Assembly: GCA_035310145.1 (NCBI GenBank)
Contig: DATGEL010000123.1
Span: 1-40,866 of the forward strand
DNA length: 40,866 bases
Source: Dehalococcoidia bacterium
GTDB lineage: Bacteria > Chloroflexota > Dehalococcoidia > CAUJGQ01
Direction: 5' to 3'
The notes beneath the pieces were generated by a model. It searched no databases and had not been told where the DNA came from. It saw only the letters and a list, made by a program, of their open reading frames with translations. This document shows, piece by piece, positions 1-40,866 of the stretch. Position 1 is the stretch's first letter. Every line of letters begins with the position of its first letter. The translations under genes and the position numbers were made by a program.

Positions 1-88
1 ACTCCGAGGCATAGTCTTTGCGGTGCTCGACCACCATGCGCACCGCCCGTTCGCGTAACTCGGCAGGGTACCTGGTCACCTTTGCCAT
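1..88 (-). CDS. IS3-family transposase OrfA, N-terminal part (runs off the window)
   Basis: The 29 visible codons begin MAKVTRYPAELRERAVRMVV and continue with VEHRKDYASE, the usual opening of IS3-type OrfA proteins. OrfA carries a helix-turn-helix that binds the IS ends and is normally joined to the OrfB catalytic subunit by a programmed frameshift. The ATG at 88-86 is preceded by GAGAGGACGGAGCA, a good ribosome-binding site. The terminal inverted repeat lies about 20 bp further upstream, so this is the genuine 5' end of an IS. Only the beginning is inside the window, so intactness cannot be judged. It is not the same copy as the orfB fragments at 4.76-7.46 kb, whose right end does not show this terminal sequence. 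Confidence 0.85.
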   Translation of the reverse strand, partial: MAKVTRYPAELRERAVRMVVEHRKDYASE

Positions 89-110
89 TGCTCCGTCCTC
101 TCAAAGTCCG

Positions 111-138
111 GAGCCTCCAGGATACCCGGGGCGGTTCA
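111..138 (-). repeat. Terminal inverted repeat of the IS3-family element
   Basis: Read on the minus strand the stretch starts TGAACCGCCCCGGGTATCC and continues with GGAGGCTCC. TGAACCGCCCCGGG is a terminus I recall from many IS3-family elements. It sits about 20 bp upstream of the OrfA start, where an IS end should be. The element therefore ends near base 138. The partner repeat and the target duplication cannot be checked because the other end is outside the window. Confidence 0.7.
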
Positions 139-237
139 GCTTAGACTGCTGCATACTCACAGACAACCCTCCGTACGGGGCTGCCGTCTAGTGCAGCGTA
201 ACCATCACGCCACCAGCACGTGATGGCGGTGTGATGG

Positions 238-384
238 AAAGCAGGGTAACGGGAATGGCAAATCGGCTGTGAGAAGCCGCCGATTCACGCCTAAAACAGA
301 GTCACTGCTTAAGAAGCGGGCAGGACAGTTAGTTGGAAGGCAGGAGCTCTACCCCTGAGCTACTCCCGCAAAGCAGGGTAACGG
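238..384. repeat. 15-bp perfect direct repeat AAAGCAGGGTAACGG (238-252 and 370-384)
   Basis: The same 15 bases occur at 238-252 and at 370-384, 132 bp apart. The second copy begins at base 370, directly next to the 5' end of the tRNA-Gly half (base 369). A related GAAGCAGGGTAGCG occurs at about 3536-3549, upstream of the nitronate monooxygenase. The repeat may be a duplication left by an excised or rearranged element. Its function is unknown. Confidence 0.7.
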
Positions 385-399
385 CCGTAGGCGTGAATC
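282..399. repeat. 12-bp perfect inverted repeat (282-293 / 388-399) enclosing the tRNA fragment
   Basis: GATTCACGCCTA at 282-293 is the exact reverse complement of TAGGCGTGAATC at 388-399. The 94 bp between the arms include the tRNA-Gly half and the second direct-repeat copy. The arrangement resembles a very small non-autonomous element or the paired remains of two IS ends. No flanking target duplication is evident. Confidence 0.6.
333..369 (-). pseudogene. 5' half of a tRNA-Gly(UCC), truncated at the anticodon loop
   Basis: On the minus strand the bases from 369 down read as an acceptor 5' strand GCGGGAG, then TA, then a perfect D arm GCTC-AGGGGTA-GAGC, then anticodon-stem strand CCTGC and anticodon loop CTTCCAA. 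That loop has U33, anticodon UCC and A37-A38, as in tRNA-Gly(UCC). The sequence then continues CTAACTGTCC, which cannot pair with CCTGC, and no T arm or 3' acceptor strand follows. The homology stops exactly at the 3' edge of the anticodon loop, a common crossover point for tRNA-targeting integrases. It cannot fold as a working tRNA. Confidence 0.7.
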
Positions 400-654
400 C
401 CGCCTGCCGGCCAGCGACACAATCCGGCAGTTAGGGACGCTACTTCGCACCCTTGCCCCTATTCTAGGGGCGCGCTTTGGCGTTCGGCAATGCCTGCCGA
501 GCGGACCCGGCACCTGGCGTCACTGCGCAGTGCGCCCGGCTTCGCTTGCTAAGCCGCCGATAGCCGGCCCGTTCTTGCTTGCTCGGTTGCGCGGCATGGC
601 ACATCACCTACACTTGCCTTGTCTGCCCGTAGGCATTGCGAAGCAAGAGCGCCA

Positions 655-2211
655 ATGGCCGCTGCACCGCCATCCCGCGTCCGGCTCGCCGAGCTCTTGG
701 CCGCCCTCTCCCTGGCCACCGATCTCGGCATGGGCCAGCCGATGGAGCAGGCGCTCCGTACCTGCCTGCTGTCGGTCGCTGCCGGCCAGACACTCGGGCT
801 CGACGTCCAGACCCTGTCCGAGGCGTACTACCTCGGACTCCTGCGCTTCATCGGCTGCACGGCCGACGCGCACGAGCAGGCGCTGCTGGTTGGTGGCGAC
901 GAGATCGCCCACCGCGCCGGCCTCGCGCCCGTCGTGATGGGCGGCGTCCCCGACGTCCTCGGCTACCTCGCCCGCCACCTGGCCGCCGACCGTCCACCGC
1001 TCACCCGACTGCGGCTGCTTGTCGGCATGTTCGCCGCCGGCTCGCGTGATGCCAAGCGCTCCATCGCGGTGCACTGCGAGGTGGCGCAGATGCTGGCCAC
1101 CCGCTTCGGCCTGCGTGCGTCCATCGCGGTGGGCGTGGGCCAGCTCTTCGAGCACTGGGACGGCAAGGGGGTTCCTGGACAGCTCCGCGGCGCGGCCATC
1201 CCGCTGCCGGTACGGATCGTGGCGGTGGCCCGGGACGTAGACGTATTCCATCAACTGGGCGGCTGGGACCTGGCGAGCACGACGCTGCAGCGACGCCGGG
1301 GGAAGGCTTATGACCCGGCCGTGGTCGATGCGTTTCTAAGCGATGGCGAGCACTGGACCGCCGCTGCCGGAGCATCGTCGGCCTGGGAGGCCGTGCTCGC
1401 GGCCGAGCCCGGCGAGCCACTACTGGTCGGCGACGTTCGCCTGGACGGCGTGCTGCATGCACTGGCCGACTTCACCGACCTCAAGTCGCCGTACACGCTC
1501 GGGCATTCCTCGGCGGTTGCTGACCTGGCCGGCATTGCCGCGCCGCTCGCCAGGCTCGACGAACTCGACACCAGGACGGTGCAGCGGGCAGGGCTGGTCC
1601 ACGACCTAGGCCGCACCGGCATCCCAAACGGCATCTGGGACAAGCCGGGGCCGCTGTCGGCCGCGGAGTGGGAGCGGGTGCGCCTGCACCCCTATCTCTC
1701 CGAGCGGATCCTCTCCTATGTGCCCGCGCTCCGGCCGCTGGCCGTGCTGGCCGGTGCACATCATGAGCGGCAGGACGGCAGCGGCTACCATCGGGGCAGC
1801 TCCGGGCAGGCCTTTCCCATGGGAGCCCGCATCCTGGCGGCGGCGGATGCCTACCAGGCGATGACCCAGCCTCGCCCTCATCGCCCGGCGCTCACCGCCG
1901 ATGCCGCCGCAGCAGCGCTCCGCCAGGAGGCAGCGAGCGGCCGGCTGGACCCGGGTGCCGTCAGAGCGGTGCTGGAAGCGGCGGGGCACCGCGCAGCCAC
2001 TACGCGGGCGGCGTACCCCGCAGGCTTGACGGACCGGGAAGTCGAGGTGCTGCAGCGCATCAGCCGCGGGCTGTCCAATCGGCTGGTCGCCGCGGAGCTC
2101 GGCATTGCGCCGAAGACGGTCGCGCGCCACATCGAGAATCTCTACGCCAAGCTTGGTGTCTCCAGCCGCCCGGCGGCGGCACTCTTCGCCATGCAGCACG
2201 ACCTGCTCTAG
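655..2211 (+). CDS. HD-GYP-type phosphohydrolase fused to a LuxR-family HTH
   Basis: The 518-residue product is built as a two-part regulator. The first half looks like a degenerate HD-GYP copy: it retains EHWDGKGVPGQLRG, resembling the HHExxDGxGYP segment, but I see no HD pair. The second half is better preserved, with LVHDLGRTGIPNG (HD pair) and AHHERQDGSGYHRG, where the GYP proline is His. HD-GYP domains usually hydrolyse c-di-GMP. The last 65 residues, from about AGLTDREVEVLQRISRGLSN, are a LuxR/GerE DNA-binding helix-turn-helix. I chose ATG 655 over the TTG 36 bp upstream because the homology-like part starts there; the ribosome-binding site is weak in both cases. The gene is followed by an alpha/beta hydrolase on the same strand. 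It may couple a metabolite or nucleotide signal to transcription, but whether the enzyme half is active is uncertain. Confidence 0.8.
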   Translation: MAAAPPSRVRLAELLAALSLATDLGMGQPMEQALRTCLLSVAAGQTLGLDVQTLSEAYYLGLLRFIGCTADAHEQALLVGGDEIAHRAGLAPVVMGGVPDVLGYLARHLAADRPPLTRLRLLVGMFAAGSRDAKRSIAVHCEVAQMLATRFGLRASIAVGVGQLFEHWDGKGVPGQLRGAAIPLPVRIVAVARDVDVFHQLGGWDLASTTLQRRRGKAYDPAVVDAFLSDGEHWTAAAGASSAWEAVLAAEPGEPLLVGDVRLDGVLHALADFTDLKSPYTLGHSSAVADLAGIAAPLARLDELDTRTVQRAGLVHDLGRTGIPNGIWDKPGPLSAAEWERVRLHPYLSERILSYVPALRPLAVLAGAHHERQDGSGYHRGSSGQAFPMGARILAAADAYQAMTQPRPHRPALTADAAAAALRQEAASGRLDPGAVRAVLEAAGHRAATTRAAYPAGLTDREVEVLQRISRGLSNRLVAAELGIAPKTVARHIENLYAKLGVSSRPAAALFAMQHDLL

Positions 2212-2357
2212 GGTCGCGTCTCGGCTCCATCCAAATTGGGTCGATCACCCCATGTGCCGGGCTCTGGCAGCGGCGATGCTGCAGCCATCACCGCTTGTGT
2301 CGCGGGTCGGTCCATTGCCGGACACCCGAACGCAGCGCTTTGAGAGGAGGTGCCGTC

Positions 2358-3179
2358 ATGCAGGTCTCAGTGCGGAGCACGGGAACGGTCAGCGCCAACG
2401 GCGCGGAGCTGTACTACGAGCGGCGCGGGAGCGGGCCAGCGGTTCTGTTCATCTCCGGCGCCACCGGGGACGCAGGCCACTTTGCGCAGGTGGCGGACTT
2501 GCTCGCCGACGAGTTCACCGTCATCACGTACGACCGGCGGGGCAACTCGCGCAGCCCGCGGCCGGCCGGCTGGACGACCACGTCGATGGACGAGCAGGCC
2601 GACGATGCCGCCGGCCTGCTGCGGGCACTGGGGCTCGCGCCGGCCGCAGCCCTCGGCACCAGCGGCGGAGCACTCGTCCTGCTCAGCCTGCTGCAGCGCC
2701 ATCCCGAGGTGGTGCGCGGGGCACTCGTGCACGAGCCGCCGCTGGTCTCTATGCTCCCCAACGCCGCCGAAATCGGCGCCGAGCTCCAGACGCAGTTGCA
2801 GCAGGCCCTGGCGGAGGGTGGCCCGCGGGGAGCGATGGCGGCCTTCATTCGGGCCGAGGCCGGCGTCGCGAGCTTCGAGCAGCTCGATCCCGCGCTGCGT
2901 GAGCGCATGCTGACCAACGGCGAGTTGTTCTTCTCGCTGGAGCTACCCGCATTCGTGTCGTACGTCCCCGATGCCCCGGCACTGCTGCAAGCGACGGTGC
3001 CGTTCAAGGTGCTGGCCGGGAGGGAGAGCCGCGGGGTGTACACGCATGAATCCGCTCGGTGGCTGGCCGGCCGCCTGGGCACCGATCTGACGGAAGTGCC
3101 CGGCGCCCATGCGCCGTACTTCGACCAACCGTACGCGCTCGCCGAGGCGCTCCGACCGCTGCTGGCGCAACTCGGTTAG
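2358..3179 (+). CDS. Alpha/beta hydrolase
   Basis: This is a 273-residue alpha/beta-hydrolase-fold enzyme of the usual cytoplasmic size. The oxyanion region is FISGATGDAGHF (about residues 31-42), the nucleophile elbow is LGTSGGALV (Ser near residue 98), and the catalytic His is in PGAHAPYFDQP near the C-terminus. ATG 2358 is preceded by GAGAGGAGGTG, a strong ribosome-binding site, which decides the start over an upstream in-frame GTG or ATG. The substrate cannot be read from the sequence. It follows the HD-GYP/LuxR gene by 146 bp and might be its target, which is an inference from position only. Confidence 0.87.
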   Translation: MQVSVRSTGTVSANGAELYYERRGSGPAVLFISGATGDAGHFAQVADLLADEFTVITYDRRGNSRSPRPAGWTTTSMDEQADDAAGLLRALGLAPAAALGTSGGALVLLSLLQRHPEVVRGALVHEPPLVSMLPNAAEIGAELQTQLQQALAEGGPRGAMAAFIRAEAGVASFEQLDPALRERMLTNGELFFSLELPAFVSYVPDAPALLQATVPFKVLAGRESRGVYTHESARWLAGRLGTDLTEVPGAHAPYFDQPYALAEALRPLLAQLG

Positions 3180-3297
3180 CTACACTGGGCAGCGGCCGTG
3201 CCGGCCGGGGGTCGTGACCGCGGCCGGCACGGTAGCGATATTCAGCTGGGTGCGCTCAAGGACAAGGCAGGGAAGGGCCACGACGACATCCGCAAGC

Positions 3298-3480
3298 GGG
3301 TATCTGCTGAGCGGTGGCAGCGCCGAGCTTGAGCGTCTGCGCCTGCAGGCCCGCGTGTGGGAGCCGGAGGCAGAGGCACTGCTCGACCGCATCGACGGGC
3401 AGCCCGGCTGGCGCTGTCTGGACCGGGGCTGCGGGGCGATGGGCGTCCTGGGGCCGGTGAGCCGGCGCACAGGACCCGGC
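3298..3480 (+). pseudogene. N-terminal remnant of a SAM-dependent methyltransferase
   Basis: About 61 codons read GYLLSGGSAELERLRLQARV, then a segment ending in WRCLDRGCGAMGVLGPVSRR. This is the N-terminal helix plus motif I (usually LDxGCGxG) of a class I methyltransferase. After TGPGD the protein-like sequence stops and no motifs II-IV follow before the nitronate monooxygenase gene. The glycine-rich loop itself is altered (LDRGCG rather than LDxGCG with a small hydrophobic). No start codon with a ribosome-binding site precedes it. It is a truncated gene, and the loss of its 3' part coincides with the short repeat at 3524-3537. Confidence 0.65.
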
Positions 3481-3523
3481 GACCTGGGTGAGCGCCTTTC
3501 TCCTGGTACAGGTCTGGGGACAG

Positions 3524-3537
3524 CTGCCGGCCAGCGA
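3524..3537. repeat. 14-bp repeat CTGCCGGCCAGCGA, second copy of 404-417
   Basis: CTGCCGGCCAGCGA occurs at 404-417 and again at 3524-3537 in the same orientation. In both places a GCAGGGTA motif lies within about 30 bp (373-380 and 3539-3546). The two copies bracket the HD-GYP regulator, the hydrolase and the truncated methyltransferase, so they may mark the edges of a segment that moved or lost DNA by short-repeat recombination. Confidence 0.5.
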
Positions 3538-3599
3538 AGCAGGGTAGCGCGGCCCGGCCTTGGAGAGCCGCGCCGACACGCGAAGGTTTGGAGAAAACG

Positions 3600-4580
3600 A
3601 TGGCAACGCGTTTCACCGAGTTAGTCGGGTGCAGCGCACCCATTCAGCAGGCCCCCATGGGCGGGGTCTCGTCGGACGAGCTCTGTGCCGCCGTCTCTGA
3701 AGCTGGCGGGCTCGGCATGATCTCCGGCGCGGGGATGAGCGCCGAGCTGCTGCAGGCCAAGCTCGACCATGTACGGTCGTTGACGGCGAAGCCAATCGGC
3801 GTCAACTTCTTGATCCCGGTCCTCGATCGAGAATGCCTCCGTTTGGCCTCACGCTCAGTGCGCGTTGTTGACTTCTTCTGGGGTGAGCCCGATCCGCAGC
3901 TGGTGGCGTTCGCACACGAGGGCGGTGCGCTTGTCAGCTGGCAGGTGGGGACGGTGGCCGAAGCGATCGCGGCGGAACGTGCGGGCTGCGACGTCGTTAT
4001 CGCCCAGGGAGTTGAGGCGGGTGGCCATATCTGGGGCACGCTGGGCCTGCTTCCGCTGCTCTCGCAGGTATTAGACGAGGTCTCCGTTCCCGTGCTGGCG
4101 GCGGGCGGCATCGGCAGCGCGCGCTCGCTTGCGGCGGTGCTGGCAGCCGGGGCGGCCGGTGCGCGCTGCGGCACACGTTTCGCCGCTGCCGCCGAGTCCG
4201 CGGCTCACCCGACCTATGTCGAAGCGCTGATCCGCGCGCGGGCCGAAGACGCGGTCCGTACGGACCTGTTCCACGTGGGCTGCCCGCTCTGTCCGTCGAC
4301 GCACGGCGTGCTGAAGTCGGCCATTGAGGCGGCCGAGTCGCTCGCTTCCGACGTGGTCGGTGAGATGGAGATGCAGGGAAGAACGTTCCCGATCGCGAAG
4401 TTCCACGGCGTCCCGCCGTTTCGCCCGATCCGCGGGCACGTCGAGGCGATGGCCTTGTACGCGGGCCAGTCCGTGGGTGGCGTCCACGGGGTGCAGACGG
4501 CGGCCGAAATCGTCGCAGAGTTGTTGGGAGACGCCGGCCAAGCCGCGGCAGGCACCGCGGCCCACTCGGCCATCGCGTAA
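3600..4580 (+). CDS. Nitronate monooxygenase / 2-nitropropane dioxygenase family
   Basis: This 326-residue TIM-barrel flavoprotein belongs to the family that uses FMN and oxygen to oxidise alkyl nitronates to carbonyl compounds and nitrite. The entry APIQQAPMGGVSS is the first barrel strand. AQGVEAGGHIWGT carries the His used as general base. VPVLAAGGIGSARSLAAVLA and GARCGTRFAAAAES bind the FMN phosphate. The C-terminal lid is present and the length is normal. ATG 3600 has GGAG seven bases upstream; an in-frame TTG at 3588 is a poorer start. It lies just left of the interrupted IS3 orfB, and the gene itself looks intact. Related FMN enzymes of fatty-acid metabolism (FabK-like) are a weaker alternative. 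Confidence 0.88.
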   Translation: MATRFTELVGCSAPIQQAPMGGVSSDELCAAVSEAGGLGMISGAGMSAELLQAKLDHVRSLTAKPIGVNFLIPVLDRECLRLASRSVRVVDFFWGEPDPQLVAFAHEGGALVSWQVGTVAEAIAAERAGCDVVIAQGVEAGGHIWGTLGLLPLLSQVLDEVSVPVLAAGGIGSARSLAAVLAAGAAGARCGTRFAAAAESAAHPTYVEALIRARAEDAVRTDLFHVGCPLCPSTHGVLKSAIEAAESLASDVVGEMEMQGRTFPIAKFHGVPPFRPIRGHVEAMALYAGQSVGGVHGVQTAAEIVAELLGDAGQAAAGTAAHSAIA

Positions 4581-4759
4581 CCATGAGGCGAGCACGAGCT
4601 GCGGCCCGTCGGACGACATCCGCTGGCGCCGCGAGCGGTTGAGCTCGAGCTTGGCAGTTCTCCACCATTGACAGGGAGCAACGAACCCACGTCTGGGGTA
4701 CCTGGCAGGGCAGGTTTGGTGGACGTGCAGGCACGAATGGTCCCGGCCACGAGAAAGGC

Positions 4760-5052
4760 GTGGACCCGCGTCGCTACGCCGCCGCCCGGGACGTAGCGCT
4801 GCGCGACGCCATCGAGCGCGTGGTGCTGGCCTTTCCGGGCTACGGCTATCGGCGAGTGACGCACGCGCTCGTGCGCGACGGCTGGGCGGTCAACCACAAG
4901 CGCGTGCTGCGCGTGATGCGGCAGGAGGCGTTGCTCTGCGAGGTGCGTCGCCGCTTCGTGCCGACGACCGATTCCAGCCATGGCTACCGCCGCTACCCGA
5001 ATCTGCTCGCCGGGCTGACGCTGGTGCGTCCTGACCAGGCCTGGGTGGCGGA
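4760..5052 (+). pseudogene. IS3-type transposase orfB, 5' fragment
   Basis: The reading frame contains FPGYGYRRVTHALVRDGW and VNHKRVLRVMRQEALL, the HTH_21 region that precedes the integrase core of IS3-family OrfB, and then LVRPDQAWVA, where the catalytic core begins. After base 5052 the protein sequence is broken by the 1,923-bp element at 5053-6975. The usual N-terminal residues of OrfB are missing upstream of 4760 and no orfA accompanies it, so this copy was already truncated on the left. The reading frame resumes at 6976. Confidence 0.85.
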
Positions 5053-5075
5053 AATAGTCAGAACGCAAAGGACAA
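5053..5075 (+). repeat. Left end of the serine-recombinase element (attL half-site)
   Basis: AATAGTCAGAACGCAAAGG plus ACAA forms the left inverted end. It lies inside the 3' end of the recombinase reading frame, where it encodes RFCPLRSDY on the minus strand. The conserved protein tail and the recombination site therefore overlap. GA at 5051-5052 is the proposed crossover dinucleotide. Confidence 0.75.
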
Positions 5076-6658
5076 AAGCGCACGGCCTCACTGCTGGAGC
5101 GGGTGGGAATGACGGAGCGGATTTCCACCTCACCGTCCGCGACGATCACGCGGTCACTCAGTAGCTCGACCAGCTGACGCCGCTGCTCGAAGGTTGCCGT
5201 GATCAGCTCCGCTCCGACCCGCCGGCAGAAGTCTTCCGCCGACCGGATCATCCCCGCGATCTCCTGCTCGCGGTCGACTTGGGCCGCCAACTGGTTCTCC
5301 TGGCCCGCGAGCGTGTGCTGCCGCTGCTCCAAGTCGCGTCGGCGCCGTTCGTACTCCTCCAGCGCGATCACGGCACCCCAATAGGCCTCCGTCAACCGCT
5401 CCACTTGCTGGATGCGCTGGTGGCGGGCACGCCGCAGTTGCTCCCGTCGCGCCTGCAGATCCTGCGGCAGCCACTGCCCGCGTGCGGCCCGGGTGAGTGC
5501 CTCGGCGACCTGGTCGGGATGCGTAAGCACGGCGCACAGGTCCTGCCACACGAGCGCATCTAACTGACCGGCCGGGCTGAAGCGCGACGGGCATTTCGTC
5601 TCCTTGCGGGTGTCAATGGCCTCCCCTTTGCCCGCGCCGACGTAATACAGGTGCCCACCCTGGACATGGCGTCCGACGCACGCGGAGCGGCAGACCCCAC
5701 AGCTCACCAGCGCCCGCAACAAGTAGTGCTACGTCGTGTTGTGCCGGCGGGCGAAGCTCGGATTCTGCGCCCGCCGGCCTCGCGCTTGCTCGAATTGGTC
5801 CGCGCTGATGATGGCCGGGATCGCCGCGCCCGGAATCCACTCCTCCGGTGGGCGTTCGGTCAGGCTCTCGTGCGGCCGCCCGATTGGATGCGTCGCCGAG
5901 CGGCGGCGGCGCGGCGGTCGGGGGCGAAAGCGCTCGGCGTACACCTGCCCGGTGTAGGCCGGCTGGCGCAAGAGGGCCCGCAGCGTGCACAGGCTCCACA
6001 GGCGCCCCCCGCTCGGGATCGGTATGCCCTGCGCCTGCAGCTGCCGCGAGGGCCCGGCCAAACTGACACGTTCCGCGGTGTACTGGGCAAAGATGGCCTG
6101 GATGACCGCTGCCTGCGCTTCGTCAATGCGCACCCCCGCTGGGTCGCGTGGATGGTCGGGATCGAACCGATAGCCGTACAGAGGCTTGGTCCAGGGCAGC
6201 AGGATGCCGGTCCGATACTTTGCCTGCCGCCCACGCCGCAGCCGGTCGGCGATCAGCGTGCGCTCGTATTCGGCGACCGCACTGCGAATCTGGAGCAGCA
6301 GCCGGTCATGCCGGTCCGTCCCCATCGGCCGATCCAGAAACTCGACCGCGCAGCCAGCGTGCTCCAACTCATCGAGCACAATCATCTGGTGGACGTAGTT
6401 GCGGGCCAAGCGCTCGGGTTCGGTGATGAGCACGCGGTCGATGTCGCCGCGCCGCGCCGCATCGCGCAGGCCGTCGAGGCCGGGGCGGTTCAGGCTGGCG
6501 CCGCTGTGTCCATCATCGCGAAAGATGTGGACGTCGCTCACGGGCCAGCCCTGAGCGGTGGCGTGGGCACGCAGGCGGTCCAGGTGCTGATCGATCGTCT
6601 GCGCACGGGCTTGATCGAGGGTCGAGACACGGGCATAGAGGGCCACCCGCACGGTCAT
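5053..6658 (-). pseudogene. Large serine recombinase, interrupted by one in-frame TAG
   Basis: The protein starts MTVRVALYARVSTLDQ, with the catalytic Ser in YARVS. It continues with FRDDGHSGASLNRPGL and ITEPERLARN (resolvase catalytic domain, about 1-150). Next are the recombinase domain with KPLYGYRFDPDHPRDPAGV, a zinc-ribbon-like part with LRALVSCGVCRSAC, and a coiled-coil-rich tail ending VIPTRSSSEAVRFCPLRSDY at the element boundary. A single TAG at 5731-5729, just before the zinc ribbon, splits the frame into 309 codons and about 225 more. No frameshift is involved. The frame has no stop of its own inside the element and runs on into the flanking DNA. ATG 6658 has GGAGGTG upstream. In the ribbon, one expected Cys (YYVC) is Gly. 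It is likely inactive now unless the TAG is suppressed or is a sequencing error. Confidence 0.85.
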
Positions 6659-6827
6659 GCATCACCTCCTGCGGGGTCGTGACCGGAGCCGGCCGCACCA
6701 GGTGCGGCTCCCGCTCTGGAATGGTGGAGTTGGACCAGCGCAGGCGGAGTTGGTAGGCGCGATCCCAGCGCTGCTGAGCGTCGGGGGAGGGACTCACTTG
6801 CCGGTGCACGCGCCACGGCTGTTTCAT
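6513..6827 (-). CDS. Small unknown protein upstream of the recombinase
   Basis: This 104-codon frame opens at an ATG with GTGGAGGCAGCC immediately upstream, an excellent ribosome-binding site. It reads MKQPWRVHRQVSPSPDAQQR and then WDRAYQLRLRW. About 55 codons precede the recombinase start, and the rest overlaps the recombinase in another frame, so the biologically used part may be only the N-terminal half. From memory, short proteins with a QRRWDRAYQLLLxW-like segment occur just upstream of large serine recombinases; I could not check this. It could be an accessory factor such as a directionality factor, or only a leader that feeds ribosomes to the recombinase start. Confidence 0.4.
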   Translation of the reverse strand: MKQPWRVHRQVSPSPDAQQRWDRAYQLRLRWSNSTIPEREPHLVRPAPVTTPQEVMHDRAGGPLCPCLDPRSSPCADDRSAPGPPACPRHRSGLARERRPHLSR

Positions 6828-6844
6828 GGCTGCCTCCACAATGA

Positions 6845-7459
<615 letters not shown>

Positions 7460-7582
7460 CTTGCGCTGTGGTCCGCATCTTGGGGTGCACCACATTAGTG
7501 TCGCGGTCCTGGCGCCACTCGGAATGTCAGGGTTAGATTGCTAACCCGAGCCGATGAGAGCAGGATGGTAAGTACAAAGCTC

Positions 7583-8542
7583 CTACGAGCCGGCGGGCGT
7601 CATCACCTCGCGGGCGAACCACTCCATGCGGTCCAGGCTGGCGCCGAGCGCCTCGCCGCGGAAGTCCAGGATCAGCTCGCTCACGCCCGCGGCGGCGTAG
7701 GCGGCGATATCGGCCGCGATCTGCTCGGCGCTGCCCGAGAGCGGCCGCCGCTCGTGGCCCTCGCTATCGAGCGCGTCGCCGGTCACCGCAACGTCGTAGA
7801 GCGGCGCCTTCAGCGAGATGGTGAGGTCGGCGGCATCCCGTCCCTCGGCGGCACAGAGGCCGCGCAGCTCGGCCACCTTCTCCGCCAACTCCGCCGGGCG
7901 CAGAGGCGCGGAGGGCACACCGCCCACCGGGTGCCAGCCGTCGCCCAGCCGTGCCGCCCGCCGTAGCGCCGCTCGGCTGTGCCCGCCGATCCAGATCGGC
8001 GGATGCGGCTGCTGCAGCGGCCGCGGCAGGCACCATACGCCGTCGAACTGGTAGAACTCGCCTTTGTACGACGCGGGACCGTCGCTCCACAGCGCCTTGA
8101 AGATATGGATGTACTCGTCGGTGACCGCCCCGCGGCGATCGAACGCGGGCGCGCCGAGTGCCGCAAACTCCTCGCGCAGCCAGCCGACGCCGACGCCTAC
8201 CGTCAGCCGCCCGCGCGAGAGCACGTCGATCGTCGCCAGCATCTTCGCGGTCACCACCGGGTTGCGGTGCGGCACGATCAGCACGCTGGTGATCAGCCGC
8301 AGCGTGCGCGTGACGCCAGCGACGAAGGCGATCTCGGCAAGCTGCTCCAATGCGTCGCCTTCGCTGGGGTGCTTGCCGTCCAGCGTGTAGGGATAAGTGG
8401 AGTCCGAGCTGACGGGAATGATGATGTGATCGGCGACGACGGCCGAATGGTAGCCCAGCGCCTCGCCGTGACTCGCCAGCGCCTCGACCGCGGCCCCGGT
8501 CGCCTGCGGTCCGCGCGTGGGAAGATAGAAGCCGAAGCGCAT
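7583..8542 (-). CDS. LLM-class (probably F420-dependent) oxidoreductase
   Basis: This 319-residue TIM-barrel protein of the luciferase-like monooxygenase class begins MRFGFYLPTRGPQATG. It has VVADHIIIP, TVGVGVGWLREEFAALG (the hallmark strand of the F420 LLM group), PPIWIGGHSRAALRRAARLG and GDGWHPVGG. These are typical of the actinobacterial and Chloroflexota F420-dependent LLM enzymes that transfer hydride between F420H2 and an organic substrate. The substrate cannot be predicted. The ATG at 8542 has GGAGGAGCGCGGCC upstream. Its promoter must lie in the 115-bp divergent gap shared with the gene at 8658. An FMN-dependent member is the alternative. Confidence 0.87.
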   Translation of the reverse strand: MRFGFYLPTRGPQATGAAVEALASHGEALGYHSAVVADHIIIPVSSDSTYPYTLDGKHPSEGDALEQLAEIAFVAGVTRTLRLITSVLIVPHRNPVVTAKMLATIDVLSRGRLTVGVGVGWLREEFAALGAPAFDRRGAVTDEYIHIFKALWSDGPASYKGEFYQFDGVWCLPRPLQQPHPPIWIGGHSRAALRRAARLGDGWHPVGGVPSAPLRPAELAEKVAELRGLCAAEGRDAADLTISLKAPLYDVAVTGDALDSEGHERRPLSGSAEQIAADIAAYAAAGVSELILDFRGEALGASLDRMEWFAREVMTPAGS

Positions 8543-8657
8543 GGCCGCGCTCCTCCGCCGGACGCGGCAGATACTGCGCCCGGCCTGGTCTGCTCATCCG
8601 TACTCTAGCGAATGGGCGCGGCGCTGTCGCCGGCCGCGTGGTGCTGAAGTCGGCCCG

Positions 8658-9023
8658 ATGAAACGTCTGATCGATGCTCAGGACGCCCTCGCTGCCGCGA
8701 TCGCGCACCGCGGCGCCGGAGCGACGCCGTGGACCGTCGCGTCGCGCGCCGGCGATTTGACGCTCTACTGTGACCCGGCCGCGCTGGCCGCGCTGCTCAC
8801 CGCGTACCTGCACGGCGCCGCGGACGCAGCGCGATCGGGGGTGAACCACACCGTCACGGTGGGCACGCAAGGGCAGTGGATCGTGTTCCGTGCGCCCGGC
8901 GCGCGGCTCGGCGAGGAGCTGGCCGAGCTGGCGAAGTACGTCGACGGTGAGGCAACGTGCGCTGACGAGGTTCTGACACTGCGCCTGCCGGCGGCGGACT
9001 GGAGCCCGTCGCACCGGCACTGA
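8658..9023 (+). CDS. Small protein of unknown function, possibly HATPase-like
   Basis: The 121-residue product has no family I can name with confidence. LTLYCDPAALAALLTAYLHG followed by AADAAR, a strand VTVGTQGQWIVFRAPG and a final LTLRLPAADW resembles the N-box helix and strands of a histidine-kinase ATPase fold. The Gly-rich ATP-lid motifs are missing, so it would not bind ATP in the usual way. ATG 8658 was chosen because the upstream in-frame part (from 8541) overlaps the start of the divergent gene and has no family-like sequence. It is divergent from the LLM gene and convergent with the lipoprotein gene, with a hairpin over both stops. Confidence 0.6.
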   Translation: MKRLIDAQDALAAAIAHRGAGATPWTVASRAGDLTLYCDPAALAALLTAYLHGAADAARSGVNHTVTVGTQGQWIVFRAPGARLGEELAELAKYVDGEATCADEVLTLRLPAADWSPSHRH

Positions 9024-9036
9024 GCGCGGCGCTCAG
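9020..9036. terminator. Hairpin spanning the stop codons of two convergent genes
   Basis: CTGAGCG-CGG-CGCTCAG is a perfect 7-bp stem with a 3-base loop. It covers the TGA of the plus-strand gene (9021-9023) and the complementary TGA of the minus-strand lipoprotein gene (9033-9035). It could terminate transcripts from both sides, though neither side has a T-run, so rho-independent termination is not certain. Confidence 0.5.
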
Positions 9037-9770
9037 GGACTCTTCAGCTCGATGCGCGTCTGGCCGCTGTTGTCGTAGCGCAGCAGCCTGCGCAGCGGGC
9101 TGGTGTCGAACCAGGCGGTGGTGGTCGCGCCCGCGGCGGAGAGCTGCACCTCCCAGGCGGGCGGGTTCTGGCCGCCCACTTTGGCCGTGGTCATGCCGAC
9201 GACGCGCGCCGTGGCCAGGGCCCGGCTGATCGTGCCGCTCTTGGCGTCGGTGACGACGAGCACGAACTGCGTGCTGTAGCCGGCGCTGAAGGGCAGCGTG
9301 CGCAGCAGGAAGAACGACTCCTGGTCGTCGTAAGTCGAGTCCGTCGTGATCTTCTCGGCGGCGTGGTGCGTCTTGCCGCCGCTGGTCACGTTGGCCGTCA
9401 CCTGGCCGGCGGCGTACTGCAGCTTCAGCATCGCCTGCGCGCCGCCGGTGTCGAACGATCGCTCTGCCGTCCGCGGCAGCAGCGTGGCCGCGTCCGCGGT
9501 CGTGGTCAGCGAGTCGCTGTGGCCGGAGAGATCGGTGTAGAGCTGGCTCAGCGTCAGCGTGGCGCCCTGTCGCTGGATCGAGACCGTGGCCGCGCCGAGC
9601 GCGCCGCCGTTATGGTCGAGCAGGTTGTACTGCAGCGACTCCTGGTCGGGAAGCGGCTGGGCGATGCTGATCGGCTTCGCCTCGCCGGAGGAGGCGCAGG
9701 CCGCGATTAGGACCAGGCTCGCCGCGGTTGGGAGCAGCCAGCGCAGGCGGCTCAGTGCGGCTCGCCTCAC
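9033..9770 (-). CDS. Predicted lipoprotein of unknown function
   Basis: The 245-residue product starts with arginines and a hydrophobic segment, then LVLIAACASSGE, a lipobox with Cys around residue 25. It is therefore probably exported and lipid-anchored outside the membrane. The mature part is rich in beta-strand-like sequence with Gly, Thr and Ser and has no catalytic motif I recognise. It vaguely resembles DUF3108-type proteins that end in WFDTSPLRRLLRYD. The GTG start at 9770 overlaps the stop of the threonine aldolase gene (GTGA), so the two are translationally coupled. Confidence 0.75.
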   Translation of the reverse strand: MRRAALSRLRWLLPTAASLVLIAACASSGEAKPISIAQPLPDQESLQYNLLDHNGGALGAATVSIQRQGATLTLSQLYTDLSGHSDSLTTTADAATLLPRTAERSFDTGGAQAMLKLQYAAGQVTANVTSGGKTHHAAEKITTDSTYDDQESFFLLRTLPFSAGYSTQFVLVVTDAKSGTISRALATARVVGMTTAKVGGQNPPAWEVQLSAAGATTTAWFDTSPLRRLLRYDNSGQTRIELKSP

Positions 9771-10810
9771 GAGGGGACGGCGGCGGGCAAGGCGCTCGCG
9801 ATCCGCTCCAGGGCCAGGTCGATCTCGGGCGCGCCAAGGCCGTAGTGCGTGACCATGCGCACGCTGCCCGGGCCGGGGCTGCCGGCGAGCACGCCCGCGC
9901 GGCGAATTGCGCCCAGGAACTCGTCGCTGCCCAGGCCGTCGAGTCCGAAGATCACGATGTTGGTCTCGATCGTCGCCGGGTCGAGGCGGACGGCCGGCAG
10001 CTTTGCCAGCCCCTCGGCCAGGCGGCGGGCGTTGGCGTGGTCCGCGGCCAGGCGCTCGGGCATCTCCTCCAGCGCCACCAGGCCGGCCGCCGCCAGCACG
10101 CCGGCCTGGCGCATGCCGCCGCCCACCATCTTGCGCATCTTGCGCGCCCGCTCGATGAAGGCGCCGCCGCCGCAGAGCAGCGAGCCCACCGGCGCCGAAA
10201 GTCCTTTAGAGAGACAGAAGCCGATCGAGTCGGCGCCGCGCACCAGCGTCGAGGCGGGCACACCCAGCGCCACGGCGGCGTTGAAGACGCGGGCGCCGTC
10301 GATGTGCACGCGGCAGCCGTGCTCGTGCGCCACGCTCGCCACGGCGTCGGTCTCGGCGGCGGAGAGCGCGGCGCCGCCGCAGCGGTTGTGCGTGTTCTCC
10401 AGGCAGACGAGCGCGGTGTTGGGATTGTGCACATTCTCGCCGCGGATCAGGGCGCGGACCTCGGCCGGGTCAAGACGGCCGCGCGCGTCGTTCTGCACCG
10501 CGCGCAGCTGGATGCCACCTAGCCCCGCCGCGCCGGCGACCTCATAGTGCAGGATGTGCGCCTGCGAGCCGACGATCGCCTCGTCGCCACGACCGCAGTG
10601 TGTGAGCAGCGCCACGAGGTTGCTCATCGTGCCGCTGGCGACGAATAGCGCGGCGTCCTTGCCCAGCAGCTCCGCGGCGCGGCGCTCGAGCCGGTTGATC
10701 GTCGGGTCTTCACCGTACACGTCATCGCCGAGATCGGCGTTCGCCATCGCGGCGCGCATCGCCGGCGAGGGCAGGCTGACGGTGTCGCTGCGCAAATCGA
10801 TCGCGTCCAC
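9767..10810 (-). CDS. ltaE: Low-specificity L-threonine aldolase
   Basis: This 347-residue PLP enzyme (fold type I, beta-eliminating lyase group) cleaves L-threonine or L-allo-threonine to glycine and acetaldehyde. Visible signatures are IDLRSDTVSLPSPAMRAAM at the start, GDDVYGEDPTINRLE, LFVASGTMSNLVAL (PLP phosphate), VCLENTHNRCGG, VHIDGARVFNAA (Asp to the pyridine N) and FCLSKGLSAPVGS, with the Schiff-base Lys near residue 202. I chose GTG 10810, which has GGAGG seven bases upstream; a frame-open extension of 14 codons further out has no such site. The downstream lipoprotein gene overlaps by four bases. Confidence 0.9.
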   Translation of the reverse strand: MDAIDLRSDTVSLPSPAMRAAMANADLGDDVYGEDPTINRLERRAAELLGKDAALFVASGTMSNLVALLTHCGRGDEAIVGSQAHILHYEVAGAAGLGGIQLRAVQNDARGRLDPAEVRALIRGENVHNPNTALVCLENTHNRCGGAALSAAETDAVASVAHEHGCRVHIDGARVFNAAVALGVPASTLVRGADSIGFCLSKGLSAPVGSLLCGGGAFIERARKMRKMVGGGMRQAGVLAAAGLVALEEMPERLAADHANARRLAEGLAKLPAVRLDPATIETNIVIFGLDGLGSDEFLGAIRRAGVLAGSPGPGSVRMVTHYGLGAPEIDLALERIASALPAAVPS

Positions 10811-10858
10811 TTCGTCCCTCCATGCCGCCTGCGCGGCCCCGCGTCTCGCCACGCCGGG

Positions 10859-10886
10859 CAGAACGAACGGGGGCTTGCGGCCCCCG
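10859..10886 (-). terminator. Rho-independent terminator candidate
   Basis: On the minus strand, CGGGGGC-CGCAA-GCCCCCG is a perfect 7-bp GC stem with a 5-base loop, followed by TTCGTTCTG, a short T-rich tail. It begins 32 bases past the stop of the 148-residue protein gene (10919) and lies before the aldolase start. Confidence 0.55.
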
Positions 10887-10918
10887 CCTGGCGCGTGTGC
10901 AACACGGGCACGGCCGCG

Positions 10919-11365
10919 CTACTTCGGCCGCTCCCACAGCGTCTGATAGCCGTCGCCGCCGCGAATCGCCGCTACTTCTTCGCGCCGCTCAGCCGCAAGC
11001 AACTCGGTGAGCACGCCGTGGGCACGCTCGCGCGCCGCGCCGCCGCCGACGCTGCCGAGCCGCTGCTCGACGTGCTCCCAGACGCCGGAATCACGCAGCG
11101 TGGCGATGTGCCGTGGCCATTCAAACGACATAATCTTGTCCGGCAGCGGAAAGCCGGGCCGCAGCTCCTTCAAGCTGTGAAAGCGCTCCTCGACGGACCC
11201 GGCTTTGGGCACGAGCTTGATCAGCGGCCCATCGCCGCCGTTGCTGCGCGCATCGATCAGCAGGCGCGGTTCAAGAATGCGGAAGCGCACGATCACGACG
11301 TCCGCCGTGTCGATCACGCGACGGACCTCGTCCAGATCGAGGCCGAACTCCGGCTCCATCGCCAC
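10919..11365 (-). CDS. Conserved hypothetical protein, 148 residues
   Basis: The protein begins MAMEPEFGLDLDEVRRVI and contains DVVIVRFRILEPRLLIDARS, GDGPLIKLVPKAGSVEERF and FPLPDKIMSFEWPRHIATL. I recall similar short proteins from Chloroflexota genomes without an assigned function, and I see no catalytic or nucleic-acid-binding motif. It is soluble, with no signal peptide or membrane segment. It stands as a single gene, 95 bp downstream of the ccdA-like gene on the same strand and with its own terminator candidate. Confidence 0.75.
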   Translation of the reverse strand: MAMEPEFGLDLDEVRRVIDTADVVIVRFRILEPRLLIDARSNGGDGPLIKLVPKAGSVEERFHSLKELRPGFPLPDKIMSFEWPRHIATLRDSGVWEHVEQRLGSVGGGAARERAHGVLTELLAAERREEVAAIRGGDGYQTLWERPK

Positions 11366-11460
11366 GAAGCCACCTCAGCGCGGCGCCTGCGCCGACGACC
11401 GCCGTATCTGACCTCAGTCTACGAGCCGTTGCTATCCGGCGCAAACCAGCGCGGCGGCGA

Positions 11461-12246
11461 TCAGAGTCCGCGGGAGAGGCGGCCGAAGTGGTCGAAGTAG
11501 CTGTTGAACATCGTCATGCGCCCGGCGATCAGCAGCACACCGACGAAGATCAGCAGGGCGCCGCTGCCCACTTCGATCGCCGGCAGGAAGCGGTTAATGC
11601 GCTTCAGATAGCCGGTCACCGAACCCACCGCCATGCCAGTGACGATGAAGGGCACGCCCAGCCCCAGCGAGTAGAAGACCAACAGCAGGATCGACCGGCC
11701 GACGGTGCCCTGCGCCTGGGCCAGAGTAAGAATGCTGCCCAGCACGGGACCGATGCAGGGCGTCCAGCCCAGGGCGAAGCCCGCGCCCACCAGCGATGAG
11801 CGGCCGTAGCCCAGCGCCGCCAGCCGTCCGCCCGCGCGTTTGCCGCCGGCGCCGCCGCCAACGCTCAGCGTGCCGCCGCCCGCGCCGGCGCCCACGGGCA
11901 CCGCGTACGTGCGGTAGAGGACGGGAATGCGCAGCAGCCCGGTGAGATGCATGCCCATCACGATGATGAAGATTCCGGCGAGCACGGCCAGGTCGCGCTG
12001 GTGGTCTTTCAGCCCGTAGCCGATCAGGCCGACCGAGGCGCCGAGCGCGATGAAGACCAGCGAGAAGCCGGCGACGAAGCTGAGCGCGTGCGTGAGCGTG
12101 ACGCGCCGGCTGGCGCCGCCGTCCGTGGCCGTGCCGGCCATCTGCGCGATGTAGACCGGCACCAGCGGCAGCACGCAGGGCGAGAGAAACGAGAGCAGCC
12201 CTGCCAGAAACGCCACGAAGGGACCGAACAGGCCGTCGATGCTCAC
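11461..12246 (-). CDS. ccdA: CcdA-type cytochrome c biogenesis / thiol-disulfide transmembrane protein
   Basis: This 261-residue membrane protein has six predicted hydrophobic helices. It carries the two family cysteines, in FLSPCVLPLVPVYIAQMAG (Cys near 24) and LGWTPCIGPVLGS (Cys near 164). CcdA/DsbD-beta proteins pass electrons from cytoplasmic thioredoxin across the membrane to reduce extracytoplasmic disulfides, for example apocytochrome c. An unusual Gly-rich loop (GAGAGGGTLSVGGGAGG) sits between helices 3 and 4. No other cytochrome-maturation gene is adjacent, only a small hypothetical gene six bases upstream, probably cotranscribed. A heavy-metal-resistance variant of the family is the alternative. 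Confidence 0.9.
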   Translation of the reverse strand: MSIDGLFGPFVAFLAGLLSFLSPCVLPLVPVYIAQMAGTATDGGASRRVTLTHALSFVAGFSLVFIALGASVGLIGYGLKDHQRDLAVLAGIFIIVMGMHLTGLLRIPVLYRTYAVPVGAGAGGGTLSVGGGAGGKRAGGRLAALGYGRSSLVGAGFALGWTPCIGPVLGSILTLAQAQGTVGRSILLLVFYSLGLGVPFIVTGMAVGSVTGYLKRINRFLPAIEVGSGALLIFVGVLLIAGRMTMFNSYFDHFGRLSRGL

Positions 12247-12252
12247 GCGGGG

Positions 12253-12492
12253 CTACTCCTCGCTTTCGCCGAAGGGATCGTCGTCCGGCGAGGCGTCGGG
12301 CAGGCCCAGCACGTGCTGGCGGACCTCGTCGTACTTCGCCTTGGACTTGCTCTCGCGCCGCAACAGCGCCACGAAGTGCGGCGGGTCGAGCTGGTCGCCG
12401 TCGAGCAGCACGCGGTGCAGGGCGCCGAGATCCCGCTGCCAGCGTTCATAGGCCGCCGTGTACGCCGCGCGCTTGTCCTGATCGAGTTGCAT
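12253..12492 (-). CDS. Small hypothetical protein upstream of ccdA
   Basis: The 79-residue hydrophilic protein begins MQLDQDKRAAYTAAYERWQR and contains LHRVLLDGDQLDPPHFVALL and an acidic tail SPDDDPFGESEE. It looks mostly helical and has no recognised domain. The ATG at 12492 is preferred to an in-frame ATG eight codons upstream because it follows a purine-rich stretch and begins the well-formed part. Its stop is six bases before the ccdA start, which suggests cotranscription. Confidence 0.65.
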   Translation of the reverse strand: MQLDQDKRAAYTAAYERWQRDLGALHRVLLDGDQLDPPHFVALLRRESKSKAKYDEVRQHVLGLPDASPDDDPFGESEE

Positions 12493-12639
12493 GGCGCCCC
12501 GCCCCCACCCCTTCACTCTATCGTACGCCGGCCGCGGCAGGAGAGATTGGCCCCGGCACGCGGCGGAGGGCCGCGCGGCGATCGGCGTCTCCGCCCCGCC
12601 TGCTAGAATGCCCGCATCCCCTGCGAGAGGTGAGCGTTC

Positions 12640-13178
12640 ATGGCGCGCATTCCGCTGCCCACCCGCGACTCGCTGGACGCCGAGCTGCAGGCACGCTGGG
12701 ACCGCCAGGCCGAGCGCGGCCCCGTCCTCAATATCATGCGCGTGTTCATGACCAACCCCACGATCGAGCTGAACGCGCGCCGTGTCTGGCAGGCGAGCGG
12801 CCTCAGCCCCGCGCCCGCGAGATCGTGATCCTGCGCTGCGCGGCCACGCAACAGAGCACCTACGAATGGCACCAGCATGTGCGCATCGCCACCGGCGAAG
12901 GGCTGAGTGTGGCCGAGATCAACGCCGTGCGCGCCTGGCAGGACGCCGCCTGCTTCTCCCCGGCCGAGCGGGCGCTGCTTGCCTACGTGGATGCGCTCGC
13001 GATCGCCAGCCGGCCCGACGCCGCCGTGTACGCCGCCTTCGCGGCCGGCCGCACGCCCGGCGAGGTCGTGGGTGTGACGATGCTGATCACGCTCTACTTC
13101 CACCTTGCGCGCATCATGGCCGCGCTTGACCTGGAGACCGAGGCTCCGTTCGTCGGCTGGATCGTGCCGGAAAAGTAG
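12640..13178 (+). pseudogene. Carboxymuconolactone decarboxylase-like protein, frameshifted
   Basis: The N-terminal part (MARIPLPTRDSLDAELQARW to VWQASGLSP) reads from ATG 12640 with GAGAGG upstream. The rest (AREIVILRCAATQQSTYEWH, QHVRIATGEGL, FHLARIMAALDLE, ending VGWIVPEK) is in the next frame. The break is at about 12808-12820 in CTCAGCCCCGCGCCCGCGAG; adding one base would restore LSPxAREIVILR. Members of this AhpD-like family have Cys and His or Glu near ILRCA and EWxQHV, which are present here. Peroxidase, decarboxylase or redox roles are all known. A lost base in a GC-rich run is the obvious alternative to true gene inactivation. Confidence 0.8.
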
Positions 13179-13203
13179 GGGCGCCCCGCCGGTCGTGCGC
13201 TTC

Positions 13204-13243
13204 GATAACGCTCATTGGTAACGCTCATTGATAACGCTCATTG
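13204..13243. repeat. Three tandem copies of a 13-14-bp unit before a methyltransferase start
   Basis: GATAACGCTCATTG (13204-13217), GTAACGCTCATTG (13218-13230) and ATAACGCTCATTG (13231-13243) follow each other without gaps. They end where the GAGG ribosome-binding site begins, nine bases before ATG 13252. The unit is 13 bp apart from one extra base in the first copy. It may change expression if copy number varies, or it may be a regulator site. Confidence 0.8.
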
Positions 13244-13251
13244 AGGAACGT

Positions 13252-14091
13252 ATGCCGCGCGGCTGGCAGTGGGATCCAACGCTGTTTCGAGGCAGCGCCC
13301 GCTACTACGTGCAGGGGCGGCTGCCCTATCCTGCTGCCCTCGCCCCGGTACTGGCGGCGGCGCTGCAGCTCGACGGCCGTGGTCGGCTGCTCGATGTCGG
13401 CTGCGGCCCGGGGATCATCGCCCTGCGGCTGGCGCACCTGTTCGAGCAGGCCGTCGGCCTCGACCCCGACGCGGAGATGCTGGCCGAGGCGCGGCGCGGC
13501 GCCGCCGAGCAGCAGATCGGCAATGCGCGCTGGCTGCAGGCGCTGGCCGAGCATCTGCCGCTGCGTCCCGGCAGCGTACGCGTGGCGACGTTCGCCGCCT
13601 CGTTTCACTGGATGGAGCGCGACCGCGTGGCTGCCGCCGTGCTGAGGCTGCTGGAGCCGGGCGGGGCGTTCGTGCAAGTGAGTGCGCCGCAGGACGGCGC
13701 GGCAAGCACTGGCCTCTTGCCCCACCCCGCGCCGCCGCGTGCGCAGATCGATGCGCTGCTGCGACGCTACCTCGGCCCGGAGCGGAGGGCGGGGCAAGGC
13801 GTGCTGCGCTACGGCACGCCTGGCGACGAGCTGGCCGTGCTGCGCCGCGCCGGCTTCCCGGAGCCGCAGATCGTGACGATTCCCGGCGGCGAGTTGATCG
13901 TGCGCTCGATCGATGACCTCGTTGCCGCCCAACTCTCCCAGTCGAGCTCGGCGCCCCACCTCTTCGGCGCCCAGGCCGGCGCTTTCGAGGCAGAGCTGCG
14001 CCGGCTGCTGGATGCCAGCTCGCCCTCCGGCCTCTTCGCGCAGCAGATGGGAGACACCGAGCTGCGCATCTGGCGGACGCCGGCGCGCTGA
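13252..14091 (+). CDS. Class I SAM-dependent methyltransferase
   Basis: The 279-residue protein shows the Rossmann SAM-binding set: LLDVGCGPGIIALRLAHLF (motif I), VGLDPDAEMLAEARR (acidic end of strand 2), LPLRPGSVRVATFAASFHWM (motif II-like) and LLEPGGAFVQVS (motif III). This is typical of the Methyltransf_11 small-molecule enzymes. The C-terminal half would form the substrate lid, and the substrate is unknown. ATG 13252 with GAGGAACGT upstream was chosen over an in-frame TTG at 13228 that lies inside the tandem repeat. The gene stands alone between the frameshifted CMD gene and a zinc-ribbon gene. Confidence 0.88.
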   Translation: MPRGWQWDPTLFRGSARYYVQGRLPYPAALAPVLAAALQLDGRGRLLDVGCGPGIIALRLAHLFEQAVGLDPDAEMLAEARRGAAEQQIGNARWLQALAEHLPLRPGSVRVATFAASFHWMERDRVAAAVLRLLEPGGAFVQVSAPQDGAASTGLLPHPAPPRAQIDALLRRYLGPERRAGQGVLRYGTPGDELAVLRRAGFPEPQIVTIPGGELIVRSIDDLVAAQLSQSSSAPHLFGAQAGAFEAELRRLLDASSPSGLFAQQMGDTELRIWRTPAR

Positions 14092-14220
14092 CGCGGCACC
14101 GCAAGGGTGATGTCTCCTGGCGCGGGAAGTAGGGCCGTTCTACGGAAATTCTAAGACGGTGGCTCTACTGTGCCCGCGGATGCTCTCTCCCCGTTGCCAG
14201 CGGAACCGCGGAGCAGGACG

Positions 14221-14496
14221 ATGGTCACGCCCTTCGATCAGATTCCGGCTGCCCTGTCGGGTGGACCGGCGCCGCACGCGGGCGGCGTAGAGGCGCCGGT
14301 CGAGCAGCGCTACTGCGACGGCTGTGAACGGGCGGTGGCCGCCACGGGCTGCCGACGCTGGGAGCGCTACACGCTCTGCGCACGCTGTCAGCAGGAGTAT
14401 CTCGCGGCCTGGGCCGCCGGCCGGCGCATGAGCCCCGGCCAGTACATCCGCGACAAGCGCTTCGGCGAAAGCGAGACCTACCGCCTGCCGGATTGA
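14221..14496 (+). CDS. Small zinc-ribbon protein
   Basis: The 91-residue product contains RYCDGCERAVAATGCRRWER and TLCARCQQEYLAAW, two CxxC knuckles about 25 residues apart that should hold one zinc ion. The tail is RRMSPGQYIRDKRFG. There is no other domain. ATG 14221 follows GGAGCAGGACG, a suitable ribosome-binding site; an upstream in-frame GTG (14170) would add 17 proline-rich residues without a better site. Function is unknown; such proteins often bind RNA, DNA or protein partners. It is convergent with the CoA-transferase gene, with one base between the stops. Confidence 0.7.
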   Translation: MVTPFDQIPAALSGGPAPHAGGVEAPVEQRYCDGCERAVAATGCRRWERYTLCARCQQEYLAAWAAGRRMSPGQYIRDKRFGESETYRLPD

Positions 14497-14497
14497 T

Positions 14498-15721
14498 TCA
14501 GATCAGGGCGCCGCCGGCGGCTACCTCCGCGATCTCGTCGTCGCTCATGCCCAGCAGATCGCGCAGCACCTCGACCGTGTGCTCACCCAGGCAGGGCGCC
14601 GGCAGGCGCGGGCCGCCGTCGTAGCCGGCGATGCGGAACTGGTGCCCTTCGTAGGGCACCGTGCCCATCTCCGGGTGCTCAAGCGGCGTGAAGAAGCGGC
14701 GGTGCGCGAGCTGCGGGTCGCGCTGCAGGTCGCTGGAACGCTGCACCACACCCGCCGGCACTCCGGCCCGCTGCAACTGTTCCATCAGCGCATAACGCTC
14801 GCGCTGCGAGGTCCAGTCAGCCAGCCCGCGGTTGATCGTCTCCTCGGCGGCGAGGCGGTCGGCGACCTGATCGAGCGCCGGATCCGCCATCCACGCCGGC
14901 TCGCCCAGGGCGCGGCGCAGCGCCTGCCACTGCTCGTCCGTTTCGACCGCGATTGCACACCACTCGTCTTCCCCCAGGCAGGGATAGACGCCGTGCGGCG
15001 CAGAATCCGGCGACCGATTGCCCCGGCGCTGTGGCAACTCGCCGCTGGCCTGATACGCCAGCAGCTCCGGCGCCAGGAAGTGCAGCGCCGCCTCCATCTG
15101 CGACTGCTCGACGTACTGCCCCTCGCCCGTGCGCCGTCGATGATCGAGCGCGGCCATCAGGCTGGCGGCGAGGAAGCGCGGCGCCAGCAGGTCGGTATAG
15201 GCCGCGTATGGTCCGGCCGGCGCGCGGTCTGGCCAGCCCGTGATCTCGACGAAGCCGGAGATCGCGGCCGCGTGCGTGCCGTAGCCCGCAAGCGACGCCG
15301 CCGGCCCCGTCTGCCCCATCAAACAGGTGCTGGCCATGATGATCCCCGGATTCAGGGCGCGGGCCGTTTCGTACCCAAGACCCAATTCGGCGATCGTGCC
15401 CGCGGTGAACGACTCCAGGTAGAGGTCCGCCCAGGCGATCAGCCGGCGGGCCACGGCCTGACCCTGGGGATGCTTCAGGTTGAGCGCGATCGAGAGCTTG
15501 GAGGAGTTGCACATGCCGAAGAAGTGCGAGCGGTTGACGCCGAAGACGCCGTCCGTGAACGGCCCGTTGACGCGCAGAATGTCCGGCGGCTGCGAGGTCT
15601 CCACGCGTACGGTGGTGGCGCCGTGGTCGGCGAAGTACTTGGCCGTAAGCGGTCCAACGCCCACCCAGGAGAAGTCGGCCACGCGCAGCCCGGCGAAGGG
15701 CAGCGAAGGGTCTGTCGTCAT
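14498..15721 (-). CDS. Family III CoA-transferase (CaiB/BaiF type), downstream member
   Basis: The 407-residue protein has the CaiB/BaiF fold: LRVADFSWVGVGPLTAKYFA with an acidic VRVETSQPPD at the N-terminus, SKLSIALNLKHPQGQAVARR, and a middle stretch TDLLAPRFLAASLMAALDHR with the aspartate expected to form the CoA-anhydride intermediate. QYVEQSQMEAALHFLAPEL and the C-terminal LLGMSDDEIAEV are typical. The family moves CoA between an acyl-CoA and a carboxylic acid, activating the acid without ATP. Its ATG overlaps the stop of the next CoA-transferase gene (ATGA), so the pair is made together, perhaps as a heterodimer. The substrate is unknown. Confidence 0.9.
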   Translation of the reverse strand: MTTDPSLPFAGLRVADFSWVGVGPLTAKYFADHGATTVRVETSQPPDILRVNGPFTDGVFGVNRSHFFGMCNSSKLSIALNLKHPQGQAVARRLIAWADLYLESFTAGTIAELGLGYETARALNPGIIMASTCLMGQTGPAASLAGYGTHAAAISGFVEITGWPDRAPAGPYAAYTDLLAPRFLAASLMAALDHRRRTGEGQYVEQSQMEAALHFLAPELLAYQASGELPQRRGNRSPDSAPHGVYPCLGEDEWCAIAVETDEQWQALRRALGEPAWMADPALDQVADRLAAEETINRGLADWTSQRERYALMEQLQRAGVPAGVVQRSSDLQRDPQLAHRRFFTPLEHPEMGTVPYEGHQFRIAGYDGGPRLPAPCLGEHTVEVLRDLLGMSDDEIAEVAAGGALI

Positions 15722-16908
15722 GGATCGCGCTCCGGTTGAACGCTGCCCGCGGCGGCGCGGGCGCTCAGAAACTCGGCATTGCCTTCGCCGGGCGCCGGCA
15801 CGCCGCGGGCGTAGCGGAGCGGCGTGGCGCTGGCACGGACGAACGGCCCCGGCGCCCGCACCTCGCGGCCATCGGGCAGGCGCATGGGCTGCCAGTAGCC
15901 CCGCGCCTCAAGCTGGTCAAACGCCATCACTTCCGCCAGCGTGTTCACTGGCGCAATGAACACGCCCACGTCCAGGCCGCGACGGAAGAGCGCCTGCGCT
16001 GGAAATTTCGCCACATAGGCCGAGGCGTACTCCACCAGCTCGTCGTACGAATGCTTCACCGGCTTGCCGGAGAGAAAGTCGGGGAAGAACGTCGCCCAGT
16101 TGACGTCGCTCAGCCACGACTCGGGCAGCTGGCCGTCTGCCACCATCCAGCCCACGAGCTTCGGCCAGAGGTTTTGCGAGAAGAGCACCGCGTAGCCGTC
16201 GGCGCAGGCGAAGATCGTCGGCGCGGTGTAGAGGCCGAGCTGCACCTTGCTGCCGTTGCGGTTGAAGTCCTTGCCCTGGATCGCCGATGCGATCGCGGCG
16301 TTCACGGCCGTCAGGATCAGCGCCGCCTGCAGTGAGACGTCCACGAACTGCGCCTCGCCCGTTTGCGTGCGGCGCTGCAAGGCGACCATCGCGCCCACCG
16401 CGCTTTCCGCGGCGCCGTGCCGCCAAGCCTGCGGCACCGACATGCGCACGGGCGGGCGGTCGGCATCGCCGTACATCGCCATCTGGCCGCTGAGAGCCGA
16501 AAGCGTGAGGTCGCTCGCGAGAAAGCCCCGGTACGGCCCGTCCTGGCCGAAGGGCGAGATCGCCACGTAGATCAGCCGCGGGTTGTGCTGCCGCAACGCC
16601 TCGAAGCCGAGGTCGCGGGCGGCCATCGCGCCGGGCTCGTCGTTCTCGAAGAGAAAGTCCGCCGTGGCCACCAGGTCGAGGAAGGTTGCGCGGCCGTCGG
16701 CGGCGTCGAGGTCGAGCGTGACGCTGCGCTTGTTGCGGTTGTAGGCCGCGAACTGCAGGCCGGCGTTCGCTCCCGGCGGGTCGCCGCGCTCGGGGCTGCC
16801 CCCGGGCGGCTCGATCGTGATCACCTCGGCGCCCAGGTCTGCGAGGATCTGGGCGCCGAGCGCGGCGCGATTGTCGGTGAGGTCCAGCACACGGTAGGGG
16901 CTGAGCAT
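15718..16908 (-). CDS. Family III CoA-transferase (CaiB/BaiF type), upstream member
   Basis: The 396-residue protein begins MLSPYRVLDLTDNRAALGAQ, followed by LADLGAEVITIEPPGGSPER, NRNKRSVTLDLDAADGRATF and YVAISPFGQDGPYRG, all standard family III features. The helix with the catalytic acid is at FVDVSLQAALIL or nearby. ATG 16908 has CGGAGACTGCG upstream and begins the family sequence; the frame is open for 62 more codons with no such match. It is the first gene of the coupled pair. Together with the SDRs and acyl-CoA dehydrogenase further right on the same strand it suggests beta-oxidation-like breakdown of a CoA-activated acid such as a steroid side chain, terpenoid or aromatic acid. That last step is inference from neighbours. 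Confidence 0.9.
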   Translation of the reverse strand: MLSPYRVLDLTDNRAALGAQILADLGAEVITIEPPGGSPERGDPPGANAGLQFAAYNRNKRSVTLDLDAADGRATFLDLVATADFLFENDEPGAMAARDLGFEALRQHNPRLIYVAISPFGQDGPYRGFLASDLTLSALSGQMAMYGDADRPPVRMSVPQAWRHGAAESAVGAMVALQRRTQTGEAQFVDVSLQAALILTAVNAAIASAIQGKDFNRNGSKVQLGLYTAPTIFACADGYAVLFSQNLWPKLVGWMVADGQLPESWLSDVNWATFFPDFLSGKPVKHSYDELVEYASAYVAKFPAQALFRRGLDVGVFIAPVNTLAEVMAFDQLEARGYWQPMRLPDGREVRAPGPFVRASATPLRYARGVPAPGEGNAEFLSARAAAGSVQPERDP

Positions 16909-17107
16909 CGCAGTCTCCGGCTGAACACAGGCGCGGCCGCGGCGACGCACCGCGGGGCGGCTTTGAGTATAGGCCGAGCGCGCCGTGGATTGGCAGTGCC
17001 GCCTCGCATGCTCGCCTCGGCGCGCGGTCATGGACAGTGGGCCGCTGCCGTGCGCAGGATGCGAAGTAGGTCCGTGCGGTGGAACCGACGGCAAGCGAGG
17101 GAGAGTG

Positions 17108-17542
17108 ATGGCCGAGCAGGGCGAGGCGGCGGCCAGGGCCGAGACCTGGCAGCAGGAACACGCGCGGCGCTATCTCGCGTCAAATGGCGCGGACGGGCAT
17201 ATCTGGAGCGGCGTGCCCACGCTGCTGCTGACGACGACGGGCCGCCACACGGGCGAGCCGCGCCTCACGCCCCTGATCTACGGCAAGGACGGCGACCGCT
17301 ACCTGATCGTGGCCTCGCGCGGGGGTGCGCCCGATCACCCGCACTGGTACAAGAACCTCGCTGCCAACCCCGAGGTGCAGTTGCAGGTCGGCGCCGAACG
17401 CTTCGCCGCCCGCGCCCGCACCGCGAACGCCGAGGAGAAGCCGGCGCTCTGGAAGGCGATGACGCAAATCTGGTCCGGCTACGACGAGTACCAGGCGAAG
17501 ACCAGCCGCGAAATCCCGCTCGTGATCCTCGAGCGGGTCTGA
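17108..17542 (+). CDS. Deazaflavin (F420)-dependent nitroreductase/quinone reductase family protein
   Basis: The 144-residue single-domain protein has the split-barrel pattern of the Ddn/FQR group: PTLLLTTTGRHTGEPRLTPL, then DGDRYLIVASRGGAPDHPHW, YKNLAANPEVQLQVG and the end IPLVILERV. Family members use F420H2 to reduce quinones or nitro compounds; mycobacterial Ddn activates nitroimidazoles. ATG 17108 follows GAGGGAGAGTG. It is divergent from the CoA-transferase pair and convergent with the SDR pair (9 bases between stops). With the LLM enzyme at 7.6-8.5 kb it hints that this organism makes F420. Confidence 0.88.
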   Translation: MAEQGEAAARAETWQQEHARRYLASNGADGHIWSGVPTLLLTTTGRHTGEPRLTPLIYGKDGDRYLIVASRGGAPDHPHWYKNLAANPEVQLQVGAERFAARARTANAEEKPALWKAMTQIWSGYDEYQAKTSREIPLVILERV

Positions 17543-17551
17543 GCGCCGGGC

Positions 17552-18529
17552 CTATCGGGCGCCGGAGGCCGGCGCAGGTGTCTGCTCCAGCGGGGCCATC
17601 GCCTGCATGCCCTGCACGCGGTTGAGCGGGAAACCGCCGGCGCCCACCGTCCGCGGCCACTCCTCGAACAGCCGGTCGATGTCGAAGAACGGCGTATCGG
17701 TGAAGAGGCTGCGCTCCTGGTATGGCTCGCGGAAGAGACTGATGCGGTGTCCCGAGGCGCCGAAGATGCGCCCCGTCACCGCGCCGCCCGCCTCCGAGCA
17801 GAGCCAGACGATGATCGGCACCACGTTCTTCGGGTCGAGCGCCGTCCCCGCGGCCGCGAGGCTGGCGGGGGACGCGCCACCACGCTGCGCCTCGGCGGCG
17901 CCGCGCGTCAGGTCCGTCATGCGCGTGGAGGCAAGCGGGGCGATCGCGTTGCAGGTGACGCCGTAGCGCTGCAGGGCGCGCGCGTTGGAGCGCATCAGCC
18001 CCAGCTTGCCCGCCTGCGCCGCGGCGTAGTTGGGCTGGCCGGCGCTGCCGCTGATCCCGGCGTCGGAGGTGAAGTAGATGATCCGCCCGCCGTTGCGCGT
18101 AGCGCGCCAGTAGATCGAGGCGAACTTGGTCGGCGCGAAGCAGCCCTTGAGGTGGGCGCGCACGCTGCCGTCCCATTCGTCCTCGGTCATATTGAAGATC
18201 ATGCGGTCGCGCAGGATGCCGTGCGCACAGACCAGGATGTCCAGCCCGCCGAAGCCCTCGATCGTCTCCCGCACCAACCGCTCGGCGTAGTCCAGGTCGG
18301 CCACGTCGCCGACCGATGCCCGCGCCGTGCCGCCGGCCTTCGCAATCTCGTCCACCACGGCGTTGACGCGGGCGGGGTCCATGCCCATGCGTCCTTCGAC
18401 GTCGGCGCCCGTGTCCGCCACCATGACCTTCGCCCCCTGCTCGGCGAAGACCTTGCAGATCCAGCTGCCCATGCCGCCCGCGCCGCCGGTCACGATCGCG
18501 GCCTTGCCCTCCAGGTGCTTCTGCGCCAT
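17552..18529 (-). CDS. SDR-family oxidoreductase, paralogue A
   Basis: The 325-residue Rossmann protein has VTGGAGGMGSWICKVFAEQG (TGxxxGxG nucleotide site), DILVCAHGILRDRMIF (NAG-like motif), then IIYFTSDAGISGSAGQPNY and AAAQAGKLGL. The Ser and Tyr of the catalytic triad are spaced normally (13 residues), but the residue four after Tyr, usually Lys, is Gln; a Lys sits three residues later. The C-terminal extension (LFTDTPFFDIDRLFEEWPR) is longer than in simple SDRs and resembles 3-hydroxyacyl-CoA dehydrogenases of the MaoC/HSD17B4 type. ATG 18529 has GGGAGAGAAGC upstream. It is strikingly similar to its upstream neighbour, a tandem duplicate. The likely role is NAD(P)-dependent oxidation of a hydroxyacyl-CoA. 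Confidence 0.85.
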   Translation of the reverse strand: MAQKHLEGKAAIVTGGAGGMGSWICKVFAEQGAKVMVADTGADVEGRMGMDPARVNAVVDEIAKAGGTARASVGDVADLDYAERLVRETIEGFGGLDILVCAHGILRDRMIFNMTEDEWDGSVRAHLKGCFAPTKFASIYWRATRNGGRIIYFTSDAGISGSAGQPNYAAAQAGKLGLMRSNARALQRYGVTCNAIAPLASTRMTDLTRGAAEAQRGGASPASLAAAGTALDPKNVVPIIVWLCSEAGGAVTGRIFGASGHRISLFREPYQERSLFTDTPFFDIDRLFEEWPRTVGAGGFPLNRVQGMQAMAPLEQTPAPASGAR

Positions 18530-18558
18530 CGTTGCTTCTCTCCCGTATTCGTCGGGCT

Positions 18559-19482
18559 TCAGATCTGAAAGGGCGGCAGCGCCCAGCCGGACGCGCCCAG
18601 CGTCACGGGCATCAACTCGAACAGCCGGTCGATGTCCCAGTACGGCGTCTCGGAATAGATCACGTTCTCCCACTCCGGCTCGTGCCAGACGCTGATGCGG
18701 TGGCCGGTGACACCGAAGACGCGGCCGCTGACGTTCGCGCCGGCGTCGGAGGCGAGGTAGACGATCGTCGGCACCACGTTCTTCGGGTCGGTGGCCGTGC
18801 CGGCGGCGGAAAGGCTGGCCGGCGCGGCGCCCTCGCGCTGCGCCTGCGCCGCGTCGCGGCCGCGATCGGTCATGCGGGTGGAAGCCTGGGGTGAAATGCA
18901 GTTGGCCGTCACGCCGTAGCGGCCGAGCGCCTGCGCGTTGGAGAGCATGAGGCCGATTTTCGCCTGCTGCGCCGCGGAGTAGTTGGGCTGGCCCGCGCCG
19001 CCGCGGATGCCGGCCGCGGAGGTGAAGTAGATGACGCGGCCGCCGGCCCGTGTCGCCCGCCAGTAGATCGAGGCGAACTTGGTCGGCGCGAAGCAGCCCT
19101 TGAGGTGGGAGCGCACGCTGCCGTCCCACTCGTCCTCGGCCATGTTGAAGATCATGCGCTCTCTGAGAATGCCGTGGGCGCAAACGAGGATGTCGAGTCC
19201 GCCGTAGCCCTCGATCGTCTCGCGTACGAGCTTCTCGGCGTACTCCATGTCCGCCACGTCGCCGATCGACGCTCGCGCCGTGCCGCCGGCCTTCGCAATC
19301 TCGTCCACCACGGCGTTGACGCGGGCGGGGTCCATGCCCATCCGCCCTTCGACGTCGGCGCCTGTGTCCGCGACAACCACCTTCGCCCCTTGCTCGGCGA
19401 AGATCTTGCTGACCCAGCTGCCCATGCCGCCCGCGCCGCCTGTGACGATCGCAACCTTGCCTTCCAGATGCCGCCCGGCCAT
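18559..19482 (-). CDS. SDR-family oxidoreductase, paralogue B
   Basis: This 307-residue protein is the tandem partner of the previous SDR. The stretches VTGGAGGMGSW, ADTGADVEGRMGMDPARVNA, KAGGTARAS and HLKGCFAPTKFASIYWRATR are nearly the same in both. The active-site region reads VIYFTSAAGIRGGAGQPNYS then AAQQAKIGLM, again with Gln at Tyr+4 and Lys at Tyr+7. ATG 19482 with AAGGAGAGAGT directly upstream was chosen over an upstream in-frame start. It lies 29 bases before paralogue A and 49 bases after the acyl-CoA dehydrogenase gene, so the three probably form one transcript. Substrate specificity may differ, since the C-terminal halves diverge most. Confidence 0.85.
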   Translation of the reverse strand: MAGRHLEGKVAIVTGGAGGMGSWVSKIFAEQGAKVVVADTGADVEGRMGMDPARVNAVVDEIAKAGGTARASIGDVADMEYAEKLVRETIEGYGGLDILVCAHGILRERMIFNMAEDEWDGSVRSHLKGCFAPTKFASIYWRATRAGGRVIYFTSAAGIRGGAGQPNYSAAQQAKIGLMLSNAQALGRYGVTANCISPQASTRMTDRGRDAAQAQREGAAPASLSAAGTATDPKNVVPTIVYLASDAGANVSGRVFGVTGHRISVWHEPEWENVIYSETPYWDIDRLFELMPVTLGASGWALPPFQI

Positions 19483-19531
19483 ACTCTCTCCTTGTCCGCG
19501 CCCTGGTCCCGCGCCGTTTATCCCCTGCACT

Positions 19532-20701
19532 CTAACCCCTGGGCAAGCCGAGGCCGCGCGTGGCGATGATGTTGCGCTGGATCTCGCTGGTGCCCGCCGC
19601 GATCGTGTACGAGACGGTGGAGAGATACATGTCCTCCAACTCGCCCTGCAGCGGCGCGAAGGGCGAACCCGGACGCAGGCCGCCGTACAGCCCCAGCAGG
19701 TTGATGCCCGCCGCGGCCACGCGCTGATTCAGCTCCGTGCCGTAGACCTTGGACATCGACGACTCGTAGTTAGGGATCAGCCCCCGTCCCTGCATCCAGG
19801 CCACGCGGTACGCCAGCCAGCGCCCGACCGCGGCCTCGATCTGCAGCTCAGCCAGGCGGGCACGCACTCCGGGCAGATCCGCCGGCTTCCCGCCGCTGGG
19901 ACTGGCCATGCCGGCGAAGGCCGTGAGCTTCGCCAGCGTGCGCTCGGCGCCGACGACGAAGCCGATGCCGGAGCGCTCGAAGTCGAGCGTCGTCGTCGCC
20001 GCGTACCAGCCGCGGTTGATTTCGCCGATGATCTGGTTGGCGGGTACGCGCACGTTCTCGAAGAACGTCTCGTTGAAGCCGGAGCGGCCGTTCATCTGTA
20101 CGATCGGCCGCACGCTGATCCCCGGCGAGGACATCTCCGCCATGAAGTAGGTGATGCCGCGGTGCTTGGGCGCGTCCGGATCGGTGCGGCCCAGCACATG
20201 GATCCAGCCGGCGTACTGGGCGCCGCTGGTCCAGATCTTCTGGCCGTTGAGCACGAAGTCGTCGCCGTCGCGCACGGCGCGCAGTTGCAGCGACGCCAGA
20301 TCGGAGCCCGATCCCGGCTCGGAGAAGCCCTGGCACCAGTACGCCTCGCCGCGGGCGATCGGCGGCAGGAAGCGCTGCTTCTGCGCCTCGGTGCCGTGCA
20401 CCATCAGGCAAGGCCCGACCAGGTTGATGCCGCCGTTGGTCGCGGGGGCGCCGACGCGGCCGACCTCTTCTTGAAAGACGAGCTGGCGCAGGTGGCTGGC
20501 GCCCATGCCGCCGTATGCTTTGGGCCAGGCGAGCGTCAGCCAACCGTGTTCGGCAAGCTTCTGCTGGAAGCGTTGCTGCGCCTGGAACGCCGCCGGACTC
20601 GAGGGATCGTAGCCGCTCGCTTCGCCGCTCCAGTTTTCGCCGAGGAAGCGCCGCACCTCGCCGCGGAAGCCCTCGTCCTCTGCGCTCAGCCGGAAGTCCA
20701 T
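19532..20701 (-). CDS. Acyl-CoA dehydrogenase
   Basis: The 389-residue flavoenzyme has the family layout. The N-terminal helical domain starts MDFRLSAEDEGFRGEVRRFL, the middle beta domain has WCQGFSEPGSGSDLASLQLR and VLNGQKIWTSGAQYAGW, and the C-terminal helical domain ends in YTIAAGTSEIQRNIIATRGL. The catalytic base is not at the usual MCAD Glu position as far as I can place it, which fits the ACAD subgroup active on steroid or branched substrates. Enzymes of this group introduce a double bond alpha-beta to CoA and pass electrons to ETF. ATG 20701 has AAGG nine bases upstream; an ATG nine bases earlier is an alternative. It is the first gene of the cluster containing the SDRs. Confidence 0.9.
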   Translation of the reverse strand: MDFRLSAEDEGFRGEVRRFLGENWSGEASGYDPSSPAAFQAQQRFQQKLAEHGWLTLAWPKAYGGMGASHLRQLVFQEEVGRVGAPATNGGINLVGPCLMVHGTEAQKQRFLPPIARGEAYWCQGFSEPGSGSDLASLQLRAVRDGDDFVLNGQKIWTSGAQYAGWIHVLGRTDPDAPKHRGITYFMAEMSSPGISVRPIVQMNGRSGFNETFFENVRVPANQIIGEINRGWYAATTTLDFERSGIGFVVGAERTLAKLTAFAGMASPSGGKPADLPGVRARLAELQIEAAVGRWLAYRVAWMQGRGLIPNYESSMSKVYGTELNQRVAAAGINLLGLYGGLRPGSPFAPLQGELEDMYLSTVSYTIAAGTSEIQRNIIATRGLGLPRG

Positions 20702-20958
20702 TGCACGCATCCTTATACGGCCGTTGCGGAGTCGGCGCCGTCCCTCCCGATCGGATCCGGTCGCCGCGCCGGGGCCGTTCTTCACTCTAGCCATCGCGGC
20801 CAGTATTGCCAACGGCGGCCAGGTCGCGAGCCGAGCGGGGCGGCGGAAGCGGTCGCCGCGACGGGTCGGAGCGAACCAGCCGGCGATCACGCGCCGCTGC
20901 TCGCAGCACGGCCGCGGGCAGTTCCACCGAGTTGCGGGGGCTGGCTTTCGTGCAGCCC

Positions 20959-21822
20959 TTAGCCGAAGCGCCCGGTGATGTAGTCCTCGGTGCGCTTGTC
21001 GGAGGGCGCGGTGAACATCGTCGCCGTGTCGCTGCACTCGACGAGGAAGCCGGCGCGCTGCTCGTTCGCCATGAAAAACGCCGTGCGATGCGCGACGCGC
21101 GCCGCCTGCTGCATGTTATGCGTGACGATCACGATCGTGTAGCGGCGCGAGAGGTCCTGCATCAGTTCCTCGATCTTGAGCGTGGCGATCGGGTCCAGCG
21201 CCGAGGCGGGCTCGTCCATCAGCAGCACGTCCGGCTCCATCGCCAGGGCGCGGGCGATGCACAGCCGCTGCTGCTGGCCGCCGGAGAGGTCGTAGGCGGA
21301 CTGGTCAAGCTTGTCCTTCACCTCGTCCCACAGGGCGGCGCTGCGCAGGCTGCGTTCCACCAGCTCGGCCAGGGCTTTGCCCCTGGCACGGCGGTGCAGC
21401 TTCGGCCCGAAGGCGACGTTCTCGAAGATCGAGCGGGGAAAGGGATTGGGCCGCTGGAAGACCATGCCCACCCGCGCCCGAACCAACGCCGGATCCACGT
21501 TCGCGGCGTAGATGTCTTCGTCGTTGAGCAGGATCTGGCCCTCGATGCGGGCGCCGGGAGTGAGATCGTGCATGCGGTTGAAGGCGCGCAGAAACGTGGA
21601 TTTGCCGCAGCCGGAGGGACCGATGATCGCCAGGATCTGGCGCTCCGGGATTTCGAGCGTGATATCCGCAAGCGCCTTGAAGGCGCCGTAGTAGAAGTTC
21701 AGGTGTTCCGCGCGCATCTTGGCCGGCGCCTGCCGCTCGCGCTCGGCCCCGACCGCCACGGCGGGCGCGGTCACACGGGCGAGAAGGCCCGGAGGCGCCG
21801 GTAGGACGGTGGATTCGATCAT
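20959..21822 (-). CDS. pstB: Phosphate ABC transporter ATP-binding protein
   Basis: The 287-residue ATPase of the high-affinity phosphate importer has Walker [21 protein letters not shown], the PstB-specific [20 protein letters not shown], the signature [16 protein letters not shown], Walker [16 protein letters not shown] and the H-loop [15 protein letters not shown] roughly 35-residue N-terminal extension precedes the usual start ([16 protein letters not shown]). ATG 21822 has GGGAGAGAACG upstream, so the extension is probably real, but an inner start at that Met is possible. It is the last gene of pstSCAB, and no phoU follows. Confidence 0.95.
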
Positions 21823-21869
21823 GGCTTCGTTCTCTCCCGGAATGGCTGGACGATGGCTCACGCGTGGGC

Positions 21870-22757
21870 TCACTCGCGTTGCAACCGGTTGCGGCTTGCG
21901 TAATAGCGGGCGCCGATGCTGAGCACCAGCACGGATAGGATGAGCACCAGTGCCGCCGCCTGCGCCAGCTTGTGCCAGGCGTCGTACGGTCCGATCGCGT
22001 ACTTGAACAGGCGCAGCGGCACCGCGTCGATCGGCTTCGCGAGCGATCGCTGCCAGAACTCGTTGCCGAAAGCAGTGAACAGCAGCGGCGCCGTCTCGCC
22101 GGCGATGCGGGCCACCGCGAGCAGCGTGCCGGTGATAATGCCGCTGGCGGCGGCGGGCAGCACCACGCTCAGCACGACGCGCCAGCGCGGCACGCCGAGC
22201 GCCATGCCCGCCTCGCGCAGCGTACCGGGCACCTGCCTCAGCATCTCCTCGGTCGTGCGCACCACCAGCGGCAGCATCACGATCGCCAGCGCCACGGCGC
22301 CCGCCAGCGCCGAAAAGCTGTGCATCGGCACGACTAGAAGCACATACACAAACAGGCCAATCGCGATCGAGGGAATGCCGCTGAGCACGTCGGCGAAGAA
22401 GCGGACGAGCAGCGCGAGCTTGCCATGGCCGTACTCGGCCAGATAGATGCCGCCGGCGATGCCCAGCGCCGTGCCGAGCAGAGCCGCGAGGCCGACGATC
22501 ACCAGCGAGCCGACCAGCGAGTTCGCCATGCCGCCCGCGCCCACGTCCACCGGCCGCGGCAGCTTCGTAAGCAAGCTGACGGAAAGCCCGGGCAGGCCGT
22601 TGACCGCGACGTAGGCGAGCACCGCGATCAGCGGCGCCAGGCTGACGACGAGCGCCAGCACGATCAGGCCGAGCATCACCAGGTTGGTCAGCCTGCGGCG
22701 CTCGATCCTGCGGGAGACGAGGGAAGGGCGCGCGCGCGGGGCGCTGGCGATGCTCAT
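21870..22757 (-). CDS. pstA: Phosphate ABC transporter permease PstA
   Basis: The 295-residue membrane protein has about six hydrophobic helices, beginning near [20 protein letters not shown]. The permease EAA loop is at [20 protein letters not shown], which contacts Pst[21 protein letters not shown] and [18 protein letters not shown] are typical of PstA. The ATG at 22757 overlaps the stop of pstC (ATGA), giving translational coupling and equal amounts of the two permease subunits. The start is fixed by that overlap. Confidence 0.95.
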
Positions 22758-23719
22758 GCCGTCATCGCCCCCGGCGCGCCGCGAGTGATCCGCCAGACCA
22801 GCAGGCGAGCGCAGATGTTCAAGATCATGGTGATCGCCAGCAGGATCAGGCCCAGCTCGAACAGCGACGCCAGATACAGCGGATAGGTCGCCTCGGTGAA
22901 CTCGTTGGCGATCACGGCGGCGATCGTGTAGCCGAGCGAGAAGAGCGAATGGGTGATCTGCGCCCGGCCGCCGATCACCATGGTTACGGCGATCGTCTCG
23001 CCCAGCGCCCGGCCGAGGCCGAGGATCGCGGCGCCGAAGATGCCGCTGCGCGCGTAGGGCAGCACAACGCCCCGGATCACCTCCCAGCGCGTGGCGCCGA
23101 GCGCGTAGGCGGCTTCGCGTTGCTCGAGCGGCACGGCCCGCAGCACATCGCGTGAGATCGCGGCGACGGTGGGCAGGATCATGATGCCGAGAATCACGCC
23201 GCCTGCGAGCAGGCCGATCCCGATCTGCGGGCCGCTGAACAGGGGAATGAAGCCGAGCGTGTCATGCAGGAACGGTTCGACCGTCGTGCGCAGGAGGGGC
23301 GCCAGGACGAAGATGCCCCACAGGCCGTAGACCACGCTGGGAATCGCCGCCAGCAACTCGACCAGCGTGGCCAGCGGCACGCGCAGCCGCCGAGGCGCAA
23401 GCTCCGTGAGGAACAGCGCGGTGCCAACGCCGATGAACAGAGCCAGCGCGATCGCGATCAGCGAGGTGATGATCGTGCCGAAGATGTAGGGCAGCGCGCC
23501 GAAGCGCTGATGCACCGGATCCCAGTGTTGCGAGGTGAGGAAGCCGAGGCCGAACCTGCCGATCGCCTGGCGCGACTCCCAGGCCAGGTCGACGCCGAGC
23601 CCCACCACGATCAGCAGCACCAGCAGGGCTGATGCCGTGACCGCCGCGCGGAAGATCCGCTCGCCGCGGCCTCCGCGGGCGCGAGTCAGCTTCCCCGAAG
23701 TTCCGATTGACCGAGCCAC
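22754..23719 (-). CDS. pstC: Phosphate ABC transporter permease PstC
   Basis: The 321-residue permease has six hydrophobic segments, the [20 protein letters not shown] block characteristic of Pst[21 protein letters not shown], and the EAA loop at [20 protein letters not shown]. Further on it has [15 protein letters not shown]. It forms the phosphate channel with PstA. The start is a GTG at 23719, 34 bases after the pstS stop. The ribosome-binding site is purine-poor (GGGAGGGCGC upstream). Confidence 0.95.
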
Positions 23720-23753
23720 ACGCGCCCTCCCGAGCGCACCGGGCTACTCCCGG

Positions 23754-24953
23754 CTACTGCGCCAGCACGGGCTTGCCGTCGGCCGTGATCTTCTTTAGCT
23801 GCGCCTCGTCCAGCTTCTGCAACTGTTCGGGCAGCGGCGCGTACGAAAGATCCTGCGCGTACTTCTGCCCGTCGTGCGTGACCCACCAGAGCAGCGAGAC
23901 GAGGGACTGTGCGACCTTCGCATCGCTCTGGCCGGTGTTGATCGCTACCCAGCTGAAGCCGGAGATGGGGTAGCTGGCGTCACCGGGCGCGTTGACGAAG
24001 GTGGCACGCAGGTCGGGCGGCAGGTTGGCGATCGCACCGGCCGCGGCGGCGCTGGCGCCGTCCGACGTCGGGTCCACGAACTTGCCGGCCTGGTTCTGCA
24101 AGGTGGCGACGGTAATGGTGTTCTGCACCGCGTAGGCTAGCTCGAAGTAGCCGATGCCGCCGGGGGTCTGCTTGACGAGGCCGGCGACGCCCTCGCTGCC
24201 CTTGCCGCCGGAGCCCGTCGGCCATTCCACCGAAGTCGCGGCGCCGACCTTCGACTTCCAGTCTGGGCTGACCGCCGAGAGGTAGCTGGTGAAGATGAAG
24301 GAGGTGCCGCTGCCGTCCGAGCGATGCACCACGGCGATATCAAGGTCGGGCAGGTTGGCGCCGGGGTTGATCACCTTGATCGCCGGGTCGTTCCACTTCT
24401 TGATCTGGCCCATGAAGATCTTCGCCAGCGTATCGCCGGTCAGCTTCATCCCCGACTTCACGCCGGGCAGGTTGTAGCCGACGGGCACGGCGCCGATGGT
24501 GACGGGGATGTGCACGACGTCGCCGCCGGCCGCCTTGATCTGCTCGTCGGTGAGCGGGGCGTCGGTGGCGCCGAACTGCACCGTCTTCTGCGTGAGTTGC
24601 TGGATGCCGCCGCCGCTGCCGATCGACTGGTAGTTGACCTGGACCTTGCACTGCTGGTTGTAGACATCGAACAGCTTGCTGAACAGCGGGTTGTCGAACG
24701 TCGAGCCGGCGCCGATCAGCGCGTTCGCCGCGCCGCTTGGCGGGCACATCGGCACGCTGCTCGCCGCGGGCGATGCCGGCGCCTTCGTGGCGGCCGACGT
24801 GGCGCTGACGGCTGCGACCTGGGTCGCGGCCCGAGCGGCGGTACCGACGGTCTTGTTCTGATTCGAATTGTTTTTGTTGCTGCTGCATGCCAGCGCCAGC
24901 GTTGCCGCGAGCGCCAGCGAGACGAGGATGCCGATCTGACGGCCGGGTCTCAT
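23754..24953 (-). CDS. pstS: Phosphate-binding lipoprotein PstS
   Basis: The 399-residue extracytoplasmic phosphate receptor begins MRPGRQIGILVSLALAATLA, then a lipobox LALACSSNK (lipidated Cys near 23) and an Asn/Ala-rich linker. The binding domain has LIGAGSTFDNPLFSKLFDVY, YQSIGSGGGIQQLTQKTVQF, GATDAPLTDEQ, and VVHRSDGSGTSFIFTSYL, the conserved phosphate ligands. AGGAGG lies seven bases before ATG 24953, a strong site that fits the high level of PstS needed under phosphate starvation. It is the first gene of the pst operon, with PHO-box-like repeats upstream. Confidence 0.95.
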   Translation of the reverse strand: MRPGRQIGILVSLALAATLALACSSNKNNSNQNKTVGTAARAATQVAAVSATSAATKAPASPAASSVPMCPPSGAANALIGAGSTFDNPLFSKLFDVYNQQCKVQVNYQSIGSGGGIQQLTQKTVQFGATDAPLTDEQIKAAGGDVVHIPVTIGAVPVGYNLPGVKSGMKLTGDTLAKIFMGQIKKWNDPAIKVINPGANLPDLDIAVVHRSDGSGTSFIFTSYLSAVSPDWKSKVGAATSVEWPTGSGGKGSEGVAGLVKQTPGGIGYFELAYAVQNTITVATLQNQAGKFVDPTSDGASAAAAGAIANLPPDLRATFVNAPGDASYPISGFSWVAINTGQSDAKVAQSLVSLLWWVTHDGQKYAQDLSYAPLPEQLQKLDEAQLKKITADGKPVLAQ

Positions 24954-25008
24954 CGCGCCTCCTGCGGGCGTGTTCGGCGGGCCAGGAGAGCCCCGCCATT
25001 CACCCCGG

Positions 25009-25053
25009 AGGCTAGCGACTGCACGTTATCCGGACGTTATCGGGACGTTTGCC
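25009..25053 (-). promoter_or_regulatory. PHO-box-like direct repeats and -10 of the pst operon
   Basis: Three direct repeats with an exact 11-base period occur on the plus strand: ACGTTATCC (25023-25031), ACGTTATCG (25034-25042) and ACGTTTGCC (25045-25053). PhoB/PhoP boxes in other bacteria have the same 11-base spacing, one DNA turn per bound monomer. Reading leftwards, TAGCCT (25014-25009) lies 8 bases beyond the last repeat and can serve as the -10 element. The pstS start is about 56 bases downstream of it. The base sequence of the units differs from the E. coli and Streptomyces consensus. Confidence 0.7.
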
Positions 25054-25113
25054 GCTGGTGCGCCGGCGCTGTGCCGACCGACACCGGAGGTTCACTTTCG
25101 CTCCGTCAGTCGG

Positions 25114-25383
25114 TCATCGCTCGCGCAGGAAGCGGTCGACGGCGTCGGCCGTGGCCTGGGCGATCTCGCGCTGCTCGATCAGGCCTTCGAGGCGGGTGCG
25201 CAGGCCGGAGAGCTCGTTCTGCCGGCGCGTGCGGGCGCGGCCACGCAGGCGATAGATGTCGGCCACGGTGGCGCCGTGCGCGGCCAGCACGCGGCCGATC
25301 GCGGCGGCCTGCGCCTCCGCACCCTGGCCCTCCGTCTCAAGCAGCGCCGCCTGCAGGTCGCGCAGCAGCGCGCGGTCATCCAC
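25114..25383 (-). CDS. Small helical protein of unknown function
   Basis: The 89-residue product starts with GTG at 25383 and reads MDDRALLRDLQAALLETEGQ, later VADIYRLRGRARTRRQNELS and LEGLIEQREIAQATADAVDR. It is charged and mostly helical, probably with a short coiled coil, and has no known domain. Ribosome-binding sequence GGAGC lies about ten bases upstream. It sits between the AI-2E permease gene and the pst promoter on the minus strand; its stop is about 60 bases before the PHO-like repeats. Confidence 0.6.
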   Translation of the reverse strand: MDDRALLRDLQAALLETEGQGAEAQAAAIGRVLAAHGATVADIYRLRGRARTRRQNELSGLRTRLEGLIEQREIAQATADAVDRFLRER

Positions 25384-25448
25384 GCTCGATCGTGCTCCGT
25401 GTCCACCACGTTGGCGTGGTTACCCCTGAAGCCAGTCTACCGGCCGGC

Positions 25449-26600
25449 TCAGCGTCGCCGGCCGGCGGCAGAGCGGGGCGCCACCGGCGGCGGGTGCTCC
25501 GGCTCGCGCTTGTCCGAGGGCAATTCGGCGCCATGACCGTCCACCGCGGCGGGCGCCACGGAAGGCGGCTCGAAGACGTAGAACTCGTCGAGCAGCGCCT
25601 GGACGACGATGGCAATCGGCACGGCCAGCAGGGCGCCGAGAATGCCCAGCGCCTCGCCTCCCAGGAAGAGCGCCACCACGACCACCAGCGGATGGATGCC
25701 CAGCACACGGTCCATCAGCTTCGGCGCGATCACGTGGCCTTCGATCTCCACCACCACGGCGTACCAGGCGACCACCCAGATCACCAGCAGCGGATTCTGC
25801 GTCAACGCGACGAGCACCGCCAGCGCCACCGTAAGGAAACCGCCGACGTAAGGAATGACCTCAAGCACACCGCCGATCACGCCAAGCGTCACCGCGTAGT
25901 GCACGTTGAAGATGCGCAGCCCCGCGCCGAACGCCACGCCGAAAAACAGCGCCAGCAGGAGTTGTGCCCGTGCCCACTGCCCCATGCGCGTGCCGATGCG
26001 GCCCATCACCCGCGCCACGCGCGGCCGCTGGTCCGGCGGCACGAAGCGGCGGATCGCCAGCGCGACAAAGTCTTCTTCCACCGCGAGGAAGAAGGCGATC
26101 ACCAGCACCAGGATCACGGTGATGCTGAAGGAGACGAGGTCGAAGATCAGGCTCGTCAGCGTACTGGCAACGGTGCCCAGCTCGCCCGAGAGGCGGTCGG
26201 TAATCGTCTTGGTGGAGAAGTTCTGCGCCTGATCCGGGGCGATGCGGGCGACGAAGCGCTGCGCGTCGTCGGCGTAGCCCGGTAACGATTGGCGCAGCGC
26301 ATCGATCTCGTCCACGACCAGCGGCACGATCAAGGCGATGACACCGGCGAGCACCGCCAGCACCAGCAGGTAGATCACAAGGATCGTGACGCCGCGCGGC
26401 ACACCGCGGCGGGCCATAAAGCGCGCCGCCGGGGCGACGGCCGCGGCCAGCAGAACCGCGGTGAAGAGCACGGTGAAGACGTGCTTGAGGGAAAGCGGCA
26501 GGAAGTGCAGCACGACCAGCAGCAGCACGAGCGCGCCCAGCGGCCATACCGCCCGCTGCGAAAACCCGACCAAACCGCGCTCGTGCCGTGGAATCTGCAT
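25449..26600 (-). CDS. AI-2E family transporter (PerM type)
   Basis: The 383-residue membrane protein has about eight hydrophobic segments arranged as in the PF01594 family. An N-terminal pair (AVWPLGALVLLLVVLHFLPL) and GVTILVIYLLVLAVLAGVIA come first, then a soluble region (LPGYADDAQRFVARIAPDQ), and a C-terminal cluster with GGVLEVIPYVGGFLTVALAV and HPLVVVVALFLGGEALGILG. Members export autoinducer-2 or act as sodium/proton antiporters; most have no proven substrate. ATG 26600 begins just before the first membrane helix. The C-terminus is a proline/arginine-rich cytoplasmic tail. It stands alone on the minus strand. Confidence 0.85.
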   Translation of the reverse strand: MQIPRHERGLVGFSQRAVWPLGALVLLLVVLHFLPLSLKHVFTVLFTAVLLAAAVAPAARFMARRGVPRGVTILVIYLLVLAVLAGVIALIVPLVVDEIDALRQSLPGYADDAQRFVARIAPDQAQNFSTKTITDRLSGELGTVASTLTSLIFDLVSFSITVILVLVIAFFLAVEEDFVALAIRRFVPPDQRPRVARVMGRIGTRMGQWARAQLLLALFFGVAFGAGLRIFNVHYAVTLGVIGGVLEVIPYVGGFLTVALAVLVALTQNPLLVIWVVAWYAVVVEIEGHVIAPKLMDRVLGIHPLVVVVALFLGGEALGILGALLAVPIAIVVQALLDEFYVFEPPSVAPAAVDGHGAELPSDKREPEHPPPVAPRSAAGRRR

Positions 26601-26664
26601 CTCATTCAGGATACGGCAGGGTGCTCCCGCCCGTCGTCTGCTGCGGCGCCGCCATGCCGGGAGT

Positions 26665-27846
26665 TCAGCGCGCCAGCGACGCCCGCAGCGGCCGGAAGAA
26701 GGCGCGGATGTCATCGACGAGCAGCTGCGGCTCCTCCATCGCGGCGAAGTGGCCCCCGCGCGGCATCGGCGTCCAGCGCTGCAGGTTCAGCGCCCGCGCG
26801 GCCCAGGAGCGCGGTGGGCGCGTCAGCTCGTGCGGGAAGGCGGCGTAGCCCGTGGGCGCCTCGATGCGCTCGCCGGCGTTCAGGCGCCAGGGGTTGTGCC
26901 GGCTCTCGTAGTAGAGGCGGGTGGAGCTGTTGATGCAGCCGCTGACCCAGTAGATCATGATGTTCGTCAGCAGCTGGTCCTTGCTGAAGCTGCGCTCCAC
27001 GTCGCCGTCGCAGTCGCTCCAGGCGCGGAACTTCTCCACGATCCAGCCGGCGAGGCCGGCGGGCGAATCGGTCAGGCCGTACGCGAGCGTCTGCGGGCGC
27101 GTGCCCTGAATCCACTGGTAGCCCGTCTCCTCCAGCCGCCAGCGTTCCGCCTCGGCCATGAACGCCTGCTCTTCGTCGCTGAGCGGCGGCGTGCCGGCGC
27201 CGGTGTAGGGGCGCACGCCGAGCATGTTCAGATGCAGGCCGGCGACCTGCCGCGGCTGCTGATACGCCATCGCCGCCGTGATCACCGCGCCCCAGTCGCC
27301 CCCCTGCACGAAATAGCGGTCGTAGCCGAGCGTCTCGTGCATCAGCCGCGCAAACAGTTCGCCGATCGCCTGCGGCGTCATGCCCGGCGCCTGCGGATGC
27401 TCCGAGAAGCCGTAGCCCGGCAGGCTGGGGATTACCAGGTCGAACGCGTCGGCAGTGTCGCCGCCGTGCGCCGCCGGATCGCTCAGCGGACCGGCGATCT
27501 CGATCATCTCGAAGAACGAGCCCGGCCAGCCGTGGCTGATCAGCAGCGGCGCCGGGTTCGGCCCCTTGCCGCGGATGTAGGCGAAATGCAGCTCGAGCCC
27601 GCCGACGGTGGCCGTAAACTGCGGCAGGGCGTTGAGCCGCGCCTCGGCCGCGCGCCAGTCGTAGCGGTTCAACCAGTACTCCACCAGATCGCGCAAATAC
27701 GCGAGGTTGGCGCCGTAGGTCCAGCCGCTGTCGGGAACCTCGTCGGGAAAGCGCGTGCGGCGCAGGCGCTCGTGCAGGTCGTCGAGCACTTCCTGGGGCA
27801 CGGCGATCGTGAACGGGCGCAGGCCCGCGGGCGTTGCGGTGGTCAT
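26665..27846 (-). CDS. Epoxide hydrolase (EHN domain, alpha/beta hydrolase fold)
   Basis: The 393-residue protein has the N-terminal EHN domain (PFTIAVPQEVLDDLHERLRR, FPDEVPDSGWTYGANLAYL) followed by the hydrolase core. The oxyanion loop is LISHGWPGSFFEM, the catalytic nucleophile Asp is in VQGGDWGAVITA, and the catalytic His is in RGGHFAAMEEP near the end. Such enzymes open epoxides to diols by forming an ester on Asp. ATG 27846 has GAGGGAGGACCGAG upstream. The gene is divergent from the zinc-ribbon gene at 28063, with a 216-base shared intergenic region. It matches the size of juvenile-hormone-epoxide-hydrolase-like bacterial enzymes. The substrate is not predictable. Confidence 0.9.
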   Translation of the reverse strand: MTTATPAGLRPFTIAVPQEVLDDLHERLRRTRFPDEVPDSGWTYGANLAYLRDLVEYWLNRYDWRAAEARLNALPQFTATVGGLELHFAYIRGKGPNPAPLLISHGWPGSFFEMIEIAGPLSDPAAHGGDTADAFDLVIPSLPGYGFSEHPQAPGMTPQAIGELFARLMHETLGYDRYFVQGGDWGAVITAAMAYQQPRQVAGLHLNMLGVRPYTGAGTPPLSDEEQAFMAEAERWRLEETGYQWIQGTRPQTLAYGLTDSPAGLAGWIVEKFRAWSDCDGDVERSFSKDQLLTNIMIYWVSGCINSSTRLYYESRHNPWRLNAGERIEAPTGYAAFPHELTRPPRSWAARALNLQRWTPMPRGGHFAAMEEPQLLVDDIRAFFRPLRASLAR

Positions 27847-27986
27847 CTCGGTCCTCCCTCTGGCGCGGCGCCGCGACAGCGGCGGCTCGACTGACTGTAC
27901 CGCAGCAGCACGGCGCTGGCGATGCCGGCAACGGCAGCATTCTGTCAGCGCCCGTAATTTCGTAACGATATCGCGGTACGACACGG

Positions 27987-28002
27987 GTGCGATTTATCGC
28001 AC
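27987..28002. promoter_or_regulatory. 16-bp perfect palindrome GTGCGATTTATCGCAC-like operator
   Basis: GTGCGAT-TT-ATCGCAC is a perfect 7-base inverted repeat with a 2-base centre, 60 bases before the start of the small zinc-ribbon gene. It lies in an AT-richer patch that also holds CGATATCG (27966-27973). Its size fits a homodimeric repressor site. Which regulator binds is unknown. Confidence 0.5.
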
Positions 28003-28062
28003 ATAGGGAGTAGGGTGAAAGGGCGATGGACGCACGTAGGATCTGCTGGAGGAGGTGTCCTC

Positions 28063-28308
28063 ATGGGGCTCATGAGCAAGCTCTTCGGCAAGGGCCAGGA
28101 GATCCCCGAAGCGGCGCAGCCGGGTGTTTCGCTGTGCCCGCATACGACGATGACGCCGCGTTGGGATCGCGCGGACGATATCGGTCACGAGGAACGTGCC
28201 ACCGGCTGGCACTGTGAAGGCTGCGGCGAAACCTTCACCGCGGAGGAGGGCCGGCGCATCCGCGAGGAGGCGGGCGACCGCCTGCGCGATACGCTGCCGA
28301 CCGGATAG
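28063..28308 (+). CDS. Small zinc-ribbon-like protein
   Basis: The 81-residue product reads MGLMSKLFGKGQEIPEAAQP, then LCPHTTMTPRWDRADDIG and GWHCEGCGETFTAEE. The CPH and CEGC groups can make a zinc site, and the C-terminal RRIREEAGDRLRDTLPTG is helical. I recall similar short proteins in Chloroflexota without known function. ATG 28063 follows GGAGGAGGTG, a very strong ribosome-binding site, and a palindromic operator and a strong terminator frame the gene. This suggests a highly and separately regulated monocistronic unit. Confidence 0.75.
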   Translation: MGLMSKLFGKGQEIPEAAQPGVSLCPHTTMTPRWDRADDIGHEERATGWHCEGCGETFTAEEGRRIREEAGDRLRDTLPTG

Positions 28309-28344
28309 CGCCGGCGGCTAGACCAAGCTGCGTCCATACAGCGG

Positions 28345-28390
28345 CGGCCGGGAAGGGCTTGAAACGCTCTTCCCGGCCGTGCTGTTATAT
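28345..28390 (+). terminator. Strong rho-independent terminator
   Basis: CGGCCGGGAAG (28345-28355) pairs perfectly with CTTCCCGGCCG (28369-28379). The stem extends by GGC/GCT (one G-U pair) to 14 bp around a loop TTGAAAC. It is followed by TGCTGTTATAT. It lies 36 bases after the stop of the small zinc-ribbon gene. Confidence 0.8.
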
Positions 28391-28469
28391 CGCGCACGGC
28401 GTCTCACGCGGCGCCGCACCGTATACTGCGGCCGGAGTGGCCGGCAGGGCCGCCCGGTGGAGGCGCCGC

Positions 28470-29639
28470 ATGTCTGAGCCGTCGATCCGGGACCGCGCGG
28501 CGATCGCGGGCATCGGTGAGACCCACTACTACAAGCGCGGCGGCGCCCCCGTCAGCGAGTTCGCGCTGGCCTGCGAGGCGGTGCTGCGCGCGGCGGACGA
28601 TGCCGGGCTTGCGGTCGAGCAGATCGACGGCTTCGCCAGCTACAGCAACGACCGCAACGAGCCCGTGCGCCTGGCCGCCGCGCTCGGCCTGCCCGAGCTG
28701 CGTTGGACGGGCATGGTCTGGGGTGGCGGGGGCGGCGGCGTCGGCGCCGCGGTGGCGAACGCGGCCGCGGCGGTAGCAGCCGGTTATGCTCAGCACATCG
28801 TCGTCTTCCGCTCGCTGGCGCAGGGGCAGTTCCGCCGCTTCGGCCAGGGCACGCGCGCCAGCGTCACGGCGGGCATGATGGCGTACAGCGCGCCGTATGG
28901 GCTGCTCTCGGCGGCGCAGGTGATCGCGCTGCGCACGCGCCGTTTCATGGAGGAACACGGCGCGACCGTGAACGCCCTGGCCGGTATCGCCCTCGCCTCG
29001 TATCACCACGCGCAGTTCAACCCGCGGGCGGTGATGTACGGCCGGCCGCTCTCGCGCGAGGACTACGACAACTCCCGCTGGATCGTGGAGCCCTTCCACC
29101 TGTTCGACTGCTGCCAGGAGAACGACGGCGCCGCGGCGCTGATCGTCACCACGCCGGAACGGGCGCGCGACCTCAAGCACAAACCGGCCTACGTGATGGC
29201 CGCGGCGCAGGGCTCCATGTTCCGTCACGACCTCTTCACCCACGCCGGCCCCGACTACGCCACGGCGAACTTCAAGACGCTTGCGCCGCGCCTCTTCGCC
29301 GAAGCCGGCATCGAGCCGAAGGACGTGGACGTGGCGCAGGTGTACGAGAACTTCACCGGCGGCGAGCTGCTGGCGATGGCCGAGCACGGCTTCTTCGCGC
29401 CGGAGGAGGCGGACGCCTTCTGTACAGTCGAGAACCTGACCTGGCCCCATGGCAAGCTGCCGATCAACACCAGCGGCGGGAATTTAGCCGAGTGTTACAT
29501 GCACGGCCTGGAGCTGGTGAACGAGGCGGTGCGCCAGGTGCGGGGCGAATCGACCTGCCAGGTAGAGAACTGCCGCGTCTCGCTGGTGATCGGCGGCCCG
29601 GTCGCCGCCCCGGTCAGCAGCCTGCTGCTGCATCCCTGA
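28470..29639 (+). CDS. Thiolase-like protein (SCP-x / lipid-transfer type)
   Basis: The 389-residue protein belongs to the thiolase superfamily: RDRAAIAGIGETHYYKRGGA at the start, DGFASYSNDR, the catalytic-loop position MVWGGGGGGVGAAVANAAAA, YENFTGGELLAMAEHGFFAP, and the C-terminal LPINTSGGNLAECYMHGLEL. The residue that is the nucleophilic Cys in degradative thiolases lies in the Gly run here, so Cys is missing. Similar Cys-less proteins pair with DUF35/OB-fold proteins and may act as retro-aldolases on sterol side chains. No DUF35 gene is adjacent. ATG 28470 with GTGGAGGC upstream was chosen; TATACT at 28422 is a possible -10. It fits the acyl-CoA catabolic theme of the window. Confidence 0.85.
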   Translation: MSEPSIRDRAAIAGIGETHYYKRGGAPVSEFALACEAVLRAADDAGLAVEQIDGFASYSNDRNEPVRLAAALGLPELRWTGMVWGGGGGGVGAAVANAAAAVAAGYAQHIVVFRSLAQGQFRRFGQGTRASVTAGMMAYSAPYGLLSAAQVIALRTRRFMEEHGATVNALAGIALASYHHAQFNPRAVMYGRPLSREDYDNSRWIVEPFHLFDCCQENDGAAALIVTTPERARDLKHKPAYVMAAAQGSMFRHDLFTHAGPDYATANFKTLAPRLFAEAGIEPKDVDVAQVYENFTGGELLAMAEHGFFAPEEADAFCTVENLTWPHGKLPINTSGGNLAECYMHGLELVNEAVRQVRGESTCQVENCRVSLVIGGPVAAPVSSLLLHP

Positions 29640-29706
29640 GCCGAGCATCGCCCGGAGCCGGCCGCCGTGCGACGATCGGCCGAACATTCCACGCTGAGGG
29701 CCGCGG

Positions 29707-30066
29707 GTGGCCGGCTATTACGCCGACGAGGACGTGCCGGTGCTGGCTGCACGCATCGCCCGCGGGCTGGGGCTCGACATCCTGCACACCGAAGAGCTGG
29801 GCCGCAAGGGTGTCCGCGACCAGGACCAACTGCTCTTCGCCGCGCGGCAAGGCCGCATCCTGATCACGCGCAACTGCAAGGACTTTTGGCCAATGAGCGA
29901 AGAGTTTGCCGCGAACCAGTCACCGCACGCTGGTGTGCTCTGCATTACCAAATCGCTCGAAGACCGCCCCGCGGCCGAGATTGCGCGGGCGCTTGTTGCG
30001 TTCGATCGTGCGCACACGGGCGGAGTACCGCCTTACTACGTCGACTACCTTCACGCCGTGCCGTAA
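29707..30066 (+). CDS. DUF5615 (PIN-like) protein, probable toxin
   Basis: The 119-residue protein begins with GTG and reads GYYADEDVPVLAARIARGLG, LDILHTEELGRKGVRDQDQL, RQGRILITRNCKDFW. The acidic pairs (ADED, RDQDQ, CKDF) are where PIN-like nucleases hold metal. DUF5615 proteins are toxin candidates normally encoded next to a DUF433 antitoxin. Here the DUF433 gene is on the opposite strand, and the two reading frames overlap by 16 bases at their 3' ends. No strong ribosome-binding site precedes the GTG. Activity is untested, and a structural, non-toxic PIN-like role is possible. Confidence 0.8.
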   Translation: MAGYYADEDVPVLAARIARGLGLDILHTEELGRKGVRDQDQLLFAARQGRILITRNCKDFWPMSEEFAANQSPHAGVLCITKSLEDRPAAEIARALVAFDRAHTGGVPPYYVDYLHAVP

Positions 30067-30386
30067 CCGTCCCGGTAGGGCGGGATCAGCGGCGCATGCT
30101 GCTCCAGCCATGCGTCGATGCGGTCGGCGTCGTCCAGCCAGGCGTCGATCTCCTCGGGGAAGGCTTCATAGTAGGCGCGGGCGGCGGCGAACTCGGCGTC
30201 CGAGAGCATGTCGTGGAATTCGCGCGTGTCCGCCCAGTCCCGCGTGGCGCGGTAGCGCTTGACGACCTCGAACACCTCGATGCCGGTGCCGGCAATGCGG
30301 GCGCGGCGGCCCGTGGCGCCGTCTACGAAGATGATCCCCGGCACCCGCCGCATCCGCTCGGCCTCGCTCAGAACCTTGGTGGCCAT
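30051..30386 (-). CDS. DUF433-type protein, probable antitoxin
   Basis: The 111-residue protein begins MATKVLSEAERMRRVPGIIF and has VDGATGRRARIAGTGIEVFE, VVKRYRATRDWADTREFHDM and DAEFAAARAYYEAFPEEIDA. The RIAGTGIEVFE segment and the following helix are those of DUF433 (a HTH-like fold). In most genomes DUF433 precedes DUF5615 on the same strand. Here it is tail-to-tail with a 16-base overlap, so its expression is not operonic with the toxin. The C-terminal 20 residues (APLIPPYRDGYGTA) extend beyond the usual domain. Confidence 0.75.
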   Translation of the reverse strand: MATKVLSEAERMRRVPGIIFVDGATGRRARIAGTGIEVFEVVKRYRATRDWADTREFHDMLSDAEFAAARAYYEAFPEEIDAWLDDADRIDAWLEQHAPLIPPYRDGYGTA

Positions 30387-30438
30387 CGCCTCGCTCCAGA
30401 CAGTCGCCTTCGCGTCTGGAATGAGTATATCCGCCCCG

Positions 30439-32487
30439 TTAGCCGTCCTTGTCGCCCAGCAGGCACGCCTCCACCCAGGTGCTTTGATACGTCGCGCCCG
30501 CGCCCATGTCGGACAGGTGGTCCGAGGTCAGCACGTTGAGCGGGCCGCCGCTGAGGAAGCGCGAGCGGCCGCGGCTGCCCTCCACCACCACCACGCCCCG
30601 CTGCCCGTCGGCCGTTACTTTCGCGACCAGGCCGACCTGACCGTGCTCGTTGAACAACCTCACAGCATCACCGTCACTGATGCCGCGCCCTCGCGCATCG
30701 TCCGGATGCAGCAGGCAGGCCGGCGTGCCCTGCCTGCGCTGCAGCGCGGCGACGCCGGCGAAGGCGGTGTGGTGCTGATGATGGCCCGGCGCCGTCAGCA
30801 GGCGCAGCGGCCAGCGCGCGGCGTCTTCGCCGGCAGGCTGGGCGGGGTCGGGTTGCCACTCGGGCAGACCGGGCAGACCATCGGCCGCCATCGCGTCGGA
30901 GTAGAGATGCGTAATCGTCGGGCCGCTGTCTGCCAGCGGCAGCTTCGTGGGCTCGCCGGAGAGCACTGTTTCGAGATCGACCCGCGCCGCCGCGCCGGCG
31001 GCGCCCGCGAACAGCGCCTGCATGTGGTCGCGCGGCGTGCGCGTGAAAACCTCGTCCTTCAGACCGAGCTGTGCGGCGAGCTGCTGCACGAGCCAGAGGT
31101 TCGGCCGCGACTCGCCCTGCGGCTCGAGGATGCGCGGGGCGTGCTGCACATAACGGTGGCCGTAGCTGCGGTGCAGATCTTCGGACTCCAGGCTCGTGCT
31201 CGCCGGCAGCACAATGTCGGCGTAGCGCGCCGTGTCGGAGAGGAAGGTGTCGTGCACGACGGTGAACAGGTCCTCGCGCCGCAGACCCCGGATCACGCGG
31301 GCGTTGTCGGGACAGGTGACGGCGGGGTTGTTCGAGGCGACGAACAGCGCCCGGATCGGCGGGTCGTCCAGCTCCAGCAACGCCCCGCCCAGCAGGCTGT
31401 GGTTGATGCGGCGCGTGGGCCGCGGCGCCAGGTCGGGCCGGCGCAAGGCGTCGTAGTCGAGCTGCCAGCCGGCGGCGCTGGCCAGCAGCGCGCCGCCACC
31501 CCGCTTCGCCCAGGCGCCGACCAGCGCCGGCAGGCAGGCGACCGTGCGCACGGCCATGCCGCCGCCGCTGTTGCGCGACATGCCCATACCCAGGCGGATG
31601 AAGGGGGCGCGGGCCTCGCCGTACATCCGCGCCAGTCGCTCGATGTCGGCGGCGGGCACGCCGCTGATGCGCTCCACGGCCCGCGGCGTATAGCGCGGCA
31701 AGGTCTCAAAGCAGAGCCTTTCGAAGCCCTCCGTGCGCTGCGCCACGAACCTGGCGTCGTGCAGCCCCTCTCGCACGAGCACGTGCATGACGCCAAGTGC
31801 GAGCGCCGTATCGCTGCCGACGCGCGGCGCGATGTGCCAGTCCGCCTGGCGAGCTGTGCGCGTGCGGTACGGGTCGATCACCACCAGTTTCGCGCCCTTC
31901 GCCCGCGCCTCGTTGATCAGCGGCACGATGTGGACGTTGGTCGTGACGACGTTGGCGCCCCAGCAGATCACGAGATCAGAATCGACCACGCTCTCCATGT
32001 CGCTGCCGGGATCGTCGCCGACGGCGTACTCCCAGCCCTGGTCGCAGGCGCTGTCGCAGATCGTGCCGGCGATAAAGCGGCTGGCGCCCAGCGCGTGGAA
32101 CAGGGCCTGGAACAGATTGCGGCCTACAAGACCCTGGTTGCCGCTGTAGCACCAGCCAAGCAGCGCCTCCGCGCCCGACTCCTCGATCACGGCACGCCAG
32201 CGCGCCACGATTTCGTCCAGGGCGGCGTCCCAGGAGATCGGCTCGAACCGCCCCTCGCCTTTTGCCCCGCTCCGCCGCAACGGGGTCAAAAGCCGCTCCG
32301 GCGAGTGCACGCGTTCCGCGTAGCGCATGACCTTGCCACAGAGGAAGCCGCGCGTCACGGGGTGTTCCGGGTCGCCTTGCACGCGCAGCACGTGGCCGTC
32401 TCGCACCGTGACGAGCATCGAGCACATGTCGGGGCAGTCGTGCGGACAGACGGTGCGAACCGTGGTTTCGGTGGCGATTTGGCTCAT
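30439..32487 (-). CDS. Molybdopterin-dependent oxidoreductase with [4Fe-4S] site
   Basis: The 682-residue protein is a DMSO-reductase-family catalytic subunit. The N-terminus TVCPHDCPDMCSMLVTVRDG plus a later FLCGKVMRYAERVHSPERLL supplies four Cys for an iron-sulfur cluster. LLGWCYSGNQGLVGRNLFQ, GTICDSACDQGWEYAVGDD and LVICWGANVVTTNVH form the molybdopterin site. The C-terminal domain (GGPLNVLTSDHLSDMGAG) binds the second pterin. No signal peptide or Tat motif is visible, so a cytoplasmic enzyme such as a formate-dehydrogenase-like or dehydroxylase member is likely. ATG 32487 has GAAGGAGCGGGCA upstream. No small Fe-S or membrane subunit lies nearby. Confidence 0.9.
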   Translation of the reverse strand: MSQIATETTVRTVCPHDCPDMCSMLVTVRDGHVLRVQGDPEHPVTRGFLCGKVMRYAERVHSPERLLTPLRRSGAKGEGRFEPISWDAALDEIVARWRAVIEESGAEALLGWCYSGNQGLVGRNLFQALFHALGASRFIAGTICDSACDQGWEYAVGDDPGSDMESVVDSDLVICWGANVVTTNVHIVPLINEARAKGAKLVVIDPYRTRTARQADWHIAPRVGSDTALALGVMHVLVREGLHDARFVAQRTEGFERLCFETLPRYTPRAVERISGVPAADIERLARMYGEARAPFIRLGMGMSRNSGGGMAVRTVACLPALVGAWAKRGGGALLASAAGWQLDYDALRRPDLAPRPTRRINHSLLGGALLELDDPPIRALFVASNNPAVTCPDNARVIRGLRREDLFTVVHDTFLSDTARYADIVLPASTSLESEDLHRSYGHRYVQHAPRILEPQGESRPNLWLVQQLAAQLGLKDEVFTRTPRDHMQALFAGAAGAAARVDLETVLSGEPTKLPLADSGPTITHLYSDAMAADGLPGLPEWQPDPAQPAGEDAARWPLRLLTAPGHHQHHTAFAGVAALQRRQGTPACLLHPDDARGRGISDGDAVRLFNEHGQVGLVAKVTADGQRGVVVVEGSRGRSRFLSGGPLNVLTSDHLSDMGAGATYQSTWVEACLLGDKDG

Positions 32488-32637
32488 TGCCCGCTCCTTC
32501 ATTGCCCCGCGCGAACAGGCATTTTACGCCGGCAGACTCAGGCTAGCCTGGGGAATGGTCCACTGCCAGAGCCAATTGCAGACGATACGACTGGGCCATT
32601 GGTGGCCGGAGACGCGTGGCTCGATGAACCGATCCGC

Positions 32638-35600
32638 TCAGCCTTCAGGCAGCCGGGCGAGCACCTGAGCGGCTTCAAGCTGTTCGCCAAAGAGCGGACC
32701 TTGAGCAGCATCGCAGCCGATCGCCCGCAGCTTCGCCAGCGTCTCCTCGTCCGCGATGCCCTCGGCCGTGATCTGCAGGCCCAGGTTGTGGGCGAGGTCG
32801 ACGGCGGTGCGCGCCGCCGGCTCGTTTGCGTCGCGCAGCCGGTCGGCGACGAACGCGGGTGAGATCTTGAGCTCATCCACCGGCAGCCGCTTGAGATACG
32901 CGAGTGAGGCATAGCCCGCGCCGAAGCCAGCGATGGCGATGCGCACGCCGAGCGTGTGCAGGCGCATCAGCGTTTCCAGCGCGCGCTGCGGCGAGGAAAC
33001 CAGCGCGCCTTCACCGATCTCCAGCGTCAAGGCGGAGGCTGGCAGGTCCTGAGCCGCGAGCAACTCGGCGATCATCTCGGCCGTGCCGCGGTCGTGCAGC
33101 GCGCGTGCCGGGAGATGCACCGCGACGCCGATCGCCCGGTCTGCCTCGTGCCAGTCGGCGCAGGTCTGCAACGCCCTACCGAGCAGCCAGCGGGTGAGTG
33201 GGCCGACCAGACCCGTCTGTTCAGCCAGTGGGATGAACTCCTGCGGCGGCAACGGGCCGCGCCGTGGATGCTGCCAGTGCGGGCGTGCCGCGGCGCGCAC
33301 GAGTTGCCGCGAGCGCAGGTCGTAGATCGGCTGGAACGAGAGCGCGAACTGGCCGCCCTCGATCGCGTTGCGCATCTCGCCGAGGAGAACCAGCCGATGG
33401 GGGCTGTGCTCGTCGTGCTCCGAGGTGTAGACCACCGCGCCGCGCCGGCCGCGCTTGGCGACATACATCGCCACATCGGCGCGGCGCAACAACGTCTGCG
33501 CGTCGAGCCCGTGCTCGGGAAACACGGCGACGCCGATGCTTGCGCCGACGCCGATGCCGTAGCCATCGATCGAGAACGGCCGATCGAGCGCCGCGAGCAG
33601 CTTCTGCGCGGCGATCTGGGCGCCGGCCTGCGCGTCGCCGGGCAAGAGGACGGCAAACTCGTCGCCGCCCAGCCGCGCCACGGTGTCCGAGCTGCGCAGC
33701 GCGTCCTGCAGCCGGTGCGCGACGTGCTGCAGCAACACGTCGCCCATCTGGTGGCCCAGTGTGTCGTTGACTTCCTTGAACCCGTCGAGGTCCATCACCA
33801 GCAAGGCGAGTGGCAGAGCCTCGCGGCCGGCCGTGCGGATTCCTTGCTCCAGCCGGTCGCGCAGCAGCACCCGGTTGGGCAGCCCCGTGAGCGCGTCGTG
33901 TTGCGCCTGATGCTCGAGCGCCGCGGTCTGCGCCTTGCGCTCCGTGATGTCGTGGAAGGCGATCACCGTGCCGGTGACGCGGCCCGCGCTGCGGATCGGC
34001 GAGGCGGAGAAGCTGGCGGGAAGCGGGGCGCCGTCGCGCCGGACAAAGACCGCGTCATCGACACGTACCGGCAGACTCCTGCCCAGGGCATCTGCCAGAT
34101 CGTCCTGCTCAGGCGCAGCGCCGGCGGCAGGCGGCGCGGGGAGCACCTCCCCAATCGGCCGTCCGATCAGCTTGTCGCCCTCCCAGCCGAGCAGGCGCAC
34201 CGCCGCCGGATTCGCCAGCGTCACTCGTCCCTCGCCATCGAGCGCCAGCACCCCCTCGCCCAGGTTGCTGGTGATCGCGCCGGTGAAGTCGAGCTGGCGG
34301 CGCAGCTCCTCCTCGGCCGCGCGCGCCTCCTGGTAGAGCCGTGCGTTGTCCAGCGCCACCACCGCCAGGCGGGCGAACTGGCCGAGCGTGTCGATCTCCT
34401 CCTGGCCGAACGGCGTCTCGCTCTGGGTGCGCATGATGCCCAGCACGCCGATCACCTGCTCGCCCGATTTGAGCGGTACACCGACGGCGGACCGCACCAC
34501 GTCCCGCACGCCGCCGGGCAGCCGCCCCTGCCAGCGGTGATAGCCGCCGATCGCCAGCGGTTCGCCGCTGGCCCACACGCGGCCGACGACGCCTTCGCCC
34601 GGGCGGAAGCGCCGGCCGATCTCGTCTTTGAACAGCCCGGTTGCGGCGGTCAGCTCAAGCCACCTGCCATCCGGCGTCACCAGGTCGACAAAGCCGTGGT
34701 CGCCGTCGAGCAGCGCGGTGGAGCGGGCGATGATCGCGGTCAGCACGTCGGCGACGCTGATGTGATTGATCAGACCGAGCGCGGTTTCGTGCAGGGCCGC
34801 GCGGTAGGCGTTCTCGCGTCGCAGCCGGTCCTCGGCGCGCCGGCGTTCGTCGATCTCCAGGCGCGAGGACTGGTAGAGCCGCGCGTTGTCGTACGCGATC
34901 GAGGCGAGCTGGGCGAACTGCACCAGCACGGCCAGTTCTTCCTCCCCGAACTCATGCTCCTGGCTGGTGAAGGCGAGACCGATGACGCCCACCACTTCGG
35001 CGCCGGCGCGCAGCGGCGCCGCTCCGCAGGCGTGTACCAGATCGCGCTCGCTGCCCGGCAGCCGGCTGCACCAGACCGTGTAGTCGGGCACGAGCAGCGG
35101 CTCGCCCGTGGCGAGCACACTGCCGGCGAGCCCCTGGCCGCGCTCCATGCGCGTGCCGATCTGGCCGCGAAACATACCGGTGCCCGCCGTGGTTTCGAGA
35201 CCGACGCCGTCGGCGGTGACGAGGTTGACAAAGCCGTGCGCGGTGCCGAGCAACGCCGCGGCGCGGGTAACGATCGTGTCCAGCAGATCGGCCATCTCGT
35301 GCCGCTGCATCAGGCCCAGCGTGATCTCGTGCAACGCTGCGCGATACGCGTTCTCCCGTCGCAGCCTCGTCTCCGCGCGGCGGCGCTCCTCCAGCTCGCC
35401 GCGCGCCGCTTCATGCAGCCGCGCATTCTCCAGGGCCAGCGTCGCCAGCCGCGCGAACTGCGCCAGCAGCTCGACCTCGTCCTCGTCGAAGCGCTGCCCG
35501 GGGGCCGAGCGGGAGAGGCCGAGTACGCCGACGACTGCTCCAGCCGAGCGCAGTGGAATGCCGACCGTGGCGCGCACCGCGGTGTTGAGGCCGTTGGTCG

Positions 35601-36489
35601 AGACGCTGCCCTCCCAGGCCGTGTAGTCGTCGATCACCAGCGGCTCGCCGGTCTGCCACACCGTTCCTGCCATGCCCTCGCCCTTGCGCAACCGGCTGGC
35701 ATGGCGGCCGATCAGGTGGCCGGTGGTAGCCGCGAGCTCGAGCGCATCGCCGTCCGCCGAAACGAGGCAGACGAAGCCGTCGTTCGCGTTGAGCAGCGCT
35801 GCCGCGCGCGTCACGATCGCTTCGATCAGCCCCGCCACCTCGACGCGGTCCATCAGGCCGAGAGTGACTTCGTGCAAGGCGGCAAGGTAGCCGTTCTGGC
35901 GCTGCAGCGTCTCCTCCGTCTGCTTGCGTTCGGTGATGTCGCGCGCGATGCCGCTGAAGCCGCTGAGGGCGCCGCCGACGTCGCGGATCGGCGAGATCGT
36001 CACCGCGACCACGCGGCGCTGCCCATCGCGGGTAAAATGCACCGTCTCGTAATTCTGGACCGTCTCGCCGGCGGCCGCGCGTGTGAACAGCCGCGAGATC
36101 TCGCCTGAAGACGGCGGGAAGTCGTCCGGATGCCGGCCGAGCACCTCGGCGGCGGTGAAGCCATAGAGCCGCTCGGCGCCGGGGTTCCAGCTCGTGATCG
36201 TGCCGTCGGGCGCGTAGCTGACGATCGCGTCGGTCGACTGCTCGACGATCGCGGCAAGCTGCCGCAGCCGCTCGGCCGTGGCGCGATCCGCGGTGGTCTC
36301 GGGCGTCCTGGCCGAAGGCGCATCGGTGCCTTCACGCGCTGCGTCTGCCAGGTGCGCGCCGCGCGCCGCGTTCAGCAGGCGCAGATGCTGCCGGGCGTTC
36401 CCGAAGTTGTTGTGCTGCGATCGTTCTGGCGTTGCCACGCGTTCTCGCCGCTGTTCTGCTGCAAGGATCGGCGCGTCCGACCGCCGCAT
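32638..36489 (-). CDS. PAS-GAF-GAF-GAF-PAS-GGDEF-EAL sensory protein with degenerate EAL domain
   Basis: This 1,283-residue cytoplasmic protein has no membrane segment. Rough layout: PAS 75-190, three GAF repeats at about 206-360, 383-540 and 565-715 (each starting AALHEVTLGLM-like), PAS 733-860, GGDEF about 875-1035, EAL-like 1050-1283. The GGDEF domain keeps RLGGDEFAVLLPG and an inhibitory I-site RSSD five residues before it, so a product-regulated diguanylate cyclase is plausible. In the EAL domain the motif is VRAAARPHW instead of xEALxRW, DDFGTG is IAGFGAG, KIDR is KISP and AEGVED is AEGIAD. Phosphodiesterase activity is therefore not expected. The ATG at 36489 has no ribosome-binding site but a -10-like TAGAAT five bases away, suggesting a leaderless mRNA. 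The GAF repeats probably arose by duplication. Confidence 0.9.
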   Translation of the reverse strand: MRRSDAPILAAEQRRERVATPERSQHNNFGNARQHLRLLNAARGAHLADAAREGTDAPSARTPETTADRATAERLRQLAAIVEQSTDAIVSYAPDGTITSWNPGAERLYGFTAAEVLGRHPDDFPPSSGEISRLFTRAAAGETVQNYETVHFTRDGQRRVVAVTISPIRDVGGALSGFSGIARDITERKQTEETLQRQNGYLAALHEVTLGLMDRVEVAGLIEAIVTRAAALLNANDGFVCLVSADGDALELAATTGHLIGRHASRLRKGEGMAGTVWQTGEPLVIDDYTAWEGSVSTNGLNTAVRATVGIPLRSAGAVVGVLGLSRSAPGQRFDEDEVELLAQFARLATLALENARLHEAARGELEERRRAETRLRRENAYRAALHEITLGLMQRHEMADLLDTIVTRAAALLGTAHGFVNLVTADGVGLETTAGTGMFRGQIGTRMERGQGLAGSVLATGEPLLVPDYTVWCSRLPGSERDLVHACGAAPLRAGAEVVGVIGLAFTSQEHEFGEEELAVLVQFAQLASIAYDNARLYQSSRLEIDERRRAEDRLRRENAYRAALHETALGLINHISVADVLTAIIARSTALLDGDHGFVDLVTPDGRWLELTAATGLFKDEIGRRFRPGEGVVGRVWASGEPLAIGGYHRWQGRLPGGVRDVVRSAVGVPLKSGEQVIGVLGIMRTQSETPFGQEEIDTLGQFARLAVVALDNARLYQEARAAEEELRRQLDFTGAITSNLGEGVLALDGEGRVTLANPAAVRLLGWEGDKLIGRPIGEVLPAPPAAGAAPEQDDLADALGRSLPVRVDDAVFVRRDGAPLPASFSASPIRSAGRVTGTVIAFHDITERKAQTAALEHQAQHDALTGLPNRVLLRDRLEQGIRTAGREALPLALLVMDLDGFKEVNDTLGHQMGDVLLQHVAHRLQDALRSSDTVARLGGDEFAVLLPGDAQAGAQIAAQKLLAALDRPFSIDGYGIGVGASIGVAVFPEHGLDAQTLLRRADVAMYVAKRGRRGAVVYTSEHDEHSPHRLVLLGEMRNAIEGGQFALSFQPIYDLRSRQLVRAAARPHWQHPRRGPLPPQEFIPLAEQTGLVGPLTRWLLGRALQTCADWHEADRAIGVAVHLPARALHDRGTAEMIAELLAAQDLPASALTLEIGEGALVSSPQRALETLMRLHTLGVRIAIAGFGAGYASLAYLKRLPVDELKISPAFVADRLRDANEPAARTAVDLAHNLGLQITAEGIADEETLAKLRAIGCDAAQGPLFGEQLEAAQVLARLPEG

Positions 36490-36493
36490 ACAG

Positions 36494-36521
36494 ATTCTAT
36501 CAAACTAATTGCAGTCGTGAA
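36494..36521 (-). promoter_or_regulatory. Candidate promoter giving a leaderless transcript
   Basis: On the minus strand TTCACG (36521-36516), a 16-base spacer and TAGAAT (36499-36494) form a plausible sigma-70-like promoter. The ATG of the sensory protein (36489) begins four bases after the -10, so the mRNA would start at or next to the start codon. The patch is clearly AT-richer than the genes around it. Confidence 0.5.
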
Positions 36522-36629
36522 CCGCAAATCAGGGCTGCTCGGTGGCAACCGCCACTGGATTGTGCCGCGTCTTGGCGACGCCGCGCCTGCTCCCGGCGGC
36601 TCAGCGCTGGCGTAAGCTACTCCCAACGC

Positions 36630-37865
36630 TCAAGGGCGCGCGGCGGTCGGATCGGCGCCCTCACGGGCCTTGCGCGCCGCGTCCAGCCCCGCCTGCAGTT
36701 GCGCGGGCAGCTCCTTGCCGGCGTCTTCGTACGCCTTGGCGAAGGCGGCGGTCGAGCCGCGGAAGGCGAGCGCCTGGTTGGCCTCGATCCAGTCGCGCTG
36801 CGCCTCGATGCTCTGCAACTGGTTCTGAAAACGCGGCGCCACGTAGCGCGCCCACAACTCGTAGCTGCGCAGCGTCTTCTCCGTGCTCGCCCACTCGTGC
36901 GCCAGGCCGAGCAGGCCCCCGAGGCCGCCGGAGCGCTCCAGGATTGCCTCGACCGCGGTCACCGCATCGTCCGGCGTGCCGACGATCACGCTGCCGCGTT
37001 CCGCCGCCTCCGCGATGTCGGTGCCGCTGGTGAGCACGGAGGCCAGCGGCTGCGGCGGCGGCGGCATGTTGCGGTCGCCCACGTACGCGCGGCGGGCGAA
37101 GCCCGCGCACAGATCGTCCAGCGCCTCCTGGCGGCTGTCGGCAAGGTGCACGGGCACGACGACGCGCCAGTCGGCACGGTTCACGGTTTGCCCGGACTCA
37201 GCTGCTGCCTCCTCGACCCAGCCCCAGGTGCGCTGAAAGCCCTCGTGGTCGGCGCCGGCGACGGAGAGCAGGCCGACGCCGTGCCGGCCGGCGGCCTGCG
37301 GTCCCGCGGGGGTGAAGGTCGCCGCCACGGCCACGGGCAGGTGCGGCTCGCTGAAGTTGGCGAGCTGCAGGCGGGCGTCGCGCAGCGTGAACCAGTCCGT
37401 TTGCATCGTCACCGGCTCGCGGCTGCGCAGCAGCGCCATGATCGCGTCGAGCGCTTCGGCCATGCGCGTGCGCTGCGTCACCGGCTTGATGCCGAGCATG
37501 TAGGCGTCCGAGGTGAGCGCGCCCGGCCCCACGCCCAGCATCGCGCGGCCCTCCGTCATGTGGTCGAGCTGCACCATCGTGTCGGCCACGATCAGCGGGT
37601 GGTGATAGGGCAGGCTGGTGACGCCGGTGCCGAGCTTGATCCGCCGGGTGCGCGCCGCCGCGGCGGCGATGAAGACGGCCGGATCGGCGATCAGCTCGCG
37701 CCCGTAGCTGTGATGCTCGCCGATCCACGCCTCGTCGAAGCCCAGCTCGTCCAGGTGCTGGATCAGCTGCAAGTCGCGCTTCAGAGCCAGCGTCGGGTTT
37801 TCGCCCACGCGATGGAACGGCGCCATGAAGATGCCGAACTTCATGCGTCTGGGCCGGTACGTCAT
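36630..37865 (-). CDS. LLM-class flavin-dependent oxidoreductase (monooxygenase)
   Basis: The 411-residue protein begins MTYRPRRMKFGIFMAPFHRV and has FDEAWIGEHHSYGRELIADP, RIKLGTGVTSLPYHHPLIVA, MTEGRAMLGVGPGALTSDAY and HLPVAVAATFTPAGPQAAGR. These are luciferase-like monooxygenase features typical of the FMN-using limonene/alkane-type enzymes. ATG 37865 has GAGGAGAACACC upstream. The length (about 400) matches limonene-1,2-monooxygenase-like members rather than the 320-residue F420 group. It is the downstream member of a minus-strand group with an alpha/beta hydrolase and an FMN reductase, separated from the hydrolase gene by a palindromic hairpin. Confidence 0.88.
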   Translation of the reverse strand: MTYRPRRMKFGIFMAPFHRVGENPTLALKRDLQLIQHLDELGFDEAWIGEHHSYGRELIADPAVFIAAAAARTRRIKLGTGVTSLPYHHPLIVADTMVQLDHMTEGRAMLGVGPGALTSDAYMLGIKPVTQRTRMAEALDAIMALLRSREPVTMQTDWFTLRDARLQLANFSEPHLPVAVAATFTPAGPQAAGRHGVGLLSVAGADHEGFQRTWGWVEEAAAESGQTVNRADWRVVVPVHLADSRQEALDDLCAGFARRAYVGDRNMPPPPQPLASVLTSGTDIAEAAERGSVIVGTPDDAVTAVEAILERSGGLGGLLGLAHEWASTEKTLRSYELWARYVAPRFQNQLQSIEAQRDWIEANQALAFRGSTAAFAKAYEDAGKELPAQLQAGLDAARKAREGADPTAARP

Positions 37866-37902
37866 GGTGTTCTCCTCGGGCGTCGCTGCCGCTTGCAGCT
37901 TC

Positions 37903-37926
37903 AGTCTACCGTCTTCACGGTAGACT
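37903..37926. promoter_or_regulatory. 24-base perfect palindrome (AGTCTACCGT-CTTC-ACGGTAGACT)
   Basis: A 10-base perfect inverted repeat surrounds a 4-base loop, 38 bases upstream of the LLM gene start and 25 bases downstream of the hydrolase stop. No T-run follows in either direction, so a TetR-like operator fits better than a terminator. It may also act as an RNA hairpin that protects or separates the two messages. Confidence 0.55.
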
Positions 37927-37950
37927 AATGCGCGGCGGACCCGCCCCGTC

Positions 37951-38742
37951 TCAGCGTCCGGCCGCCTCGGCCTCGCGCAGGAAGGCGAGCACGGCGGCGT
38001 TGAAGGCGTCGGGTTGCTCAAAGTAAACCGAGTGGCCGCTGGCGGGAATGACCTGGAAGCGAGCGCCGCGGACCAGGCCCGCGGCGCGCTCGACGATGTG
38101 TGCCGGCGTGACGGCGTCGTGCTCGCCCGCGAGGTACAGCGCCGGCACATCGCTCTCCGCGATGTAGGCGGTGAAGTTGCCGCTCCAGCCGGGGGGCGGG
38201 GCGAGGAAGTCGGCGGGCCGGGGCGGATTCTGCCGCTGAATCTCGCGGTAGAGGAACGCACGCTCGGGCTGTTCCCGTACAAACTCCGGCCGCAGGGCGC
38301 GTTGCAGCAGCGTGCTGCCGGGCGGCAGTGTCGTTGCATACGCGCGCTGCAAGCGGCGCACGCTGCCGTCGGTGGCGCCGGCCGGCGTGCCGGAGAAGAC
38401 GGCGGCGCGCACGCGCTCCGGCGCCCGCCGGATCAGGCCCGCACCGGTACGCCCGCCCATCGAGTGCGCGACCACGAAGAAGCGATCCACGCCGAGCAGG
38501 TCGGCCAGCGCCAGCGCGTCGGGCACGAACTGCATGCGGCCGCCCGGTGGCTCGCCGGCATCGCGCGAGCGGCCGAAGGCGCGGTGGTCGAAGGTGATGC
38601 AGCGATACCACTGCCGAAAGAACGGGACCTGCTGCCACCAGCTCAGGTGGTTGCCGCCCTGGCCGTGGGCGAAGAGGATGACCGGCCCGCTGCCGTGCTC
38701 CTCGTAGTACAGCTCAATGCCGTTGACCGGCGCGAAGGGCAT
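37951..38742 (-). CDS. Alpha/beta hydrolase
   Basis: The 263-residue enzyme begins MPFAPVNGIELYYEEHGSGP and has LFAHGQGGNHLSWWQQVPFF (oxyanion), CITFDHRAFGRS, the nucleophile elbow VVAHSMGGRTGAG, the acid in AGEHDAVTP and the His in PASGHSVYFEQP. The fold and size are those of esterases, lactonases and C-C hydrolases of the 3-oxoadipate-enol-lactonase type. It lies 14 bases after the FMN reductase stop on the same strand, so they are probably cotranscribed. The substrate may be the product of a monooxygenase next to it, which is an inference from context. Confidence 0.9.
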   Translation of the reverse strand: MPFAPVNGIELYYEEHGSGPVILFAHGQGGNHLSWWQQVPFFRQWYRCITFDHRAFGRSRDAGEPPGGRMQFVPDALALADLLGVDRFFVVAHSMGGRTGAGLIRRAPERVRAAVFSGTPAGATDGSVRRLQRAYATTLPPGSTLLQRALRPEFVREQPERAFLYREIQRQNPPRPADFLAPPPGWSGNFTAYIAESDVPALYLAGEHDAVTPAHIVERAAGLVRGARFQVIPASGHSVYFEQPDAFNAAVLAFLREAEAAGR

Positions 38743-38756
38743 CGTGTCTCCTCGCC

Positions 38757-39335
38757 CTACGTCCGACGCGCGGCCAGCGGGGGCGGGCCGGCCGAGCCCG
38801 CACCGCGCAGCGCCTGCCCAAGCCGCAACACGCCGGCGACCAGCTCGGCCAGCTCGGCGCGGCGGACCTCCGCCAGGGCGCCGTCGACGAAATCGGCCGA
38901 GGTCAGGTAGACGCCCACCGGCGCCGGCACGGCGCCGAACCAGGCGAGCACGTCGCGCAGGTGCCAGTCGACGCCGAGATAGTGGTGCTGGCTCGCGCCC
39001 ATCGCCAGGATGCCGCAGGCTTTGCCCGCGAGCGCTTCGACCGGCAGCAAGTCGAGCAGGTTCTTCAGCGCGCCCGTGTACGTGCCGCGGTAGACCGGGC
39101 TGGCGAACAGCAGGCAGTCGGCCCGCTCGATCGCTGCGACCACACGGGCTGTGTCGCCGCCGATCTGCGCCGGCGGCCGGCCATCTGCGAAGGCGAGCTG
39201 CACCTCCGCCAGGTCGAGCAGCGCCGTCGTGGTTCCCGGCTGCGCGGCCGGCGCGCTCGCCAGCGCCGCCTCCAGCGCGCGGCGCAGGCGTCCAGGAGGG
39301 GTGACGCTGCCGAGCACACCGACCAGGTGGGACAC
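38757..39335 (-). CDS. NAD(P)H-dependent FMN reductase
   Basis: The 192-residue flavodoxin-fold protein has LVGVLGSVTPPGRLRRALEA (FMN phosphate loop), later CLLFASPVYRGTYTGALKNL (a family signature) and ACGILAMGASQHHYLGVDWH. It should supply reduced FMN to partner monooxygenases such as the LLM enzymes on either side. The GTG at 39335 has GGGAGG seven bases upstream; the longer open frame upstream has no family match. It is the first gene of the minus-strand operon and is divergent from the acyl-CoA-dehydrogenase-like gene at 39511. Confidence 0.9.
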   Translation of the reverse strand: MSHLVGVLGSVTPPGRLRRALEAALASAPAAQPGTTTALLDLAEVQLAFADGRPPAQIGGDTARVVAAIERADCLLFASPVYRGTYTGALKNLLDLLPVEALAGKACGILAMGASQHHYLGVDWHLRDVLAWFGAVPAPVGVYLTSADFVDGALAEVRRAELAELVAGVLRLGQALRGAGSAGPPPLAARRT

Positions 39336-39415
39336 CCTCGGCCTCCCGGCGCGGTGCTCGCTGCGCCGCGCCCGCGCGTTGACGCGCCGCCAGTGGCAGC
39401 GTACCATCCCCGCGT

Positions 39416-39447
39416 AACTTGAGCTTTTCAATTCACTAACTCAAGTT
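39416..39447. promoter_or_regulatory. Inverted repeat AACTTGAG / CTCAAGTT in a divergent promoter
   Basis: AACTTGAG (39416-39423) and CTCAAGTT (39440-39447) are perfect inverted copies separated by 16 bases. They lie in an AT-rich patch in the 175-base gap between the FMN reductase (minus) and the acyl-CoA-dehydrogenase-like gene (plus). TTGAG at each edge could be a -35 on either strand. One regulator could control both operons. Confidence 0.5.
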
Positions 39448-39510
39448 CTGCCAGCCGCTCGCCTGTTCCCGCGTCAGCACGTGGTCGGAGCTGTTCGGCG
39501 GAGGTCTGGT

Positions 39511-40680
39511 GTGACGACCACGTACGAGTCCACCGTCGCATCGCTGGAGGAAGCGGTGGGGCGCGCCACGGCGCTGGCCGCGGATTTCGCGGGCCGCGCC
39601 GCCGAGCACGACCGCCAGGCCAGCTTCCCCTTCGAAAACTTCGAGGCGTTGCGCGCCGCCGGTCTGCTCAATCTCAGCGTCCCGCGCGAGTACGGCGGCT
39701 CCGAGCTGGGCCTGGCGGCCGCCTGCCGCGTAGTCCAGCAGATCGCCGCGGGCGACGCGGCCACGGCGCTCGTGCTCAGCATGCAGTACATCTTCCATGC
39801 GGGACTGGCGCGGCGCCGCGCCTGGCCCGAAGCGGTCTACGCCGCCGTTTGCCGCGAGTCGGCGAACGGCATCGCGCTGATCAACGCGCTGCGCGTCGAG
39901 CCGGAGCTGGGCACACCCTCGCGCGGCGGCATGCCCGCCACCACCGCGAGCAGGACGCGGGACGGCTGGAAGCTCTCGGGACACAAGATCTACGCCACGG
40001 GCAGCCCGATCCTGCGCTACTTTCTGGTTTGGGCGCGCACAGATGAAGAGCCGGCGCGGGTGGGAACGTTCCTGCTGCCGCGCGAGGCGCCCGGCTGGCG
40101 CCTCGTGGAGACCTGGGATCATCTCGGCATGCGGGCGACGGGCAGCCACGACATCATCCTCGAAGACGCGCTGATCCCGCTCGATCATGCGGTGGACGTG
40201 CGCCTGCCGTTTGACTGGGGCGCCCCCGACCCGCTGGTCGGCGCCTGGAACGGCCTGGTGCTCGCGGCGCTGTACCACGGCGTTGCAACCGCCGCGCGCG
40301 ACTGGCTGACGCGGTATCTGCACGAGCGCGTACCCGCCAACCTCGGCGCGCCGCTCGCCTCGCTGCCGCGCTTTCAGAGCACGGTGGGCGAGATCGAGGC
40401 GTTGCTGTTCACAAGCGAACACCTGCTGCACGGCCTCGCCGCCGAGATCGACGCGGGCGATTCGGCCGCCGCAGCGCGGGCATCGCTGGCGAAGTACGTC
40501 GTGACCAACAATGCCGTGCGCGCCGTCGACATGGCGCTGGGCCTGGTCGGCAATCCCGGTCTCTCCCGCACCAACCCGCTGGAGCGCCATCACCGCGATG
40601 TGCTCTGCAGCCGCATCCATTCGCCGCAGGACGATACCGTTCTGCTGATGACGGGCAAGGCGGCGCTGGGCATGCGCTGA
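39511..40680 (+). CDS. Acyl-CoA-dehydrogenase-family (DszC/SfnC-like) flavoprotein
   Basis: The 389-residue protein has the acyl-CoA dehydrogenase fold: AAEHDRQASFPFENFEALRA, LLNLSVPREYGGSELGLAAA, GWKLSGHKIYATGSPILRYF (beta domain) and HLGMRATGSHDIILEDALIP. The C-terminal helical domain ends RTNPLERHHRDVLCSRIHSP. The RDVLCSRIHSPQDD ending with His-Ser near the flavin is typical of the monooxygenase branch (DszC, SfnC). Those enzymes take FMNH2 from a reductase and oxidise sulfur or carbon substrates. GTG 39511 has GGAGG upstream. With the FMN reductase divergent on the left and an SsuD-like enzyme on the right, a role in organosulfur use is plausible. A true acyl-CoA dehydrogenase is the alternative. 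Confidence 0.8.
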   Translation: MTTTYESTVASLEEAVGRATALAADFAGRAAEHDRQASFPFENFEALRAAGLLNLSVPREYGGSELGLAAACRVVQQIAAGDAATALVLSMQYIFHAGLARRRAWPEAVYAAVCRESANGIALINALRVEPELGTPSRGGMPATTASRTRDGWKLSGHKIYATGSPILRYFLVWARTDEEPARVGTFLLPREAPGWRLVETWDHLGMRATGSHDIILEDALIPLDHAVDVRLPFDWGAPDPLVGAWNGLVLAALYHGVATAARDWLTRYLHERVPANLGAPLASLPRFQSTVGEIEALLFTSEHLLHGLAAEIDAGDSAAAARASLAKYVVTNNAVRAVDMALGLVGNPGLSRTNPLERHHRDVLCSRIHSPQDDTVLLMTGKAALGMR

Positions 40681-40731
40681 GAAGCGCAATGCCGCGTCCG
40701 CGGCCGGCGGCGACCTTCATGGAGGAAGGCC

Positions 40732-40866
40732 ATGCCAGTCGAATTCGTGGGGATGATCGGGACGCGGCCGGCGTCCGAAACGCACGGCGCCGCCGTCTCG
40801 ATTATCGGCGGTTCGGTCGATCGTGACTTCGTACGCGACTTCTCCCGCGCCCACGAAGACGCCGGC
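40732..40866 (+). CDS. LLM-class flavin monooxygenase, SsuD-like, N-terminal part
   Basis: The visible 45 codons read MPVEFVGMIGTRPASETHGA, then VSIIGGSVDRDFVRDFSRAH and EDAG. This is how alkanesulfonate-monooxygenase-like (SsuD-type) LLM proteins begin. GGAGGAAGG sits just upstream of ATG 40732. The gene runs off the right edge. It is 51 bases downstream of the acyl-CoA-dehydrogenase-like gene and probably in the same operon, which supports an organosulfur or sulfonate function. Confidence 0.75.
   Translation, partial: MPVEFVGMIGTRPASETHGAAVSIIGGSVDRDFVRDFSRAHEDAG

Follow-up and report, generated by a model that had tools for sequence, protein, structure and literature searches.

Upstream of the phosphate transporter operon pstSCAB of a Dehalococcoidia bacterium lies a short array of repeats, and the question that it raises is whether this array is the operator through which the operon responds to phosphate and, more generally, what a Pho box looks like in this lineage. 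A Pho box is built from at least two direct repeats of 11 nt, and its spelling differs between species (PMC4415409). In E. coli the PhoB box is placed 10 bp upstream of a TAN3T/A element, and in cyanobacteria the SphR box CTTAACCT recurs with 3-bp linkers, resulting in an 11-bp period (PMC1906773). Regulators of the OmpR family bind repeats of this sort as oligomers arranged in tandem, with the spacing strictly kept (PMC4832192). The stretch of DNA analyzed here, referred to as the window, is 40,866 nucleotides long.

An 11-bp repeat array upstream of pstSCAB

The pstSCAB operon is complete on the minus strand directly downstream of the array, with all four genes passing the cut-offs of their equivalog models. 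Given this orientation, the array has to be read on the coding strand. The repeat units, the -10-like hexamer and the Shine-Dalgarno element listed below were read from the sequence.

25045..25053, minus strand: distal repeat unit 1, coding strand GGCAAACGT, with a degenerate core AAAC at 25047-25050
25034..25042, minus strand: repeat unit 2, coding strand CGATAACGT, TAAC core at 25036-25039
25023..25031, minus strand: proximal repeat unit 3, coding strand GGATAACGT, TAAC core at 25025-25028
25015..25024, minus strand: 10-bp spacer from the last TAAC to the -10 element, identical in length in relatives, its first two bases within the unit 3 9-mer
25009..25014, minus strand: -10-like hexamer TAGCCT (TANNNT)
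24958..24963, minus strand: Shine-Dalgarno AGGAGG ahead of the pstS ATG
23754..24953, minus strand: pstS, phosphate ABC transporter substrate-binding protein (TIGR00975, above cut-off)
22754..23719, minus strand: pstC (TIGR02138, above cut-off)
21870..22757, minus strand: pstA (TIGR00974, above cut-off)
20959..21873, minus strand: pstB, the last gene of the pst operon (TIGR00972, above cut-off)

An earlier note on this DNA had described three 9-mers at exactly 11-base spacing, and they are indeed present at 25023-25053: on the forward strand they read ACGTTATCC (25023-25031), ACGTTATCG (25034-25042) and ACGTTTGCC (25045-25053). On the coding strand the order is GGCAAACGTCC-CGATAACGTCC-GGATAACGTGC, then AGTCGC, then TAGCCT, the last being the -10-like hexamer that the same note had placed 8 bases past the array and that we find on the minus strand at 25009-25014. 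From TAGCCT to the pstS ATG the distance is 55 bp. A consensus -35 element is absent, and a promoter scan of positions 24940-25450 returned no consensus sigma-70 -35/-10 promoter. Upstream of the array, a small ORF (25114-25383) is without a family match, and no phoU is found at the pst locus or after pstB.

The array is a direct repeat with a TAAC core in which two units are nearly identical and one is degenerate. The unit cores in the window are CAAAC, ATAAC and ATAAC; TAAC is present in two of the three units, and relatives from the class mostly have TTAAC. Units 2 and 3 match the pattern of two units plus a -10 perfectly, and Tandem Repeats Finder independently reports the array (25023-25049, period 11). 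Allowing up to three mismatches, the expected count of ACGTTATC-N3-ACGTTATC per window is 0.04 and the observed count is two, from overlapping units; without mismatches it has a single occurrence in the 5.32-Mb genome. Near-matches elsewhere in the genome to the 19-mer of the earlier note, at three mismatches, do not resemble Pho promoters. On self-similarity alone the array is just one of the few highest-scoring places in the window and not exceptional, and its significance therefore comes from comparative evidence.

The window also contains a 13-bp tandem repeat, GATAACGCTCATT, in 3.2 copies (13204-13244), just upstream of a methyltransferase-like ORF that starts near 13252. This repeat has GATAACG in common with the array, but its period is 13 bp.

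A layout shared by pst promoters across several families of the class

In 52 of the 393 genomes of the class pstS was found, and metagenome-assembled genomes of Chloroflexota are among the nearest named pstS relatives. The sole other genome available for comparison at the level of the family or order gave no match to pstS. Across pstS upstream regions from all sources, a period of 11 is enriched, with 13 of 108 regions reaching the score cut-off vs 0 to 5 for the other periods between 8 and 15. Aligned pst upstream regions of relatives display TTAAC, TTAAA, TTAAT or TTCAC units 11 bp apart, a clear array being visible in only about half of the class pst upstreams.

The distance between the repeats and the -10 element also has preferred values. 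In 51 upstream regions from the class and near relatives, a pair of units at 11 bp is followed by TANNNT at a spacer of 10 in 13 cases, at a spacer of 21, corresponding to one extra unit (10 + 11), in 10 cases and at a spacer of 7 in 5 cases, with 0 to 2 cases for each of the remaining spacers. At spacer 10, the template strand and the interiors of genes both give a count of 0, and a resampled null has a mean of 0.07 and a maximum of 1 in 500. According to their family labels, the 13 regions with spacer 10 span several families of the class.

We refined a 45-bp weight matrix on relatives alone, leaving the window out, from seeds picked with a pattern of the same layout (unit repeats plus -10). 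With this matrix the array scores 20.7 bits on the minus strand, and the runner-up among about 82,000 positions scores 5.0. None of 200 column-permuted matrices attains 20.7 bits, and 20 Mb of sequence simulated with the trinucleotide statistics of the window contains no score of 15 or above. A covariance model built for the promoter from sequence only gave zero matches, missing the window site itself, and is uninformative.

The earlier note had also stated that period and position correspond to promoters activated by PhoB or PhoP, and the 11-bp period, the exact 10-bp distance to the -10 and the matrix built from relatives all bear this out. It had named a lack of enrichment near other phosphate genes or at pst promoters of relatives as the outcome that would count against a Pho box; at the pst promoters of relatives the enrichment is strong by period, by -10 distance and by matrix. 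Its suggestion that the array could define the PHO box of the lineage is supported, the pst promoters of relatives sharing the layout; as for the spelling, TTAAC is the common unit in the lineage and GATAACG of the window one variant of it. In the closest relative from the class (L093) the units are GCTAACC, GATCACT and GATAACC.

The pstS upstream of another relative (G005, L094) carries CTGACA repeats at 11 bp, not TTAAC, some 40 bp ahead of where the gene begins. This suggests a different Pho-box spelling or a different regulator within the class.

The array resembles the cyanobacterial SphR box in having at least three direct repeats of 8-bp units and 3-bp linkers upstream of pst operons, and the SphR core is TTAAC; it differs in the unit itself (GATAACGT in the window vs CTTAACCT), in belonging to a high-GC Chloroflexota genome and in having a candidate regulator closer to RegX3. 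As in the E. coli PhoB box, 11-bp direct repeats ahead of pstS replace the -35, and a TANNNT -10 follows them at a distance of 10 bp, whereas the core is TAAC here and CTGTCAT in E. coli, and the TGTCA core is absent. The actinobacterial PhoP/RegX3 box (GTTCACC) is likewise built of 11-nt direct-repeat units, seven conserved positions plus four, and TTCAC units occur among the repeats of the class; the units in the window, however, are TAAC and not TCAC. In B. subtilis, the PhoP box consists of TTAACA repeats with a TTAAC core at a period of about 11 bp, and its flanks differ from those in the window. The earlier note held that the unit sequence differs from known PHO boxes. The exact spelling is the one tested respect in which the element does not fit them, and on the coding strand the unit is not far from them, being TAAC-cored like the cyanobacterial CTTAACCT (PMC1906773).

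A candidate regulator and similar sites in the genome

The only phoU found in the genome (C104:4948-5613) follows a gene for an OmpR-type response regulator (G000:C104:3890-4612). Among solved structures the best relative of this protein is actinobacterial RegX3 (2oqr, E 2e-67). With E. coli PhoB the protein shares 42 % identity and most of the recognition helix, its helix RTVDVHxRxLR carrying a Met in place of the second Arg of PhoB HIRRLR. With the PhoB model TIGR02154 it scores 213.7 bits, under the curated cut-off of 296.2, and the YycF and MtrA models match slightly better. We file it as a RegX3-like member of the OmpR/PhoB family. No cognate kinase was located. We consider this RegX3-like regulator beside phoU the best candidate for the protein that would bind the array.

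The search near phoU, phoA and phoD that the earlier note had proposed lends no support. A stretch of 16 kb surrounding the regulator gene and phoU contains no array above 6 bits, and the alkaline phosphatase (PF00245; phoA), PhoD and PhoX families have no match in the genome. With phoA, phoD and phoX not found, the classical Pho genes available for a test within the genome are limited to pst and phoU.

Genome-wide counts come from pattern searches; only selected loci were scored with the weight matrix. Three TAAC units at 11 bp with at most one mismatch have 7 matches in the genome vs 0 in the control, and TAA-N8-TAA-N11-TANNNT likewise has 7 vs 0. A loose pattern allowing up to one mismatch in the -10 is not specific, with 7 matches vs 5 in the control. 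Sites of the kind seen before pstS are rare in the genome. Two others exceed 20 bits, one on C22 (22.0 bits) and one on C73 (21.7 bits), compared with 20.7 bits for the pstS array; the other sites score 12-15 bits, a range in which simulation leads us to expect some chance matches.

The C22 site (G000:C22:42714-42766; L123; L159, about 1215-1267) has four TAAC/TAAT units at 11 bp and a -10 at spacer 10. It precedes two small ORFs and a gene cluster that encodes a pair of radical-SAM proteins together with a methyltransferase and a TrmO-like protein; the small ORFs and the radical-SAM cluster could be a peptide natural-product locus. The C73 site (G000:C73:34152-34182; L157) is a strong Pho-box-like promoter. 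The ORF that it precedes is short and zinc-ribbon-like, and 1.7 kb from the site, further downstream, lie genes for a multi-GAF histidine kinase and a CYTH-CHAD protein. A third locus (G000:C52:10064-10154; L125, L161) has two separate TAAC arrays, one of three units and then one of two units with a -10 at spacer 10. The site at C52:10064 is a perfect pattern match with a low matrix score and precedes a tyrosine-phosphatase-family (Y_phosphatase3) gene. None of the C22, C73 and C52 sites is located before a classical Pho gene.

The array as a probable operator and what it means for the lineage

The features that characterize Pho boxes occur together at this promoter: at least two 11-nt units, about 10 bp to a TANNNT element without a -35, a position before a phosphate-starvation gene and conservation in relatives. 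We conclude that the array is very probably a Pho box, serving a response regulator of the PhoB/RegX3 type and fused to a -35-less pstSCAB promoter, with both the binding and the phosphate response inferred. Upon phosphate limitation, an OmpR/PhoB-type response regulator would become phosphorylated and line up head to tail on the three direct repeats of 11 bp, with one subunit per helical turn and all subunits on the same face of the DNA. The bound regulator would substitute for the -35 element and bring RNA polymerase with sigma-70 to the -10 hexamer TAGCCT, exactly 10 bp past the last TAAC, and in this way would activate pstSCAB.

The same kind of operator might instead serve another OmpR-family regulator, responding for example to envelope or redox stress, that also controls pst. 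Binding to direct repeats is general among OmpR/PhoB-family regulators (PMC4832192), the YycF and MtrA models fit the candidate regulator slightly better than PhoB does, and strong sites elsewhere precede non-phosphate genes such as the radical-SAM cluster. However, it is specifically at pst promoters, whose common function is phosphate uptake, that several families of the class have kept the layout, and the candidate regulator adjoins phoU and is nearest to RegX3 among solved structures. We regard this alternative as unlikely.

Two further readings are far less probable still. One would take the array for a product of chance, or for a tandem repeat in decay, that plays no part in regulation, in keeping with the equal self-similarity found elsewhere in the window, where the GATAACGCTCATT tandem repeat is also present. 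Such a repeat would hardly be set apart by 15 bits by a matrix built from relatives, stand at exactly 10 bp from a TANNNT element and reach a score attained neither by any of the 200 permuted matrices nor by simulated sequence. The other would make the array a repressor operator overlapping the promoter, given that the sign of regulation is not readable from sequence and that Pho response regulators activate or repress (PMC4415409). The array, though, stops upstream of the -10, the missing consensus -35 calls for an activator, and the geometry equals that described for E. coli PhoB boxes, making repression highly improbable.

Beyond this operon, TTAAC-N6-TTAAC-N10-TANNNT may be the Pho regulon operator of the whole Chloroflexota class, recruited in this genome to non-classical genes that include the C22 radical-SAM cluster and the C52 tyrosine-phosphatase-like gene, a generalization that we offer tentatively and hold to be somewhat doubtful.

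The Pho box is a well-known type of site and the mechanism is an ordinary one; what is new is its spelling and layout for a poorly studied Chloroflexota lineage. The literature that we searched contains no description of a Chloroflexota Pho box, and an earlier in-silico description is possible, RegPrecise having a Chloroflexi collection. The geometry of 10 bp between Pho box and -10 known from E. coli is retained in a very distant phylum, and the spelling and geometry of the operator enable the prediction of Pho regulons in genomes that are known mostly from metagenomes.
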